NCBI RefSeq assembly: GCF_017901155.1
Contig: NZ_CP072800.1
Span: forward strand, 709,283 to 773,282
DNA: 64,000 nt
Reading direction: 5' to 3'
Source: Candidatus Thiothrix anitrata
GTDB lineage: Bacteria > Pseudomonadota > Gammaproteobacteria > Thiotrichales > Thiotrichaceae
The position numbers were made by a program, and so were the translations under genes. The notes below the pieces were generated by a model. The model was given only the letters and a program-made list of their open reading frames with translations, ran no database searches and was not told the DNA's origin. Positions 1 to 64,000 of this stretch are shown here, piece by piece (the stretch's first letter is position 1; each line of letters starts with the position of its first letter).

Positions 1-2
1 AA

Positions 3-170
3 CAATTGCTCACCAGTATGGGCGGCGGAATGCAGGTGGCACTGTATACCACGCTGGCGGGTTTGGGCGGGGCGATGTTGGTCAGCATTCAATGCCATTG
101 GCTGGATCGTTGTGCGGATCGGCTGATTAGTCGGATTATCGCGATGAGCGCGGCGGAATTGCCTGCATGA
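3..170 (+). CDS. C-terminal end of an ExbB/TolQ/MotA-type proton channel subunit (partial)
   Basis: Only the last 55 codons are in the window; the gene runs off the left edge. The fragment has a small-residue-rich membrane segment (TLAGLGGAMLVS) followed by a polar, Arg-rich tail, as at the C-terminus of MotA/TolQ/ExbB channel subunits. Its stop overlaps the start of the next gene (ATGA at 167), and that gene has an ExbD/MotB-like membrane anchor. The pair therefore probably forms an inner-membrane proton channel. The family call rests on this short tail plus context. Confidence 0.6.
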   Translation, partial: QLLTSMGGGMQVALYTTLAGLGGAMLVSIQCHWLDRCADRLISRIIAMSAAELPA

Positions 171-805
171 GTTTATACCGCCGCACGGGCAGACAAGTGC
201 CAACTGACCCGTTTATCGACTTGCTGTTTAACACCTTGCTGGGGTTTAGCTTTTTGTTTTTGGTGAGTCTGGTGTTTATTAATCCCGAAGCGGATCAAGC
301 CAAGGTGGATATGCAGGCGGAATACGTGATTTCAGCCACTTGGCAACCCGATGTGGCGGATGACGTGGATTTGTGGGTACACGCGCCATCGGGTGACACG
401 GTGTCTTACCTCAAGGCCGAAGCCGGTTTTTTGCATCTGGATCGGGATGATCGCGGCAAAATCAATGACACGATTAGCGTGGATGGGCGCGAAGTGGTGC
501 ATTCCATCAATCAGGAAATCGTCACGATTCGCAAACGTTACGCGGGGGAATACATCGTCAATCTGTATTACTATCAAGCTGCCTCACCGCCACCGTTAAA
601 AGTGCAGGTGAAAGTTGACCAGATTAACCCACGTTTTCAAACCGTATTCGCCGAAACCGTGGAGCTGACAGCACAGGATGCGGAAGTCACGGCGGTGCGT
701 TTCAGCATTGCGGAGGATGGCACGGTGTCTGGTTTCAATAAGTTACCGCTGAAATTAACCCCTTATGGCTTAGATCACATTCCGGTGGATGTATGGAATC
801 GTTAA
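167..805 (+). CDS. ExbD/MotB-like membrane-anchored periplasmic protein with a DUF2135-like domain
   Basis: This 212-residue protein has one N-terminal membrane helix (about residues 15-40). The helix begins with DPFIDLLFN, which resembles the Asp-bearing helix of ExbD/TolR that carries protons. The rest should be periplasmic and is mostly beta. It contains DVDLWVHAPSG near residue 66, a motif typical of DUF2135-like domains. There is no OmpA-type peptidoglycan-binding domain and no TonB-like partner nearby. Translation is coupled to the channel gene upstream (ATGA) and to the next gene, which starts inside its end. It is probably the stator or force-transmitting partner of that channel; what it drives is unknown. 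Confidence 0.55.
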   Translation: MSLYRRTGRQVPTDPFIDLLFNTLLGFSFLFLVSLVFINPEADQAKVDMQAEYVISATWQPDVADDVDLWVHAPSGDTVSYLKAEAGFLHLDRDDRGKINDTISVDGREVVHSINQEIVTIRKRYAGEYIVNLYYYQAASPPPLKVQVKVDQINPRFQTVFAETVELTAQDAEVTAVRFSIAEDGTVSGFNKLPLKLTPYGLDHIPVDVWNR

Positions 806-1269
806 CCCTCGTGTTTGCCTATGTGATTCCGCTGGCGTTTGTGGTGTGGCTGTGGTTGGGCAAACCCGGCTGGCGCAGTAAGTTGCTGCTCACGGTGTGT
901 TTGCCGCTGTTTTACTGGCTGCATTGGCAAGGTTTGCAAGATACCAAGGGGTGGCCTGCACCGCAGCCCTTGCCGGAAAAGTTCGAGCTGATTGCGGCGG
1001 ATGTGTTCGAGCCAAGCCAAGGCAAGGATGGCGCGATTCGCCTGTGGGTGCGTGAAACCGATGATGGCGAGCCACGGGTGTATGCCTTGCCATACAGCCG
1101 AAAATTGCATCAGGCATTGTTTGATACCAAAGAGCGCGTGGCGCAGGGGCGTACCCAAGTGGGTTTGCTCAGCGATGGCGGGGCAGGTGGCGCGGGTGCG
1201 CCAGTGGGGAGCGGGCAAATGCTGGAATTTCGGGATAAACCGAAGTCAACATTGCCGCCGAAATATTAA
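793..1269 (+). CDS. Membrane-anchored protein of unknown function, third gene of the ExbB/D-like operon
   Basis: This 158-residue protein overlaps the end of the preceding gene by 13 bases, so it is cotranslated with the ExbB/D-like pair. It has two hydrophobic N-terminal segments (about residues 5-22 and 30-46). A polar domain of about 100 residues follows, including a Gly-rich stretch (GGAGGAGAPVGSG) near the end. I do not recognise the family. The tight coupling suggests it is a dedicated accessory part of the membrane complex. About 200 AT-rich bases without a gene follow. Confidence 0.5.
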   Translation: MESLTLVFAYVIPLAFVVWLWLGKPGWRSKLLLTVCLPLFYWLHWQGLQDTKGWPAPQPLPEKFELIAADVFEPSQGKDGAIRLWVRETDDGEPRVYALPYSRKLHQALFDTKERVAQGRTQVGLLSDGGAGGAGAPVGSGQMLEFRDKPKSTLPPKY

Positions 1270-1363
1270 AACTCTTATTATTAACAAGGTTATTTATCAC
1301 GCAGTAAAAATAAGAAATTAACAATATTAGAATAAACTTAAATTAATTTTTTCAAGTAGTTAG

Positions 1364-1394
1364 GGAACTTTCTCAAAAAAGCCGACACTCTAAT
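1364..1394 (+). promoter_or_regulatory. Possible ECF (sigma-E-like) promoter
   Basis: GGAACTT (1364-1370) is followed 18 bases later by TCTAA (1389-1393), about 85 bases before the lipoprotein start. These are the core words of sigma-E-type promoters, but the spacer is about two bases longer than usual. The match may be chance in AT-rich DNA. Confidence 0.25.
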
Positions 1395-1477
1395 AAAAGT
1401 CTTGTAGGCAGAAATGAATTCTGTTAAATATACCCGCCATGAAGAGAATCAATGCATTGAATAGCGAGAGCATCACC

Positions 1478-1774
1478 ATGAAAAAATTACCACACCTTAT
1501 CCTACTAACCCTGTTATGCGCATTAAGCGTTACTGCTTGTGCTGAAGGCGAGGCAGATAAGAAAGCGGCAGTGCCAGCAACAGAAGCTAAACCAGTAGAT
1601 GCAACGGCAACACCAGCGGCAGATGCCAAACCAACAGACACAGCAGCAGAAGCGGAAGCTAAACCGACAGACGCAGTAGCACCGGAGACAGATGCCAAAC
1701 CAGCAGACGCAACGGCGGCATCGGCGGCAGATGCCAAACCAGCAGCAGGCGGCGATGAACCGGATTGCAATTAA
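1478..1774 (+). CDS. Small Ala/Thr/Pro/Lys-rich lipoprotein
   Basis: The start at 1478 is chosen because it follows GCGAGAG and opens a proper lipoprotein signal: two Lys, a hydrophobic core, then the lipobox VTAC. An in-frame ATG at 1439 would bury that signal. The mature part (about 75 residues) consists of imperfect repeats of the type DAKPTDAxA, so it is probably unstructured. It ends in the acidic tail DEPDCN with a second Cys. The function is unknown; a periplasmic spacer or stress-induced lipoprotein is possible. It lies 91 bases upstream of the rhodanese and may be cotranscribed with it. Confidence 0.7.
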   Translation: MKKLPHLILLTLLCALSVTACAEGEADKKAAVPATEAKPVDATATPAADAKPTDTAAEAEAKPTDAVAPETDAKPADATAASAADAKPAAGGDEPDCN

Positions 1775-1865
1775 CTTTTTATGAGTAACGACGGTTTAGC
1801 TGGCGAGTTTGTAATGAGAGGAGCAACAACCAGCGAAACCTTTTATCATCAACTGGAGGACACAC

Positions 1866-2594
1866 ATGACACTAACTAAATTGTTCGGTATTGCTACTTT
1901 GGCAGTGAGCTTGAGCTTTTCGGCGGCAGCAGTTGCCAATGACGGTAAACCAGTAGGCATTACCGCTGACAAAATGAGCATTACCGTCAAACATGATGGC
2001 AAAGACGTAGAAATCAAGCGCAACCAAGACAACAAAGCCGTTGTGGTTGATGACTTTGCGAAAACTTCACGTCCGTGCCCACCGTTTTGTATCCAACCGG
2101 ATACCATCGCTGATGGTGTAGACACTATCGCCGAATTGGGGATGATTGGCTATCTGGAAAAAATGAATGGTGGCGACAGCAGCATTTTAGTTGTCGACTC
2201 TCGCACTCCTGATTGGGTTGAAAAAGGCACTATTCCAAGTGCAAAAAATATTCCGTGGGAAGGTTTAGCACCTGACAAAGGCGCGACAACTGATGGCATT
2301 ATCAAAATTTTGACCGAAGAGTTCGGTGCGAAATTAGCAGAGGGCAAAGATGCCTTAGCCGTTGATGAAGCAGTAGCTGCTGGCGGTGATGCGGTAACTA
2401 AGGTATTTGACTACTCTGGTGCAAAAACACTGGTTATGTTCTGTAATGGCATGTGGTGCGGTCAATCACCGACCAACATCAAAACATTACTGAAGTTTGG
2501 TTACCCTGCTGACAAAATCAAGTGGTATCGTGGTGGTATGCAAGACTGGGAAATCCTCGGTCTGACTACTGCAAAACCAGCAGCAGCTAAGTAA
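1866..2594 (+). CDS. Exported rhodanese-domain protein
   Basis: This 242-residue protein has a clean Sec signal (cleavage probably after AAAVA, about residue 24) and an ideal ribosome site (GGAGG). After the signal comes an N-terminal part with the Cys cluster RPCPPFC (about residues 70-76). A rhodanese domain follows from about residue 90 to the end. Its active-site loop reads CNGMWCGQS, so the catalytic Cys and a second Cys sit in the loop. Proteins of this kind recur in sulfur-oxidising proteobacteria and probably handle sulfane sulfur in the periplasm. Substrate and partner cannot be read from sequence. A strong terminator follows. Confidence 0.85.
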   Translation: MTLTKLFGIATLAVSLSFSAAAVANDGKPVGITADKMSITVKHDGKDVEIKRNQDNKAVVVDDFAKTSRPCPPFCIQPDTIADGVDTIAELGMIGYLEKMNGGDSSILVVDSRTPDWVEKGTIPSAKNIPWEGLAPDKGATTDGIIKILTEEFGAKLAEGKDALAVDEAVAAGGDAVTKVFDYSGAKTLVMFCNGMWCGQSPTNIKTLLKFGYPADKIKWYRGGMQDWEILGLTTAKPAAAK

Positions 2595-2613
2595 TACTGT
2601 AATCTCCCAATAA

Positions 2614-2643
2614 GAAGGCCAGCAACTATCGCTGGCCTTCTTT
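2614..2643. terminator. Bidirectional intrinsic terminator
   Basis: A perfect 10-bp stem (GAAGGCCAGC, loop AACTATC, GCTGGCCTTC) is flanked by TTT on the plus side and by CTTCTTA on the minus side. It lies between the convergent rhodanese and cyclic-nucleotide-binding genes and can serve both. Confidence 0.85.
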
Positions 2644-2652
2644 ATGAGTAAG

Positions 2653-3147
2653 TTAGCGGTAACCCAACCCCGTTACCTGCTTGTGTAGTTTTGCATTTTC
2701 ATCGCTCAAATGACGTACCAAGCTATCCAGACTGCGAATCACAAACTCCAGCAAATTGGTGGCAATGTACGGCTCTTCAATGCGAATCCGGTTGTACATT
2801 TGGCGATTAATTTCCAGTAAACGCACCCCACTACGCCGCGCTCGCAAGCGTACCGTGCGTGGTTGACGATCGAAAAACGACATTTCACCCACCAAACAGC
2901 CCGGTTCGATGCGTCCTACCTCGAATTCTTTTTCACCATCCACTTGTAATAGCTTGATGGAACCACCAATAACCAAGTAGAAACGATCACTGATTTCGCC
3001 AATATCCGCGACCACCTCCTGCGAACCCATTTCACGAATTCGGGTATAACGCACAAAACGCGATACCTCTTCATCCGTTAACGCCGCACAAAACTCGTGA
3101 CAGGTATCTTTGACTTGCTCAACCAATTGCATACTGACCTTATTCAT
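2653..3147 (-). CDS. Cyclic nucleotide-binding domain protein without a DNA-binding domain
   Basis: This 164-residue protein is almost entirely one cNMP-binding beta-roll. It has GGSIKLLQVDGEKEF and a phosphate-binding-cassette-like segment, GEMSFFDRQPRTVRLRA, near residue 110. The C-terminal helix-turn-helix of Crp/Fnr is absent; a short helical tail (SLDSLVRHLSDEN) replaces it and could mediate dimer or partner contact. It is therefore a likely sensor of cyclic mono- or dinucleotide acting on a partner protein. No partner lies next to it. It is convergent with the rhodanese gene and divergent from bolA. Confidence 0.75.
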   Translation of the reverse strand: MNKVSMQLVEQVKDTCHEFCAALTDEEVSRFVRYTRIREMGSQEVVADIGEISDRFYLVIGGSIKLLQVDGEKEFEVGRIEPGCLVGEMSFFDRQPRTVRLRARRSGVRLLEINRQMYNRIRIEEPYIATNLLEFVIRSLDSLVRHLSDENAKLHKQVTGLGYR

Positions 3148-3259
3148 CGACTTGCCCTGCTAAAATAATTGAATGCCGCCATTATACGCATAGTAATAAG
3201 CGTTGTCGGTGGGAGCATAGTATAATCCTCAGCTTTATCGCACCCTGTGGAGCATTCTA

Positions 3260-3499
3260 ATGAGCATCAGCAACGACGCAGTAAAGCAAATGATTCAAGA
3301 CAAGCTACCAGACGCGCAAGTCAGTGTCAGTGGTGATGGTTACAAATACGAAACTGACGTTATCAGCGAGGCATTTACCGGCTTAAATACCCTGAAACGC
3401 CACCAACTGGTTTACGCTGCGGTGAACGAGGCGATTACCTCCGGGCAATTGCACGCCTTAACCATTCGCGCATTCACGCCTGCTGAAACAAATACTTAA
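3260..3499 (+). CDS. ibaG: BolA/IbaG-family protein
   Basis: This is a 79-residue one-domain protein with the BolA signature: VISEAFTGLNTLKRHQLVYA, followed by a C-terminal LHALTIRAFTP. Its length and the KRHQLVYA core match the IbaG (YrbA) branch. BolA proteins bind Fe-S clusters with monothiol glutaredoxins and take part in cluster trafficking. No glutaredoxin gene is nearby. GTGGAG just upstream of the ATG is the ribosome site. The LOG-family gene follows after 15 bases, so the two are probably in one transcript. Confidence 0.8.
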   Translation: MSISNDAVKQMIQDKLPDAQVSVSGDGYKYETDVISEAFTGLNTLKRHQLVYAAVNEAITSGQLHALTIRAFTPAETNT

Positions 3500-3514
3500 C
3501 CGGAATCGTACTGC

Positions 3515-4240
3515 ATGGATACCCAACAACGCTCTAACCACCCGGCATTGATGCCCATCAGTGACGAAGAACTTGCCCGTGAAAGCTGGAAAATTTTTCA
3601 AATTATGGGGGAATTCGTTGATGGCTTTGAACGCTTGGCGCATTTACGCCCATCGGTGAGCATTTTTGGGTCGGCACGCATTCCCCACGGCGACCCCTTA
3701 TACACACTCACGGAAACCATTGCGCACAAACTCTCGGACGCAGGTTTTGCGGTAGTCAGCGGTGGCGGCCCCGGCTTAATGGAAGCCGCCAACAAGGGGG
3801 CATTCGCTGGAAAATCCCCCAGTATTGGGTTAAACATCCAGTTACCCCACGAACAGCACGCCAACGCCTACCAAGATGTGTCACTGTATTTTCGGCATTT
3901 TTTCTCACGTAAGGTGATGTTCGTGAAATACGCCTCCGCTTACGTGGTAATGCCCGGTGGTTTTGGTACATTGGATGAATTGGCGGAAATCATTACCTTG
4001 GTACAAACCGGGAAAAGCCGTAAGATACCCATCGTGCTAGTGCACACACCATTCTGGACGGGGCTGCTGGAGTGGTTCAGGAATACGCTGGTAAAACAGG
4101 GTACAATAACAGCCGATGATCTGGACTTATTTGTTGTCCTTGATGACGCAGATGCCATCGTCAAACACATTTTCCACTATTACGAACGCGCAGTTTCCGG
4201 GCCGTCTGCTGCTGAACGCGCTAATTTCATGGAGATATAA
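3515..4240 (+). CDS. LOG-family nucleotide 5'-monophosphate nucleosidase (TIGR00730 type)
   Basis: This 241-residue protein has both family signatures: SGGGPGLMEAANKGA (about residues 86-100), which binds phosphate, and PGGFGTLDELAEI (about residues 147-159), which carries the catalytic Glu. LOG proteins hydrolyse the N-glycosidic bond of purine or cytokinin riboside monophosphates in the cytosol. Despite its frequent annotation as lysine decarboxylase, no such activity is expected. The next gene starts two bases after its stop, so the genes from bolA onward look cotranscribed. Confidence 0.85.
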   Translation: MDTQQRSNHPALMPISDEELARESWKIFQIMGEFVDGFERLAHLRPSVSIFGSARIPHGDPLYTLTETIAHKLSDAGFAVVSGGGPGLMEAANKGAFAGKSPSIGLNIQLPHEQHANAYQDVSLYFRHFFSRKVMFVKYASAYVVMPGGFGTLDELAEIITLVQTGKSRKIPIVLVHTPFWTGLLEWFRNTLVKQGTITADDLDLFVVLDDADAIVKHIFHYYERAVSGPSAAERANFMEI

Positions 4241-4242
4241 TA

Positions 4243-4689
4243 ATGAAAACAACCATTTTACTGGCTGTTACTCTTGGGCTAACCACTCTCAACGGTGCGG
4301 CAGTTTATGCAAACGAAACTGCGCCTGCGGTATACGAAATTGAACCGATGCCAGCGATGCCTGCACCGGAAGTTGTGCCACAAGCCACTGCCGAGGTGAA
4401 GCCAGTCGCCGTTGATGCACCACTGGACACAGCAGAGGTTGCAACTACTGACAGCGTAGACAGCGAAACCGTTGGCAAGCTGAAAATGCAAAACATCCGC
4501 GTTGCTGACCGCTTCGGCACGATTGAAGAAGACCGCGTGCAAGCCATGCGCAGTGAATTACGTTACGTGCCAACCGGGAGTGCTGAAGGTTACAACCTGA
4601 TTGAGTCCAATGGCTCACAAGGTAAAAGCCAAAGCGCACACCAAGGTAGCGATATGAAAATTTCCAGTTGGAAACTGTTTACTTGGTAA
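4243..4689 (+). CDS. Exported protein of unknown function
   Basis: This 148-residue protein has a signal peptide ending near residue 24 (AAVYANE) and a good ribosome site (GGAGAT). The mature part opens with an Ala/Pro/Val-rich acidic stretch to about residue 75 and ends with a more ordered segment (MQNIRVADRFGTIEEDR and an SSWKLFTW tail). I do not recognise a family. It sits between the LOG gene and the homoserine kinase fusion with gaps of two and three bases, so it belongs to the same transcript. Confidence 0.6.
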   Translation: MKTTILLAVTLGLTTLNGAAVYANETAPAVYEIEPMPAMPAPEVVPQATAEVKPVAVDAPLDTAEVATTDSVDSETVGKLKMQNIRVADRFGTIEEDRVQAMRSELRYVPTGSAEGYNLIESNGSQGKSQSAHQGSDMKISSWKLFTW

Positions 4690-4692
4690 TCC

Positions 4693-5853
4693 ATGTCAGT
4701 TTATACGCCGGTTAGTACCACCGAATTAGCTCAATTTCTGGGTGATTATCCCGTCGGCGAATGTACCGCACTAGTGGGTATTCAAGCTGGCATTGAAAAC
4801 AGCAATTTCTTTGTCAGTACCACCAAGGGAGAATACGTCCTCACCCTGTTTGAGCAACATCAACCGGAAACTCTGCATTATTTCCTCACGCTGTTGCAAC
4901 ACTGGGCAGCTCACGACATTCCTGTGCCCACCCCGCTGGTGAACCAACACGGTGAAATATTAGGCACTTTAAACACAAAACCTGCGGCGTTGGTGATGCG
5001 CTTACCCGGCCTACACCCGCAACAGACTAACACCGGGCAATGTGCTGCTATCGGCACAATGTTGGCACGAATGCATTTGGCGACACGTGATTTCAACATG
5101 CAACGTGCATCTGACCGTGATCACGCATGGCGAATGCAGATGGCACAGACCGTTTTGCCTCACCTGAATGCGGAAGATGCTGAATTACTACAGGCTGAAG
5201 TCAAGTTCCAACAAAGCATTGACTTCAATACGCTACCACACGGCACGATTCACGCGGATTTATTTCGAGATAATGTGTTATTCGACGGGGAAACCCTCAG
5301 CGGTGTGCTGGATGTGTATTTTGCCTGCAACGATTGCTTGCTGTACGACTTAGCCGTTGTCGTGAATGATTGGTGCTGTCACCCCGATGGCTCACTCGAT
5401 GAAACACGCGTACAAGCGTGCATCAAGCATTACCAAGCCCTGCGCCCGTGGAAACCACAAGAACAGCAAGCTTGGCCTGCCCTGTTACGTACTGCCGCAT
5501 TGCGCTTTTGGTTGTCACGCCTGTACGAAAAATACAGCCCACGACCCGGCGAGTTAACCCTGCAAAAAAATCCGTTGGAGTTTCGCCAAAAATTACAACA
5601 CCGGATTAATGCGATGATTGCTACCTCTATTCAGATCAATGCACGCCGCTTATTATGTCCGCTACCCGTGATTCGGGTACAGCAAACGATTGAGAATCTG
5701 ACACCGGGAACAGTGGTCACCGCCGTTTGTACCGATCCCGGTGCATTGCATGATATTCCAGCTTGGGCACGAATTCACGGACACCATGTACTGGAAACCC
5801 GCACAGAAGGACGTGAATACACCATTGTGCTGAAAACTGGAGCAAGCCCATGA
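4693..5853 (+). CDS. thrB: Homoserine kinase (ThrB2 type) fused to a C-terminal TusA-like domain
   Basis: Residues 1 to about 305 match the aminoglycoside-phosphotransferase-fold homoserine kinase of pseudomonads, with the catalytic loop HADLFRDNVLF (about residues 187-197) and a downstream Asp-containing metal-binding segment. It phosphorylates L-homoserine for threonine synthesis. The free-standing enzyme is about 316 residues. Here the frame continues with no stop into about 75 more residues that form a TusA/SirA domain, with the sulfur-carrier motif CPLPV (Cys322). Met308 could in principle start TusA separately, but I see no ribosome site before it. The stop overlaps the next start (ATGA). 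Confidence 0.8.
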   Translation: MSVYTPVSTTELAQFLGDYPVGECTALVGIQAGIENSNFFVSTTKGEYVLTLFEQHQPETLHYFLTLLQHWAAHDIPVPTPLVNQHGEILGTLNTKPAALVMRLPGLHPQQTNTGQCAAIGTMLARMHLATRDFNMQRASDRDHAWRMQMAQTVLPHLNAEDAELLQAEVKFQQSIDFNTLPHGTIHADLFRDNVLFDGETLSGVLDVYFACNDCLLYDLAVVVNDWCCHPDGSLDETRVQACIKHYQALRPWKPQEQQAWPALLRTAALRFWLSRLYEKYSPRPGELTLQKNPLEFRQKLQHRINAMIATSIQINARRLLCPLPVIRVQQTIENLTPGTVVTAVCTDPGALHDIPAWARIHGHHVLETRTEGREYTIVLKTGASP

Positions 5854-7013
5854 GCGGGCATCACCACACACAAACGCAAGCCAACACACCTGACAGTAGC
5901 CGTAAAGCCATTACTCAACGCGTTACCTTCGTGGGTATGGGTGTTAATATCTTCCTCGCTATTGTGCAAATCATCGGAGGTATCCTGACTCACTCCCAGG
6001 CACTGATCGCGGATGCCATGCACACTCTGTCTGATTTGGTGGGCGATGTCGTGGTATTGGTTGCCTCCCACCATGCTGCCAAAGCAGCGGATGCCAACCA
6101 CCCCTACGGACACGGGCGCATCGAAACACTGGCAACTGTCATCCTAGGTTTACTCCTTAGCGGTGTAGCAGTTGCCATTTCCCTACAAGCATGGGATAGC
6201 TTAACCGGCAATGCACCACTGCCCACACCCGACCCTTGGGCTATGGGGATTGCGGCACTCGCTATTATCGGTAAAGAAGGCCTTTACCATTACACCGTTC
6301 ATATTGCCAAACGTATCAGCTCCCCCTTGCTTAAAGCTAATGCATGGCATCACCGTTCGGATGCAATTTCGTCTGTGCTGGTTTTCCTTGCAATTGGCGG
6401 GGCGCAATTAGGCTTTCCTTGGCTGGATTCAGTAGCCGCCATCATTGTTGCCGCGATGATTTTTTACATGGCGATTCAACTGATTTTAGAAAGCACTAGT
6501 GAGCTGGTAGATACCGGGCTGGACACACAGGATGTAGACGACATCCGACATTTCATTTGTGCCATCGACGGCGTTGAGAACGTGCATTTGTTGCGCACCC
6601 GTCGCATGGGTGGGCGCGTATTAGCTGATGTACATTTGCAAGTGGATGGGCGAATTAGCGTCTCCGAAGGACATCACATTGGTGAAACTGTGATGTACCG
6701 TTTGCGTAAACAGTTTCCCAGCATTAGCGATGTGGTGATTCATATTGACCCCGAAGACGATGAAACTGTACATCCGTGCAAAAATCTGCCGTCACGTGCC
6801 GAATTACTAAATACGCTGCAAGCATTCCCAGCTACAGCATCACTGTTAACTTCGACCGAAAACATCACCCTACATTACAACGGCGGCAAACTGCAACTGG
6901 AGCTGGTTTTGCAAGCCCCCCCTTCTGCGGAAGTAATCGCGGCATTTCGACAAGCTTGTAGCAATATTCCTACAATTGAACAAATCAATATTTTCACCAA
7001 AGTAGTGCATTAA
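5850..7013 (+). CDS. Cation diffusion facilitator (FieF/CzcD-like metal exporter)
   Basis: This 387-residue inner-membrane antiporter has six predicted helices in the first 220 residues and a cytosolic C-terminal domain. Metal-site signatures are ALIADAMHTLSDLVGD (helix 2) and NAWHHRSDAISS (helix 5). The second motif has His-Asp, suggesting Zn, Fe or Cd export in exchange for protons. The N-terminus is His-rich (SGHHHT), which could bind metal. The C-terminal extension beyond about residue 300 is longer than in E. coli FieF. It is translationally coupled to the thrB-tusA fusion gene. Its 3' end overlaps an NtrC-like site for the next gene. Confidence 0.85.
   Translation: MSGHHHTQTQANTPDSSRKAITQRVTFVGMGVNIFLAIVQIIGGILTHSQALIADAMHTLSDLVGDVVVLVASHHAAKAADANHPYGHGRIETLATVILGLLLSGVAVAISLQAWDSLTGNAPLPTPDPWAMGIAALAIIGKEGLYHYTVHIAKRISSPLLKANAWHHRSDAISSVLVFLAIGGAQLGFPWLDSVAAIIVAAMIFYMAIQLILESTSELVDTGLDTQDVDDIRHFICAIDGVENVHLLRTRRMGGRVLADVHLQVDGRISVSEGHHIGETVMYRLRKQFPSISDVVIHIDPEDDETVHPCKNLPSRAELLNTLQAFPATASLLTSTENITLHYNGGKLQLELVLQAPPSAEVIAAFRQACSNIPTIEQINIFTKVVH
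6993..7009 (+). promoter_or_regulatory. Distal NtrC-like binding site upstream of glnN
   Basis: TTCACCAAAGTAGTGCA agrees at 12 of 17 positions with the E. coli glnA NtrC site TGCACCAACATGGTGCT. It lies inside the end of the transporter gene. Its centre is 31 bp from that of the next site, close to the 32-bp spacing of the paired E. coli glnA sites. Confidence 0.5.
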
Positions 7014-7023
7014 CCAGGCCTTA

Positions 7024-7040
7024 AGCACTGTTTTGGTGAT
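7024..7040 (+). promoter_or_regulatory. Proximal NtrC-like binding site upstream of glnN
   Basis: AGCACTGTTTTGGTGAT keeps the GCAC and TGGTG half-sites of the NtrC consensus at the correct spacing. Its centre is about 75 bp upstream of the expected start of transcription from the sigma-54 promoter. Confidence 0.6.
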
Positions 7041-7081
7041 AGCCAACCTCGCGTCCCTATTAAAAAATCATGAATCACTCA

Positions 7082-7097
7082 TGGCATAAAAATTGCA
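7082..7097 (+). promoter_or_regulatory. Sigma-54 promoter of glnN
   Basis: TGGCATAAAAATTGCA fits the -24/-12 consensus (TGGCAC-N5-TTGCW) with one mismatch and exact spacing. The start of transcription is expected near 7108, leaving a leader of about 36 bases. With the two NtrC-like sites upstream this indicates nitrogen-starvation control. Confidence 0.85.
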
Positions 7098-7143
7098 TTA
7101 AATTCTGTTATTTCTGATTTATAGCACTGAACGAGGTCAATAG

Positions 7144-9318
7144 ATGAGCAGCAATTTCGCGCGTACCCAAGCAATCCAAACCATCAGCCAACGTTCCCCA
7201 ATGGATCTCGGCAAAACCGAGCCACTGAGTAAAATTTGGTCTTGCGATGTTTTCAATCTGGCACGCATGGAAGAATGCCTCTCCAAGAATGCCTTCAAAG
7301 CCATGAAGAAAACCTTCCAGACCGGCGCACCGCTTGACCCTGCAACGGCTGACGTGGTGGCTGCGGCAATGAAAGAATGGGCAATGTCTAAAGGCGCGAA
7401 GTTCTTCTCGCACATCTTCTACCCAATGACTAATGCTACTGCTGAAAAGCATGACGGTTTCATTATCACCAGCCCGGAAGGCAACGCTATCACCGACTTC
7501 AGTGGTAGCCTGCTGATCAAAGGCGAACCAGACGGCTCATCATTCCCGAATGGCAGCATTCGCGCCACCAACTCAGCCCGTGGTTATACCGCATGGGATC
7601 CAACCAGCCCTGCGTACATTATGCACACCGAGAACGGCGCAACCTTGATGATTCCGTGCGTATTCCTGTCATGGACAGGCGAAGCACTCGACAAGAAAAT
7701 TCCATTACTGCGCTCCAACGCAGCGATGAACACGGCAGCCCAGCGTGTATTGAAACTGATGGGCGAAACCGATGTTGCCCCTCTGAACTCAAGCTGTGGC
7801 GCAGAACAGGAATACTTCCTAATCGACGAAGCGTTTGCCGTTGCCCGCCCTGACATTATGCTGTCAGGGCGTAGCCTGTTTGGTGCAGCCCCGGCAAAAG
7901 GTCAGCAATTCGATGATCATTACTTTGGCGCAATCCCAGAGCGTGTACAAGTTTTCATGCAAGACATCGAAGACAAGCTCTACCGTCTCGGCATCCCCGC
8001 CAAAACCCACCACAACGAAGTAGCACCGGGTCAGTTTGAAATTGCCCCTTACTTTGAAGCCGCAAACGTCGCGGCTGACCACCAGCAATTGCTGATGACC
8101 GTGATGAAGACTACTGCAAAAGCCCACGGTTTCCTGTGCCTATTGCATGAAAAACCGTTTGCGGGCGTGAACGGTTCCGGTAAACACGTGAACTGGTCTG
8201 TAGGTAACAGCACTCAAGGCAACCTGCTAGACCCCGGCAACACACCCGAAGAAAATCTGCACTTCCTCGCATTCTGCGGCGCGGTTATCCGTGGTGTGCA
8301 TTTGTATGGCCCTTTGCTACGTGCGGTTATTGCCTCTGCATCTAACGATCATCGCTTAGGTGCGAACGAAGCACCTCCGGCCATTTTGTCCGTTTACTTG
8401 GGTGACCAACTCGAACAAGTCTTCAATGACATCAAAGCCGGTAAAATTCTCAAAACCGAAAAAGGCGGGCAAATGGATTTGGGTTTGTCCCAGATTCTGC
8501 ACTTCGACCGTGACCCTGGTGACCGCAACCGTACTTCACCGTTCGCGTTCACTGGCAACCGTTTTGAATTCCGCGCCGTCGGCTCTTCCCAATCCGTGTC
8601 TGGCCCATTAATCGCCATGAACACCATGCTGGCGGATTCCCTGAACTGGATTGCTGACAAGCTAGAAGTTGAAATCAATGCTGGCAAAGACGTTGCCACC
8701 GCAACACTGGCAGTGCTCAAAACCTTGATGGAACAACACGGCAAAGCGGTATTCGGCGGCAACGGTTACGCCTCAGAATGGCACGAAGCAGCGGTAAAAG
8801 AGCGCGGTCTGAAAAACCTGCCAACCACCGCAGACGCACTACCAGAGTTATTAAGCCCTGAAATTGCTGGCTTATTTGAGCGCACTGGCGTATTGACACC
8901 GGCAGAACTCCACAGCCGTTTTGAAGTTTACGCTGAACAATACATCAACAGCATCGACGTAGAAGCCAAGCTGATGGTGAATATGGCAACCACCATGATT
9001 TACCCAGCAGCAGTTACCTACCTGTCAGAATTGTCTGCTACCGCTGGCAACTTGCAAGACTTGGGCATCACACTGGATAACAGTGTTGCACAAAGTGTAG
9101 CAACTGAAGCCAATGCTCTCATGGTAGCGGTAGGTAAGTTAAGTGCGGCACGCGCCAGACACGACTTCGACAGCGTAACCGACCACATGCGTTTCTTGGC
9201 TGACAGCGTGCGTGACTTGATGAGTGAAGTTCGCGCTCACGCTGACACGCTCGAAACCTTGATTGCCGATGAAATGTGGTCATTACCTAAATACAGCGAA
9301 ATGTTGTTCATTAAGTAA
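7144..9318 (+). CDS. glnN: Glutamine synthetase type III
   Basis: This 724-residue protein has the length of GSIII, much longer than GSI (about 470). It makes glutamine from glutamate, ammonia and ATP in the cytosol. Visible catalytic-domain signatures include NSSCGAEQEYFLID (metal-binding Glu residues, about residue 220), KTHHNEVAPGQFEIAP (about 290), NGSGKHVNWS (about 344) and NRFEFRAVGSSQS (about 470). A GSIII-specific N-terminal region and C-terminal helical extension flank the core. The ribosome site is GAGGT. It is transcribed from its own sigma-54 promoter and sits directly upstream of the constitutive-looking glnA. This suggests it supplies extra ammonium-assimilation capacity when nitrogen is short. 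Confidence 0.95.
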   Translation: MSSNFARTQAIQTISQRSPMDLGKTEPLSKIWSCDVFNLARMEECLSKNAFKAMKKTFQTGAPLDPATADVVAAAMKEWAMSKGAKFFSHIFYPMTNATAEKHDGFIITSPEGNAITDFSGSLLIKGEPDGSSFPNGSIRATNSARGYTAWDPTSPAYIMHTENGATLMIPCVFLSWTGEALDKKIPLLRSNAAMNTAAQRVLKLMGETDVAPLNSSCGAEQEYFLIDEAFAVARPDIMLSGRSLFGAAPAKGQQFDDHYFGAIPERVQVFMQDIEDKLYRLGIPAKTHHNEVAPGQFEIAPYFEAANVAADHQQLLMTVMKTTAKAHGFLCLLHEKPFAGVNGSGKHVNWSVGNSTQGNLLDPGNTPEENLHFLAFCGAVIRGVHLYGPLLRAVIASASNDHRLGANEAPPAILSVYLGDQLEQVFNDIKAGKILKTEKGGQMDLGLSQILHFDRDPGDRNRTSPFAFTGNRFEFRAVGSSQSVSGPLIAMNTMLADSLNWIADKLEVEINAGKDVATATLAVLKTLMEQHGKAVFGGNGYASEWHEAAVKERGLKNLPTTADALPELLSPEIAGLFERTGVLTPAELHSRFEVYAEQYINSIDVEAKLMVNMATTMIYPAAVTYLSELSATAGNLQDLGITLDNSVAQSVATEANALMVAVGKLSAARARHDFDSVTDHMRFLADSVRDLMSEVRAHADTLETLIADEMWSLPKYSEMLFIK

Positions 9319-9327
9319 TGCACTAGT

Positions 9328-9351
9328 GGGGGTGGTTCACCAACCGCCCCC
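9328..9351 (+). terminator. Hairpin after glnN, probable terminator or attenuator
   Basis: A 10-bp GC-rich stem (GGGGGTGGTT, loop CACC, AACCGCCCCC, with one G-U pair) begins 10 bases after the glnN stop. The T-run after it is weak (AGATTCTCATTT), so termination may be partial. Confidence 0.55.
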
Positions 9352-9360
9352 AGATTCTCA

Positions 9361-9389
9361 TTTACAGGTTATGTGACACTGCGTACCAT
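9361..9389 (+). promoter_or_regulatory. Possible sigma-70 promoter of glnA
   Basis: TTTACA (9361-9366), a 17-base spacer and TACCAT (9384-9389) lie between the glnN hairpin and glnA. No GG-N10-GC sigma-54 pattern is present here, so basal glnA expression appears independent of sigma-54. Confidence 0.45.
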
Positions 9390-9445
9390 GCTGCATCGAC
9401 CCTAAAAGCCAATTTTTAGTCCTTACAATCATCAGGAGGCCAGTA

Positions 9446-10855
9446 ATGTCTGCACAAGACGTTCTCAACATGATCAAAGACAACGACGCAAAATACGTCG
9501 ATTTCCGCTTCACCGATACCAGTGGTAAAGAACACCACGTCACGGTTCCGGCTTTCACGGTTGAAGAAGACACCTTTACAGAAGGCAAAATGTTTGATGG
9601 ATCATCCATTGCTGGCTGGAAAGGCATTAATGAATCCGACATGATCCTCATGCCTGACCCGGCAACCGCGTTTGTCGACCCGTTCTTCCAAGACGTAACC
9701 GTCAACATTACCTGCGGCATCGTTGACCCAACTACAATGGAAGGCTACGAGCGCGACCCACGTTCCATCGCGATGCGTGCGGAAGCTTACCTGAAATCCA
9801 CCGGCATTGCGGATACCGCATTCTTTGGCCCAGAACCTGAATTCTTCATCTTTGATGACGTGCGTTGGGGTTCTGACATGAGCGGCACATTCGTCAAAAT
9901 TGACTCACAAGAAGCAGGCTGGAACTCCGAAAAAGTTTACCCTGATGGCAATATGGGGCATCGTCCTAGTACCAAAGGCGGTTACTTCCCTGTTCCGCCT
10001 GTTGACTCCTTGCACGACATTCGTTCCACCATGTGTAACATTCTGGAAGAAGTCGGCGTACCTGTCGAAGTGCATCACCACGAAGTGGCGACTGCCGGTC
10101 AGTGCGAAATCGGTACGCGTTTCGCCACCCTGACCACCCGTGCAGACTGGACACAACGTCAGAAATACGTCATTCACAACGTTGCTCACCAATACGGTAA
10201 AACCGCTACCTTTATGCCTAAGCCAATCGTCGGTGACAACGGCTCAGGTATGCACGTCCACATGTCCTTGGCAAAAGACGGCGTGAACACCTTTGCAGGC
10301 GACGGCTACGCCGGTTTGTCAGAAACCGCGCTGTACTACATCGGCGGTATCATCAAGCACGCCAAAGCCTTGAACGCGCTCACCAACCCCGGCACGAACT
10401 CTTACAAGCGTTTGGTTCCGGGCTTTGAAGCACCGGTTATGCTGGCTTACTCAGCACGTAATCGTTCCGCGTCTATCCGCATTCCGTTCGTCGCCAGTCC
10501 GAAAGGTCGCCGTATCGAAGTACGCTTCCCTGACCCATCTGCGAACCCTTACCTTGCGTTTGCAGCGCTGATGATGGCGGGCTTGGACGGCATCAAGAAC
10601 AAAATCCACCCTGGTGAGGCAATGGATAAAGACTTGTACGACCTGCCACCGGAAGAAGACAAACTCATCCCACGGGTTTGCCACTCTTTGGATATGGCAT
10701 TGGATGCACTCGACAAAGACCGCGAATTCCTGACCGCAGGCGGTGTATTTAGCAACGACATGATCGACGCTTTCATCGAGTTGAAAATGCAGGAAGTAAC
10801 CCGCTTCCGCATGACGACGCATCCGGTTGAGTTTGATATGTACTACTCGCTGTAA
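9446..10855 (+). CDS. glnA: Glutamine synthetase type I
   Basis: This 469-residue protein has the standard length of dodecameric GSI-beta. Signatures are FDGSSIAGW (about residue 50), [11 protein letters not shown] (about 130), [14 protein letters not shown] (about 210), and NRSASIRIP with the [12 protein letters not shown] catalytic region (about 340-365). Tyr398 in the DLYDLPPEE context is the adenylylation site, so the enzyme should be switched by GlnE. It has a strong ribosome site (AGGAGG) and a strong terminator after it. With GSIII upstream and NtrBC at 15.6-18.1 kb it forms the nitrogen-assimilation block of this region. Confidence 0.97.
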
Positions 10856-10880
10856 GCTTCGCACTCAATGCAAGTAGCTA

Positions 10881-10907
10881 AAAACGCCTCTCCGCGAGGC
10901 GTTTTTT
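10881..10907 (+). terminator. Intrinsic terminator of glnA
   Basis: The stem AAAACGCCTC/GAGGCGTTTT with a five-base loop runs into TTTTTT, 25 bases after the glnA stop. Confidence 0.9.
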
Positions 10908-10997
10908 ATGCCCGCTGCTTATAAGCCAATGCAACTAATATGACATTTTGATGACAAAAGCGGTTATCCTAGCCAAGAGTTTTTTATAGGGAATCAC

Positions 10998-12620
10998 ATG
11001 TCGCGCCGCTTCAACTACTACCTCCCACTAATGATTGCTCTCCCGATAACCCTGGTTATGCCTTACATCCTCACTATGGATCAAGGTAGTAGCGGTATCT
11101 GGGGTGCTATTTACAACCGTTTATACATTTTGCTGGCATGGCTAAGTGTATTTGGCCTACTGTTCGCCATTACACGCCGTCGATGGTTCGCAACTGGCAT
11201 GACCTCACTGATTTTGGCTAGCCTGTGGATTAGCGCAGCGATCAAATACCAGTATCTTGGTTCACAACTAGTGGCCCCCGATCTGGTGGTCGCATTCCTA
11301 AGCGGAGAAACTTTGCTGGAAATGGGCTTATTACCCACCCTAGCTATTACTAGCTATTGCTTGCTGTTATTGCTCTTGCTGTGGCTGGAAAACCCTCTGC
11401 GCTTGCGGGAGCGCAACCTGATGTTAGCCACATGGGTGGGTGCTATCCTCGGTTTCGCGACCCTGAACCTGCCTAATCATTACGTGGATTTGCAATGGAC
11501 GGCGAAATACAAAAACACCCTCCCCACGTTTGTACAAAGTATTTGGCGCACCCAACTGCAAGAGCCTGAACACTCTCAAACCAGCTATTGCTGCTTCAAA
11601 GCCGATACGCAAGCCGAAAGCTTCACCCAAACACCCCCTGAAAAACCCAATATCGTGGTGATCCTAGAAGAGTCAACCTTCCCCTTGGAACTCATCCCAA
11701 GCTTCAAGGCAGAAGGGGAATTTTTCAAAGACACTTACCCGCTCAAGGTGCATACCACTGGTGGCGCAACTTGGGTGCAGGAAATTGCTTTTTTACATGG
11801 AGTTGCGCCACCACTGTACGGTGACGGCTGGAAAGCTATCAACTTATTCACGCCGGGGCGTTTAGACGGGCGTATTGCCCCGCAATTAGCTGCGCAAGGG
11901 TATCGCACCAAAACCATTTACCCCACTGCTGGGCGTTTTTACGGTGGGCAACGCTTCCATGAACAACTGGGCATTCAAGAGTTTATCGACTGCAAAGCCT
12001 TACCAAAATGCGCAAAACGCTCTTGGAATAGCATTCCTGACGAAATCTTTTTTGATGAACTGCTAAAGCAAGTTAAAACCAATGTGGAGCCATTGTTCAC
12101 CTTCGTTGCAACCATGCGCCAGCATTCACCCCACGAAAAAAACAGCAAACTCGATACCCAACGCTGTGACGCGAGCTTGTCAGCCAAACAATGTTCAATT
12201 TTGCTAGACTACAATGAACGTCTCAAATTATCGGTTACCGCCCATAAAGACCTGCTGAGCAAACTCAAAAAACTCCCAGAACGCACCATTGTGGTCACCT
12301 TTGGGGATCATATTCCCGGCGATGTAGCGGCAAACTTCACCGAAAGTGACTTTTACCCACAAGACCGCTTCCGCACATTTTTTAATGTTTGGGACTCAAA
12401 ACACGGTTTTGTGACCCGTAAAGTGCTTGATAACCAAGAATTTGCAACCATCGACATCGCCATGTTGGATGCATTGACCCTGCGTTATGCTGGATTTGAA
12501 AGCAGCTATATCAGTGACAAACTGGTACACATGCAGAAATGTTCGGGCAGTTTCTGTGCATTTGACACCGACGACAGCACAGCACTCACCCAACTGGAAT
12601 TGATGCAGCCACTGCCTTAA
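10998..12620 (+). CDS. Inner-membrane sulfatase-fold transferase (OpgB/LTA synthase-like)
   Basis: This 540-residue protein has about five N-terminal membrane helices (to about residue 160) and a periplasmic alkaline-phosphatase-like domain. Metal-site motifs are NIVVILEES (first metal Glu, about residue 220), TTGGATWVQEIAF (likely nucleophile Thr), MRQHSPH and TFGDHIPGD (metal-binding Asp-His, about 435). These are typical of enzymes that move phosphoglycerol or phosphoethanolamine from phospholipid to a surface glycan or lipid. The exact substrate cannot be told; EptA-type and OpgB-type roles are both possible. It stands alone between the glnA terminator and the prolyl-hydroxylase genes. 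Confidence 0.75.
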   Translation: MSRRFNYYLPLMIALPITLVMPYILTMDQGSSGIWGAIYNRLYILLAWLSVFGLLFAITRRRWFATGMTSLILASLWISAAIKYQYLGSQLVAPDLVVAFLSGETLLEMGLLPTLAITSYCLLLLLLLWLENPLRLRERNLMLATWVGAILGFATLNLPNHYVDLQWTAKYKNTLPTFVQSIWRTQLQEPEHSQTSYCCFKADTQAESFTQTPPEKPNIVVILEESTFPLELIPSFKAEGEFFKDTYPLKVHTTGGATWVQEIAFLHGVAPPLYGDGWKAINLFTPGRLDGRIAPQLAAQGYRTKTIYPTAGRFYGGQRFHEQLGIQEFIDCKALPKCAKRSWNSIPDEIFFDELLKQVKTNVEPLFTFVATMRQHSPHEKNSKLDTQRCDASLSAKQCSILLDYNERLKLSVTAHKDLLSKLKKLPERTIVVTFGDHIPGDVAANFTESDFYPQDRFRTFFNVWDSKHGFVTRKVLDNQEFATIDIAMLDALTLRYAGFESSYISDKLVHMQKCSGSFCAFDTDDSTALTQLELMQPLP

Positions 12621-12651
12621 CCAACAGCATTACCGCTCCTCGTTTTTTCAG

Positions 12652-12670
12652 CACTATCCGACGGATAGTG
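12652..12670. promoter_or_regulatory. Perfect 19-bp palindrome upstream of the prolyl-hydroxylase genes
   Basis: CACTATCCG, one central A, CGGATAGTG lies between the transferase stop and the first oxygenase, about 75 bases before that start. The size and one-base centre look like a dimeric repressor operator. It could also act as a weak terminator on the minus strand, where TGAAAAAACG follows. Confidence 0.4.
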
Positions 12671-12743
12671 TCGGAGCACATTGACAAATCCGCTACTATA
12701 TCCTTACAAATTCTACCAATATTATTCATAAGAGGATCTGGCA

Positions 12744-13574
12744 ATGTCAGCATTAGACCAAGAATGGCAAAACTGGCTGGACGATAATTTATTGCGTGGC
12801 TGTCACGTGGGTGATTTATATAAAATAATGCGTGAAAACGGATTTGATGTCAGCACGATCCAACGCATGATGGGCGATGCTTTTCCGGCAGGTATTGAAA
12901 TACAAACCGATCAAGCTGTCAGCGTGGATTACCTCGCGCTGTCACAAGTCTTTGACAATCAAAAAGAGCACATTGAAGCAAAACGCTTTGATACTGATTT
13001 ACTACAACTCTATACGATAGATAACTTCCTCACCGCCGAGGAATGCGCCAAAGTCGTTGCCTTGACGCAAGCCAAGTTACGCCCGTCAGAAGTGTCCCAC
13101 GATAACGGCGACAAAGCATTTCGCACCAGTATGACTTGCCACTTAAATGACCACGAAGACTCGTTTGTGCGCTACATTGACGACAAAATATCACGTGCAT
13201 TAGGCGTGCGCGTAGCGTATTCGGAAGCAATTCAGGCACAACATTATGCCGTCGGCCAAGAATTTAAAGCGCACCACGACTATTTTTCACCCAGCATGGA
13301 TGTTTACCAAGAATTCACCGGAGAAATGGGGCAGCGCACGTGGACATTCATGATCTATCTGAATAACACCCCCAAGGGTGGTGGTACGCATTTTCTGTAC
13401 CTAGATCATATTTTCTACCCCAAACAAGGGCAAGCCGTGATTTGGAATAACCTATCCCCCGATGGCACACCCAACCGCAATACCTTGCACCACGGAATGC
13501 CGGTTGAAGAGGGCAACAAAGTCATTATTACCAAATGGTTCCGTGAAAAGGGATGCGGTGACATGTTTTACTGA
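12744..13574 (+). CDS. Prolyl 4-hydroxylase-like 2-oxoglutarate/Fe(II) oxygenase, first copy
   Basis: This 276-residue cytosolic protein has no signal. Residues 1-60 form a paralogue-specific leader (DxEWQxWLD ... MMGDAFP). Residues from about 95 to the end are the double-stranded beta-helix of prolyl 4-hydroxylases. Iron ligands are the HxD pair His177-Asp179 (KAHHDYF) and a distal His249 (LHHGMPV); the 2-oxoglutarate-binding Lys is about 259 (GNKVIITKW). FLTAEECAKVV near 93 is the usual entry to the fold. All catalytic residues are present. A paralogue follows after 32 bases, and a very Pro-rich protein is encoded just beyond, a plausible substrate. Confidence 0.85.
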   Translation: MSALDQEWQNWLDDNLLRGCHVGDLYKIMRENGFDVSTIQRMMGDAFPAGIEIQTDQAVSVDYLALSQVFDNQKEHIEAKRFDTDLLQLYTIDNFLTAEECAKVVALTQAKLRPSEVSHDNGDKAFRTSMTCHLNDHEDSFVRYIDDKISRALGVRVAYSEAIQAQHYAVGQEFKAHHDYFSPSMDVYQEFTGEMGQRTWTFMIYLNNTPKGGGTHFLYLDHIFYPKQGQAVIWNNLSPDGTPNRNTLHHGMPVEEGNKVIITKWFREKGCGDMFY

Positions 13575-13606
13575 TGAATAACCAGACACCATAAGGAAGA
13601 ATAATA

Positions 13607-14437
13607 ATGACGATGCTTGATCACGAATGGCAGGTGTGGTTAGACGAAAACCTCGCTCGCCCCTGCGACCCACTGGAGCTGTATGACATTATGCGCTCCG
13701 CTGGTTTTAGCAAACCATCCCTGCAAACCATGATGGGGGATGCCTACCCTGATTTCTATAAACATGTGCCATACTTGCCCACCAGCATTGATTACCAAGC
13801 TTTATCACAACGTATGGAACGCCCCACCATACAAAGCATTGCACAACGCTTCCCCAGCGATCAAGTACAACTCTATACCATAGATAATTTTTTAAGCGAA
13901 GTAGAGTGTCAGCAATTAATTGAGCACGGGTGCGAACGTTTAACCCCATCCCAAACTACCCACTCTAATGGCGATCCGTATTTCCGCACCAGCACGACCT
14001 GTCATTTGGAAATGCATACTTACCCATTTATCAAAGCCATTGATGAAAAAATATCGCACGCTTTGGGAATTCGCTGGCCTTATTCCGAACCCATTCAAAT
14101 GCAGGCTTATCAAGTCGGGCAGGAATTAAAAGCACATCACGATTATTTCCCCCTAGACCCAGAAATTTATCCGAGAGTTGCGGGCAAAGCTGGACAACGT
14201 ACCTGGACATTTGCGGTATATCTGAATGAGGTAGAACAAGGTGGCGGCACTTATTTCCCATACCTTGAACACACCATTTATCCTAAAATGGGACGTGCAG
14301 CGATCTGGAACAATCTGTCAGCGGATGGCGTGATTAATCGCCAGACTTTGCACTGTGGGATGCCGATCGAACGCGGGGAGAAATTTATTATCACCAAATG
14401 GTTTCGGGAACACGGCTTTGGCCCTGTGTTTACCTGA
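13607..14437 (+). CDS. Prolyl 4-hydroxylase-like 2-oxoglutarate/Fe(II) oxygenase, second copy
   Basis: This protein has the same length (276) and architecture as the upstream gene and aligns with it end to end (MLDHEWQVWLDENL against LDQEWQNWLDDNL), so the pair arose by tandem duplication. Catalytic residues are kept: KAHHDYF (HxD), LHCGMPI with the distal His, and GEKFIITKW with the 2-oxoglutarate Lys. The paralogues differ in roughly half of positions, suggesting an old duplication and perhaps different target contexts. The start at 13607 follows AAGGAAG. The gene ends 82 bases from the end of the convergent (Pro-Thr)n gene. Confidence 0.85.
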   Translation: MTMLDHEWQVWLDENLARPCDPLELYDIMRSAGFSKPSLQTMMGDAYPDFYKHVPYLPTSIDYQALSQRMERPTIQSIAQRFPSDQVQLYTIDNFLSEVECQQLIEHGCERLTPSQTTHSNGDPYFRTSTTCHLEMHTYPFIKAIDEKISHALGIRWPYSEPIQMQAYQVGQELKAHHDYFPLDPEIYPRVAGKAGQRTWTFAVYLNEVEQGGGTYFPYLEHTIYPKMGRAAIWNNLSADGVINRQTLHCGMPIERGEKFIITKWFREHGFGPVFT

Positions 14438-14451
14438 TAATCATCAGACAA

Positions 14452-14476
14452 TAAAAAGGCTTCCCTAGGGAAGCCT
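14452..14476 (-). terminator. Intrinsic terminator of the Pro-Thr repeat gene
   Basis: The perfect palindrome AGGCTTCCCTAGGGAAGCCT (14457-14476) is followed on the minus strand by TTTTTAT. The T-run is only on that strand, so it primarily ends the minus-strand gene at 14519. Confidence 0.8.
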
Positions 14477-14518
14477 CTGGGTAGCAACGGCATGGTTAGC
14501 CGCCGACTATGGTGGTAA

Positions 14519-15463
14519 TTACCTTGCTAATGGATCGACACTTTTGCTAACCCAACTCTGGGTTGCATCACACCAACCCATGCCACCGCCGCCACTGCTA
14601 GGTGAAGAACTAGGAGCCGGTGATGGACTTGGAGAAGGTGAAGGCGTGTAAGAGCTTGGTGTCGGTGTAGGCGCAGGCGTTGGAGCCGGTGCTGGTGAAC
14701 GCGGGCCACGCGGATCAGCCAATGGATCTTTCCGAATGTCGTTCCAGCTCTGAGTCGCATCACACCAACCCAATTGAGCAGGAGATGGGGATGGAGTCGG
14801 CGTTGGTGTCGGCGTTGGTGTCGGCGTTGGTGTCGGCGTTGGTGTCGGCGTTGGTGTCGGCGTTGGTGTCGGCGTTGGTGTCGGCGTTGGTGTCGGCGTC
14901 GGCGTTGGTGTCGGCGTTGGTGTCGGCGTCGGCGTTGGTGTCGGCGTTGGTGTCGGCGTTGGTGTCGGCGTCGGCGTTGGTGTCGGCGTTGGTGTCGGCG
15001 TTGGTGTCGGCGTCGGCGTTGGTGTCGGCGTTGGTGTCGGCGTTGGTGTCGGCGTCGGCGTTGGTGTCGGCGTTGGTGTCGGCGTTGGTGTCGGCGTTGG
15101 TGTCGGCGTTGGTGTCGGCGTTGGTGTCGGCGTTGGTGTCGGTGTCGGCGTCGGCGTTGGTGTCGGCGTTGGTGTCGGCGGACATACCGGTGGCTGTGGT
15201 GGACACACTGGCGGCTGATTAGCACAGCAACCGCCCTGATTGTTATTGTTCGCCATCATCTGAATCATCTGCATCAACATCATAACAATGTTGAGCATAT
15301 TCATCATAGGGAACGAAGCACCACTGGAACCCAGCATAGATGCAAAAGGATTACTATTAATTTGTGGACTTAACGAGCCACGGCGACTTTGGTCGCTGTT
15401 TTGGGCGTTGTCGCTGTTAAAACGCCCTGTTGGCATCATATTCAATGAGTTTCTGTCTAGCAT
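14519..15463 (-). CDS. Protein with a very long Pro-Thr dipeptide repeat and two GWCDATQSW motifs
   Basis: This 314-residue protein has no signal peptide. Residues 1-50 are polar. A Met-rich hydrophobic segment follows (about 50-70: [17 protein letters not shown]), then a Cys/Pro cluster ([20 protein letters not shown]). Next come about 65 consecutive Pro-Thr dipeptides. The C-terminus holds two copies of a short unit GWCDATQSW-x(n)-DPLA separated by a Pro/Ser/Ala linker. The PT region would be an extended rod and is the type of sequence that is hydroxylated on Pro and O-glycosylated on Thr in other systems. Two prolyl-hydroxylase genes lie beside it. The frame is supported by ordered sequence on both sides of the repeat and by its own terminator. 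Confidence 0.75.
14796..15180 (+). repeat. Tandem repeat array coding for the Pro-Thr rod
   Basis: About 385 bases are built from the 12-mer GGTGTCGGCGTT, with interspersed 18-base units in which GTCGGC is doubled. Every unit is a multiple of six bases, so copy-number slippage keeps the Pro-Thr frame. The array also keeps several other frames open on both strands; those are artefacts. Confidence 0.95.
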
Positions 15464-15619
15464 GATGAGTCCTCGGTTGAGAGTTTTTAGTATTACCTGA
15501 AAGGATGTTGACCTTCCGGGATCATCATAAATTAAAGGTCAAAAGACCTTGCAGCTTCGCTAGACAGGAGGTAGGAATCACACCGAACAACGGTCAATAA
15601 GCAATTCTACTCTCAAGAA

Positions 15620-17053
15620 CTATTTATCCGCACCCCCCTCAATTTCCAACTCTTTCAACTTACGGGTCAACGTATTACGCCCCCACCCCAATAGATCTGC
15701 GGCTTCGATTTTGCGTCCACCGGTTTTTTTCAATGCGGCTTGCAACAAGATACGTTCAAAAATAGGGTTAAGATCGTTCAGCAAATTAGTTGCACCACTG
15801 TTTAACCGATTATCGGCGAATAACGCCAGTGCCTTTTCCCAGCTACCCGGCATTTCCGCTTTACCGGCATCGGTTTCGAGCAAATCGCTGGGCAAATCGT
15901 CCATCACAATTTCACGCCCGGAAGCCATCACGGTTAACCACCGGCAAGTGTTTTCCAACTGACGCACATTGCCCGGCCAAGGCAAGGTTTGTAAATGTTC
16001 GGTGGCGCGTGCCGCGAGGGTTTTGGATTCGACCTGCAACTCTTCCGCCGCACGGTGTAAAAAGTGATTAAGCAACAAAGGAATGTCTTCGCGCCGCTCA
16101 CGCAACGGCGGGTTATGAATCCGAATCACGTTTAAACGGTGAAATAAGTCTTCGCGGAATTGCCCCTTATTCACCAAATCTTCTAAATTTTGGTGAGTCG
16201 CGGCAATAATACGCACATCCACTTTTACCGGGGTATGCCCACCAACCCGGTAAAAAGTGCCTTCCGCCAACACCCGCAATAAGCGTGTTTGCAGTTCCGC
16301 TGGCATATCGCCGATTTCGTCTAAAAATAACGCGCCGCCGTCGGCTTGTTCAAAACGTCCCTTCCGTTGTGCATACGCACCGGTGAATGCACCTTTTTCG
16401 TGCCCAAATAATTCGGACTCCAGTAACTCACGCGGAATCGCGGCGGTGTTAAGTGCGATAAACGGCTTATTGGCACGCGGGCTGTGGGTGTGCAAAGCCT
16501 TTGCCACCAACTCCTTACCCGTACCGGATTCCCCAGTAATCAACACGGTAATGCTGGATTTGGAGAGTCGCCCAATCGCGCGGAACACCTCCTGCATCGC
16601 GGGCGCGTGACCAATCATGTCGCCACCGCTTAACAGATTAACTGCCGCTTCAGTGTCTTTACTCACATCACGTTCATGGCGCATTTTGCAGGCACGCCGC
16701 ACCAAATCTACCGCTTCGTTGACATCAAACGGCTTGGGCAAATATTCAAATGCACCACCTTGGTACGCGGATACCGCACTTTCCAAGTCAGAATGCGCGG
16801 TCATAATCATTACCGGAATTTCCGGGTATTCGCGCTGCATCCGCTCCAGCAAGTGCAAACCGTCGGTTCCCGGCATTCGGATGTCGGTCATGAGCGCGTC
16901 CGGCTGCTGAGTACGCAAAGCCACAATGACCTGATCGGCACTTTCAAAACTGCGTACCCCGATACCGGCTTTTTGCAAAGCGCGTTCCAACACCCAGCGG
17001 ATTGAGCGGTCATCATCGGCAATCCATATATTTTCAACGAGAGGCATGTCCAT
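15620..17053 (-). CDS. ntrC: Nitrogen regulation response regulator NtrC
   Basis: This 477-residue regulator has three domains. The receiver carries acidic residues Asp13-15 and phospho-acceptor Asp57 (MTDIRMPG). The AAA+ domain has Walker A GESGTGKE (about residue 175) and the sigma-54 contact loop GAFTGA (about 223). A Fis-type helix-turn-helix ends the protein (AADLLGWGRNTLTRKL). It activates sigma-54 promoters when phosphorylated by NtrB. It overlaps the end of ntrB by 20 bases. Likely targets in this window are glnN and ntrBC itself, both with sigma-54 promoters and NtrC-like sites. Confidence 0.96.
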   Translation of the reverse strand: MDMPLVENIWIADDDRSIRWVLERALQKAGIGVRSFESADQVIVALRTQQPDALMTDIRMPGTDGLHLLERMQREYPEIPVMIMTAHSDLESAVSAYQGGAFEYLPKPFDVNEAVDLVRRACKMRHERDVSKDTEAAVNLLSGGDMIGHAPAMQEVFRAIGRLSKSSITVLITGESGTGKELVAKALHTHSPRANKPFIALNTAAIPRELLESELFGHEKGAFTGAYAQRKGRFEQADGGALFLDEIGDMPAELQTRLLRVLAEGTFYRVGGHTPVKVDVRIIAATHQNLEDLVNKGQFREDLFHRLNVIRIHNPPLRERREDIPLLLNHFLHRAAEELQVESKTLAARATEHLQTLPWPGNVRQLENTCRWLTVMASGREIVMDDLPSDLLETDAGKAEMPGSWEKALALFADNRLNSGATNLLNDLNPIFERILLQAALKKTGGRKIEAADLLGWGRNTLTRKLKELEIEGGADK

Positions 17054-18089
17054 TCTCCAACGGAATCAGGATAGAAAAGCACGTACAACCGGGCACGGAC
17101 TCGTATTGAATCAGCCCGTTATGACGGCGCACCAACGATTGCGCAATCGCCAGACCAAGGCCACTGCCTTCGGCATGACCGCTCACCATTGGCAAAAACA
17201 GTTTATCGCGTAAATGTGACGGTACACCGGCACCGTTATCACAAATTTCAATTTTCAACACGTGGCGATAACGCACCTGATGAATCGTAAATTGGCGCAA
17301 AATCCGGGTACACAACACCACTTTACCGACACCATCCAAGGCACGGATAGCATTGTTAACAATATTCAACACCACCTGTACTAGCTGATCCCGATCCCCC
17401 TGAAACTCTGGGATACTAGGATCATAATCACGCACAAAATAAATCTCAGCCGCCATATCAGTGCTCACCAACTGACGCACATGCTCCAATACTTCGTGAA
17501 TATTGACCTCTTCCGCACGTGGCAAGGTGCGCGGCCCTAACATACCGTTCACTAGATTTTTCAAACGATCCGCTTCGGAAATAATGATTTGGGTGTATTC
17601 TTTGAGTTCAGAACTATCCAATTCAGACTCTAATAACTGCGCAGCACCTCGCAAACCACCGAGTGGATTCTTGATTTCATGGGCAATACCGCGCACCAAC
17701 TCCCGAATCGCCTGCTGCTGATGAATCATCTGCTCTTCACGCACGATCCGTAACTGACGGTCAACTCGCTGAAATTCCAGTAGCAAATGTTGCGGCCAAT
17801 GCTCCAAGGCTAACGGAGTCAAAATACAATCAACGGTAATCCACTCCCCGCCTGCCACTTCAACCACACACTCACGCAACGAATGCGGATCACGTTGCTG
17901 CATTGCCAATTCCAAATGCTCAAAGAAATCATCGCCACGCAACAATTGCACCACTGACTCACCCCTCACTCGCTGTTGGCTCTGCCCGAACAGCATCTCA
18001 GCGGATTGGTTCATGTACACAACCCGCTTACTACCGTCCAACACCAGCACCGCACAACTGAGGATGCCCAATAATTCTTTTGTATTCAT
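17034..18089 (-). CDS. ntrB: Nitrogen regulation sensor kinase NtrB
   Basis: This 351-residue soluble kinase has an N-terminal PAS domain (about residues 5-65), a HisKA segment with phospho-acceptor His137 (GIAHEIKNPLGGLRG) and an HATPase domain with ICDNGAGVP and GSGLGLAIAQ. PII signalling normally sets its kinase/phosphatase balance. I chose the ATG at 18089 over the in-frame ATG at 18104. The sigma-54 promoter just upstream predicts a transcript start near 18105, and GAGATATTTGGAA then serves as leader and ribosome site. The 20-base overlap with ntrC implies coupled translation. Confidence 0.93.
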   Translation of the reverse strand: MNTKELLGILSCAVLVLDGSKRVVYMNQSAEMLFGQSQQRVRGESVVQLLRGDDFFEHLELAMQQRDPHSLRECVVEVAGGEWITVDCILTPLALEHWPQHLLLEFQRVDRQLRIVREEQMIHQQQAIRELVRGIAHEIKNPLGGLRGAAQLLESELDSSELKEYTQIIISEADRLKNLVNGMLGPRTLPRAEEVNIHEVLEHVRQLVSTDMAAEIYFVRDYDPSIPEFQGDRDQLVQVVLNIVNNAIRALDGVGKVVLCTRILRQFTIHQVRYRHVLKIEICDNGAGVPSHLRDKLFLPMVSGHAEGSGLGLAIAQSLVRRHNGLIQYESVPGCTCFSILIPLENGHASR

Positions 18090-18115
18090 TTCCAAATATC
18101 TCATGCACAAATCAA

Positions 18116-18131
18116 TGCAAAATTAATGCCA
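18116..18131 (-). promoter_or_regulatory. Sigma-54 promoter of ntrBC
   Basis: Read on the minus strand, TGGCATTAATTTTGCA is a one-mismatch match to the -24/-12 consensus with exact spacing. Transcription should start about 16 bases before the ntrB ATG at 18089. This implies autoregulation of ntrBC by NtrC. Confidence 0.8.
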
Positions 18132-18206
18132 TTAAGCCCGTCACCTATACCGTAAAGCAAAGCGCAGTGTTAAGAAGATTTTTTAAGCACAATCTCAATA
18201 AAACAT

Positions 18207-18223
18207 AGCACCAAAAATGTGTG
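18207..18223 (-). promoter_or_regulatory. NtrC-like site upstream of ntrBC
   Basis: On the minus strand CACACATTTTTGGTGCT matches the right half of the NtrC consensus fully (TGGTGCT) and the left half in part (CAC). It lies about 110 bp upstream of the predicted ntrB transcript start. Apart from the listed sites I see no gene in the gap between ntrB and the DUF4212 gene. Confidence 0.45.
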
Positions 18224-18343
18224 CAATAGAAATTGTCGACAATATTGACCAATCTATTGCAGTAATTGCTGATATACACCCCGAAACACTGCACAAATAT
18301 CTACAAAATGTTAGGCAATCGACAGTTTTTATGGCCTCCCCAA

Positions 18344-18373
18344 TTTACATCCTGTTTACATTCAAGCTAAACT
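18344..18373 (+). promoter_or_regulatory. Possible sigma-70 promoter of the symporter operon
   Basis: TTTACA (18344-18349), an 18-base spacer and TAAACT (18368-18373) lie about 40 bases before the DUF4212 gene. The match is moderate. Confidence 0.35.
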
Positions 18374-18410
18374 CGTCTCGTTTGCAGAACAAACGGAGGA
18401 GTCTTTATTT

Positions 18411-18665
18411 ATGTTAGCTCGTGATGCGAAAGCTTATTGGGCAGCGAATGTTCGCTTGCTCTCAATGTGCTTGGTTGTTTGGTTCGTTGTATCGTTCGGT
18501 TTCGGCATTTTATTGGTCGAACCCCTGAACGCCATTCAGCTCGGCGGTTATAAACTTGGCTTCTGGTTCGCCCAGCAAGGTTCTATCTATGTCTTCGTGG
18601 CTTTGATTTTCTTCTATGCATGGCGCATGGGGCAGATCGACCGCCAATTTGACGTTCACGAATAA
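18411..18665 (+). CDS. Small subunit of a sodium/solute symporter (DUF4212)
   Basis: This 84-residue membrane protein has two helices (about residues 17-38 and 57-77) and a strong ribosome site (GGAGGAG). DUF4212 proteins are regularly encoded immediately before a large SSS-family symporter subunit, as here with an 11-base gap. The role is probably assembly or regulation of the transporter in the inner membrane. Confidence 0.85.
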   Translation: MLARDAKAYWAANVRLLSMCLVVWFVVSFGFGILLVEPLNAIQLGGYKLGFWFAQQGSIYVFVALIFFYAWRMGQIDRQFDVHE

Positions 18666-18676
18666 GGGAGAATCAT

Positions 18677-20542
18677 ATGTCAGAACTTCAACTCTGGACT
18701 TATATTGTCGTCGGTCTCAGCTTTGCGCTGTACTTCGGTATTGCGTTTTGGGCGCGTGCTGGTTCTACCAGTGAATTCTACGTCGCCGGAGGCGGTATCG
18801 GCCCTATCAAAAACGGTATGGCTACTGCTGCGGACTGGATGTCAGCCGCATCTTTCATCTCCATGGCCGGTTTGCTCGCGTTCGGCGGCTATGACAACTC
18901 AGCATACTTAATGGGTTGGACAGGTGGCTACGTACTCATGGCTATGTTGCTGGCTCCTTACCTGCGTAAGTTTGGCAAGTTTACCGTCCCTGAATTTATC
19001 GGCGACCGTTATTATTCACAGACAGCGCGTATCGTTGGCGTTATCTGCTTAATCGTCATCTCCGTTACTTATGTAATCGGTCAGATGCGTGGTGTAGGCG
19101 TTACCTTCTCACGCTTCTTGGAAGTCTCCGTTGATGTGGGTCTGATGGTTGGTATGGGTATCGTTTTCGTATACGCAGTATTAGGCGGCATGAAAGGCAT
19201 TACTTACACCCAGATCGCACAATATGTGGTTCTGATTTTGGCTTACACTGTTCCTGCGGTATTCATTTCCTTCAACCTGACAGGCAACCCTATCCCGCAA
19301 TTGGGCTTGGGTTCAGAAATGGCTGACGGCGTTTACCTGTTGGATAAGCTTGACCAAGTTGTCACCGACCTAGGTTTCAAGGCTTACACTATCCAAAACG
19401 GTAGTACCATCAACCTGTTCATGCTGACCATGACGCTGATGATCGGTACTGCGGGTCTGCCTCACGTTATCATCCGTTTCTTCACTGTACCTAAGGTGTC
19501 TGACGCACGTCTTTCTGCTGGTTGGGCATTGATCTTTATTGCTGGCTTGTACACTACTGCACCTGCGGTTGGTGCTATGGCACGTCTGAACCTGATGAAC
19601 ACCGTGCAAACCGGTGAAGTCGGTTCCCCAGATGGCAACTTGGCATTTGCTGACCGCCCAGAATGGATGCATACTTGGGAAAAAACCAAGCTTTTGGAAA
19701 TGGCTGACAAAAACGGCGATGGCAAAATCCAGTACTACAACGATGGTGGCCTATCTGATGCAACCGCAGCATTGGCTAAAGCCGAGAAAGAAGGCGGCGA
19801 TGTAGCGGCTGCTCAGAAGAAACTCGACGAAGTGAAAGCCAAGCATGACGAGAAGTGGGGCAAATACGGCTGGAACGGTAACGAAGTCACCAAAGTTGAC
19901 CGCGATATCATGGTTCTTGCCAACCCTGAAATTGCCAAACTGCCAAACTGGGTTATTGCCTTGGTAGCGGCGGGTGCGATTGCAGCGGCACTGTCTACTG
20001 CGGCTGGCTTGCTGTTGGCGATTTCCTCTGCCATCTCTCATGACTTGATCAAGGGCGTGTTTAACCCGAACATTTCCGAGAAGAGTGAACTGCTGGCTTC
20101 ACGTATTGCCATGGCATTCGCTATCGTTATTGCAGGCTACATGGGGATGAACCCACCGGGCTTTGCCGCGCAGGTAGTTGCCTTAGCATTCGGTTTGGCA
20201 GCTGCCTCCATCTTCCCTGTATTGATGATGGGTATCTTCTCTAAGCGTATGAACACACAAGGTGCAGTAGCGGGTATGTTGGCAGGTATTACTGTTACCC
20301 TCGTCTACATCTTCTGGTTCAAAGGCTGGTTCTTCATCAAGGGCACAGAAATGGCGGCGAGCAAACCAGAAAACTGGCTGTTCGGTGTTTCCCCTGAAGC
20401 ATTTGGTACTATCGGTGCATTGGTGAACTTCGCGGTTGCGTTTATCGTTTCCCGTGTAACGCCACCACCACCGGATCATATCCAACACTTGGTCGAAGAC
20501 GTGCGTATCCCTCGTGGTGCAGGCGCGGCTACCGGTCACTAA
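18677..20542 (+). CDS. Sodium/solute symporter large subunit (SSS family, acetate-permease-like)
   Basis: This 621-residue transporter has about 13 membrane helices and opens with a typical SSS start (FWARAGSTSEFYVAGGGIGP). It belongs with the VC_2705-type symporters that pair with DUF4212, close to the acetate permease ActP; acetate or another monocarboxylate is the likely substrate. Between helices, at about residues 340-425, lies a long soluble insertion with the EF-hand-like loop DKNGDGKIQYYN (from Asp344) and an Ala/Lys/Glu-rich coiled-coil-like stretch. Calcium binding there is possible but unproven. A terminator follows. Confidence 0.88.
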   Translation: MSELQLWTYIVVGLSFALYFGIAFWARAGSTSEFYVAGGGIGPIKNGMATAADWMSAASFISMAGLLAFGGYDNSAYLMGWTGGYVLMAMLLAPYLRKFGKFTVPEFIGDRYYSQTARIVGVICLIVISVTYVIGQMRGVGVTFSRFLEVSVDVGLMVGMGIVFVYAVLGGMKGITYTQIAQYVVLILAYTVPAVFISFNLTGNPIPQLGLGSEMADGVYLLDKLDQVVTDLGFKAYTIQNGSTINLFMLTMTLMIGTAGLPHVIIRFFTVPKVSDARLSAGWALIFIAGLYTTAPAVGAMARLNLMNTVQTGEVGSPDGNLAFADRPEWMHTWEKTKLLEMADKNGDGKIQYYNDGGLSDATAALAKAEKEGGDVAAAQKKLDEVKAKHDEKWGKYGWNGNEVTKVDRDIMVLANPEIAKLPNWVIALVAAGAIAAALSTAAGLLLAISSAISHDLIKGVFNPNISEKSELLASRIAMAFAIVIAGYMGMNPPGFAAQVVALAFGLAAASIFPVLMMGIFSKRMNTQGAVAGMLAGITVTLVYIFWFKGWFFIKGTEMAASKPENWLFGVSPEAFGTIGALVNFAVAFIVSRVTPPPPDHIQHLVEDVRIPRGAGAATGH

Positions 20543-20562
20543 ACCAATCTCCACATTGGTTG

Positions 20563-20591
20563 AAAAAAGGCTCCTCCGGGAGTCTTTTTTT
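20563..20591 (+). terminator. Intrinsic terminator of the symporter operon
   Basis: The stem GGCTCC/GGGAGTC with loop TCC is bracketed by A6 and T7. A second small hairpin (AACCAAT/ATTGGTT) lies just before it. Confidence 0.85.
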
Positions 20592-20702
20592 CGCCTGAAC
20601 CTTCACCACAGCGAAAACTTGCTTTATCTCATGGTGTAATCCCCCGTTACCCTCTATGCTGAACACCTGAAAATAATCTGATACCCGACGCTAGAGAGAA
20701 TT

Positions 20703-21179
20703 GTGAGTTACATGAGCGGACTTGTTTTTTATCATCGACAAAATACCCACCCGGCCTTCAATGTATTGCAAAACGCGATTCACATAAACGGCGAACACCA
20801 GGTTTCGCGGGAGTTCAATGAGTTTTTGATTGACGCTTATGTGTTAGCAGACTCATTAACATCACGCGTTATTGCGATTGACTTTGATAACACCATTACC
20901 GCTGATATTGATTTCTACCTTGATCTGATCGACGCATACCGCAACCAAGAATGGGAGCCAGTGGTTTGCACCTTGCGCGATGCGATGGCAGATAATCTCA
21001 ATGAAATCCATGAGAAACTGCACGACTCGGGGATTCGTATCTACACCACTGACGGCAAACGCAAACGTGCCTTCATGCTTCACCAAGGCATTAGCGTTGG
21101 GTTATGGATAGACGATTACTTCCCCGGCATTAGCCAGTGCGGAACCTCGTTCCTCCTAAACAACGGCATAGACTATTGA
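20703..21179 (+). CDS. HAD-like hydrolase domain protein
   Basis: This 158-residue protein contains the HAD motif I, AIDFDNTIT (about residues 58-66), and an acidic C-terminal motif WIDDYFPGI that could be motif III/IV. The cap region is short. The start is either GTG at 20703, close to the purine-rich GAGAGAA, or ATG at 20712. HAD proteins of this size usually hydrolyse small phosphate esters or act as nucleotidases. The next gene begins two bases after its stop and encodes a Zn-ribbon kinase-like protein, so the two are probably a functional pair. Confidence 0.65.
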   Translation: MSYMSGLVFYHRQNTHPAFNVLQNAIHINGEHQVSREFNEFLIDAYVLADSLTSRVIAIDFDNTITADIDFYLDLIDAYRNQEWEPVVCTLRDAMADNLNEIHEKLHDSGIRIYTTDGKRKRAFMLHQGISVGLWIDDYFPGISQCGTSFLLNNGIDY

Positions 21180-21181
21180 TT

Positions 21182-21868
21182 ATGGACACTGATTCTAGCA
21201 GCGAAATTCTGGCGTGTTTCCTCAGTGGCAAATTCAAACGCATGAATTGCCCACAATGCGAAAACACGTTTCTCACCAATGTTTACGAACTCAAATGCTT
21301 TGATCATGGCAAGAAACTCAGCGTTAAATGCGCCCAATGCAAACAGGTGTTTCTCGCCAATACCGAAACCAGCGCGTGGGCAAACTACGTGATTTTGGAA
21401 AAATACGCCTTGGGTTTAGAGTATTTTTGTGATGCCATTCAGCAGTACGATTTAGTACGCATACCCTTTATTCGGCGCGTGGGAATTCTTGATGAAAATG
21501 ACCGCAATCTCGACCCCAATACGGTACGTTTATTCAGTTACGCAGAACCGGATTACCGTCTGATTTACGTGATGGAACGCCTTGAACACCTCAATGAGGC
21601 AGATTCAGCATTTTTCACCGAACACGTTTACGGTATGGACTGGAAAGACGAAAAAACTCGTGCCGAAATTCTTGAATGGGTTGCCAACAGTTACGGAGAA
21701 ACACTGGCGGATGATATTCGTAAATTGTGCCGCTATTACCGTGAACACGAAGCTCACCTGTCTTGGGATTTACACGGTGATAACCTTATGCGCCGCACCA
21801 AAGACGGTGAAATCGTGGTAATGGATCCATACGCGCCTAAAATGGGCGATTATTTGGCGGAGATTTAG
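21182..21868 (+). CDS. Zn-ribbon protein with a kinase-like (APH/RIO-type) C-terminal core
   Basis: The start at 21182 (MDTDSSSE) is two bases after the previous stop. An in-frame codon at 21137 lies inside that gene. The 228-residue product opens with two CxxC knuckles (NCPQCE about residue 22, KCAQCK about 45), a zinc ribbon. The C-terminus has LSWDLHGDNLMRR and EIVVMDPYAPK, the catalytic HxDN loop and metal-binding Asp of small-molecule or protein kinases of the aminoglycoside-phosphotransferase superfamily. I see no clear glycine-rich loop, so the N-lobe may be reduced. A kinase and a phosphatase-like HAD gene side by side is notable. Substrate unknown. Confidence 0.55.
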   Translation: MDTDSSSEILACFLSGKFKRMNCPQCENTFLTNVYELKCFDHGKKLSVKCAQCKQVFLANTETSAWANYVILEKYALGLEYFCDAIQQYDLVRIPFIRRVGILDENDRNLDPNTVRLFSYAEPDYRLIYVMERLEHLNEADSAFFTEHVYGMDWKDEKTRAEILEWVANSYGETLADDIRKLCRYYREHEAHLSWDLHGDNLMRRTKDGEIVVMDPYAPKMGDYLAEI

Positions 21869-21917
21869 AAGAATCCCTCCTTCATCCACAAGGGGTAAAG
21901 GGGGATAAGGTGGTATT

Positions 21918-22715
21918 TTAACGGCGTGGCGGTGGTGGTGCGTACCCACCGTTTTCAGGCCAGAAACGGTTACCGCTCGGTTGATGCATCCGGCATTCAG
22001 GCAATATGCGTTTTTCACACAAGGTTTCACGCCACTCGTATTTCAGAAAAAGCTTATTCATTGGATGCTTAACTGGCATGAAATCCACGGTATTACTGGG
22101 TGACCAAGTAGATTCCCCATAACCAGTGCCGGGTGAAGGACGCATCATCGGTGCCGCAGCAGGAGCAACTTCCATACGGTGCGTCTCACGCGGCGGGGGA
22201 CGACGTGGCTTTTCAGCATACGCCGCCAGCGCAATTACACCCAGCGCACTACTGTCACCCCAAGCAGCGGCATAAGAATTGGTGGCTTGTGTAAAAAAGA
22301 AACGATTAGTTCGATTTTGCCCGCTACGCCAACCCTCATAAGTACCGCTGGCATACGGCTCAAGAATGTACATACGTTCATCATTGCGTAGATTTGACTG
22401 CTTACCACTAATAATATTGCGTCCATCGACGGCAATCACTACACCAACACGCTCACCACTGTTATTGGTCACACGCAGACGGTAACGTTCATTCGGAGTA
22501 GCTTGCACGTAAGCGCGGTAATGTCTGGGATTAGCATTAACCGGAAATTCCCGCGCTGCACCGCTGTTATCGCCGTCCACCCGCATATCAACCGCAAGTA
22601 CAGGGCGTGATATGTCGCGGTAATCCGCTTGCGCATCACTAATCACCGGAGTTTCTGCACAACCTGCTATAACGAACATCGCCAAAGCAGTCATTTTTAA
22701 TTGAAGGTGTTTCAT
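21918..22715 (-). CDS. Outer-membrane or periplasmic lipoprotein of unknown function
   Basis: This 265-residue protein starts at the ATG preceded by AAAGGAGAT. Its lipobox is VIAGC (Cys about residue 19), so it is lipid-anchored. Residues 40-165 look like a beta-rich domain (RYRLRVTNNSGERVGVVIAVDG and related). The C-terminal third is rich in Pro/Arg/Met and ends with PPPPRR. I do not recognise a specific function. It is convergent with the kinase-like gene and divergent from rlpA, so it is transcribed alone. Confidence 0.65.
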   Translation of the reverse strand: MKHLQLKMTALAMFVIAGCAETPVISDAQADYRDISRPVLAVDMRVDGDNSGAAREFPVNANPRHYRAYVQATPNERYRLRVTNNSGERVGVVIAVDGRNIISGKQSNLRNDERMYILEPYASGTYEGWRSGQNRTNRFFFTQATNSYAAAWGDSSALGVIALAAYAEKPRRPPPRETHRMEVAPAAAPMMRPSPGTGYGESTWSPSNTVDFMPVKHPMNKLFLKYEWRETLCEKRILPECRMHQPSGNRFWPENGGYAPPPPRR

Positions 22716-22910
22716 CACAAATATCTCCTTTTTGTTGGGAATGACATGACCTCTCCTAAGGTTAGACCTGTATTTTCAAGAAAAGACTGCAACATCGTAA
22801 AAAAATCCCCCACTCTCACGATACGACCATTTTTTTGCCATTAATGGACAAGTCAGGGGAGCGTGGTATTCTTGCCGACATCAATCTTATTAATTCGGAG
22901 ATAGGGGAAT

Positions 22911-23570
22911 ATGGCTTCTGCTGTTTTCACAAGCCCGATGCGACGCTGGAGCATGGGTATATTATTAGGTTTATCAGTCACCACCTTACTACTGCCACAC
23001 GCTGCGCTCGCAAAGGATAAAAAACCGGAGAAAGCAGCCACGGCAAAGGTAAAGAAAACCACTAAAATTGCGGTCAAAAGCACCAAAAAAATCCAGGCCA
23101 CTGCTAAATCCAAAGCAAGAAAATCCACCAAGGTTGCTAAAAACGCCAGTAAAAAATCCCTTAAACAAGCGTACTATCTGATGCCGGGCAGCTCCAATTA
23201 CGAACAGGCCATTCCCGACAGTTATCAAGCACAAGCAGAACCGGAAACCAAAACCACCAAAAAGCGACAGGCACGCTATTTACACACTGGCACGGCTTCG
23301 TATTACGGCGATAAATTCCACGGCAGACGCACCGCCAGTGGTGAGCGTTTTGACCAAAATGCCTTCACCAGTGCCCACGGCAGTTTACCGTTTGGGAGCA
23401 AGGTGCGCGTTACCAACCTACGCAACAATAAATCGGTAGAAGTCAAAATCAACGATCGCGGCGGCTTCCACAAATACGGGCGTATCATAGACCTATCCAA
23501 AGCTGCGGCTCAGCGCATTGGCATGATGGGCACGGGTACAGCCAAAGTGAAAGTTGAAGTTCTGGAGTAA
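22911..23570 (+). CDS. rlpA: RlpA-like septal-ring lytic transglycosylase (DPBB domain)
   Basis: This 219-residue protein has an N-terminal membrane or signal segment (about residues 14-36), then about 60 residues very rich in Lys, Ala and Thr. A C-terminal double-psi beta-barrel follows, with [19 protein letters not shown] and [18 protein letters not shown], the hallmark RlpA motifs including the catalytic Asp. RlpA cleaves naked glycan strands at the septum. The SPOR domain found in many RlpA proteins is absent. The Lys-rich linker may bind the acidic wall or DNA. GGAGATAGGGG is the ribosome site. Confidence 0.85.
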
Positions 23571-23685
23571 GCACGTCTGCTCCAAACGCATGGTTGGCAA
23601 GATACCCACGGTTTAGCTTGGTACTGTAGCGGTTTGTTCGGGATTGATGAACGAGATCACTTTCCCGAATCATGATCTATACCAC

Positions 23686-23713
23686 GTTTTGCGCTACGCA
23701 AAACTGCTACAAT
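23686..23713 (+). promoter_or_regulatory. Inverted repeat overlapping a -10-like box before gcvR
   Basis: GTTTTGCG, CTA, CGCAAAAC (23686-23704) is a perfect 8-bp inverted repeat ending four bases before TACAAT (23708-23713). This resembles an operator placed over the -35 region. No good -35 box is visible. Confidence 0.35.
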
Positions 23714-23743
23714 CTCACCATAACAACCGCAACAGGAGCTATC

Positions 23744-24256
23744 ATGCAATCATCGCTTGTCCTCACTGTCCTTGGCTCTGACCGTGCTGGTCTGGTCAAA
23801 TCCATTGCCGAAGCTGTCGCCGCCCATCAGGGCAACTGGCAGGAAAGCCGGATGGTGCATCTGGCGGGGCAATTCGCCGGGCTTGCCCACGTGACCCTAC
23901 CGCAAGAGCAACTCGCCGCTCTGACTCAAACGCTGCAAGCATTGCAACAGGATGGTCTGCAAATCCTGCTCCAGCATTGTGAAACTCCGACCACTCGCGC
24001 TATCACACCATTGTCGCTGGAACTATTAGGTCATGACCGCCCCGGTATTATCCATGACATTACCTGCCTGCTTACTGCACTTAATGTGAATATCGAAGAG
24101 CTGGAAAGCGAGCAGCGTGCTGCCCCGATGTCGAGTGAACTGATGTTTTATGCGCATCTCAAATTGGGTTTGCCAGAGGGTGTGACGGCTGATGATGTGC
24201 AAGGGGCATTTGAGACGATGCCTGATCCGCTGACGGTTGACCTGAGTTTTAGCTGA
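23744..24256 (+). CDS. gcvR: ACT-domain protein, GcvR-like regulator
   Basis: The ATG at 23744 follows AGGAGC at good spacing; an in-frame start at 23672 lacks one. The 170-residue product is two ACT domains (LTVLGSDRAGLVKSIAEAV at the start, LELLGHDRPGIIHDITCLL from about residue 88), the architecture of the glycine-cleavage repressor GcvR. Such proteins sense amino acids and bind a partner regulator rather than DNA. No gcv genes are nearby, so the symbol is by similarity only. The hupE gene follows after 26 bases. Confidence 0.7.
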   Translation: MQSSLVLTVLGSDRAGLVKSIAEAVAAHQGNWQESRMVHLAGQFAGLAHVTLPQEQLAALTQTLQALQQDGLQILLQHCETPTTRAITPLSLELLGHDRPGIIHDITCLLTALNVNIEELESEQRAAPMSSELMFYAHLKLGLPEGVTADDVQGAFETMPDPLTVDLSFS

Positions 24257-24282
24257 CTTTTATCCGTAATAGGAGAACAACC

Positions 24283-24855
24283 ATGGAACGCATTTGGATG
24301 ACAGTAAGTTTAATGTTCGTCAGTACCGCTGCGCTGGCACATACCGGGCATGATGTACACGGTTTTGCCAGTGGTGTAGCACACCCATTTGGCGGTTTGG
24401 ATCATTTGCTGGCGATGCTGGCGGTGGGTATGTGGTCAGCAGCGGCAATGCCGCGCCAGTGGTGGGCGGGTGCTGCGGCATTTATGGCAGCAATGCTAAT
24501 CGGCGCGATCCTCGGTATTGGCGGCGTGACATTGCCACTACTTGAGCCGAGTATTGCCTTGTCGGTGATCATCATGGGCTTGTTGGTGATTGGTTTTGCG
24601 CGTCTGGGGGCATTTCCAGCCTTGGGCTTGATTGCTGCGTTCGCACTGTTCCACGGCAATGCACACGGGGTAGAAGCCCCCATTGGTGGCGCAGTGGCAT
24701 TGTATTTATTAGGCTTCTTGCTGAGCACCGGATTACTACATTTGGCGGGCGTTGGAGTCGGCGCGTTGGCTGTGCGCAGTACGCGGCAATGGATGTTGCG
24801 TTTGCTGGGCGCAGGCATGAGCGTTGTGGGCGCGTGGTTGTTGCTCGCTGGTTAA
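24283..24855 (+). CDS. hupE: HupE/UreJ-family nickel transporter
   Basis: This 190-residue protein has a cleavable signal ending at ALAH, then His-rich HTGHDVHGF and the family motif HPFGGLDHLLAML, followed by about six membrane helices. HupE/UreJ proteins import nickel for hydrogenase or urease. The hypABCDE genes directly downstream (hypA starts five bases after the stop) make the hydrogenase role nearly certain. The ribosome site is AGGAGAA. Confidence 0.9.
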   Translation: MERIWMTVSLMFVSTAALAHTGHDVHGFASGVAHPFGGLDHLLAMLAVGMWSAAAMPRQWWAGAAAFMAAMLIGAILGIGGVTLPLLEPSIALSVIIMGLLVIGFARLGAFPALGLIAAFALFHGNAHGVEAPIGGAVALYLLGFLLSTGLLHLAGVGVGALAVRSTRQWMLRLLGAGMSVVGAWLLLAG

Positions 24856-24859
24856 TGCC

Positions 24860-25201
24860 ATGCATGAAATGTCACTGTGTGAGGGCGTGTTACAAATACT
24901 GGAAGACGAAGCCCAACGCCAACATTTCAGTAAGGTGAAGGCGGTGTGGCTGGAAATTGGCACAATGTCGGGTGTGGAAATTGAAGCCATGCGCTTTTGT
25001 TTTGACGTAATCGTGCGCAATACCCTAGCCGACGAAGCCACGCTGAACATTATCGAAATTCCCGCCGAAGCATGGTGCGTGGATTGTGCGCAAACGATCA
25101 GCATCCAACAACGTTATGATGCCTGCCCGCATTGCGGCGGTTATTCATTACAAGTCATACGCGGGGAAGCTATGCGAATCAAAGAACTGGAGGTGGAATA
25201 A
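24860..25201 (+). CDS. hypA: Hydrogenase nickel insertion protein HypA
   Basis: The start at 24860 gives the conserved N-terminus MHEMSLCEG, whose His2 binds nickel, and a 113-residue protein of standard size. A structural zinc site is formed by CVDCAQ and CPHCGG (about residues 74-94). HypA delivers nickel to the hydrogenase large subunit with HypB. Its stop shares a base with the hypB start (TAATG). Confidence 0.95.
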
Positions 25202-26100
25202 TGTGTACAGTCTGCGGTTGCGGTGAAGGTCAACTCAAAATCGAAGGTCAGACAATACCTCCTCCCCATTCAGCCATTCGCGGGAAACATCACCACCATC
25301 ATAATCATGAGCACTCGCATCATCACGACCATGATCATCATCAGCACGGGCATACTCACGATTACGGGCAAGGTGCGGCTCACGCCCATGCACCCGGCAT
25401 GACCCAAGCCCGCATGGTACAAATTGAGCAAGATATTCTCGGTAAAAACAACCAGTACGCAGCCCACAACCGCCAGCATTTCGCCCAACATGGTATTCTC
25501 GCGCTCAACCTTGTTTCCAGTCCCGGTTCAGGCAAAACCACTTTACTGACCGAAACCCTGAGCCGATTGCAAGGCAATGTACCACTGGCTGTAATCGAAG
25601 GCGACCAACAAACCAGCAATGACGCAGAACGCATCCGTGAAACTGGCGTACCCGCCCTGCAAATCAACACCGGTAAAGGTTGCCATCTGGACGCGCACAT
25701 GGTCGGGCACGCCCTCGAAGCCCTACCAATCGAAGACGGTGGTATCCTGTTTATCGAAAACGTTGGCAATCTGGTATGCCCGGCAGCTTTCGACTTAGGC
25801 GAAGCCCACAAAGTTGCCATCCTTTCCGTCACCGAGGGTGAAGACAAACCCATCAAATACCCTGACATGTTTCACGCGGCTGACGTAATGATCCTCAACA
25901 AAATCGACCTGTTGCCGTATCTCAACTTCGACATGGCAAAATGTGAAGCATACGCCCGTCGGGTCAACCCTAATATCCAGATTTTGCACGTTTCTGCCAC
26001 CAGCGGCGAGGGTATGGATAGCTGGATTCATTGGCTGCAACAACACAAAGGAACGCCCCATGTGCCTCGGCATCCCCGGACAAATTACCGAACTGGTTGA
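25201..26100 (+). CDS. hypB: Hydrogenase nickel incorporation GTPase HypB
   Basis: This 299-residue protein opens with MCTVCGCG, the high-affinity nickel site. A long His-rich stretch follows (about residues 34-65, more than 15 His) and probably stores nickel. The SIMIBI GTPase domain then has Walker [10 protein letters not shown] (about 102-110) and NKIDLLP (base specificity, about 235). GTP hydrolysis drives nickel transfer with HypA. It overlaps hypC by 41 bases, so the set is tightly coupled. Confidence 0.96.
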
Positions 26101-26344
26101 CCTTGAATTCCTCGTTGCCAAAGTGGACATCGGCGGGGTGAAACGCGATGTCATTATCACTTGCGTGGTCGACGACGAACATCCTGCTGAAAGTTGCGTT
26201 GGCGATTGGGTGTTGGTACACGCGGGTTTCGCGATGAGCCGGTTGGATGAGGAAGAAGCTGCTCGCACGCTGGCTTTACTGGCAGAACTTGGTGATATGC
26301 AGGCAGAGATCGATCTGATGCGGCAAGTTGGGGCTTCCACATGA
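26060..26344 (+). CDS. hypC: Hydrogenase assembly chaperone HypC
   Basis: The start at 26060 yields the invariant MCLGIPG N-terminus with the essential Cys2 and a 94-residue protein. HypC, with HypD, carries the Fe(CN)2CO unit to the large-subunit precursor. The start lies inside hypB and the stop overlaps hypD (ATGA). Confidence 0.95.
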
Positions 26345-27471
26345 AATACATGGATGAGTTTCGTGACCCTGCTACCGCCAAAAAATTAGTAGCTGAAATC
26401 CACAAGTTGGCTTCGACTTCGCTCAGTCAACGGAAGCCGCTGCAAGTCATGGAGTTCTGCGGTGGGCATACGCATACCTTGTTCAAATACGGCATCGAAT
26501 CCATGTTGCCGGACAATATTGAAATGGTGCATGGCCCCGGTTGCCCAGTGTGTGTATTGCCGATGGTGCGAGTCGACGATTGCGTGGCAATTGCGGAACA
26601 GCCCGGCGTGATTTTCACCACCTTTGGCGATGCCATGCGTGTCCCCGGTACGCGCAAAAGCCTGCTGCAAGCCAAGGCGGATGGTTGCGATGTGCGTATG
26701 GTGTATTCGCCGATGGATGCGCTGGTCATTGCTCGCAAAAATCCTGAGCGCGACGTGGTGTTTTTTGCGTTGGGGTTTGAAACCACCATGCCCAGTACCG
26801 CGCTGACGCTGTTGCAAGCACACCGTGAAGGGCTGAAAAACTTTTCGCTGTTCTGCAATCACATAACTACGCCTGCGACGATGCGGGCGATTCTCACCGA
26901 CCCTGATTTGCGGCTGGATGGGTTCCTTGCACCCGGTCACGTCAGCATGGTAATCGGCGCACACCCCTATGATTTCGTGACCCGCGATTACCACAAGCCG
27001 CTGGTGATTACCGGCTTTGAACCGCTGGATATTTTGCAAGCCTTGTGGATGCTGGTGAAGCAGTTTGCCGAAAGGCGTTGCGAGGTCGAAAACCAATATG
27101 CGCGGATTGTGCCAGAGGCGGGCAATGTCGCGGGCTTGAAAGCGATTGCCGAGGTTTACGAAACGCGGGAACACAGCGAGTTTCGGGGTTTGGGAAATAT
27201 TGGTGATGCAGGAATCCAGATTCGGGAAGCGTATGCGGCTTACGATGCGGAGAAGAAGTTTAAGCTGCAAACGACGGCGAGTACCCACGATCCCGAACAC
27301 CTCAAATGCGCGGATGTATTGCGCGGGGTGATAAAACCGTGGGATTGCCCGGCGTTTGGAAAAGTCTGTAACCCACAAAGTCCGTTAGGGGCGTTGATGG
27401 TATCACCTGAGGGTTCGTGCGCGGCGTATTACGCTTACGGCAAGCTGGCGAAACACAAGGAAACCACATGA
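26341..27471 (+). CDS. hypD: Hydrogenase formation protein HypD
   Basis: This 376-residue Fe-S protein is of standard length. Signatures are MEFCGGHTH (about residues 36-44), HGPGCPVC (the catalytic Cys pair, about 63-70) and the C-terminal Cys-rich cluster region with PWDCPAFGKVCNP and EGSCAAYY, which binds a [4Fe-4S] cluster. It assembles the Fe(CN)2CO cofactor with HypC. It overlaps hypC and hypE by four bases each. Confidence 0.96.
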   Translation: MKYMDEFRDPATAKKLVAEIHKLASTSLSQRKPLQVMEFCGGHTHTLFKYGIESMLPDNIEMVHGPGCPVCVLPMVRVDDCVAIAEQPGVIFTTFGDAMRVPGTRKSLLQAKADGCDVRMVYSPMDALVIARKNPERDVVFFALGFETTMPSTALTLLQAHREGLKNFSLFCNHITTPATMRAILTDPDLRLDGFLAPGHVSMVIGAHPYDFVTRDYHKPLVITGFEPLDILQALWMLVKQFAERRCEVENQYARIVPEAGNVAGLKAIAEVYETREHSEFRGLGNIGDAGIQIREAYAAYDAEKKFKLQTTASTHDPEHLKCADVLRGVIKPWDCPAFGKVCNPQSPLGALMVSPEGSCAAYYAYGKLAKHKETT

Positions 27472-28493
27472 ATCTCAACGGCACTATCACCCTCGCCCAC
27501 GGCAGCGGCGGACGCGCCATGCATCAACTGGTCGACGATCTTATTCGCCGCACCTTTAGCAATCCACTGCTAGAAACAGGCGAAGATCAAGCCCGTATCC
27601 CGCTGGCAGAACTGGCAGCACTGGGGGATAGATTAGCCTTCACCACCGATTCCTACGTCGTTACCCCGCTGGAGTTCCCCGGTGGCAATATCGGCACACT
27701 CGCCATCAATGGCACGGTCAATGATTTGGCGGTCGGTGGCGCAAAGCCGCTGTACTTGAGTTGCGGTTTCATCATTGAGGAAGGTTTACCGCTGGAAACC
27801 TTCGCTCGCATTTTGCAAGCCATGCGCTTGGCTGCGGATGAAGCGGGGGTACAAATCGTCACGGGCGATACCAAAGTGGTGCAACGCGGCGGCGCGGATA
27901 AGCTGTTTATCAATACCGCTGGTGTAGGCGTAATTCCCGCAGGTTTCAACCCGTCCGCTGGCGGTGCGCAAGTGGGCGATGTGGTCATTGTCAACGGCTG
28001 GTTGGGCGATCATGGCGCGGCAATCCTGAATGCGCGGGGCGATTTGGCGTTGGAGGCGGATATTGAATCCGATTGCGCCCCGTTGAATGCGCTGGTGGAA
28101 GCGATGTTTGCGGCTTGCGCTGACATCCATTGCTTGCGCGATGCAACCCGTGGCGGATTGGCGACGGTACTGAATGAATTTGCGGAGCGTTCCTGCGTCG
28201 ATATTGTGCTGAAAGAAACGGCATTGCCGATTCGTACTCCGGTGCGCGGCATGTGCGAAATCCTCGGCCTTGACCCGCTGTACTTGGCGAATGAGGGCAA
28301 GTTGGTAGCGGTCGTTCCCGCAGCAGCGGCGCAAGCGGTGTTGGTAGCGATGCAACGCATCCCCGAAGGCCGTGATAGCCGCATTATCGGCGAAGTGCTG
28401 GAAGGCAACGGTCATGTGATCTTGCAAACCGCTTTCGGTGGGGAACGGATTGTTGATATGCTGCCCGGAGAGCAGTTACCGCGCATTTGCTGA
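27468..28493 (+). CDS. hypE: Hydrogenase maturation dehydratase HypE
   Basis: This 341-residue PurM-like ATPase dehydrates the thiocarboxamide on its own C-terminal Cys to a cyano ligand. LAHGSGGRAMHQL near the start and the terminal PRIC (Cys at the last position) are diagnostic. It ends the hupE-hypABCDE run. HypF, which would supply the carbamoyl group, and hydrogenase structural genes are not in the window and must lie elsewhere. The hsdM gene follows after 40 bases but is probably unrelated. Confidence 0.96.
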   Translation: MNLNGTITLAHGSGGRAMHQLVDDLIRRTFSNPLLETGEDQARIPLAELAALGDRLAFTTDSYVVTPLEFPGGNIGTLAINGTVNDLAVGGAKPLYLSCGFIIEEGLPLETFARILQAMRLAADEAGVQIVTGDTKVVQRGGADKLFINTAGVGVIPAGFNPSAGGAQVGDVVIVNGWLGDHGAAILNARGDLALEADIESDCAPLNALVEAMFAACADIHCLRDATRGGLATVLNEFAERSCVDIVLKETALPIRTPVRGMCEILGLDPLYLANEGKLVAVVPAAAAQAVLVAMQRIPEGRDSRIIGEVLEGNGHVILQTAFGGERIVDMLPGEQLPRIC

Positions 28494-28533
28494 AGGTACA
28501 TGCACCTTAAAATTTCCGCGCAAAAGGCAAATC

Positions 28534-30117
28534 ATGGCACTAACCCCGACCAGCAAACCATCCGGCAAAGGTTTTGAAGAATCCCTGTGGGATACCGCCA
28601 ATAAATTACGCGGCACGGTGGAATCTTCCGAATACAAACACGTTATTCTCAGCCTGATTTTCCTGAAATTCGCCAGCGATAAATTCACCGAGCGCGAACA
28701 GGAGTTGATCGACGAAGGCAAGGAAGCCTATCTCGACATGGTGGAGTTTTACACCATGAAAAACGTGTTTTACCTGCCCGAAGCTGCCCGCTGGCTTTAC
28801 ATCCAAACCTACGCCAAACAGCCCGATATTGCCCTCAAGATCGACACCGCGTTGGCGACGCTGGAAAAGCACAATAAGGCGTTGAAAGGTGCGTTGCCCG
28901 ACAATTACTTTTCACGCCTTGGCCTCGACTCCAGCAAACTGGCGGCGTTGATCGACACCATCAGCAATATCGATACCACCCACGACAAGGAAAACGATGT
29001 GGTCGGGCGGGTGTATGAATATTTCCTCGGCAAGTTTGCTGCATCAGAAGGCAAAGGCGGCGGCGAATTCTATACGCCCAAATGCGTGGTCAACCTGATT
29101 GCGGAAATGATTGAACCGTACAAGGGCAAGATTTACGACCCGTGCTGCGGTTCGGGCGGGATGTTCGTGCAGTCGGTCAAATTTGTGCAAAGTCATCACG
29201 GCAATCAAAAAGACATTTCGATTTACGGGCAGGAAAACACCAGCACCACCTATAAGCTGGCGAAAATGAACCTCGCTATCCGGGGCATTGCCGGAAACTT
29301 GGGCGATGTGCCAGCCGATACCTTTTTCAAGGATCAGCACCCCGAACTCAAAGCCGATTTCATTATGGCGAACCCGCCCTTTAACCTGAAAGATTGGCGC
29401 GGTGCGGATGAACTGACCAGTGACCCGCGCTGGGCTGGCTACGAAGTGCCACCCACGGGCAACGCCAACTATGCGTGGATTCTGCACATGATTGCCAAGC
29501 TTTCCGCCAATGGGGTAGCGGGCTTTGTGATGGCGAATGGCTCGATGTCGACCAATACCAACTCGGAAGGCGAAATCCGCAAGAAGATTATCGAAAACGA
29601 TCTAGTCGATTGTATGATCGCACTACCGGGGCAGTTGTTTTACACCACGCAGATTCCGGTGTGTTTGTGGTTTCTCAGCAGAAACAAGAACCCTCACCCC
29701 AGCCCTCTCCCTGAGGGAGAGGGAGTACAGCAGTTCCGTGACCGTCGGGGTGAAACGCTGTTCATTGATGCCCGCAATAGGGGTTCGATGGTCGACCGCA
29801 CCCACAAAGAATTGACCAGCGATGACATCGCCGCGATTGCCCGCACCTATCACGCTTGGCGCGGTGAAAAGAAAGACGGCAGTTACGCAGACACCGCCGG
29901 ATTTTGCAAAGCCGCCACCCTCGCTGACATCAAAGCCAATGACTACGTGCTGACACCGGGGCGTTATGTGGGCGCGGCGGAAATCGAAGACGACGGCATC
30001 GCGTTTGAAACCAAAATGGAAGAACTGACGCGCACGCTTTACCAGCAAATGCAGCAGGTGGAGACGCTGGATGCGGTGATTCGCAAGAATTTGGCGGTGT
30101 TGGGGTATGGGGAATGA
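28534..30117 (+). CDS. hsdM: Type I restriction-modification DNA methyltransferase subunit HsdM (orphan)
   Basis: The ATG at 28534 gives 527 residues, the standard length. The N-terminal helical domain is followed by the N6-adenine methylase core with DPCCGSGGMF (S-adenosylmethionine binding, about residues 203-212) and NPPFNLKDW (catalytic, about 280). An in-frame insertion of about 14 residues (PHPSPLPEGEG region, about 387-400) comes from a palindromic repeat. HsdS, needed for target recognition, and HsdR are missing. The next genes are brnTA, an insertion sequence and a short C-terminal fragment that may be from hsdR. The methylase is probably inactive or depends on an HsdS encoded elsewhere. 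Confidence 0.9.
   Translation: MALTPTSKPSGKGFEESLWDTANKLRGTVESSEYKHVILSLIFLKFASDKFTEREQELIDEGKEAYLDMVEFYTMKNVFYLPEAARWLYIQTYAKQPDIALKIDTALATLEKHNKALKGALPDNYFSRLGLDSSKLAALIDTISNIDTTHDKENDVVGRVYEYFLGKFAASEGKGGGEFYTPKCVVNLIAEMIEPYKGKIYDPCCGSGGMFVQSVKFVQSHHGNQKDISIYGQENTSTTYKLAKMNLAIRGIAGNLGDVPADTFFKDQHPELKADFIMANPPFNLKDWRGADELTSDPRWAGYEVPPTGNANYAWILHMIAKLSANGVAGFVMANGSMSTNTNSEGEIRKKIIENDLVDCMIALPGQLFYTTQIPVCLWFLSRNKNPHPSPLPEGEGVQQFRDRRGETLFIDARNRGSMVDRTHKELTSDDIAAIARTYHAWRGEKKDGSYADTAGFCKAATLADIKANDYVLTPGRYVGAAEIEDDGIAFETKMEELTRTLYQQMQQVETLDAVIRKNLAVLGYGE
29690..29727 (+). repeat. Palindromic repeat inserted in frame within hsdM
   Basis: CCCTCACCCCAGCCCTCTCC leads into a 9-bp stem (CCCTCTCCC, TGA, GGGAGAGGG at 29703-29723). 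This word family (encoding NPHPSPLPEGEG) is known as a dispersed intergenic repeat in many proteobacterial genomes. Here it is translated as part of HsdM. Confidence 0.75.
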
Positions 30118-30122
30118 TCAAT

Positions 30123-30151
30123 TTGACAGCTTAATTTTTTGTACATACAAT
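30123..30151 (+). promoter_or_regulatory. Sigma-70 promoter of brnTA
   Basis: A consensus -35 TTGACA (30123-30128), a 17-base spacer and TACAAT (30146-30151) lie 24 bases before brnT. BrnA probably represses this promoter. Confidence 0.85.
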
Positions 30152-30174
30152 AAATAAAAATAAGGATTTCCCAC

Positions 30175-30444
30175 ATGAACGTAACCTGTGATCCGAAAAA
30201 AGATGCACTCAATATCCGTAGCCACCACATTTCGTTGAATGAGGCTAAACGGATGGAGTGGGATACATTTATTGCGCGTGAAGATACTCGCTTTGCTTAC
30301 GGTGAAATGCGAATGATCGGTTTCGGTTACATTGGGATGACGTTGTACTGCCTAGTGTATGTAGAACACGATGAGGAAAACTGGCGGGCTATCAGTTTGC
30401 GAGAAGCAACCAAGAAGGAGATTAACGATTATGCCAAAGCTTAA
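30175..30444 (+). CDS. brnT: BrnT-family ribonuclease toxin
   Basis: This 89-residue protein opens with CDPKKDALNIRSHHISLNEA, matching the BrnT start DxxKxxxNxxKHxIsf, and ends with ISLREATKKEINDY, matching the conserved ISxRxAtkkE. BrnT folds like RelE and cleaves RNA. It overlaps brnA by 14 bases in the standard toxin-first order. ORF length and motifs suggest it is intact. Confidence 0.85.
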   Translation: MNVTCDPKKDALNIRSHHISLNEAKRMEWDTFIAREDTRFAYGEMRMIGFGYIGMTLYCLVYVEHDEENWRAISLREATKKEINDYAKA

Positions 30445-30721
30445 AGTAGGGACTATTTTCCCAACAGACGCAGAAGATGCACAAATTCGGGCTGGGATTG
30501 CCGCTGACCCTGATACCTATGAGGTGACAAGTGCTGAGGAATGGGCGCAGATGAAACCAGTGTCAATGCGGGGTCGCCCGAAAGCTGATGTCACGAAGGA
30601 TCGAATCACAGTGCGCTTGTCTGCTGAGGTAACAGAGTATTTCAAGGCATCGGGCAAAGGTTGGCAAACTCGTATGGATCAAGTGTTGCGTGAATATGTA
30701 GCGCAACATAAAGCAGCTTGA
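30431..30721 (+). CDS. brnA: BrnA-family antitoxin
   Basis: The ATG at 30431 gives 96 residues. The C-terminal half (ITVRLSAEVTEYFKASGKGWQTRMDQVLREYV) is the BrnA ribbon-helix-helix domain, and GRPKAD before it is typical. BrnA neutralises BrnT and represses the operon. Its stop is only 11 bases from the left end of the insertion sequence. Confidence 0.88.
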   Translation: MPKLKVGTIFPTDAEDAQIRAGIAADPDTYEVTSAEEWAQMKPVSMRGRPKADVTKDRITVRLSAEVTEYFKASGKGWQTRMDQVLREYVAQHKAA

Positions 30722-30732
30722 TGATGCGAAAT

Positions 30733-30767
30733 GGCTCTTCGGTAATTCCCGTGGTGAGCCACAACAT
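30733..30767 (+). repeat. Left terminal inverted repeat of the ISL3 element
   Basis: These 35 bases are the exact reverse complement of 32075-32109. Similarity continues inward for a few bases with mismatches. Confidence 0.95.
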
Positions 30768-30811
30768 ATAGTATTGAGGCTATCTCAACCATCGGCAGGT
30801 AGAAGCTAACA

Positions 30812-32062
30812 ATGACCGCAACCTTCCAAATTCCGCTCGACATTCCCGATGTTCACATACTATCAACCCGTTCTGGTGAAAAGGGTGAATTCATCCTAGA
30901 GGTGGAAAGCAGCCTGAACGCGACGACTTGCCGCCGTTGTGGGCGGGAGATCACGGAGTTTCATGGTTATGATCAACCGATCCTGCTGCGCCACCTGCCG
31001 GTATTTGGGCGTGATGTATGGATAGAAATCCGCCCCAAACGTTACCGTTGCCCTCACTGTGATGATCACCCGACCACAACTCAACGACTAAGCTGGCACG
31101 AACCACGTAGCCCGCACACCAAAGCGTTTGATGCTTGGTTGGTGAGCATGTTGGGTAATTCCACGGTAAGCGATGTTAGCCGCCGTTGCCATGTCGGGCA
31201 TGATGCGGTGGAAGGGGCGGTTAATCGTTGCATCCGTGCCAAGGTGGACTGGGCGGATTACACCCAATTACGCACCTTGGGTATTGACGAGATAGCCCTG
31301 AAGAAAGGTCACAAGGATTTTGTCGCGATCATCACCACCTTGGATAAGAACGACCAAGTTTGTGTACTGGCAATCCTACCCAATCGTCTAAAAGAAACGG
31401 TGGTGACGTTTCTCAACAGCATTCCCGCGCACCTGAAAGCCACGGTAAAGCGCGTTTGCTGCGATATGCATGAAGGTTACAGCAACGCCATCAAGGAAAC
31501 GTTGCCCCATGCGCACATCGTGGTTGACCGTTTCCATGTGGCACAATACTACAACAAGGCGGTGGACAATTTGCGCAAAGAAACGCTGACAACACTCAAG
31601 AAAAACCTTCCAGAGGACATCTACCAACAGTACTGTCAGGGGATGTTATGGCCGTTTCGTCACCATTTCTGGTCGCTGGACGCCGAACAACAAGCACAAG
31701 TCAGCCATTTCTTGGGCTATGCGCCAGAACTGAAACAAGCATGGCTGTTACGTCATGAACTGACGGCAACCTTCATGAAATACCAAACCAAAGCCGAAGC
31801 CAAACAACAATTGGATGCTTGGAAACAGAAAGTGACGGAATCAGGGCTAAGCTGTTTCGATAAATTCCTGACCTTGCTCGAAACTTGGCAAGACAGCATT
31901 ACCAACTATTTTGAAGACCGGCATACGTCGGGTTTTGTCGAAGGCTTGAACAACAAGCTTAAAGTCATCAAACGACGCTGTTATGGCTTGTTGGATGTTA
32001 AACGATTTTTTCAGCAGATTCAGATTGATCTACGCTTTGCGCGAGGACAATCTTTTGCATAA
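30812..32062 (+). CDS. tnp: ISL3-family transposase
   Basis: This 416-residue protein has an N-terminal zinc finger (CRRCG about residue 41, CPHC about 80), then helix-turn-helix and the DDE domain. Likely catalytic residues are Asp in LGIDEIALKKGH (about 158), Asp in VVDRFHV (about 235, after CCDMHEGY) and Glu in SGFVEGLNNKLKVIKRR (about 376). The reading frame is complete, so the element may still be active. Confidence 0.95.
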   Translation: MTATFQIPLDIPDVHILSTRSGEKGEFILEVESSLNATTCRRCGREITEFHGYDQPILLRHLPVFGRDVWIEIRPKRYRCPHCDDHPTTTQRLSWHEPRSPHTKAFDAWLVSMLGNSTVSDVSRRCHVGHDAVEGAVNRCIRAKVDWADYTQLRTLGIDEIALKKGHKDFVAIITTLDKNDQVCVLAILPNRLKETVVTFLNSIPAHLKATVKRVCCDMHEGYSNAIKETLPHAHIVVDRFHVAQYYNKAVDNLRKETLTTLKKNLPEDIYQQYCQGMLWPFRHHFWSLDAEQQAQVSHFLGYAPELKQAWLLRHELTATFMKYQTKAEAKQQLDAWKQKVTESGLSCFDKFLTLLETWQDSITNYFEDRHTSGFVEGLNNKLKVIKRRCYGLLDVKRFFQQIQIDLRFARGQSFA

Positions 32063-32074
32063 GGTCAAAACTAC

Positions 32075-32109
32075 ATGTTGTGGCTCACCACGGGAATTAC
32101 CGAAGAGCC
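32075..32109 (-). repeat. Right terminal inverted repeat of the ISL3 element
   Basis: It is a perfect partner of the left end. A truncated coding remnant begins immediately outside it. Confidence 0.95.
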
Positions 32110-32178
32110 GACGAGGTTTACAAGGAAATCTTTGCGCAGGCGGAAAACTTCAAGCAATACCGCCACACAGGTGTTTGA
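32110..32178 (+). pseudogene. C-terminal remnant of a gene, possibly hsdR, cut by the insertion sequence
   Basis: Directly after the right end an open frame of 22 codons (DEVYKEIFAQAENFKQYRHT and three more) ends in TGA. The composition looks like the true C-terminus of a protein. An Ala-Glu-Asn-Phe-Lys ending is the kind seen at the end of some type I restriction HsdR subunits, and the lone hsdM lies on the other side of the element. The hsdR assignment is inference from a very short piece. Some 210 further bases before the next gene hold nothing I can identify. Confidence 0.4.
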
Positions 32179-32389
32179 CGTAAAAGATGAAAAAATGAAC
32201 TTATCGCCAACCAACACGTCAAACCTATAAACCTTAGCGGAACAGACCTGTTTGGATATTACCCGCCCTTAAGGTATGATAACGACCAGTAGATCATCGC
32301 GTTGAGTTTAGGCTGTATATGGGGCACGCAAGCCAGCGCAATCAAATAGATACTAATAATTCAACCACATAACGTGGAATGTACCAACT

Positions 32390-32881
32390 ATGGCTGATAA
32401 TAGTTCAAACGCACTACCCGCGAATTATGCAGGTACGGTAAGAGTTACTGTACGCGAGCGTGATTACTATGTTCACATGTCTGCACCCATGCCGATGATG
32501 TCGCTTGACGACCTCGAAAAGGCATTGGCAGTAAACCGGCAAATGATTAAAGACTCTCAGGAAAAAATGCGCGAAATGTTCCTGTTGGAAGCGTTCGAGT
32601 ATGCCGCACCTTGGGCTGTCGACTACGAAAGCCCGACGCAAAACGCAATTCAAGCGCACCTCAACATTAGCATGTTGATTCCTTTGATCAACCTTAAGGG
32701 CGGCAAGGCAACTTACGAGAAACCTGAAACCCTGAATGTGCAAACGCGCTTGGAATTAATGCGCAATACAGCGGAAAAAGCCGTATTCATGGATCATCAC
32801 ATGAACAAACACAACACGGTCAATGCCGCGTTTGGTATTACGTTGGTGGTGTTGCTGCTGTTATCTCTCACCCTGATCTGA
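32390..32881 (+). CDS. Tail-anchored membrane protein of unknown function
   Basis: This 163-residue protein is soluble and helical for most of its length and ends with one hydrophobic segment (AAFGITLVVLLLLSLTLI) with no charged tail, like a tail-anchored protein. No family is recognised. Its 3' end overlaps the end of the convergent CheW-like gene by 21 bases. Confidence 0.5.
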   Translation: MADNSSNALPANYAGTVRVTVRERDYYVHMSAPMPMMSLDDLEKALAVNRQMIKDSQEKMREMFLLEAFEYAAPWAVDYESPTQNAIQAHLNISMLIPLINLKGGKATYEKPETLNVQTRLELMRNTAEKAVFMDHHMNKHNTVNAAFGITLVVLLLLSLTLI

Positions 32882-33376
32882 CGCTGCCCGCGTTTGCTCG
32901 GTACTGAGCTGCAAGATTTCCGCCACCACCGCTTCAATTGCAGGCATGTCAGGAATAAAACACAGCAAATGTGAAGCCCGCACCTGCCGCGCCACGTAAG
33001 GGCAACGTTGCACATTGCCGCTGTGATCATTACGCAAGGTGTCCGGCAAAATTTCCAGTGTATTCAAACCACCACGCACCCGCAGGGCAATGAACGGTAA
33101 ACCTGCCATTGGTGAGAGCGTGTGTAAAATTAAGCATTTACCTTCATTGCTGAGGGTTTCCTCTTCTAACATGCACAGTGATTCCAGTGACACCACAGGT
33201 ATTTGACGGTTGCGCCATTGCAACCAGCCTTCCACACCGGGGTGGCTTGAGGAGCTTAATTGATTGCCGTCTACCAGTTCCGCCATGAGATTGAGTGGTA
33301 ACAATAAACTGGCTTTTTGCAGACGCACAATCAGGCATTTAATCGCTGGCAGATGATGATTATTTTCGTTTTTCAT
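32861..33376 (-). CDS. chpC: CheW-like adaptor at the end of the Pil-Chp operon (ChpC-like)
   Basis: This 171-residue protein is a single CheW-like domain (LLPLNLMAELVDG ... WLQWRNRQIPVVSLESL). CheW proteins link receptors to the CheA kinase. Its position after chpA, with a four-base overlap, matches ChpC of the Pseudomonas Pil-Chp system. It is divergent in sequence from the PilI gene of the same operon, consistent with a distinct adaptor role. Confidence 0.7.
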   Translation of the reverse strand: MKNENNHHLPAIKCLIVRLQKASLLLPLNLMAELVDGNQLSSSSHPGVEGWLQWRNRQIPVVSLESLCMLEEETLSNEGKCLILHTLSPMAGLPFIALRVRGGLNTLEILPDTLRNDHSGNVQRCPYVARQVRASHLLCFIPDMPAIEAVVAEILQLSTEQTRAASDQGER

Positions 33377-36300
33377 ACTGAAACGCGCTCCCCGTCGTTC
33401 GCGTGCCCCTGATCCAGGAGATTTTGTAAAGTACTGAGCAGGATTTCATTTTGATAAGGCTTACCAAGAAAGCCGCTGGCTCCTAGTGACATGGCGTGTT
33501 CGCGATGGCGTTGCGCGGTACGTGAGCTGATCATCACCACCGGTAAGCGTTGCCATTGCGGGTCATTACGTAAGTGACCCAGCAATTCAAAACCGTCCAT
33601 GCGTGGCATTTCAATGTCCAGCAATACCACGTCAGGCAGGAATTCACCGATTTTTTCGAGTGCATCCATGCCGTCTTTCGCCGTGCTGACAGTAAACTCT
33701 TGGCTGTTCAGGAATTTTTCGGTAACGCGCCGCACCGTGATGGAATCGTCAACCACCAATACCCGCGCACTTCCGTCGGAGGCATCCAACACAGTAGCCG
33801 TAGTGCTTAAGGCAGGATGTCCCGCATTGACACGACGCGCCAATTCCGCCATATCCGGCACTAGGAACACGCCCCCATCCGGTGATAACGTTGCAGCAGA
33901 ATACAAACGGCAATCTTTGAACAATACGCCCAAAGGCTGCAACACGACTTCACGTCGTCCGTGGATGCCCCCGATGATCCAAGCAATGTTGTATTCTTGC
34001 AGTTTGTAAAACACCACTGGGAACATTTCTTCCGCCACCAGTACCGGTACAGTGGGCGCACCCAACGATTCAGCCAAGGTTTGCAGGGTGTAGCGTTCTT
34101 CCGCGAAAGCCACTTGTGCGACTTCGCTTTGTAAGGCTTTTTCAAGGTCTGCCCCGGAAATACGTGCCAAGCCCTGAATCCCGCTAATCGGTAGCGCAAA
34201 CGTTTGACCTTCCACCTCGGCTAATAACACCGGGTTGACGATCAAGGTGAAGGGCAGGCGCATAATGAATTCCACCCCTTGTTGCGGGCGTGACTCGATT
34301 TGCAGGCTACCGCCCAAAGCTTTGAGTTCCGAATTCACCACATCCATGCCGATACCACGCCCTGCGATTTGGCTGATGCTTTTTGCTGTGGTAAAACCAG
34401 GGCGCAAAATTAACCGATCCAACTCGTTATCCGGCAAGGTATCCTGCGGCTTGATTAAACCCAGTTCCAACCCGCGTTGGCGTAATTGTTTACGATCTAA
34501 ACCACGCCCATCGTCACGGAAACGAATAATGATTTCCGCATCATCACGGCTGACGCTCAGGGTAATGCGCCCGTTACGCGATTTGCCTTGTTGTTCGCGC
34601 TCTTCGGGTGTTTCAATCCCGTGCGAAACGGCGTTACGGATCAGGTGTTCCAACGGTGCGGTCATGTTTTGCAACAGGTTACGGTCGAGTTCGCATTCTT
34701 CACCTTCGACTTCCAGCACCGCTTGCTTACCTAGCTCACCCGCAGTTTGACGGGTCAAACGCCGTAAACGCGGAACCAGCATAGTGAGCGCGACCAAGCG
34801 GGTATCGAGTAAATCTTGCTGAATGTGGCGCGTGGTGCGCATGTCTTCCTGCAAAAGTTGCTCACCCTTGCGCACTTGGGTGGAAAGATCAGCTTCGATA
34901 TTGACTAAATCGTTCAAACTTTCGGCTAATGAGCGTGAAATGCGCTGAATTTCCGCGTATTGATCCATTTCCAGCGCGTCAAACTCCGCACCGCTGCTGT
35001 GAGCAATCGTGCCACTGCGCTGGCTGCGCCCATCGTGAATTTGCGCTTCACTTTCCAGTTCCAAGGTACGTACTTGTTGACGTAAACGTGCCACAGTACG
35101 CCCTAATTCTTCGACATCCACGCCCATGCTGTTGAAATGCTCAGTCATGCGCACTTGCTGGACGTTTAAACCGACAATACGTTCAATGATGTTATCCACA
35201 AACAATGCAGGCAGGCGGATGGTTTCGTGGTTATTGCTGGTGGTGGCTACTTCGTGGGTGGTTGCCTGTGGCTGTTCGGTCGGGTTGGCATTACGCAGCA
35301 CCTGAATGTCTGGCAGGCTATCCGCTTGTTCTGCAAGCACTTGTTCCAGCAAACTGGCAAATTCGAGCGTATCATTACGGGCTGTGAGCCAAGGCGTAGT
35401 TAATACTGGTGGCGGCAACGTGTCGTTATCTGCCGGAGCGATTATTTCAGTAGGCGTTGCCGGAGTAATGATGTCGTGCTCAGTCGGTGCAGGTTTGTTA
35501 CGCGCTTGTTCGGCAACACTGTGTAACTGGTCAATCGCTTGCTGCAAGTTGTCAAGGCTGGCAACATCCGCACCGCTAGCAGGTAAGTGCGCCAATAACG
35601 TTTCAGCATCGTGGCTAATATCAGCAAGATGAGTGAGCTGCGCCATACGTGCGCCACCTTTGAGCGTATGGAACTCGCGTTCCAGTTCGCGCAAGGTATC
35701 TTGGTCGGCAGGGTGTTGCTGCAAATATTGCAGGTGTTGATCCAATGCCCGAATCTGTTCCGGGAACTCTTCCCAGAAAAATTGCCAGATTAGTTGGGTA
35801 TCGGCCTCTTGCTCGGCTTGATCAGGTATCTCATCAACAACTTCAGTGATTTCAATAGCATCAAGGATTTCACTAATTTCCGGTTCACTAGCCGAATCCA
35901 CAATATTGTCAAGATGTTGCGCCAGTGTTAAATCTGCCACTGCCGAACTGGGTTTGCCCGCCATAATCGCTTCGGCTTCCACAATCGCTGCGATAACATC
36001 TGCATCTTTGGTTTGCGCATTTTGGAAAAATACCGGACGTGCCTGCAATGCCTGAATCGCGGCTAACAATTGCGCAGACATGCGGTCATCTGCGGCAAGT
36101 TGCCCACCCAATACGTTATTAAGCAAACTCTCATATGCCCAAGCGAAATCGCCCAACGCAAACGCGCCAGCCATGCGCCCACTGCCCTTGAGGGTATGGA
36201 AGCCCCGCCGAATTTCACCCAATAAACCACGGTCGTTACGCGCTTGATCCCACTGCGGGTAAAGCTCAGCTAACGAAGCAATGATCTCACTCACCTCTTC

Positions 36301-36450
36301 CGTGAAAATCTCATAAATATCCTCCCCCAATACCTCACGCAGACTGGAAGACGGGGGAGAATCCAATGTTTCTTGAGTAAGCGTGATGCTGGGTTCCACC
36401 ACCAATGGGGGGTCGGGCAACGGCGTAGGCAATGGCTCCGCCGGAAGCAC
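33373..36450 (-). CDS. chpA: ChpA-type chemosensory histidine kinase, C-terminal part after a frameshift
   Basis: This 1025-codon frame carries two Hpt domains (HTLKGSGRMAGAF about residue 88, HTLKGGARMAQL about 262), the CheA dimer/HATPase core (HLIRNAVSHGIETPEEREQQ about 615, RDDGRGLDRK, GRGIGMDVV), a CheW domain and a C-terminal receiver (LLDIEMPRMDG, phospho-Asp). The GTG at 36450 is only where the track can begin. The same frame runs back without a stop to an A10 tract at 36537-36546, where it joins the N-terminal part by a -1 shift, giving one protein of about 1636 residues. It controls twitching motility and cAMP-linked behaviour through type IV pili. Confidence 0.88.
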   Translation of the reverse strand: MLPAEPLPTPLPDPPLVVEPSITLTQETLDSPPSSSLREVLGEDIYEIFTEEVSEIIASLAELYPQWDQARNDRGLLGEIRRGFHTLKGSGRMAGAFALGDFAWAYESLLNNVLGGQLAADDRMSAQLLAAIQALQARPVFFQNAQTKDADVIAAIVEAEAIMAGKPSSAVADLTLAQHLDNIVDSASEPEISEILDAIEITEVVDEIPDQAEQEADTQLIWQFFWEEFPEQIRALDQHLQYLQQHPADQDTLRELEREFHTLKGGARMAQLTHLADISHDAETLLAHLPASGADVASLDNLQQAIDQLHSVAEQARNKPAPTEHDIITPATPTEIIAPADNDTLPPPVLTTPWLTARNDTLEFASLLEQVLAEQADSLPDIQVLRNANPTEQPQATTHEVATTSNNHETIRLPALFVDNIIERIVGLNVQQVRMTEHFNSMGVDVEELGRTVARLRQQVRTLELESEAQIHDGRSQRSGTIAHSSGAEFDALEMDQYAEIQRISRSLAESLNDLVNIEADLSTQVRKGEQLLQEDMRTTRHIQQDLLDTRLVALTMLVPRLRRLTRQTAGELGKQAVLEVEGEECELDRNLLQNMTAPLEHLIRNAVSHGIETPEEREQQGKSRNGRITLSVSRDDAEIIIRFRDDGRGLDRKQLRQRGLELGLIKPQDTLPDNELDRLILRPGFTTAKSISQIAGRGIGMDVVNSELKALGGSLQIESRPQQGVEFIMRLPFTLIVNPVLLAEVEGQTFALPISGIQGLARISGADLEKALQSEVAQVAFAEERYTLQTLAESLGAPTVPVLVAEEMFPVVFYKLQEYNIAWIIGGIHGRREVVLQPLGVLFKDCRLYSAATLSPDGGVFLVPDMAELARRVNAGHPALSTTATVLDASDGSARVLVVDDSITVRRVTEKFLNSQEFTVSTAKDGMDALEKIGEFLPDVVLLDIEMPRMDGFELLGHLRNDPQWQRLPVVMISSRTAQRHREHAMSLGASGFLGKPYQNEILLSTLQNLLDQGHANDGERVSV

Positions 36451-36479
36451 GGGTGGCGTTACCTGAACCGTTGCCGGTG

Positions 36480-38282
36480 TTAGCTCCTGGGTTGACGCAA
36501 GCGTTGGTAAAGCGTCGGTGTAACGTGATGCTTCGCTTTTTTTTTTGCCTCGACTTTTTGTGTCAGAGCATCCAAATCAAGGTTGTCCAGCAAGCTGACT
36601 TGGCTGTAGTGATCCAATTCAACCAGCTTCTCATAGCCCGTTGGTAGCAAACTGAGGTAATCCTCGTCTTGCAAACGTGCCGACAAGGTGGCTTCTGTTA
36701 AGGTCAAAACGTCGGCGAACGTTGCTAACTCTTCGGGTGACGGCTGGCGTTGGCGGGCGAGTAAATCCTCTCGCAGGTAGCGCAATGAAGTATCTACCAG
36801 TGGCAACAGTTCTTGTGCTTCCATCACATTGAGTGCACCGCTGATACTTTCCAGCGAGGTGATAACTTCCTCAAGGTAATAAAACGCCCAACCTTCCTTG
36901 TAGAAAGCAATGATGCGTGTCTGCGCCTTATTGAGTTCAGTTTGTGCCGTTTGCATGAGACTGCGTGCACTGCCGGGGTCTTGGCCTTCGTGTTCGGAAT
37001 TGAATACCACGTCGGTAGTATCGAAACCGCTATGTGCATACTCTTCCAATACCTTTTCTAAACGCACGTAATGGGTACTGATATGCAGCAAATCGTCCAG
37101 TGTTTGCTCTTCCTCGCGTTCTTTCTTGCCTATCAATGCAGCACCTAGCAAGCGCGTTAATTCCGCAGCTCGCCCAAGGCCAATCATGCTTAATGTGCCA
37201 GCGAGGTGATTGGTTTTATTGGCAAGTTTATCCAGCAACTCCGGCTGACGCACTTCGTCCTGCATTCCTTCCAAAATAGCTTGTAAGCCTTTGAGTTCCT
37301 CAATCACGGAACGCGCCACTGCGTGCCACAAATCACGCCCTGGTGTAGCGTAATGTTGACGTAACTGCTCCAGCGTTTCGCCTTGTGGTAAATACAAATC
37401 CAAGTGGTAGGCCGCTTTTACCTGATCGGTTTGTGTACTGCCCGACTCGGCAAGCCCAATGTAATACAGTAAGTTTTTGAGCAACTCATCCGGCAAACTG
37501 CGCTCAAAACTGGCTTCACCGATTTCACCAAAACGACGAATTTCGCGTTCAATTCGCCCCATTAACATTTTGATTGCAACACTATGCTCTAAACGCCCCT
37601 GCTCAAGTGCTTCACTCAGTGCGCTGGTAATCCACCACAAGGCACGTAAACGTTGCGTTTCACTCAACACCAATAAATTGTTGGAAACCTTAGCCGTTGC
37701 TTGCAACATGCGGGGTGCGTATTCGCCTTTGAACCACCCCAACAACGCTTTCTGGAAATAAAAGCGCAGTTTGGTCGTCACTTGTTGCAACCGGTCAGGG
37801 GTCAGGCTGATGAATTCATCCGTGCCGATTTGCTGGTTGTTAGCGTGTCCCGCTTCCGGTAAAAACACCAAATGCTCGGACAATAACCCAGCATCACGCG
37901 CTGCCCGCAAGTTATTCAGGGTCGGTAACACCACGACAGGCAAATCGGCATAACCGTCCTGTAAATGCTTCAGGTATTCGGATAATTGCAGCAAGCCTTC
38001 CGCAGCAGCTTCCTGCGCGGCACTGACATTACTGACCTTGTGTTGAATGAGCGCGTCAAATAATGCCACCAGCTCTTTGGCTAGCATATTCGCACCGTCT
38101 GCACCCAATATATCCAATGCCCCCCAAATTTGGCGACAAGCCTCACGGCATGAACTGAGTTCCCCACCATCAGTGGACTGGGTGTATTGGGCAAACAATT
38201 CGCGTGCCTGCCCAATCGCCGGTTCCAGCTCACCAATGATCCAGCCAAGACGGCTTGCTAAACTTGATTTATCCGAAATCAT
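36480..38282 (-). CDS. chpA: ChpA-type chemosensory kinase, N-terminal part before a frameshift
   Basis: These 600 codons encode the helical N-terminal region of ChpA. It has a partial Hpt-like helix bundle (LAGTLSMIGLGRAAEL about residue 365) but not a standard HTLKGS motif, as in the long FimL-like N-terminus of PilL/ChpA. The frame reads through ten A (GCA AAA AAA AAA GCG) and stops 18 codons later. The alternative -1 frame from the same tract stays open into the rest of ChpA. The last 18 residues (from AKHHV) are therefore probably not part of the working protein unless the stop is used deliberately. It starts 14 bases after pilJ. Confidence 0.85.
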   Translation of the reverse strand: MISDKSSLASRLGWIIGELEPAIGQARELFAQYTQSTDGGELSSCREACRQIWGALDILGADGANMLAKELVALFDALIQHKVSNVSAAQEAAAEGLLQLSEYLKHLQDGYADLPVVVLPTLNNLRAARDAGLLSEHLVFLPEAGHANNQQIGTDEFISLTPDRLQQVTTKLRFYFQKALLGWFKGEYAPRMLQATAKVSNNLLVLSETQRLRALWWITSALSEALEQGRLEHSVAIKMLMGRIEREIRRFGEIGEASFERSLPDELLKNLLYYIGLAESGSTQTDQVKAAYHLDLYLPQGETLEQLRQHYATPGRDLWHAVARSVIEELKGLQAILEGMQDEVRQPELLDKLANKTNHLAGTLSMIGLGRAAELTRLLGAALIGKKEREEEQTLDDLLHISTHYVRLEKVLEEYAHSGFDTTDVVFNSEHEGQDPGSARSLMQTAQTELNKAQTRIIAFYKEGWAFYYLEEVITSLESISGALNVMEAQELLPLVDTSLRYLREDLLARQRQPSPEELATFADVLTLTEATLSARLQDEDYLSLLPTGYEKLVELDHYSQVSLLDNLDLDALTQKVEAKKKAKHHVTPTLYQRLRQPRS

Positions 38283-38295
38283 ATGTCACCTGTCG

Positions 38296-39423
38296 TTATC
38301 TTTTTTCTTCTGCCAGATTGAAGCCCGAAATGGCAGCACGTAAGTCCATCGCGGTTGCATTCAGGTTCGCCACAAGGCTGCGGGTTTCCTGACTGTATTG
38401 CGCGGTTTGTAACGTGGTTTCCTGAATGGCCTGCATGGTAGAGCTGACTTGCCCCGCCATGTCGGTCTGTTTACCGGCTGCTTCGGAAATGTTCCCGATT
38501 AACCGTACCAGTCCGATGGTCACGTTTTCTACTTCGTCGAGCGCGTCCCCTGCGGCTCCGGCATTGCGTGCCCCATCCACCACTTTCGCGGTGGTTTCTT
38601 CCATCGAAGCCATGACTTCGTGCGTATCTGCTTGCATGGTGCGAATCAGTACATCAATTTTGCGTGAAGCCCCAGCAGCCTGTTGCGCTAACTGCTGCAT
38701 TTCATCCGCCAACCGCCGGAATCCGCCGCTATTGCCAGTAGATGTCCCCGTGGTGGTTTGAATTGAGGCATTTAACGCCAGAATATTGGTTTGTTCGGCA
38801 ATCTCATTCATCAAGCGCACAATGTCGCCGACTTCCTGTGAGCTTTCCCCTAAACGTTTCAAGCGTTTGGATGTCGCCTGAATTTGTTCGCGGATAGCCA
38901 CAATGTCTTCAATTGTCGCACGTACCGTTTTTGCCCCCGCTTGGGAAATTTCCTGCGATTTGCGTGCCACATCTGCTGAGCTGGAAGCATTGCGCGACAC
39001 CTTTTGAATGGATTGCGTCATAGTGGCAATCGCCGTACTCGCAACAGCAATATCACGTGCCTGCCGCGTACTAGACTCGGCTAATTGGTTAATGCGCCCG
39101 TCCGCATCTTGCGCAAAGCGGGTTAAGCGATGCGAAGTAGCATCCATCCGTACCACCAAGTTACGTAAAGCATCCACCGCGTAATTGACCGCATCTGCAA
39201 TAGCACCGGTTACGTCTTCCGACACCGTAGCACGCATGGTCAAATCACCATCAGCTAACGAACCCATTTCGTCCAGCAGGCGCATAATCGCTTTTTGTTG
39301 TTGTTGGCTGCCGCCTTTTGCCTGTAAGCGGGTTTCGCGTTGTAATCGTGCCAATAAAATAGCCAATATCAACACCAGAACTAACAAGCCACCACTCAGT
39401 AATTGCCAGGTTAATAACGTCAT
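38296..39423 (-). CDS. pilJ: Methyl-accepting chemotaxis protein, short PilJ-like receptor
   Basis: This 375-residue protein has a single N-terminal membrane helix (about residues 6-25), a HAMP-like region (ADGDLTMRATV about 57) and a cytoplasmic signalling domain with the hairpin tip EIAEQTNILALNASIQT (about 210). Canonical PilJ is about 680 residues with two helices and a periplasmic sensor pair. Here the sensor is gone, so the receptor is either regulated from inside or fed by a partner. Overlap with pilI (four bases) and position before chpA confirm operon membership. Confidence 0.85.
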   Translation of the reverse strand: MTLLTWQLLSGGLLVLVLILAILLARLQRETRLQAKGGSQQQQKAIMRLLDEMGSLADGDLTMRATVSEDVTGAIADAVNYAVDALRNLVVRMDATSHRLTRFAQDADGRINQLAESSTRQARDIAVASTAIATMTQSIQKVSRNASSSADVARKSQEISQAGAKTVRATIEDIVAIREQIQATSKRLKRLGESSQEVGDIVRLMNEIAEQTNILALNASIQTTTGTSTGNSGGFRRLADEMQQLAQQAAGASRKIDVLIRTMQADTHEVMASMEETTAKVVDGARNAGAAGDALDEVENVTIGLVRLIGNISEAAGKQTDMAGQVSSTMQAIQETTLQTAQYSQETRSLVANLNATAMDLRAAISGFNLAEEKR

Positions 39424-39953
39424 GTGCGTACCTCCCCGGTTTCCAACGTGCTAATCAGTTTTTGTGCATCGAGTACCGCGACTGTTTCGCCTTCCAGTGC
39501 CAGCCATTGGCGCACGTATTGCAGCCAAGTGCCATCAAAATGTGCTGGCATCGGGGCTTCTTGCGTGTCTGACCAAATATGACGTACCCCATCAAAAGCC
39601 GTCACTTGCAGCCCGAACCATTCTTGTTTACCGCGCATTACAAATACCCGTGCGGAAGCCCCCGGTGCTTTGCGTTCACCGCGCAGCAGGTTTGCCATAT
39701 CCACCAATGTCAGTAATTGCGCCCGAAAATATGCCACACCCAAGACCCATGCCGGTACGTTTCGGGCTAAAGAGACTGAACTGGGTTGCATGACCTCTTC
39801 TACCTGTTCACAGGGGATCAGACAAACCAGCGTGCCTACCTGAACTTTAAATCCAGACCATTCCTGCAATTCCATCTCATGGCTTTGTTGAGTCAGGCGT
39901 TTCTTCTCGCGCAACAATGCTAACCCCGCAAGCAATTCATACGGATTAGCCAT
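39420..39953 (-). CDS. pilI: CheW-like adaptor PilI
   Basis: This 177-residue protein is a CheW domain (VGTLVCLIPCEQVEEVMQ ... WVLGVAYFRAQLLTLVDM). It connects PilJ to ChpA. It overlaps pilH by eight bases and pilJ by four, the usual order pilG-pilH-pilI-pilJ. Confidence 0.88.
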   Translation of the reverse strand: MANPYELLAGLALLREKKRLTQQSHEMELQEWSGFKVQVGTLVCLIPCEQVEEVMQPSSVSLARNVPAWVLGVAYFRAQLLTLVDMANLLRGERKAPGASARVFVMRGKQEWFGLQVTAFDGVRHIWSDTQEAPMPAHFDGTWLQYVRQWLALEGETVAVLDAQKLISTLETGEVRT

Positions 39954-40332
39954 GTCGACCTTTCCTTAATACAAATTGCGCAATGGTATCGAGCAATAAA
40001 TTGGCAGAAACCGGTTTCACTAGGTAAGCCTTCGCCCCCTGACGCATTGCCCACAAACGGTCGGTATCAGCCGATTTTGAACTGCATACAATGATTGGAA
40101 TATGCGCAGTTTCGGCGGCACGGGTCAGTTCACGGGTTGCCTGAAAACCATTAACCAAGGGCATTACCACGTCCATCAAAATCACGTCGGGCTGACGTGC
40201 TTTCGCGACTTGGATACCCTCCTGACCATTGCAGGCCACGCTAACGCTGTACCCGTGTTTTTCCAGCAATAAGGTAAACATGCGGGTTTCAGCTAACGAG
40301 TCATCAATGATCAGCACATGCGGTGCGCTCAT
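39946..40332 (-). CDS. pilH: Response regulator PilH (CheY-like)
   Basis: This 128-residue stand-alone receiver has acidic pair DD (LIIDDS), phospho-Asp in LMDVVMPLVNG (about residue 52), Ser in VCSSKSADT and Lys in LVKPVS. PilH is phosphorylated by ChpA and modulates pilus retraction. It lies six bases after pilG. Confidence 0.88.
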   Translation of the reverse strand: MSAPHVLIIDDSLAETRMFTLLLEKHGYSVSVACNGQEGIQVAKARQPDVILMDVVMPLVNGFQATRELTRAAETAHIPIIVCSSKSADTDRLWAMRQGAKAYLVKPVSANLLLDTIAQFVLRKGRHG

Positions 40333-40338
40333 ACACAG

Positions 40339-40785
40339 TTATCCTTCCGGCAAGGCGGCGGGAGCAGCGGTGTTGAGCTTGACATGCGTTTGGATAGCAG
40401 ACAGCAAATCCTGCTTGGTAAAGGGCTTGGTAAGGTATTTATCCGAACCTGCCAAGCGTCCGCGTGCCATGTCAAAAATGCTGTCCTTGCTGGAAAGCAT
40501 AATCACCGGAATATCACGATATTGGCGGTTTGCCTTGATCAGGGCACAGGTTTGATAACCATCCAAGCGCGGCATCATAATATCCACGAAAATGACATCC
40601 GGCTTGAACGAGGCAATTTTCGCGAGGGATTCAAAGCCATCGCTGGCAGTCACCACCCAGCAGCCCTGCTCACCGAGGAGCACTTCTGCGGTGCGCAGGA
40701 TGGTCTTACTGTCATCAACAACGACAACCTTAAGACCGCTTAAATCCAGTTCGGATATAGTAGTTTGAGAATCGGAGGTATTCAC
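40339..40785 (-). CDS. pilG: Response regulator PilG (CheY-like)
   Basis: This 148-residue receiver has VVVDDSKTILRTAE and phospho-Asp in FVDIMMPRLDG, followed by LSSKDSIFDMARG and TKPFTK, the typical PilG sequence. PilG promotes pilus extension and adenylate cyclase activity in Pseudomonas. It is the first gene of the minus-strand operon pilG-H-I-J-chpA-chpC; pilK and chpB (methylation enzymes) are absent. The 171 bases upstream hold the promoter, but I see no clear consensus. Confidence 0.88.
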   Translation of the reverse strand: MNTSDSQTTISELDLSGLKVVVVDDSKTILRTAEVLLGEQGCWVVTASDGFESLAKIASFKPDVIFVDIMMPRLDGYQTCALIKANRQYRDIPVIMLSSKDSIFDMARGRLAGSDKYLTKPFTKQDLLSAIQTHVKLNTAAPAALPEG

Positions 40786-40956
40786 ACGGATAGCTCATTG
40801 TTTTTTTAATTATTCAGACCCGCCAGTACACCAGGCAAGCCCGCGCTTACAAAAGGTATGGAAGCTACGACAGGAAGCCCCCTTGCATACATTTAGTTTT
40901 TTATTTCTGACAGTTTACTCAAATACCAGCAATCTCCAAAGCCTTTCAGATAAACG

Positions 40957-41820
40957 TTACGCTACAGCCTTGTAACCATCGCCAGCCACCAGCGTAATAT
41001 GGGTAATTTCCGGTGAACAATTGCGCCGCAACGGTACGCCGGTTGTCCCAATCCCGCGACTGGTGTAAACCCATGACTGGTTGACCCGATACAGCCCTTG
41101 CACGTATTTTCGGCCTAAATACGGGCGAATAAATGGCTTGCCCGGTGAAACCTGTACCTGTCCGCCATGAGTATGCCCGGATAACTGCAAGGAAATGCGA
41201 TTATCGTCAGCATACCAATCCATCATATCCGGTTCATGTGCCAGTAAAATCACTGGCTTGTCGCCGCGCAATTTATCCAGTGTGGTGGTAATGTCCGGTT
41301 GCCCCAACCAGCCATCATCAATCCCAGCGAGATGGAATACCCCGTTGCCGTGTTGCAAATCCAGCCCTGAGTTACGCATGACCGGAATGCCGTGCCGCTC
41401 AAAGGTTTCCTCAATCAGCACCGGGTCAGTTTTAATGTCATGATTGCCCATCACCGCAAAAATGCCGTGCCGCGCATTCAGTTTTGCCAATACGGGTACG
41501 AGATCAAGGATGTCTTGCGCGTCGTGCCACACGTAATCGCCGGTTAATACCACTAAGTCAGGTTTTAGTGCGTTGGTTTTTTCCACCGCACGTTCAATGT
41601 GTTCGACCTGAGTGTAAGGCCGCAAGTGCATATCGGTTAATTGCACAATGGTGAAACCTTCCAGTGCGGGTGGTAGGTTTTTCACCGGAATTTCTACAAA
41701 TTCCTCCACTAACCAGCGGATTTCATTACGCCGTTGCGCGTGCCGCTCGTCGTGGAAATAGCTCAGACGACCAATGCGGTTGAGTACCCGCTGTGGAGCC
41801 ATCGCTGCTGTTTTTAACAT
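40957..41820 (-). CDS. Calcineurin-like metallophosphoesterase (YkuE/YaeI type)
   Basis: This 287-residue protein has the full metal-ligand set: TDMHL (D-x-H), LTGDYV, MGNHD and a C-terminal SGHTHGGQ. This is the YkuE/YaeI branch, which hydrolyses phosphodiester bonds in lipid precursors or glycerophospholipids. There is a moderately hydrophobic N-terminus but no clear signal. It ends 136 bases from pilG and follows the flavin reductase gene, 15 bases apart, probably in one transcript. Confidence 0.85.
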   Translation of the reverse strand: MLKTAAMAPQRVLNRIGRLSYFHDERHAQRRNEIRWLVEEFVEIPVKNLPPALEGFTIVQLTDMHLRPYTQVEHIERAVEKTNALKPDLVVLTGDYVWHDAQDILDLVPVLAKLNARHGIFAVMGNHDIKTDPVLIEETFERHGIPVMRNSGLDLQHGNGVFHLAGIDDGWLGQPDITTTLDKLRGDKPVILLAHEPDMMDWYADDNRISLQLSGHTHGGQVQVSPGKPFIRPYLGRKYVQGLYRVNQSWVYTSRGIGTTGVPLRRNCSPEITHITLVAGDGYKAVA

Positions 41821-41835
41821 GGCATAAAGCCTCTT

Positions 41836-42450
41836 TTACATACCGAAGCGGAATACGTCCGAGTGGGTAATGCCGGATTCACGCACGCCCTTAAGTACAC
41901 TGGCATAAGCACTGAGAATACCACCTGCATAAACAATGCGCTCACGGAAATAGCTATCGGTTTCCGGGTTATTTTTGGATGCATCCGCATTGAGTACTGA
42001 TTCAACGTTACGGATGATCAAATGTTCAGGCAGGTAGCAAATCCGGTTATTTTTGTAACTGCTCATACGCAATTCAGCTACCGGATACGCACCTCCGTCC
42101 GACGAGGAAATACTGACAATGAGGGCTGGCTTATGCGCCAACTCGCCCGCGCCCCACAATAAAAAGAAATTTTTCAGCCCCGCCGGGACTTGCCCGTGCC
42201 ATTCCGGTGATAAAATCACAAAACCGTCACTGGCTGCCAATTTTTCCGACAAAGGGTTAAGTAAGGCTTGCCATGCAGCATCGCCGTTCCAAATGCCTTC
42301 ATCCCATAGGGGCAGGGGATTACCTGCTAAACTGAAAACCTCAGTGGCAGTGGCTTGCCCGTTATCCAGTAAAGATTGCGCCATGTAGTGCGCGACTTTT
42401 TCACTTTGGGAGTTCATGCGGTGGCTGCCGCTGATTAACATAATTTTCAT
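41836..42450 (-). CDS. NAD(P)H-dependent FMN reductase family flavoprotein
   Basis: The ATG at 42450, preceded by AAGGAAACC, gives 204 residues that begin with MKIMLISGSHRMNSQSEKVA, the FMN phosphate-binding start of this family. LSPEWHGQVPAGLKNFFLL (about 95-113) is the second flavin-binding segment. It probably reduces flavin, quinones or azo compounds in the cytosol. An extended in-frame start upstream would run through the DsrE terminator and is rejected. Confidence 0.85.
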   Translation of the reverse strand: MKIMLISGSHRMNSQSEKVAHYMAQSLLDNGQATATEVFSLAGNPLPLWDEGIWNGDAAWQALLNPLSEKLAASDGFVILSPEWHGQVPAGLKNFFLLWGAGELAHKPALIVSISSSDGGAYPVAELRMSSYKNNRICYLPEHLIIRNVESVLNADASKNNPETDSYFRERIVYAGGILSAYASVLKGVRESGITHSDVFRFGM

Positions 42451-42467
42451 GGTAGGTTTCCTTACAG

Positions 42468-42492
42468 CAAAAAGCCGGGTATACCCGGCTTT
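42468..42492 (-). terminator. Intrinsic terminator of the dsrE-like gene
   Basis: The palindrome AAAGCCGGGT/ACCCGGCTTT has T5 on the minus-strand side. It lies between the DsrE-like gene and the flavin reductase gene, so read-through may feed the latter. Confidence 0.8.
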
Positions 42493-42520
42493 CTGCTGTC
42501 TGTCCAATAACCTTGGAGGC

Positions 42521-42982
42521 TTAGATGAACAAGCAGATGTCGGATTCGCCCGCGAATTCAAAGAACATCGCCGCGCCTGCGTACTCAACGCCGTCGATGA
42601 ACTGAGTGTGATCCATTTCAAACAGGTCAACTGTCATTTGGCACGCAACGAATTTCACGTCAGCTTCCTGACACAAATCACGCAATTCGCCCAAATCAGC
42701 TACGCCTTTGTCTGCCATTTTCTTTTTCATCATGGCAGTCATCATGCCCTGCATTCCCGGCAATGCTTGCAGCAGGACTGGCATAGGCATAGGCATAGGC
42801 ATACCGGGGTTGCCCAGTGAAGTCACTTGCAGGTCAAGCTTCTTGTTCAGCAGTTGCAGACCATAGAATGTGAAGAAAATCTGTACTTCGTAACCTAACG
42901 CCGCCGCAGTTGACGCTAAGATAAACGGTGGGTAACCCCAGTCCAATGAACCTTTGGTTGCGATGATGGCCAGTTTTTTCAT
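42521..42982 (-). CDS. DsrE/F-like sulfur-carrier family protein
   Basis: The ATG at 42982 gives 153 residues beginning MKKLAIIATKGSLDWGYPPF, the DsrE2-type start. The fold is DsrE/F-like with a Cys in FVACQMTVDLF (about residue 110), the usual position of the sulfur-carrying Cys. An insertion reads GMPMPMPMPV and is followed by a Met/Lys-rich stretch that could be a hydrophobic loop. Such proteins pass sulfane sulfur between rhodanese, TusA and the Dsr/Hdr machinery. A rhodanese gene lies just upstream. Confidence 0.75.
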   Translation of the reverse strand: MKKLAIIATKGSLDWGYPPFILASTAAALGYEVQIFFTFYGLQLLNKKLDLQVTSLGNPGMPMPMPMPVLLQALPGMQGMMTAMMKKKMADKGVADLGELRDLCQEADVKFVACQMTVDLFEMDHTQFIDGVEYAGAAMFFEFAGESDICLFI

Positions 42983-43077
42983 GCTCAAAATCTCTCTCTC
43001 ACGTAAATGATAACTCGTGGGTCAAATCAGCCCACCCCTCCTCGTATAACGAAATCACTATAACAGAATTTTCTTAT

Positions 43078-43410
43078 TTAGGCAGCGTTCGGTGCTACGA
43101 TCTTCTGGCCTGCCTGATACCAAGAAATAATGCCACCACGTAAATTAATGGCTTCAATGCCCGTATTTTGGGTTAAAAACATGCAAGCTTGCGCCGAACG
43201 CGCCCCACTACGGCAATAAAATACGATGGTTTCGTCTTTTGGTAACTCATTCATGCGCATTGGCAACGTGTGCAAAGGCATGAATTCCGACCCTTCAATA
43301 ATGCCCTGAGCAACTTCCGAAGCAGAACGCACATCAATCAGGCGCACTTTTTCGCCAGAATCCAGTAATTGCTTTAAACCCGTTGCGTCAACTTCGCGAA
43401 TTCCAAACAT
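43078..43410 (-). CDS. Single-domain cytosolic rhodanese
   Basis: This 110-residue protein is one rhodanese domain with active-site loop CRSGARS (catalytic Cys about residue 65) and LIDVRS at the start of the fold. It has no signal, so it is cytosolic, unlike the exported rhodanese at 1866. With the DsrE-like gene 95 bases downstream it probably forms a sulfur-relay pair. GlpE-like thiosulfate sulfurtransferase activity is possible. Confidence 0.85.
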   Translation of the reverse strand: MFGIREVDATGLKQLLDSGEKVRLIDVRSASEVAQGIIEGSEFMPLHTLPMRMNELPKDETIVFYCRSGARSAQACMFLTQNTGIEAINLRGGIISWYQAGQKIVAPNAA

Positions 43411-43506
43411 GACAGTTACAGTCCTATGACAAATATCAAAATATTCTTATATTCTAATGTAATTACGTGAACTGTCAAGCTTCGTTGTTTGAGCTATAGT
43501 TAGCAT

Positions 43507-44934
43507 ATGAAAAAACATGCTCTAACCCTGATCATTGCCGCCGGTCTATGGGCTGGCGCAGTACCTGTCGCAGCGGAACTTTCCTTAGAAAGGCCGCAAA
43601 TTGTGTTGCCTGATTTTGGTGACCCTGCCAGTAGCGTCTTAAGCAGCACTAGTGAAGCTCAACTTGGCTTGAAACTGTTACGTGAAGTGCGTGGCGGTGA
43701 ACCCACGATTGAAGACCCGGAGTTAAGCACATGGTTGCAAAATCTGGGTAAGCGTCTGGTAGCACGCGCACCCAATGGCGGTCAATATTATTTCCTGATT
43801 GCAAAAAACTCGGAAATGAACGCCTATGCTATGCCGGGAGGAGTGATTGTGATCCATTCCGGGCTAATTCTGAATACCAGCTCGGAAAGTGAATTGGCAG
43901 CGGTAGTAGCACATGAGATTGCTCACGTTTCCCAGCGGCATATTGCCCGGATGCTCGCAGATCAGCGCGGCAGCCCGTTACTGACAGGCTTAGGGGTATT
44001 AGCCGGAGCGGCAGCCGCGACCAAAAATCCTGAGGCGGGCGAGGCAATTCTTACCGGCACAATTGCAGCGCAAGCGCATCGTCAGCTAGCTTTCAGCCGT
44101 CAGGCAGAAGCAGAAGCAGACCGAGTGGGTTTGCAAATTCTTGCGGGTGCGGGGTTTGATCCGGGAGCCATGCCGAGTTTTTTGGAAAAACTGGATAGGC
44201 GCAGCAATGACAAACTTTACGGCAATATTACCAAATACGTGCGCACCCATCCGCTGAGCCTTGACCGGGTGAGCGATACCCGTAGCCGCGCTGCACAAAT
44301 GGGTGGGGCGAAACAACCGGAGGATGTCAGCTATTTGTACGCACGTGAGAAGTTACGCGCATTAATCGCGCCTAGCTCACCAGCGCAGGCGCAAGGTAAT
44401 ACTCCTGTGGCGCAATATGCTCAAGCACTACGGCAATTGCGGGCGGGTAACAGCGCAGCAGCGTTGCAAGCGTTACGAGGTAGCACGAAGACATTACCCG
44501 CCACCTTAGCAATGGCGCAGGCACACAATAACGCCCGGCAATACGAAGAAGCCGAAGCCCTGTTATTACCCTTATCGCGCAGCCATCCTACCCACGAAGG
44601 TGTTTTAACACCCTTGGCAGAGGCAATGCTAGCTTCCGGCAAAGCGGCACAAGCTTGGGCGTTGCTGAGTCGGCATCGCCTACATGAATTGAGCAGCCTA
44701 GAATTTTTGGAAACACGTCAGCGTGTCGCAGAAGCAGCGGGACAAGGTGCTGAGGCGTATGCTTCCGCAGCGGAACGCAGCTTACGCATGGGTGAATACA
44801 AGCACGCACGTGCCTCTTTTGAGCAAGCATCACGCTTGCCGGGTACTTCGGCACATACCGCTGCTCGGTTGCAGGCGATGGCTGGAGAGATTTCCCGGAT
44901 GGAACGTCAGGCTAAAGCGTTGGATAAGTTCTGA
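43507..44934 (+). CDS. bepA: M48-family periplasmic metalloprotease with TPR repeats (BepA-like)
   Basis: This 475-residue protein has a signal peptide ending at PVAAE (about residue 24) and an M48 protease domain with the zinc motif HEIAH (about 138-142) and a third ligand Glu in AEAEADRVGL. A C-terminal TPR region runs from about residue 295 to the end. BepA degrades or matures outer-membrane assembly substrates such as LptD. Length and domain order match BepA. It is divergent from the rhodanese gene and starts 96 bases from it. Confidence 0.9.
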   Translation: MKKHALTLIIAAGLWAGAVPVAAELSLERPQIVLPDFGDPASSVLSSTSEAQLGLKLLREVRGGEPTIEDPELSTWLQNLGKRLVARAPNGGQYYFLIAKNSEMNAYAMPGGVIVIHSGLILNTSSESELAAVVAHEIAHVSQRHIARMLADQRGSPLLTGLGVLAGAAAATKNPEAGEAILTGTIAAQAHRQLAFSRQAEAEADRVGLQILAGAGFDPGAMPSFLEKLDRRSNDKLYGNITKYVRTHPLSLDRVSDTRSRAAQMGGAKQPEDVSYLYAREKLRALIAPSSPAQAQGNTPVAQYAQALRQLRAGNSAAALQALRGSTKTLPATLAMAQAHNNARQYEEAEALLLPLSRSHPTHEGVLTPLAEAMLASGKAAQAWALLSRHRLHELSSLEFLETRQRVAEAAGQGAEAYASAAERSLRMGEYKHARASFEQASRLPGTSAHTAARLQAMAGEISRMERQAKALDKF

Positions 44935-44983
44935 AGTGGGCGTAAAATTCAAGATTCATTCACTACGAAGATGCTGATGGCTC

Positions 44984-45544
44984 ATGCGTAATTTGATGTT
45001 GTTGCTCCTATTTCTGTCAGGCATAAGTCTGTCTGTTGCCCAAGCGGAAGTTTATCGTTGGGTTGATGCCAGCGGGCGCGTGGTTTATGGCGACGATCCC
45101 CCTAAGAAAAGCGGCGCGAAAGCGGTACAGTTACCTACATTGACGATTGCCGATGGTTATGCACCCAAAGAAGCAGCATCACAACCAGCGGCTGTTGCCG
45201 AGCCTGCACCGGCTGAGGTTGTCGCCGATACTGATGAGGCAATGGTTTACAGTGAATTTAAGATCACCGCACCGAGCACAGATGAAACGGTGCGTACCAA
45301 TACCGGAAGTTTGACAGCCACCGTGACTTTAACCCCCAACCTGAAAGCTGGGGATGGTATTGTGTGGTATTTAGATGCCAAACAAGTGGCAAGTGGTGTG
45401 ACACCCACCATTACACTGGAAGATGTGCCGATGGGTACACACCGCATTTTCGCGGTTTTGAACGACGCAGCCGGTAATATTATTCAAAACACCGAGACCA
45501 TAACGTTCAACTTAGTACGTCAAGCGTCAGCACCCAAAACCTGA
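44984..45544 (+). CDS. Exported DUF4124 protein
   Basis: This 186-residue protein has a signal peptide (cleavage near AQAEVYRW, about residue 22) and the DUF4124 motif VYRWVDASGRVVYGDDPP directly after it. An Ala/Pro-rich linker follows and then a beta-rich C-terminal domain (about residues 100-180) of immunoglobulin-like character (TVTLTPNLKAGDGIVWYLD). DUF4124 proteins are periplasmic and of unknown role. It is 49 bases after the bepA-like gene. Confidence 0.75.
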   Translation: MRNLMLLLLFLSGISLSVAQAEVYRWVDASGRVVYGDDPPKKSGAKAVQLPTLTIADGYAPKEAASQPAAVAEPAPAEVVADTDEAMVYSEFKITAPSTDETVRTNTGSLTATVTLTPNLKAGDGIVWYLDAKQVASGVTPTITLEDVPMGTHRIFAVLNDAAGNIIQNTETITFNLVRQASAPKT

Positions 45545-45547
45545 AAC

Positions 45548-46741
45548 TCATCCCTGCGTTTTTACTAAACCTGCTGCGGCTGCGGCACGTTCGCGGGCAG
45601 TTTGGGTGTCATTAGCCCTCGCCAACGCTACTCCCATGCGACGACGCTCGAACGCTTCAGGTTTACCGAATAAACGGATGTCAGTGTCTGGTACGTGCAA
45701 AGCTTCCGCTACGCCGTCAAACGCAATACCGCAGGCATCCATTCCGCCGTAAATCACCGCACTTGCGCCCGTGGAATGCATCGCGGTACTCACCGGCAAG
45801 CCGAGAATAGCGCGGGCGTGTAACTCAAATTCGTTTTGGAACTGGGTTGCCATTGTCACCATGCCGGTGTCGTGCGGGCGTGGGCTGACTTCTGAAAACC
45901 ACACTTCGTCATCTTTGACGAATAATTCCACCCCAAACAAACCGCGTCCGCCAAGGTTAGCCGTCACTTTGGCGGCAATGTCTTGGGCTTTGGCGAGTGC
46001 GCTGTCGCTCATCGGTTGCGCCTGCCAACTTTCGACGTAATCGCCTTTGACTTGGCGATGTCCGATGGGGGCGCAAAAGTGGGTTTCGATTTCGCCATTT
46101 GCGCCACGTGCCCGCACCGTCAACAAGGTGATTTCGTAATCGAAATGGATGCATTCTTCCACAATCACGCGCCCGTGGTTAACACGCCCTGCGTCGATGG
46201 CATATTGCCAAGCGGGTGCGACATCAGCCGCACTTTTCAGCATCGACTGTCCCTTGCCGGAAGATGACATCACCGGCTTGACGAAACAGGGGTATCCCAC
46301 GTCATCGGCAGCGGCCTGCATTTCTGCCAAACTGGAAGCGAAGTGATAGCGCGAGGTGGGTAAGCTTAGCTCTTCGGCGGCGAGGCGGCGGATACCTTCG
46401 CGGTTCATGGTCAATTGAGTGGCACGGGCAGTGGGAATAACTTCCGCCAATCCGTCGGCTTCGATACGACCGAGTTCATCGGTAGCGATGGCTTCGATTT
46501 CCGGCACGATTAAATGCGGTTTTTCCTGCTCCACCAAGGCGCGTAATGCTTGCGGGTCTGCCATATTGATGGTGTGGGCGCGGTGTGCAACCTGATGCCC
46601 CGGCGCGTTTTCGTAACGGTCAACCGCGATGACTTCCACCCCCAAGCGTTGCAGGGCAATGATAACTTCCTTGCCGAGTTCGCCGCTGCCAAGCAGCATC
46701 ACACGGGTGGCTGAGGGGGAAAGCGGGGTTCCGATGCGCAT
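45548..46741 (-). CDS. purT: Formate-dependent phosphoribosylglycinamide formyltransferase
   Basis: This 397-residue ATP-grasp enzyme formylates GAR with formate and ATP in purine synthesis. Signatures are [21 protein letters not shown] (N-terminal nucleotide fold), [12 protein letters not shown] (ATP-grasp, about 153-164), [26 protein letters not shown] (about 265-290) and RRMGVALA near the end. The length matches E. coli PurT (392). It is convergent with the DUF4124 gene with only three bases between. Confidence 0.95.
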
Positions 46742-46827
46742 TTGAGTCCTCCGGTCGGGTCATTGGGGGGAAAAGGGAGGAGAATAGCATACAAAAAAGC
46801 GGTTTTGATCTAGCCATCACGCTCCGA

Positions 46828-46915
46828 ACTTTCCCCCATCCCCAGCCCTTCCCAGACGCTTAGTCGCGTCGCTTCGCCCCCCGCAAGGGGTGAAGGGAGC
46901 AAGAGAGGACGTTTA
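46828..46915. repeat. Dispersed-type palindromic repeat between purT and an antitoxin-like gene
   Basis: The words CCCCCATCCCCAGCCCTTCCC, GTCGCGTCGCTTCG and a hairpin CTTCGCCCC/GGGGTGAAG (46872-46895) resemble the intergenic palindromic repeats also seen inside hsdM at 29690 and, more weakly, at 21871-21908. No coding content is seen. The upstream gene is divergent, so this is not a simple terminator. Confidence 0.45.
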
Positions 46916-46922
46916 ATACCTC

Positions 46923-47297
46923 TTACAAGCAAACCCGAAATTCCAGCGTCTCGTTACCAAACCCCGACTCAACCATTTTGCGCATCCCGTGACCGGGGTT
47001 GGTTTCCTTAAAAATTTTGACCAAATTATACTTGGCTAAAATATTCAGGTCGTTGTTGAGGCTGACTGGAGTACGGTTCATTGCGGTCAGTAATTCGGCG
47101 AACGCTACCCGTTTTTCCTGCCGCAGGTATTTGACTAACGCTGTCCTTTCTGGCTTAAGGAGTTGCATCAGATCGTGGGTGTCCATCCAAACGGTATGTT
47201 TAGGTGTGATGGTTTCGCCACGGTCAATTTGACGCGCCGTTTCCTTGGCAGATGTAAAAAAGTCACTCAGTGTGCCGGATTTGATTTCAATGCTCAT
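46923..47297 (-). CDS. Putative winged-helix DNA-binding antitoxin
   Basis: This 124-residue protein has a C-terminal winged-helix-like region (FAELLTAMNRTPVSLNNDLNILAKYNLVKIFK, about residues 68-100), of the MarR-like type seen in HVO_A0114-type regulators. Its start overlaps the end of the next upstream gene by four bases. The pair resembles toxin-antitoxin modules with a DUF6516-like partner. The assignment is from memory of the pairing and the visible helix pattern. Confidence 0.6.
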   Translation of the reverse strand: MSIEIKSGTLSDFFTSAKETARQIDRGETITPKHTVWMDTHDLMQLLKPERTALVKYLRQEKRVAFAELLTAMNRTPVSLNNDLNILAKYNLVKIFKETNPGHGMRKMVESGFGNETLEFRVCL

Positions 47298-47614
47298 GTC
47301 AGGTACTCCGCGATGTCGCGTTCAAACCGCTCGACGATTTCTTCGTAGGTGGTGAAGTCTTCTACCGGAAAAATATCGCCAAAATGGTGTCTGTGGTGGT
47401 AATCATGGGCGTTGTCGTAGCCGATAACCCTGCCATTGTCGCCCATAAACAGTGCATGGTTGATGTAGGCAATGTTGTATTTCACGATGTTGCCAGCCGT
47501 ATCTGCCCATGCTTCGATTTTGACAGATCCACCACCTTTCCGTTTAGGGATGGCATAGCGTTCATCAATGATTCTGGTGAAACTGGCGGCGGCTTGGCTT
47601 TTCTTTTTTGGCAT
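47294..47614 (-). CDS. DUF6516-like protein, probable toxin of the pair
   Basis: This 106-residue protein has a beta-strand-rich centre (SVKIEAWADTAGNIVKYNIAYIN) and a His-rich motif AHDYHHRHHFGDIFPVE (about residues 68-84). Conserved Tyr/His/Asp could be catalytic. The family has been grouped with toxin-antitoxin loci, but its activity is not known to me. It is the first gene of a two-gene operon with the winged-helix gene. Confidence 0.55.
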   Translation of the reverse strand: MPKKKSQAAASFTRIIDERYAIPKRKGGGSVKIEAWADTAGNIVKYNIAYINHALFMGDNGRVIGYDNAHDYHHRHHFGDIFPVEDFTTYEEIVERFERDIAEYLT

Positions 47615-47714
47615 GGTTCAAGTATTGCAGATAGTTAATTCATTGTAAACCTGCTAACGAAACCCTCACCCAAAGATGGCGGAATTCGCAGGCTCATCTC
47701 ACCCAGTTCTCCAA

Positions 47715-48529
47715 TTAACAGAAAGTGCCCACTGGACATTCTGGTGGTGTTGGTGTCGTACTAACCGGAACATTCGCCCCCAAATCCTGCACCGCCTCAA
47801 ACAGCGGATTCACCGGATCATCTTCGCGGTGACGTTGCTTGAGCGATTTGTTGCCGCCAAAGTAGTAGGTAATCCCACCCAGCACATGGTCGTAGTTGTT
47901 GTCGCCCTTGGCTGCATCGGCAAACAGTGACAAGCCTTTGACCTTGGTTTGGTATTCCACCCCGATGTGCTGCTTGTCGAAGTTATCCGCCTTGCTGCCA
48001 CCAAGATCAATCGCGAGGTTGTCGTTCGGATACCACCTCAGGTCAAGTCGCCCGTAATCCGCTTTCGGCACATCGCCACGCTGCTTTGCCACTACGCCCG
48101 CCACCGTGACATTGGGCAGGTAATATTCACCTTCCAACCCCGTGCGGTTCATTTTGTTGCCGTTGGATTTGACCTGTGAACCTGTCAGCCCCACCAGCCC
48201 CTTATCGGAATCACGCCAAAAAGCGTGCAAACCGTAACCGCTGGCACTGCTTGAATTGACCTTGCCACTCAGCGCATCCACCTGAACCCCGAAACGGTTA
48301 CTGACAGGCGCAGTCAAGTACCCATCAATGCATTGGCATTATTGCCATCCACATTGCCGGAAACGCCTTGCAGTTTGCCATTGATGGCAGATACCGCTTC
48401 ACTTGCCATCGCAGGAGTAGGGCAAACGCTGGAAATCAGAAGCGCAATCAAGGGTTTAGTGTTTATAGAAAAACCTCGTGGTGAATAGGATATTGGCTTG
48501 ATAGTAGGCGGCGGATGGGGATTGGTCAA
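47715..48529 (-). pseudogene. Outer-membrane beta-barrel protein (YfaZ-like), broken by a frameshift
   Basis: The upstream frame (48529-48314) encodes a signal-like segment ending AMASEAVSAINGKLQG and stops after NALMGT. The overlapping downstream frame (from 48317) continues with TAPVSNRFGVQVDALSG, alternating beta strands and the barrel-like ending ITYYFGGNKSL. The two frames join by a -1 shift near 48317-48320, beside GGG, so one base is missing from the gene or from the assembly. No good start codon or ribosome site is visible upstream (only TTG). The protein would be an outer-membrane barrel with a C-terminal Cys-containing tail (PECPVGTFC). Confidence 0.65.
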
Positions 48530-48558
48530 CTAACAGTATATAGGTGTTGAACTTAAGT

Positions 48559-49071
48559 TTACTGAACGCCAGACGCTTCCAAATCACGGATACGGATGTA
48601 CATCGCTTGTTGCGGGTCTGGCTCTAAAGTGCTGAAACCCCACCGCTGATAGAAGGCGCGGGCATTGTCATCCAACGGATGAGTGACTAACGCAAAGCTG
48701 CCGATGGTTTTGGAAACGTGTACCGCGAACGTAAATGTGGCTGCCAACAATACTTTGGAAACGCCTGTGCCTTGGTGCGCAACATCCACCGCTAATTGCC
48801 CCAGTAATACGATAGGCAGAGGGTCGGGCATATTGCGCTGCTGACTTTTTGGCAAAAATTCGCGGCGGATTTCTCCCGCTGCCAATGTCACATAGCCTCT
48901 GATTTGTTGTGGTTGTGTTGGATCAGGCAATACATACGTCCGAGATACACCAGTCATCTGGTTACGCCACGCATTACGTTGAAACCAGCCGTTCAGTGAT
49001 GCCCTGCCGCAATCAAAACTAGCACGGTCGTCATTTTCTGCCAACGGGCGGACGGTATTCAGGGTTTCCAT
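48559..49071 (-). CDS. tacT: GNAT-family acetyltransferase toxin (TacT-like)
   Basis: This 170-residue protein has the TacT pattern: SFDCGRASLNGWFQRNA near the start, GVSRTYVL, LLGQLAVDVAHQGTGVSKVLL (acetyl-CoA-binding loop, about residues 93-113) and ARAFYQRWGFSTLE. TacT toxins acetylate the amino group of charged tRNAs and block translation. It overlaps the DUF1778 antitoxin gene by 13 bases. Confidence 0.85.
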   Translation of the reverse strand: METLNTVRPLAENDDRASFDCGRASLNGWFQRNAWRNQMTGVSRTYVLPDPTQPQQIRGYVTLAAGEIRREFLPKSQQRNMPDPLPIVLLGQLAVDVAHQGTGVSKVLLAATFTFAVHVSKTIGSFALVTHPLDDNARAFYQRWGFSTLEPDPQQAMYIRIRDLEASGVQ

Positions 49072-49322
49072 GCAGGAGCATAGCGGGCAAGTTCTTTCAC
49101 TGCTGGAATGACCCGTGCAGGCGCATTGATGAGCGCTTCAATTTCTTCCCAGCGGTTCATCGGAATAACAATGAGATTGCGCTCCAGCAATTCAGCTTCG
49201 GCTGCTTCCAACGCTTTACGGCGGATAAAATCGCCCAGTTTGAGGCGGGCATGACCAGCGGCAACCTCCAAGAGGCTGCGCTCGGCATTGCTTAAGCGAA
49301 CGCTCAACACAGAAGACAACAT
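49059..49322 (-). CDS. tacA: DUF1778 antitoxin (TacA-like)
   Basis: The ATG at 49322 is preceded by AGGG at eight bases, better than the ATG six bases earlier. The 87-residue product has an N-terminal ribbon-helix-helix (VLSVRLSNAERSLLEVAAG) and a C-terminal toxin-binding tail. DUF1778 proteins pair with GNAT toxins and autoregulate. The gap of about 180 bases to the divergent reductase gene holds the promoter region for both. Confidence 0.8.
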   Translation of the reverse strand: MLSSVLSVRLSNAERSLLEVAAGHARLKLGDFIRRKALEAAEAELLERNLIVIPMNRWEEIEALINAPARVIPAVKELARYAPAWKP

Positions 49323-49502
49323 GACCATCACCCTGAATGTATTACAATAGACTACAAATATAGTGAGTTCAGGGTTATTTGGGAAGCCTGTAATTGCCTC
49401 AATCAAGCCTAAATTGACAATAATCGGTGAGAAATCTACAGTTTCTGTCAAACTTACACCAATAGCTGTCAGTACAGCATCCCCTCTTTCAAAGGAAAAC
49501 AG

Positions 49503-50543
49503 ATGACTTATCAGGTAACAGTACAACCCTCCGGGCATACCTTTCAGGCGCAACCTAACGAAACTCTTTTGGAGGCTGGGTTGCGTCAGGGGGTGGCGTT
49601 ACCTTACGGTTGTCGTGGTGGTATGTGCGGTGCGTGCGCGGCAACGGTGTTGAGCGGTCAGGTGCATTACCCGTCTGGTGAGCCGCAGGGTTTGTCAGCG
49701 GATGATGCGCAGCGCGGCAAAGCGTTTTTGTGCCTAGCGGCGGCATTAAGCGATGTGGAAATTAACGCGCCGCAAGTGGGTGCAACCCCGGATATTGAGG
49801 TGAAAACCTTGCCGGTTCGGGTCGAAACCATGCGCAAACTGGCGGATGATGTGATGGAACTCACCTTGAAATTGCCCGCGTCGGAGCGGTTGCGGTTTTT
49901 GGCAGGGCAATACGTCGATATTTTGCTGAAAGATGGGAAGCGACGCGGTTTTTCGCTGGCGAACGCACCATTTGACGATCAGTTGTTGGCATTGCACATC
50001 CGCCATGTACCCGGTGGGCAATTTACCGGGCAGGTGTTTAGCACAATGCAGCCGAAAGCCTTATTGCGTATTGAAGGGCCGTTGGGCAGTTTTTACATCC
50101 GTGATTCAGCGCGTCCCGTGATTTTAATCGGCGGCGGGACAGGCTTTGCACCGTTAAAGTCCATGCTGGGGCAAATGATGCATCAGGGTTTGCAACGCCC
50201 GGTGTATTTGTATTGGGGGGCGCGTGCCGAAGCGGATTTATACATGGATCAGGCAGTGCAAGCTTGGGTAGATTTGCATCCGCTATTCACCTATGTACCG
50301 GTTTTGTCGGAGGCATTGCCGAGTGATCATTGGCAAGGACGCACTGGCTGGGTGCACGCAGCGGTTGCTAACGATTTTGCCGATTTGGCAGCGTATGATG
50401 TATACCTAAGCGGGCCGCCGCCGATGATTAACGCGGCAAAAACCGCGTTTCTGGCGCAAGGTTTACCCGAAACACAATTGTTTTACGACTCATTTGAGTA
50501 CAGCCCAGATACGTTACAAGCAATCCAAGCGGGGCAGGCATGA
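49503..50543 (+). CDS. NAD(P)H-flavin reductase with plant-type 2Fe-2S ferredoxin domain
   Basis: This 346-residue protein has an N-terminal ferredoxin domain with YGCRGGMCGACAATV and a fourth Cys in KAFLCLA (2Fe-2S ligands, about residues 37-75). The FAD-binding barrel follows (RGFSLANAP about 140) and then the NAD-binding domain (ILIGGGTGFAPLKSM about 208). This is the arrangement of CDP-6-deoxy-delta-3,4-glucoseen reductase and related Fre-like oxygenase reductases. The partner oxygenase is not in the window. It starts the operon with the HIT and HD genes (overlaps of four and one bases). Confidence 0.88.
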   Translation: MTYQVTVQPSGHTFQAQPNETLLEAGLRQGVALPYGCRGGMCGACAATVLSGQVHYPSGEPQGLSADDAQRGKAFLCLAAALSDVEINAPQVGATPDIEVKTLPVRVETMRKLADDVMELTLKLPASERLRFLAGQYVDILLKDGKRRGFSLANAPFDDQLLALHIRHVPGGQFTGQVFSTMQPKALLRIEGPLGSFYIRDSARPVILIGGGTGFAPLKSMLGQMMHQGLQRPVYLYWGARAEADLYMDQAVQAWVDLHPLFTYVPVLSEALPSDHWQGRTGWVHAAVANDFADLAAYDVYLSGPPPMINAAKTAFLAQGLPETQLFYDSFEYSPDTLQAIQAGQA

Positions 50544-50950
50544 AACCGGCATTTAGTTTGCATCCACAATTAGCACAAGATACCCATTTCGTGACGGATT
50601 TGCCGCTGTGCCGGGTATTGTTGATGAATGAAGCGCGTTACCCTTGGTGTATATTGGTGCCACGCCGAGCGCAATGCCGCGAAATTCACGATTTATCCGT
50701 ATCCGAACGCACCCAGTTATGGGCGGAGTCTGATCAAATGAGTCAGGCATTAATGTTTTTATTTCAGCCGGATAAGCTGAATATGGCGGCGTTAGGCAAT
50801 GTGGTTTCGCAATTGCACTTACATCACATCGCACGTTTTCAAGCGGATGCGGCATGGCCTGCACCCGTATGGGGTAAGTTTCCGCCACAAGCTTATCATC
50901 CCGATGCGGCAGCTTCGCGCATCCAGGCTTTACAAGAGGTGTTCGACTGA
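50540..50950 (+). CDS. HIT-family protein
   Basis: This 136-residue protein has the histidine-triad-like segment QLHLHHIARF (about residues 92-101), followed by AAWPAPVWG, typical of one bacterial HIT branch. HIT proteins hydrolyse or transfer nucleoside monophosphates. It is coupled at both ends to its neighbours (ATGA with the reductase, TGATG with the HD gene). Confidence 0.85.
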   Translation: MKPAFSLHPQLAQDTHFVTDLPLCRVLLMNEARYPWCILVPRRAQCREIHDLSVSERTQLWAESDQMSQALMFLFQPDKLNMAALGNVVSQLHLHHIARFQADAAWPAPVWGKFPPQAYHPDAAASRIQALQEVFD

Positions 50951-51495
50951 TGTTACCTACTTGGTCACAAGACAGTTATTTACAGGCTTGGGATTTCGCC
51001 TGCCTCGCCCACCGTGGACAGGTTTATGCCGGACACGCGGCTGGGGTGGAATACGATTATCTTAACCACCCCGCCGCCGTCACGATGGAGGTGATTCACG
51101 CACTGGCGTTCCACCCTGAATACGACGGTAACTTGGCGGTGCAATGTGCGTTATTGCACGACGTGTTGGAAGACACCCAGACTCAATATGCAACATTGCT
51201 GGCCGTGTTTGGGCAGGCGGTTGCCGATGGTGTCAGTGCTTTGACCAAAGATGCCAGCTTGCCCAAGGCCATACAAATGAGCGACAGTTTGCACCGGATT
51301 TGCCAGCAGCCACGTGAAATCTGGTTAGTGAAACTGGCAGACCGCATCAGCAATCTGCAATATGTACCGCCACATTGGGGGGCGGCAAAAGCTGCGGCTT
51401 ATCGGGATGAAGCACAGGTCATTGCTGATACCTTGGGTGCTGCTTGCCCGTCGTTATTGCAACGCTTGCAGGAGCACATTCAGCGTTATGCTTAA
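50950..51495 (+). CDS. HD-domain phosphohydrolase, RelA/SpoT-hydrolase-like
   Basis: This 181-residue protein consists of an HD domain with metal ligands His (LAHRG, about residue 19), HD in ALLHDVLEDT (about 73-76) and a later Asp in LADRISNL (about 136). This is the arrangement of the small stand-alone (p)ppGpp hydrolases of the MESH1 type. No synthetase domain is present. It probably degrades ppGpp or a related nucleotide. It is the last gene of the operon. Confidence 0.75.
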   Translation: MLPTWSQDSYLQAWDFACLAHRGQVYAGHAAGVEYDYLNHPAAVTMEVIHALAFHPEYDGNLAVQCALLHDVLEDTQTQYATLLAVFGQAVADGVSALTKDASLPKAIQMSDSLHRICQQPREIWLVKLADRISNLQYVPPHWGAAKAAAYRDEAQVIADTLGAACPSLLQRLQEHIQRYA

Positions 51496-51503
51496 ACCCA
51501 TAG

Positions 51504-52184
51504 CTACACACGCCAGTCAATAACGCTGCGCCCGTGTTTCTGTAAAAACGCATTGATTTTGGAAAACGGCTTACTGCCAAAAAAGCCGTGACGTGCGGAT
51601 AGCGGCGAAGGGTGCGCTGTTTGAATCAGCAAGTGCCGGTGCGTGTCGATGCGGGCAGCTTTTTTCTGCGCATGACCGCCCCAGAGTACAAAAACCACTG
51701 GTTGAGCTTGGGCGTTCACGCTATCAATAATGCAATCGGTCAAATATTCCCAGCCGCGTTTTTGATGACTGCCAGCATTACCCGCCGCCACTGACAGCAC
51801 GGTATTGAGTAATAGCACACCTTGCTCTGCCCAAGGCTGTAGATAACCACAGTGTTGGTTATCAATCCCGGTGTCAGCCAATAACTCCTTGTAAATATTT
51901 TGCAGGGAGCGCGGTAACGGCTTCACGTCGGGTAACACGGAAAATGCCAACCCGTGCGCATGACCGGGCGTGGGGTAAGGGTCTTGCCCCAAAATGACTA
52001 CCTTTACCGCTGTTGGTGGCGTAGCCTGTAGCGCATTGAAACGATCTGCAACCGGAGGCAGCAAAATTTTGCCCGCCGTCTGCTCGGTCGCCAAAAAAGC
52101 AGACAATGCCTGCATTTGCGGGTGCGCCAGTGCATCCGCTAAAACAACCCGCCAACTGGTCGGGACTTCTAAGGCATTGATCAT
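51504..52184 (-). CDS. ung: Uracil-DNA glycosylase
   Basis: This 226-residue protein is the family-1 enzyme. It has the water-activating motif GQDPYPTPGHAHGLAFS (catalytic Asp about residue 67) and the C-terminal HPSPLSARHGFFGS (catalytic His about 191). It removes uracil from DNA. It overlaps the TauE-type gene by four bases. Confidence 0.95.
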   Translation of the reverse strand: MINALEVPTSWRVVLADALAHPQMQALSAFLATEQTAGKILLPPVADRFNALQATPPTAVKVVILGQDPYPTPGHAHGLAFSVLPDVKPLPRSLQNIYKELLADTGIDNQHCGYLQPWAEQGVLLLNTVLSVAAGNAGSHQKRGWEYLTDCIIDSVNAQAQPVVFVLWGGHAQKKAARIDTHRHLLIQTAHPSPLSARHGFFGSKPFSKINAFLQKHGRSVIDWRV

Positions 52185-52915
52185 AAAGCTTTCACCGTTA
52201 ATGAAATACTGGCAATCAATAGTAAAACCCCAACCAATTGCGTCATCTGCGCCTGACTAATGCCGATGTGGATACGTCCACCAATGTATAACGCGATTAA
52301 CATGAGTGGTAAAGCTCCCAACGCGCTCCACCATATCGTTTGCGACAACAACAAGCCAGCAATGAAAAAGGTGATGATACGCATCCCCCCTTCAATGAAA
52401 AAGAGCGCGGAAAAAGCAGCCCGTAACTGGGTTTTTTCAGGTATCCGATGGTTTAAATAAATTACATACGGTGGGCCACCCGTACCGAACAGCGCACTCA
52501 CCGTGCCGCCAGTTAAAGATGCCGGAATTGCCCACCATTGTGAAATAAGTTTATTGCCGTGTACGTTGAGTAGATTGCGAATGGCAAAAATGCCAACAAA
52601 TACTGCCAATGTCAGCAACATGGGGATCACAGGTAAATTGATGAGCAACTGCGTACCGATGATTACCCCAACCAAGCTAAATGGCAGCAGCACACCAACC
52701 TCTTTCCATTGCACATGCTTGAAATCCACGCCGCCCAATATCAGGGATGCGGTAAAATCAAGCAGTAAAATCAACGGTACGACAAAGGTGAGTGGCAAGA
52801 ATAACGCCAGCAGCGGCACTGCAATCAAACCTGAACCAAACCCGGCAATGCCGCGAATAAAATACGCCAGCAGCAAAATCGCGGCGGCTGCGCCGTAATG
52901 CCATACTTCCATCAA
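52181..52915 (-). CDS. TauE/SafE-family membrane transporter
   Basis: This 244-residue protein has about eight membrane helices. RGIAGFGSGLIAVPLLAL (N-terminal repeat) and GGTVSALFGTGGPPYVIY (second repeat) are the two signatures of the family, which exports sulfite, sulfoacetate or similar anions. Fits a sulfur-oxidising host but substrate is not determined. It overlaps hisI and ung by four bases each, forming the minus-strand operon hisI-tauE-ung. Confidence 0.85.
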   Translation of the reverse strand: MMEVWHYGAAAAILLLAYFIRGIAGFGSGLIAVPLLALFLPLTFVVPLILLLDFTASLILGGVDFKHVQWKEVGVLLPFSLVGVIIGTQLLINLPVIPMLLTLAVFVGIFAIRNLLNVHGNKLISQWWAIPASLTGGTVSALFGTGGPPYVIYLNHRIPEKTQLRAAFSALFFIEGGMRIITFFIAGLLLSQTIWWSALGALPLMLIALYIGGRIHIGISQAQMTQLVGVLLLIASISLTVKAL

Positions 52916-53298
52916 GCGTACAGTTTTGAAGGGTCAATCAGTACTTCGCGATCAATCACTACCTGATCGCCTTCCACCTTATTGTAAAAGCACGAACGTC
53001 GCCCGGTGTGGCACGCAGGCCCGGTTTGATCCACCAGCAGCAGAATCGTGTCAGCATCACAGTCGATACGGAATTCTTTCAACACTTGCATTTGCCCCGA
53101 CGATTCGCCCTTGCGCCAAAAGCGGTTACGTGAGCGTGACCAATAGCACACGCGCCCGGTTTCCAGCGTTTCTTCGATGCTGGCACGGTTCATCCACGCC
53201 ATCATTAGCACTTCATGGGTGTCATGCTGCTGAGCAATCGCGGGGATCAAGCCGTCGCTGTTGTATTTGAGGGTATCAAGGGTTTCGGTCAAATTCAT
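52912..53298 (-). CDS. hisI: Phosphoribosyl-AMP cyclohydrolase
   Basis: The ATG at 53298 follows AGGAAGCC at good spacing; an in-frame start five codons earlier lacks one. The 128-residue product has the enzyme core WSRSRNRFWRKGESSG (about residues 54-69) and the zinc/metal ligands DCDADT and the Cys pair in ACHTGRRSCFY. It performs the third step of histidine synthesis. HisE is not fused and no other his genes are nearby. Confidence 0.92.
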   Translation of the reverse strand: MNLTETLDTLKYNSDGLIPAIAQQHDTHEVLMMAWMNRASIEETLETGRVCYWSRSRNRFWRKGESSGQMQVLKEFRIDCDADTILLLVDQTGPACHTGRRSCFYNKVEGDQVVIDREVLIDPSKLYA

Positions 53299-53388
53299 AA
53301 GGCTTCCTGTCACAAATGGAGGTTAGTGGTGCGAGTATACCAGCATGTTATAAGATGTGAGCCTCTGTGATTTAGGTGAAACTCCAAC

Positions 53389-54057
53389 ATGCTGACTTTA
53401 TACCAATTCAATTCCTGCCCGTTTTGCTGGAAAGTAAAAGCCTTCCTTAACTACACCAAAATCCCGTATAACGTGGTAGAAGTAACCCCGTTTGGGATGA
53501 AAGAGCTGGATTTCACCGACCACAAAAAAGTCCCCGTGCTGAAAGATGATGCTGAAATCCTAGTCGAGTCCAGCGCGATTGTGCGTTACCTGAACGATAA
53601 ATACGCGCATTTGCTGCCCAACCCGCAGGATGATGAATGGCAAGCGTGGGTGGATAACACTTTGGTGCATTATTTGCCGCCGTTGATTCACCCCAATATC
53701 GGTAAATCGTTCCACAATCTGGGGCTAGTCATGACCGGAAGTAAGGATGGTGCGGTTAAACGTTTCTTAGTGCGGCTGGTCGGTGCAATGGTGATGCCGC
53801 GTGTCGCCAATAAAATGAAGCTGAAACACAACATTCAAAATCCAGCTGCCGAATTTCAAACGGCGTTAGCGCATTGGGTGGATAAGGGTTTAGCTGGCAA
53901 AGACTTTTACGCGGGTGAACAACCGGGGTTGGTGGATAGCAGCGTGTTTGGCGTGTTGCGCTCGGCGCAAGGCATGGGAATTTTGGAAACAGCCGCTGCA
54001 ACCAACCCTACGTTTGGGCGTTGGTATGAAGCATGTCGGGGAATGATGGGGGCGTAA
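53389..54057 (+). CDS. Glutathione S-transferase fold protein with a glutaredoxin-like N-terminus
   Basis: This 222-residue protein has an N-terminal thioredoxin fold with the redox motif CPFC (residues 10-13) and VPVLKDD and VESSAIVRYL, then a helical GST C-terminus. It resembles mammalian membrane-associated prostaglandin E synthase 2, where the CPFC motif is also present. Substrate unknown; a glutathione-linked reductase or isomerase role is likely. It is divergent from hisI. Confidence 0.82.
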   Translation: MLTLYQFNSCPFCWKVKAFLNYTKIPYNVVEVTPFGMKELDFTDHKKVPVLKDDAEILVESSAIVRYLNDKYAHLLPNPQDDEWQAWVDNTLVHYLPPLIHPNIGKSFHNLGLVMTGSKDGAVKRFLVRLVGAMVMPRVANKMKLKHNIQNPAAEFQTALAHWVDKGLAGKDFYAGEQPGLVDSSVFGVLRSAQGMGILETAAATNPTFGRWYEACRGMMGA

Positions 54058-54089
54058 CAGGGTGGTTATGCTATGCCACCTGACACTCG

Positions 54090-55253
54090 CTATTGCAACC
54101 CCCGCTCCCAGAACGGGCGGGAGTTATTGTTTTGTGCGGTTGATGGCTTAGCAGAGGGATGTTGCATAGCATTATTGCCTACGGCTCCGATAACGACCGT
54201 GATATTGCGTGGTTTACCACCTCGCAGTATGTATAGGTATACTTTTTCACCTACTTGTGCGTTCCCAACGCGATTTTTGACATCCGCAGCACCCTGAACG
54301 GCCTTGCTATTGAGCTTCAAAATGATGTCGCCGGGCTGCACACCTGCTTTTTCAGCGGATGAACCAGCAATGATTTGCCTGACAATAGCACCATCATTAG
54401 GCCTGATCCCGGCGAGGCGTGCCGTTTCCAAATCCAAATCCTGCACTTCCAAACCCAATTGTCCGCGCTCAACATGCCCATGACGCACGATTTGGGTAAT
54501 AACACCCACTGCGGTATTAATGGGTACAGCAAAACCAATACCTAAATTGCCACCACTTTGATCGCCTAAGATCGCTGTATTGATGCCGATTAATTCACCA
54601 CGCAAATTCACCAACGGGCCGCCGGAGTTGCCAAGATTAATCGGCGCATCGGTTTGGATGAAGTTTTCGTATTCGCTAATGCCGGGGTTGCGATGTAACG
54701 CACTGATAATGCCAGAAGTAACGGTCTGCCCAATGCCGTAAGGATTACCGATAGCTACCACAAAATCACCAACACGTAGGCGTTCAGAATCGCCAAAACG
54801 CATAGCGACTAAACGTTCAGGGGGGATTTGCAACACAGCAAGATCAGCATGAGGATCAGCTCCGAGCACTTCCGCCTGAAAACGTCGCCCGTCATTCAGG
54901 GTAACAAAAATGGTATCAGCAGATTCAACGACATGGGCATTGGTGAGCACGTGCCCAAGTTGCGCGTGGATAATGACCCCTGAACCCGTCCCTGACATGG
55001 GATTTTCACTGCTTAAGCTGTCGCCAAAGAAACGTTTGAAAAAAGGGTCATTCAGCATGGCTGGCGCACTTCTAGTGCGCCCTTCGATGCTGATATTCAC
55101 TACTGCCGGGGTAACACGTTCCAGCATTGAAGACAGTGAGGGCAGTGCTTGACCATTGACTTCTGTGGGTAATGCCGCATTTACCGGCAACACAGCGGAC
55201 AATAGCAGGGCACTGAGCAATAATAGGTTGCGCATTATCATTCGTCGGTGCAT
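54090..55253 (-). CDS. DegQ/DegS-like periplasmic serine protease with one PDZ domain
   Basis: This 387-residue protein has a signal peptide ending about residue 26 (LPVNAA) and a trypsin-like domain with His (VLTNAHVV, about 109), Asp (PHADLAVL, about 140) and Ser (GNSGGPLV, about 215). One PDZ domain follows (about 260-360) and a short Asn/Ser/Pro tail. DegP and DegQ have two PDZ domains; DegS has one but a membrane anchor. This protein is therefore either a soluble single-PDZ protease or a DegS relative with cleaved signal. The ribosome site AGAGGACG precedes the first ATG. Confidence 0.88.
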   Translation of the reverse strand: MHRRMIMRNLLLLSALLLSAVLPVNAALPTEVNGQALPSLSSMLERVTPAVVNISIEGRTRSAPAMLNDPFFKRFFGDSLSSENPMSGTGSGVIIHAQLGHVLTNAHVVESADTIFVTLNDGRRFQAEVLGADPHADLAVLQIPPERLVAMRFGDSERLRVGDFVVAIGNPYGIGQTVTSGIISALHRNPGISEYENFIQTDAPINLGNSGGPLVNLRGELIGINTAILGDQSGGNLGIGFAVPINTAVGVITQIVRHGHVERGQLGLEVQDLDLETARLAGIRPNDGAIVRQIIAGSSAEKAGVQPGDIILKLNSKAVQGAADVKNRVGNAQVGEKVYLYILRGGKPRNITVVIGAVGNNAMQHPSAKPSTAQNNNSRPFWERGLQ

Positions 55254-55419
55254 ATCGTCCTCTTTCTATCGGTTGCTAGTTGCCGCTCTTCCTTGTCCCA
55301 ATCATGGAGTATGGTTTAACTCGGTGCAAGATTTTGTCTGAAATTTGCGACAGTTGGTGTTGTATTTGCGCATCATACACGTTTTGCTTTGTGAGATCAG
55401 CTAGTTATGCTGTTGCATT

Positions 55420-56286
55420 TTACTCAATGTTTTGCACCTGCTCACGCATTTGTTCAATCATAACCTTTAAATCCACTGCTGCTTGCGTGGTATCTGCATC
55501 ATTAGACTTGGAAGATAAGGTATTAGCTTCACGATTGAGTTCCTGCATTAAAAAATCAAGGCGGCGACCAACAGGCTCGTTACGCTCCAAGACATCATTG
55601 ATTTCATCAAGGTGCGCCATGAGACGATCGAGTTCCTCTTCCACATCAAGGCGTTGTGCCAAGATAACCAACTCCTGCTCAACACGCCCGTAGTCAGGGG
55701 AAATTTTCAGCTCTTCAATGCGGTTAAGGATTTTCTCGCGTTGCGCCACAATAATGCCGGGGCGATGTTTACGGATACGCACAATGATTTCCGCGATTTG
55801 ATCGCAGCGTTGGTAAATGAAATCGGCGAGGCGTTTGCCTTCGCGTTCGCGCATTTCCAGCAGATCATCAAGGCTGTCTTGCAGTAATACTTTGGCGTGT
55901 GCCACTAAAATATCCATGTCCGGCTGACAATCCTGAGCAACACCCGGCCAGCGCAGAATATCCACGGCCTTGAGTGGTTCAGGGTTTTCGGTGAATGCCT
56001 CCAGTTGGCGGCAGGCAATAATCAGGGCGCGAGCCAGCGGTTCGTTAATGCGGATTTCGCTAGTATTAGAGCGAGCGGCATTGAAACGTAAATTGGCTTC
56101 GATTTTGCCACGCTTCAAGGTGCTTTGAATAACGTCGCGTAAACTGTTTTCCTGACTGCGGAACTCTTCGGGCTGACGCAGGCTAATATCGAGGTAACGG
56201 TGATTAACGCTGCGGATTTCCCAGCTCATGGTTCCGTGTTCGGTAGTCAGTTCGCGGTGTGCAAAAGCGGTCATGCTGCGGATCAT
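55420..56286 (-). CDS. yicC: YicC-family endoribonuclease
   Basis: The ATG at 56286 gives the conserved MIRSMTAFA start and a 288-residue protein, the same length as E. coli YicC. The C-terminal EELDRLMAHLDEINDVL and GRRLDFLMQELNREANTLSSK are the family core. YicC proteins cleave RNA and affect small-RNA turnover. An in-frame codon at 56325 would add 13 residues without support. The 285 bases upstream hold no gene I can support. Confidence 0.9.
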   Translation of the reverse strand: MIRSMTAFAHRELTTEHGTMSWEIRSVNHRYLDISLRQPEEFRSQENSLRDVIQSTLKRGKIEANLRFNAARSNTSEIRINEPLARALIIACRQLEAFTENPEPLKAVDILRWPGVAQDCQPDMDILVAHAKVLLQDSLDDLLEMREREGKRLADFIYQRCDQIAEIIVRIRKHRPGIIVAQREKILNRIEELKISPDYGRVEQELVILAQRLDVEEELDRLMAHLDEINDVLERNEPVGRRLDFLMQELNREANTLSSKSNDADTTQAAVDLKVMIEQMREQVQNIE

Positions 56287-56571
56287 GGGTTGTGGTTTCC
56301 AATAGCTAAGATTGATGGATTTCAAGCTTAGTCGATTTGAGGGTCAAATTCATATTTTTAAGTAAACGCATTGAGCGGTTTGTATATGTGCATGGCTTGT
56401 GATGGCAAGCAGGGCGTGAATAACAAGCCACGGTTCAGGAACATGCTAATGGCTGCGCGGTGATCATGCCCAATTGCGCCAATATCTGTGATGAAGTGCA
56501 GTCATCGGGATGGCAACCCCCCCATCTACTTTGTGCTATCATTTGTGTACACAACTAAGAAGGAAAATCCT

Positions 56572-56898
56572 ATGCAAACCTTCAGCATCCGTGATTTGCG
56601 CGAACATACTGGCGACCTCAGCCGCACCGCCGAACAAGGACAATTGGCGTTAGTCACCCGTCATGGGCAACCGTTGTTTGTCAGCGTCCCGTTCAGTGAA
56701 AACCTGTTGGCGTTTGGTGTACATATCGCTCTCGCTACCCACCTGTTCCAATCGGGAAGCATGAGTTTGGGTAAAGCATCCAAATTGGCGCGAATGTCCA
56801 TTGCGGAATTTACCGAACACGTCAGTCGTTTGGGTATTCCTGTGGTGAATTATGATCCTGCTGAGCTAGATCAGGAACTCGCGTACCTCAACTCATGA
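56572..56898 (+). CDS. Antitoxin combining a Phd-like N-terminus with a UPF0175-like C-terminus
   Basis: The ATG at 56572 follows AAGGAAAA. The 108-residue product opens with a Phd/YefM-type DNA-binding segment (FSIRDLREHTGDLSRTAEQGQLALVT). It ends with a UPF0175-type helix-turn-helix (GKASKLARMSIAEFTEHVSRLGIPVVNYD). Each half is normally a separate small antitoxin. Its stop overlaps the PIN toxin start by four bases. Confidence 0.75.
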   Translation: MQTFSIRDLREHTGDLSRTAEQGQLALVTRHGQPLFVSVPFSENLLAFGVHIALATHLFQSGSMSLGKASKLARMSIAEFTEHVSRLGIPVVNYDPAELDQELAYLNS

Positions 56899-57386
56899 AA
56901 TCCATTATCGTCGCTGACACCAGCCCGTTGATTGCGCTGGCGAAACTTCAACAACTCACGCTATTGAACAGTGAGTTTTCCAACGTGCATGTGCCGCTCA
57001 CCGTATTAAGTGAGGCAACCCGCGACATGCAACGCCCTGATGCTCGCTTGATTCGGGACTTTGCAAGCAAGCATTTGATTGTGCATGAAGATGCCGATAA
57101 TGAATTTTGCACTCAGTTACGCAAAACGCTGGATGAAGGTGAATTGCAAGCCCTGCATCTGGCGCGGCAACTCGATTGCGGTGTATTGATTGATGAACAC
57201 ATCGGGCGACAAGTCGCACAAAGCTACCAAATTCCGGTGATTGGTGTGCTGGGCATTTTGCTAAAAGCCAAACAATCAGGGGCTATTTCGGCGGTTGCAC
57301 CGCTCATCAACGATTTGTTGGCACAGGAATACCGCTTGTCAAAAGCCTTAATCCAAAAAGTGCTGCAAGCAGCGGGTGAAATTTAG
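56895..57386 (+). CDS. PIN-domain toxin (DUF3368)
   Basis: This 163-residue protein has the acidic PIN residues: Asp in VADTSPLIALAKL (about residue 8), Glu in LSEATRD, and EGELQALHLARQLDC with a later Asp (VLIDEHIGR, about 98). GVLGILLKAK is the typical DUF3368 C-terminal segment. PIN toxins cleave RNA. The gene is paired with the antitoxin upstream. Confidence 0.85.
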   Translation: MKSIIVADTSPLIALAKLQQLTLLNSEFSNVHVPLTVLSEATRDMQRPDARLIRDFASKHLIVHEDADNEFCTQLRKTLDEGELQALHLARQLDCGVLIDEHIGRQVAQSYQIPVIGVLGILLKAKQSGAISAVAPLINDLLAQEYRLSKALIQKVLQAAGEI

Positions 57387-57710
57387 TCCTAATGAACGAA
57401 ATAACACTTTAGGCTGTACTATTTGGGAGGCTTGTACGAGCAAAATCTTAGACATCGGCTATCAATTTAGTGAGTGGATGCGGGTCAGAAATAGGCTGAC
57501 CAATGCACACCTGAACCGCATAACTGCTCTTGGAATGAGTGTGTATATCACACTGTATCAGTGCGACATCTGATACTAAACCTTCGTGACTCCTGATCAC
57601 TGGAGCGACAAATCAACGTGGGAGAACTCGATTGTTTTTCATTAACGATTAATTAGTCAATCGAGTATACCTGCGTTGATTTCGACAGCGAATCGATCAT
57701 GTGTCAATAT
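57387..57710. other. Gene-free stretch containing a nested symmetrical inverted repeat
   Basis: No convincing gene is present in these 324 bases. At 57610-57682 two 9-bp arms are nested and evenly spaced: AAATCAACG, 7 bases, ACTCGATTG, 23 bases, CAATCGAGT, 7 bases, CGTTGATTT. The two outer and two inner arms are perfect reverse complements. The whole could fold as a long stem with an internal loop. It ends 28 bases beyond the 3' end of the AT-rich HEPN-like gene, so it might be an end signal or a mobile-element site. Confidence 0.6.
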
Positions 57711-58277
57711 TTATACGTCGATTTTTTCGCTGTAATTTTTAAACTTATTAATTAAAACTAAAAGTTCATAGGTTTTTCTGTTTTCTTCATCGCGCTGTGT
57801 AAAAATCAGCTCATCTGTTCGCCCTTCTTTTTTTGCAGCAGCTTCTATTGCTAAAGATAGTAGCCCTGAAATAGCTTTCTCTAAAAACCTGACATTTTTT
57901 ATAAAATCAAGAAGATATTGTTTGGGATTGTTTATGTTATAGCAACCTTTAGGGGTACATGCTTCACGAAAAAACTCATGAACAATAATGTTTCGTTTTT
58001 CTACAAACGAATCAAGAACCTCTCCAGATAACAACAAATCATCGCCAAATAATCGACATAACTGCCCTAGTGTTGCTTTTCTTAACGCTCGCTTTGCCGG
58101 ATCTGCGGATAAAAAATCTTTAGCTGTCAAATTAACAAAACGCTTATCTTTTTTTGCATTTTCGGTATGCCCAAGATGGGAAGCTAAACCATATAAAGCA
58201 AACTCGACTCTTTGAGCTTGATCAAGAGCCATGCCCAATAAAGTGAAATAATCTTCATCTGGTGTAAAATTAGCCAT
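57711..58277 (-). CDS. AT-rich HEPN-like protein of unknown function
   Basis: This 188-residue helical protein contains EKRNIIVHEFF (about residues 94-104). This is a R-x4-H motif typical of HEPN-domain ribonucleases. The gene is markedly richer in A+T than its neighbours and its codon use differs, suggesting recent transfer. A long nested inverted repeat lies just past its end. No antitoxin-like partner such as an MNT nucleotidyltransferase is adjacent. Possible roles are a defence or toxin RNase; this is inference from one motif. Confidence 0.5.
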   Translation of the reverse strand: MANFTPDEDYFTLLGMALDQAQRVEFALYGLASHLGHTENAKKDKRFVNLTAKDFLSADPAKRALRKATLGQLCRLFGDDLLLSGEVLDSFVEKRNIIVHEFFREACTPKGCYNINNPKQYLLDFIKNVRFLEKAISGLLSLAIEAAAKKEGRTDELIFTQRDEENRKTYELLVLINKFKNYSEKIDV

Positions 58278-58316
58278 GTTATATAATCCATTTTAAATTT
58301 ATATTGCTGTGGTAGT

Positions 58317-59546
58317 TCACCCCTTCACACACAACACTTGTTTCAGCGTATGCATAATCTCAACCAAATCGCTCTGCGCCGCCATTACCTTATCAATCGG
58401 CTTGTAAGCCGACGGCGTTTCGTCAATCACTGCCTCATCCACGCGGCATTCCACTCCCGCCACAGCGCGTTTATGCTCATCCAGCGACACGCGGCGTTTC
58501 GCCTCAGTCCGCGACATCACGCGCCCCGCGCCGTGGCTGCAACTGCAAAAGCTTTCCTCGTTACCCAGCCCGCGCACGATGAACGATTTCGCCCCCATAC
58601 TGCCCGGAATAATCCCAAGCTGACCTTTTTGCGCACTCACCGCGCCTTTGCGCGTCACCCACACATCCTTGCCATAATGGTGTTCGCGGCTGATGTAGTT
58701 GTGGTGACAATTCACCGCCTCCACGTCCGCTGTGAACGGGATCGGCAACACCTCGCGAATCGCCTGTAAAGTCCGCGCCATCATCACCTCGCGGTTGGCT
58801 TGCGCGAAATCCTGCGCCCAGGCCACCGCCTCCACGTAGTCGCGGAAATGCGGGCTACCTTCAGGGATGTACGCCAAATCCTTATCCGGCAGGTGGATGA
58901 AATAGCGTTCCATATCCTTTTTCGCCTGCTCGATAAAGTGCGTACCGATGGCATTGCCGACCCCGCGTGAACCGCTGTGCAACATCACCCACACGGTTTG
59001 GGTTTCATCCAAACACACCTCGATGAAATGGTTACCCGTACCCAACGTACCCAAGTGGTTAAGATTGTTGGTGTTTTTCAGGAACGGATGCTTCTCGCAC
59101 AAACGTTGGAAACCCGCGCTCAACGCCAACCATTTATCCAGCACGTCCGTTGGTGGCTCACCCCAGCTTCCGGTATCGCGCTTACCGCGAGTCGCCACGC
59201 GCCCATGCGGAACAACTTTCTCAATCTTGCTACGCATCGCCTCCAACGAATCGGGTAAATCGCTCGCCTTCAAAGTGGTTTTCGCCGCCATCATCCCGCA
59301 ACCCAAATCCACGCCCACCGCCGCCGGAATAATCGCCCCCACGGTCGGAATCACGCTGCCAATGGTTGCACCTTTCCCCAGATGCACATCCGGCATCGCC
59401 GCCACCCATTGGTGAATAAACGGCATCTGCGCAATGTTCAGCAATTGCTTTTTGGAGTTGTCGTCGAAAGGCACGCCTTTTGTCCAAGATTTAACAGGCA
59501 CGTGACCTTCTTCATGCAGGACTTCGTAGTTGCCAGTGGTGGCCAT
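58317..59546 (-). CDS. rtcB: RNA-splicing ligase RtcB
   Basis: This 409-residue protein has the length of E. coli RtcB (408). Metal and nucleotide residues are Cys in VDLGCGMMAA (about residue 82), GNHFIEV (about 170), HSGSRGVGN (about 188), NCHHNY and SHGAGRVMSRTEA, whose His accepts GMP. It joins 3'-phosphate or cyclic-phosphate RNA ends to 5'-OH ends with GTP and Mn. A sigma-54 promoter precedes it, and the gene for the RtcR regulator starts at 63278. RtcA is not in the window. Confidence 0.96.
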   Translation of the reverse strand: MATTGNYEVLHEEGHVPVKSWTKGVPFDDNSKKQLLNIAQMPFIHQWVAAMPDVHLGKGATIGSVIPTVGAIIPAAVGVDLGCGMMAAKTTLKASDLPDSLEAMRSKIEKVVPHGRVATRGKRDTGSWGEPPTDVLDKWLALSAGFQRLCEKHPFLKNTNNLNHLGTLGTGNHFIEVCLDETQTVWVMLHSGSRGVGNAIGTHFIEQAKKDMERYFIHLPDKDLAYIPEGSPHFRDYVEAVAWAQDFAQANREVMMARTLQAIREVLPIPFTADVEAVNCHHNYISREHHYGKDVWVTRKGAVSAQKGQLGIIPGSMGAKSFIVRGLGNEESFCSCSHGAGRVMSRTEAKRRVSLDEHKRAVAGVECRVDEAVIDETPSAYKPIDKVMAAQSDLVEIMHTLKQVLCVKG

Positions 59547-59585
59547 GGTATGTTCCTTGTGTGTCGTTAGTTACGCTTTCAGTAT

Positions 59586-59601
59586 TGCAAGCGGTGTGCC
59601 A
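59586..59601 (-). promoter_or_regulatory. Sigma-54 promoter of rtcB
   Basis: On the minus strand TGGCACACCGCTTGCA is a perfect match to the -24/-12 consensus with exact spacing. The transcript should begin about 30 bases before the rtcB start. This matches RtcR-dependent control. Confidence 0.88.
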
Positions 59602-59705
59602 AGCGCATTACTAAGAGATAGGATATTGAAAAACAATGACAATTATAAATGACGCGATGTGTTGCTTTGAATTTTTTATATTTTTAAAGATAGAAGCTTA
59701 TCATT

Positions 59706-60590
59706 TTAGATTTCAGCCAGCAGTTTCTCCGTCATCCGCGCCGCTTGCTCCCCATAGCCACTACCAAACAAATTGAAGTGATTGAGGATGTGATACAAGT
59801 TATATAACGTCTTGCGCACCGCATAACCCGCATCCAACGCCCAAGCATCGTTATAGGCCGCGTAAAAATCCGCCCCAAACCCGCCAAACAGTTCAGTCAT
59901 CGCAAGGTCGGTTTCGCGGTCGCCGTAATACACGGCCGGGTCGTAAACCACCGGAACTCCATCCGACAAATACGCCAAATTGCCACCCCACAAATCACCG
60001 TGCAATAACGAAGCTCCCGGCTGGTAATCTGTAAATAATGCGCCGATACCCGCTTTTAAGCGCAAACCTTGCTCATAAGAACGGTGCGGATAGCCGTTGC
60101 GTCGCGCTTGTTCAAGCTGAAAACCCAGTCGCTCTTGCTGCCAAAACTGCACCCAATCATGCGTTTGGATATTGCGCTGGGTGCTGATGCCGATGGTATT
60201 GTTGCGGAACCAACCGTATTGTGCGGCAGTATCGCGGTGCATGAGTGCCAGTTGTTGCCCTGCTTGTTGCTGATCGCCGTGGTTTTGCAGCGGCAAATAC
60301 TCCAGTAACAAATACGCCTGTTGCCCTTGCACCCCATAACCCAACGGCTCAGGTGCACGCAGACTGGTACTGGCACGAATGGCGTTCAAGCCATCCGCCT
60401 CTGCTGCAAACATTTCCAACAACCTTGCTTGATTCACCTTAAGGAAATAGCGTCGACCATCGGCAAGCGTTAACGCACTGGTTTGATTGATACAACCACC
60501 ACTGACAGCATCGACATGCGTAACCGCAATGCTTGTGCCAAGGTGTTGCTGAAGCACCGTTAAAATCAGGTCTGTACTGCTGGATTTCAT
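59706..60590 (-). CDS. Fructosamine kinase-family protein
   Basis: The start at 60590 gives a 294-residue protein with the kinase fold: GGCINQTSALTLADGRRYFLKVNQ (N-lobe with Lys), LLLEYLPL hinge and LLHGDLWGGN (catalytic loop, about 195). VYDPAVYYGDRETDLAMTELFGGF then carries the metal-binding Asp. Bacterial members phosphorylate protein-bound ribulosamine or fructosamine for repair of glycated proteins. The ribosome site is weak. It lies between rtcB and the AIM24-type gene on the minus strand. Confidence 0.88.
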   Translation of the reverse strand: MKSSSTDLILTVLQQHLGTSIAVTHVDAVSGGCINQTSALTLADGRRYFLKVNQARLLEMFAAEADGLNAIRASTSLRAPEPLGYGVQGQQAYLLLEYLPLQNHGDQQQAGQQLALMHRDTAAQYGWFRNNTIGISTQRNIQTHDWVQFWQQERLGFQLEQARRNGYPHRSYEQGLRLKAGIGALFTDYQPGASLLHGDLWGGNLAYLSDGVPVVYDPAVYYGDRETDLAMTELFGGFGADFYAAYNDAWALDAGYAVRKTLYNLYHILNHFNLFGSGYGEQAARMTEKLLAEI

Positions 60591-60814
60591 TAAACTTGAA
60601 CCTAGAATATGACACGAAGTACGCATATACGCTGGGCGCAATTAATTGTCAAAGGGGTAACGTCGCCCGTCTATCAAGCTGATGATTCACTCGCACTAAA
60701 AGTTGGCGTTAAAATGGAGCCGCCACTCTGCCGCCGCCTGACATTGGTGGACAGCGTAAGTGCCAACAGCGATGGCAGCACCATTGCAGACAAACCATCA
60801 TCGAGAGCAGCATC

Positions 60815-61525
60815 ATGACAGTATTTACCATTACCGGCGAAGTTGACCCATTCCTCCATGTTTCCATGCAAAAAGGCGACAAGATTTACTGCGAATCCGG
60901 CGCAATGGTGATGATGGAAGCCAATCTTGAGCTAAAAGGGCGTATGACCGGTGGATTAGGCAGTGCTTTAATGCGCCGCTTCACCAACGGCGAAACCTTA
61001 TTCCAACAACACATCGAAGCGGTACGTGGCGATGGCGATTGCCTGCTTTCCCCCGCGCTGCCCGGTGGCATAGAAATCATCGACGTGGGCGCACGCCAAT
61101 ATTTGCTGAATGATGGCGCATTCGTTGCCGCCACTTCTGACACCGAAATGAAAGTGCGTACCCAAAGCATCGGTAATGCCCTATTCGCACAATCCGGCGG
61201 CTTTTTCGTCATGGAAACATCGGGGACGGGGCAGGTGGTGGTATCCGGTTTTGGTGCAATGTTCTCGCTGGACGTTGAACCGGGCAAAGACCTCATCATT
61301 GATAACGCCCACGTCGTGTGCTGGGACAGTGCCTTACACTACGAAATTTCTGTCACCACCAGCAGTTCCGGCGGTGGCTTAGGCGGTATGTTTGGTAATC
61401 TGGTCAATAGCGTCACCAGCGGTGAAGGTATTGTGTTGCGCTTTAGCGGGCGTGGTAAGGTGCATATTTGTTCGCGTAACCCCGGCTCATTTGCGAAACT
61501 GGTGCAAAAGGGCATGGCGGCTTAA
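60815..61525 (+). CDS. AIM24-family protein (TIGR00266)
   Basis: This 236-residue protein starts MTVFTITGEVDPFLHVSM and has the family motifs CESGAMVMMEANLELKGRM and GEGIVLRFSGRGKVHICSRN at the end. It is a beta-helix-like fold of unknown function, found in bacteria and mitochondria. GAGAGCAGC is the ribosome site. The molybdoenzyme remnant starts directly after its stop. Confidence 0.88.
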   Translation: MTVFTITGEVDPFLHVSMQKGDKIYCESGAMVMMEANLELKGRMTGGLGSALMRRFTNGETLFQQHIEAVRGDGDCLLSPALPGGIEIIDVGARQYLLNDGAFVAATSDTEMKVRTQSIGNALFAQSGGFFVMETSGTGQVVVSGFGAMFSLDVEPGKDLIIDNAHVVCWDSALHYEISVTTSSSGGGLGGMFGNLVNSVTSGEGIVLRFSGRGKVHICSRNPGSFAKLVQKGMAA

Positions 61526-61743
61526 TCACAGCCAATTCAGTTAATTCCATTAGGTGAATTTCAGGTAAAAGCGGTGATCACTGACCGCATCCGCCCCGGC
61601 GTGGTAATGGCGCATTCCATCTGGTGGAAAAAGATGGGGCGCGATGGCAAAAACTGCAACGAAGTTGCCAGCAAGCCCTCACCGACTTGGGGGAGGCGGC
61701 GACGTTTTACGATTGCTTGGTGGAAGTTGCAGGGATCTCTTAA
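61526..61743 (+). pseudogene. C-terminal remnant of a molybdopterin oxidoreductase
   Basis: The frame from 61526 reads through LGEFQVKAVITDRIRPGVV and SIWWKKMGRDGKNCNEV, which matches the C-terminal substrate-channel domain of molybdopterin-guanine-dinucleotide oxidoreductases (DMSO reductase superfamily). A one-base loss near 61672 shifts the frame; the remainder, ALTDLGEAATFYDCLVEV, ends at TAA 61741. Only about the last 70 residues survive. The exact enzyme cannot be named. Confidence 0.7.
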
Positions 61744-61750
61744 AACAACC

Positions 61751-61789
61751 ATGAAAACCACCGTCATCGGCATCCACGGCTCGCGCCTT
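61751..61789 (+). repeat. Detached copy of the first 39 bases of rtcR
   Basis: These 39 bases, starting at an ATG, are identical to the start of rtcR at 63278-63316 except for one base (CAC against CTC). The frame diverges immediately afterwards. It is a direct repeat flanking the ATPase gene. Confidence 0.95.
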
Positions 61790-61825
61790 CCCATTGATGT
61801 TACCAGTAGTTTAATCACACACTTA

Positions 61826-61874
61826 AATGCACTCCTTGCATTAAGATGTTACACTTTAATGCAAGGAGTGCATT
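61826..61874. promoter_or_regulatory. Perfect 19-bp inverted repeat just before the ATPase gene
   Basis: AATGCACTCCTTGCATTAA (61826-61844), an 11-base loop and its exact reverse complement (61856-61874) end three bases before the ATG at 61878. The right arm contains GCAAGGAGTG, which would act as ribosome site and would be hidden in the RNA hairpin, so translation may be controlled by folding. It could also be an operator or element end. Confidence 0.7.
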
Positions 61875-61877
61875 ATC

Positions 61878-63277
61878 ATGTTCAATCGTCAAGCCGTCAC
61901 CGACATTATCCGCTGGTATAAACAACCCCAACGCAAGCCATTGGTGATCCGTGGCGCACGCCAAGTGGGAAAAACCACCGCAGTGCGTCTGGCAGGCGCA
62001 CAACTCGGCATTCCTGTCATTGAAATCAACCTCGAACGCCACGCCGAACTCGAAGCCCTGTTCCGCCGCTACCAACTCGACGAACTGCTATTCAATTTCG
62101 CCTTGATCACTGGGGAACAGATCACCCCTGACAAACCCATGATCCTATTTCTGGACGAAGCGCAAGCCACCCCCGCCGCCTACGCCTGCCTACGCTATTT
62201 CTGGGAAGACATGCCGAATCTTGCGGTCATCCTCACCGGCTCATTACTCGATCAAGTGTTGAATGACTACAAGCTACCCAGCCCGGTAGGGCGCATCGAG
62301 CCATATTTCATGGGGGCATTGCGTTTCGATGAGTTTCTGCAAGCCATCGATGCAGACAAAGAATTACGGGCGTTAGACATGCTCACCGCCAGCAATATGC
62401 ATCTGATTCCTGACAGCCTGCACGAAAAACTATTGGGATTGGTGCGTCGCTACACCCTCACGGGCGGAATGCCGCATTGCGTGCAATTGGGGCTGGATAC
62501 GGGCTTCAGCCATGCTGACATCCTCAAATACCAGAGCGCACTGCTGCAAACCTACCGCGATGATTTTGCCAAATACCGGGGTTCACAAACTGCGCTGACC
62601 TTGAACGCTTTTTTCAACGGCATTCTGGGGCAAGTTGGGCAACAGTTTTCCCACAAACAAGCTAATGAACTCGCCGCCACCAGCAGCGGCGACAACCGGC
62701 AGTTGAATACCGCGATTGAGCATTTTATTGCCGCCCGCCTGTTTTACCGCGTGCTGCACAGCCAAGCGGATGCCGTGCCGTTGGGGGCTGAAACCAAAAT
62801 CCGCATCAGCAAATTTCTGTTTATCGACATCGGCTTATTGCTGGCAGCACAAGGCATTCCAGCCCAAACCATTCTGCAAGCCCCGCTGGAAATGGCAGGA
62901 CGTGGCACACTGGCAGAACAATTTGTCGGGCAGCAATTGCTGTATGCCAAACCTGTTTACATCAACCCAGAACTGTATTACTGGCAACCACCCAAAGCCG
63001 AAGGTCAAGCCGAAGTGGATTTCCTCTACACCCACGGTAATGAAATTATTCCGGTGGAAGTGAAGGCAGGCTGCAGTGGCACGATCAAATCGCTGCAATC
63101 CTTTGTGCTCAAAAAGCAAGCCAAACGTGCGGTACGCATCAGTTCCGCCAAACCCTCGGTCGACAAGCTGCAAGCAAAATCCAATGGGCAAAGCCGTCCG
63201 TTCCAATTGTTGAATATTCCGTTTTATCTGGTAAATCGGTTGGATGCTTTACTCGGATCACAGGCAGGAAACGCGCA

Positions 63278-63281
<4 letters not shown>
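61878..63281 (+). CDS. AAA-family ATPase with C-terminal DUF4143 domain
   Basis: This 467-residue protein has Walker A RGARQVGKTT (residues 21-30) and Walker B ILFLDEAQ (about 91-98), followed by LTGSLL, the AAA_14 core. A helical winged region follows and the C-terminal DUF4143 nuclease-like domain with EVDFLYTHGNEIIPVEVKAG (about 380-400), whose Glu/Asp/Lys resemble a PD-(D/E)XK site. Such proteins are common, often scattered, and of unknown role. The gene is flanked by two copies of the rtcR start and its stop overlaps rtcR by four bases, suggesting it was inserted as a unit. Confidence 0.88.

Positions 63282-64000
<719 letters not shown>

Follow-up and report, generated by a model that had tools for sequence, protein, structure and literature searches.

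dnaX is the textbook slippage gene. In Escherichia coli its recoding elements are an upstream Shine-Dalgarno-like site, the heptamer A_AAA_AAG and a downstream stem-loop (PMC3711429); transcriptional slippage has been reported on long unaided A runs, in Thermus dnaX (PMC1088944) and in dnaX genes carrying A10 (PMC3711429). In type IV pilus signalling FimL is homologous to the N-terminus of ChpA, and PilG is positioned by both proteins (PMC10519157, PMC9596432). A short homologue of FimV co-precipitates with FimL in Acinetobacter baylyi, where FimL, PilG and FimV each require the others for localization (PMC9596432).

The chpA gene of Candidatus Thiothrix anitrata, which resides in the window (the whole stretch of 64,000 nucleotides analysed here), resembles each of these systems in part. 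It shares a long unaided A run with Thermus thermophilus dnaX, where slippage at A9 is transcriptional, and its downstream ORF would require a slip, as in the two-ORF A10 dnaX genes (PMC3711429). Yet dnaX, unlike chpA, is a replication clamp-loader gene, and slipping yields the short product in Thermus, whereas it would yield the long one in chpA. E. coli dnaX likewise is another gene, the -1 product of chpA being the long one, and the chpA of the window lacks both of its stimulators. In mxiE-type transcriptional slippage, where an inserted nucleotide joins two ORFs, a homopolymer slip is similarly needed for the longer protein, but the gene is a different one and the run is made of U (PMC1088944). 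The predicted short product of chpA shares the FimL/ChpA N-terminal module with FimL and ChpA of Pseudomonas aeruginosa and Acinetobacter. In those bacteria each protein has its own gene; here both would come from a single one. Programmed slippage is already known, and dnaX exhibits both levels of it, but we rate its setting in a CheA-type kinase as unusual. Among the open-access papers surveyed, none was found to link slippage with chpA, a CheA-type kinase or twitching control. To our knowledge, few cellular bacterial genes need a -1 event for their long product.

The chpA junction in Thiothrix and its relatives

The source genome is a single contig of 3.55 Mb. Its chpA belongs to a minus-strand Pil-Chp cluster, with the gene order pilG-, pilH-, pilI-, pilJ-, chpA- and chpC-like (Table 1), and the ChpA domain set (Hpt domains, HATPase_c, CheW, receiver) adjoins pilG-H-I-J. 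A gene for an ISL3-family transposase lies upstream of the cluster (window 30812-32062, plus strand).

Table 1. Features of the Pil-Chp cluster and of the chpA junction in the window
Feature	Position in window	Strand	Remarks
pilG-like response regulator	40339..40785	-	
pilH-like response regulator	39946..40332	-	
pilI-like ORF	39420..39953	-	named by gene order; no NCBIfam match
pilJ-like methyl-accepting chemotaxis protein	38296..39423	-	
chpA 0-frame ORF, 600 aa: FimL-like N-terminal module + 18-residue tail (predicted short product)	36480..38282	-	
A10 slippery run in chpA, 0 frame GCA AAA AAA AAA GCG	36537..36546	-	sequence
Conserved 0-frame tail AKHHVTPTLYQRLRQPRS, stop TAA, overlaps -1 frame	36480..36536	-	
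chpA -1 frame, 1054 codons: linker, two Hpt, HATPase_c, CheW, receiver (kinase part, predicted long product)	33373..36537	-	
CheW-domain protein, chpC-like, overlaps chpA end	32861..33376	-	

On the minus strand the junction reads GTC GAG GCA AAA AAA AAA GCG AAG CAT. The 0 frame ends 18 codons past the A10 run; the -1 frame re-reads the last A of the run and then stays open for 1054 codons, the predicted fusion measuring 582 + 1054 = 1636 aa. Re-reading the sequence proved the preliminary description exact as to the run, the stop 18 codons on and the 1054-codon -1 frame. That description had offered three readings, namely an assembly or indel error, a true mutation, and slippage on A10 making a short protein along with full ChpA, and had asked whether relatives keep the A run.

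The family was surveyed by a protein search for the chpA N-terminal part; the loci were fetched, and each junction was read. The N-terminal part was found in 32 of 63 family genomes, including 16/16 of Thiothrix (g1), the other genera having the gene being g3, g6, g7 and g8. The 0 frame stops at a similar place in 32/32 (597-650 codons, stop to stop). The A run is indeed kept: in 30 of the 32 loci a slippery run (A10, A9, A7 or A_AAA_AAG) precedes a -1 frame open into the kinase, the exceptions being G009, in which the run is masked by N, and G057, in which the gene is separated into two ORFs. In Thiothrix A10 is found at the same codon in 15 of 16 genomes, the sixteenth being G009, and the run length is 10 in every readable genome, never 9 or 11. 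G057 excepted, chpA of g6, g7 and g8 carries A9 or A10. The g6 junction is A10; g7 and g8 feature NNT AAA AAA AAA GC, with A9 (A10 in one), in a codon phase other than that of Thiothrix but with an equal -1 relation. Since the -1 frame stop of g7 and g8 directly abuts the run, the shift would have to happen on the run. The g3 junction is A_AAA_AAG in four loci and A_AAA_AAA in one. All A9-A10 members contain an in-frame A_AAA_AAA heptamer.

In 31/32 loci the -1 frame, followed from the run, meets no stop before the first catalytic Hpt motif (HxxKG). The kinase frame spans about 1070-1250 open codons across the family, with all domains present, and within the genus nearly every genome shows 61-90% identity in the kinase part across some 800 residues. 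Extra stops in the kinase part were found in two MAGs, G009 (with N in the run) and G052; they are taken as sequence errors or decay, and leave the overall pattern unchanged.

Homopolymers of ten are error-prone, and an assembly or sequencing error might have produced the split. The identical arrangement in 15 further Thiothrix and in four other genera with differing run lengths leaves this explanation a negligible probability: a split conserved across the family is not an error. The formally broken frame could also denote a true inactivating mutation, chpA being a pseudogene, but the length, domain content and identity of the kinase frame make this hardly conceivable. Both options were excluded, as the same -1 split recurs in 16/16 Thiothrix genomes and in five genera of the family, isolates and MAGs alike. 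A10 is moreover prone to replication slippage (PMC3711429), and chpA might be a phase-variable contingency locus, in which changes in run length switch ChpA on and off. The run, however, is always 10 in readable Thiothrix (one genome per species), the A9 of g7 and g8 lies in another codon phase with the same -1 relation, and g3 combines A6G or A7 with other signals. Phase variation is on this evidence very improbable.

Outside the family, almost every complete locus of the class encodes ChpA in a single frame, about 1500-2330 codons long; G126 (1228 aa) and some matches that were weak or lay at contig edges were set aside in this check. In a protein tree the split chpA genes form one group apart from the unsplit ChpA of other families (support 100/100, long branches limiting the reading). 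Short chpA frames found outside the family (G138, G165, G079, G148, G064) were rejected as splits, being located at contig ends. In G094, a member of another family, chpA truly consists of two ORFs, N-module and kinase. In G123 (L105) the chpA frame breaks in EVAEP-coding repeats between the N-module and the kinase, reflecting either assembly error or repeat-length variation.

The kinase part might instead have its own start, the two frames being overlapping genes expressed by coupled or internal initiation without any slip. All start codons of the -1 frame between the run and the Hpt were listed. GTG or TTG codons occur there in some genomes, the window among them, and separate ORFs exist in G057 and, outside the family, in G094. 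Yet in six genomes (G006, G010, G003, G060, G052 and G050) the 70-100 codons of the -1 frame that separate the run from the first HxxKG include no ATG, GTG or TTG, so that internal initiation at a standard start cannot yield an intact kinase there. No Shine-Dalgarno-like site was found at the GTG/TTG codons of the window, and initiation at an own start leaves unexplained both the invariance of the A run and a -1 frame open right back to it. We consider this alternative quite unlikely. In G057 (L093), within the family, the run is interrupted, the kinase part is an ORF of its own with an ATG, and the short protein retains its tail, ending STLYQKLRNQSLLQHA; this genome may be a case in which slippage was naturally dispensed with and both products were retained.

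The reading which we favour, with a probability of about 0.9 and on comparative grounds, is that in Thiothrix and its family a programmed -1 event lets a single gene yield both ChpA and a FimL-like protein. The third option of the preliminary description, slippage on A10, is strongly supported by the relatives. Standard decoding would give a 600-aa protein, made of a non-catalytic N-terminal module (degenerate Hpt) and a short conserved tail, while at the A run some events would move decoding into the -1 frame, and give a ChpA kinase of roughly 1640 aa. In Thiothrix RNA polymerase would slip on A10 without helpers or, alternatively, the ribosome would slip unaided on A_AAA_AAA. The short product may act like a FimL scaffold, holding PilG near FimV and the pilus machine, and scaffold and kinase would be made from one gene in a set ratio.

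Selection at the overlap and nature of the short product

In the whole 3.55 Mb genome A10 runs are three, one intergenic, one in dnaX and one in chpA, and usually number 3-6 per genome in other Thiothrix. Given this rarity, and the location at the same codon in 15/15 readable Thiothrix, chance is a poor account of the run. The ten A and the following GC show zero variation among the 14 Thiothrix sequences compared, in which flanking codons vary. The run is invariant in Thiothrix, yet synonymous codons are available within it, and the frequency of such a run expected from the peptide A-K-K-K and the codon use of this gene is about 6%. It is probably maintained by selection.

Past the run, variation by 0-frame codon position amounts to 0.80/0.48/1.23 bits, ordinary upstream coding sequence giving 0.84/0.52/1.22. 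Pairwise identity over the 14 codons past the run is 0.60 in the 0 frame versus 0.39 in the -1 frame. In Thiothrix position 3 is more variable than position 2 (p = 0.0008), as it is when g7 and g8 are added (p = 0.0012), the p-value for g7 and g8 alone being 0.08; all these values are optimistic, since the sequences are related. A tail core, approximately [TSN]-L-[YLF]-x-[RK]-[LFMIV]-R, is common to g1, g7 and g8. As the 0-frame tail (TLYQRLR) is conserved, and the overlapping -1 linker is not, both products look functional, the tail of the short one being under selection.

Profile comparison aligns the short product to FimL at probability 100 along 515 columns, spanning the whole ChpA N-module; the reference profile combined two FimL-like proteins that stand alone with the N-module separated in G094. 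No Pfam domain, Hpt included, scored above cut-off in the short product which, as is typical of FimL, has no catalytic kinase or active Hpt domain. Its weak AlphaFold model (mean pLDDT 62, six sequences) shows no more than faint matches to CheA P1 (Hpt) domains. FimL is also defined by a gene apart from chpA, and every family genome has a single FimL/ChpA-N locus. Separate fimL genes are rare in the class, however, and most Gammaproteobacteria with ChpA are devoid of one, hence their lack in the family proves little. The idea that fimL is common elsewhere but was lost here was dropped on the same ground. The TLYQRLR tail is absent from the stand-alone FimL proteins examined. Proteins with the FimV C-terminal domain were found in 16/16 Thiothrix, one being a large FimV, the second a protein of about 350-430 codons. 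In the source genome the corresponding loci map at G000:C1:3466701-3466829 and G000:C1:928345-928467, and the shorter Thiothrix protein is similar in size to the truncated FimV of Acinetobacter. We infer that the short product may be the FimL-like scaffold of this system.

RNA polymerase or ribosome

The g3 genus is distinctive. Purines resembling a Shine-Dalgarno site are found upstream of the run in 5/5 loci, ending about 11-16 nt away (background 0.17 per window), and a stem-loop begins about 6 nt downstream of the heptamer (CCGCCAGAA...TTCTGGCGG); its folding energy is -10.9 to -17.9 kcal/mol, the background value for the gene being -6.9 +/- 3.1. Heptamer, upstream site and stem-loop occur together in 5/5 loci. 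One pair of the stem differs on both sides in G033 (C-G to G-C) and another persists as G-U, five sequences being too small a set for covariation to be decisive. E. coli dnaX and g3 chpA thus have three identical elements, in identical order and at similar spacing, and the g3 shift is most likely a ribosomal frameshift of the dnaX type.

Neither a consistent upstream purine site nor a consistent downstream stem-loop was found in g1, g6, g7 and g8, and in g1 the gene shows less structure downstream of the run than elsewhere. The chpA of the window has an in-frame X_XXY_YYZ heptamer (A_AAA_AAA inside A10), but upstream it has only a GAGG right next to the run, and no stem reached significance (z -1.5 and -0.4). 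In sequence, Thiothrix chpA has the makeup of Thermus dnaX, namely a conserved junction run of at least about nine A that lacks ribosomal stimulators. Since long unaided runs are the reported transcriptional form, we incline to the view that the Thiothrix shift is mainly transcriptional, being due to RNA polymerase slippage.

The Thiothrix shift could instead be ribosomal, and take place on the A_AAA_AAA inside A10. This heptamer is in frame in every A9-A10 member, and the g3 relatives bear a ribosomal-type signal. The lack of a consistent upstream site and the unusually little downstream structure in g1, g6, g7 and g8 speak against it, as do the reports of transcriptional slippage on unaided runs of nine or more (PMC1088944, PMC3711429). 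Ribosomal slippage in Thiothrix is accordingly the less probable alternative, though a serious one. If RNA polymerase slips in Thiothrix and the ribosome in g3, one family would use two readout levels for the same output. We regard as an even bet the broader scenario in which slippage sets the ratio of FimL-like scaffold to kinase, relatives have swapped the level (RNA polymerase or ribosome) and kept the output, and TLYQRLR, present in the short form alone, serves to dock it on a pilus or polarity protein.

Significance and other A10 genes

If the interpretation is correct, chpA would be a -1-dependent signalling kinase retained from a time before the family split into its genera, the short product also being selected. 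This would explain why chpA looks like a pseudogene in all Thiothrix genomes, and hints at what the separable ChpA N-module may be used for. As with dnaX, ribosomal and transcriptional routes to one output could be compared among relatives.

The only other coding A10 of the source genome resides in dnaX, and reads GAG AAAAAAAAAA TTG (L039:1549-1558; G000:C1:274348-274357). The same dnaX motif occurs in at least seven other Thiothrix genomes; in the source strain an apparent palindromic repeat insertion is found just downstream of it. In at least five Thiothrix genomes (centre of L111, L115, L117, L122, L123) a third gene, for a hydrolase-like protein whose N-terminal part is Pro/Ala-rich, includes GA(A/C)GAAAAAAAAAATGA. 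Here a -1 slip would meet a TGA at once, and lead to a product without the hydrolase part.
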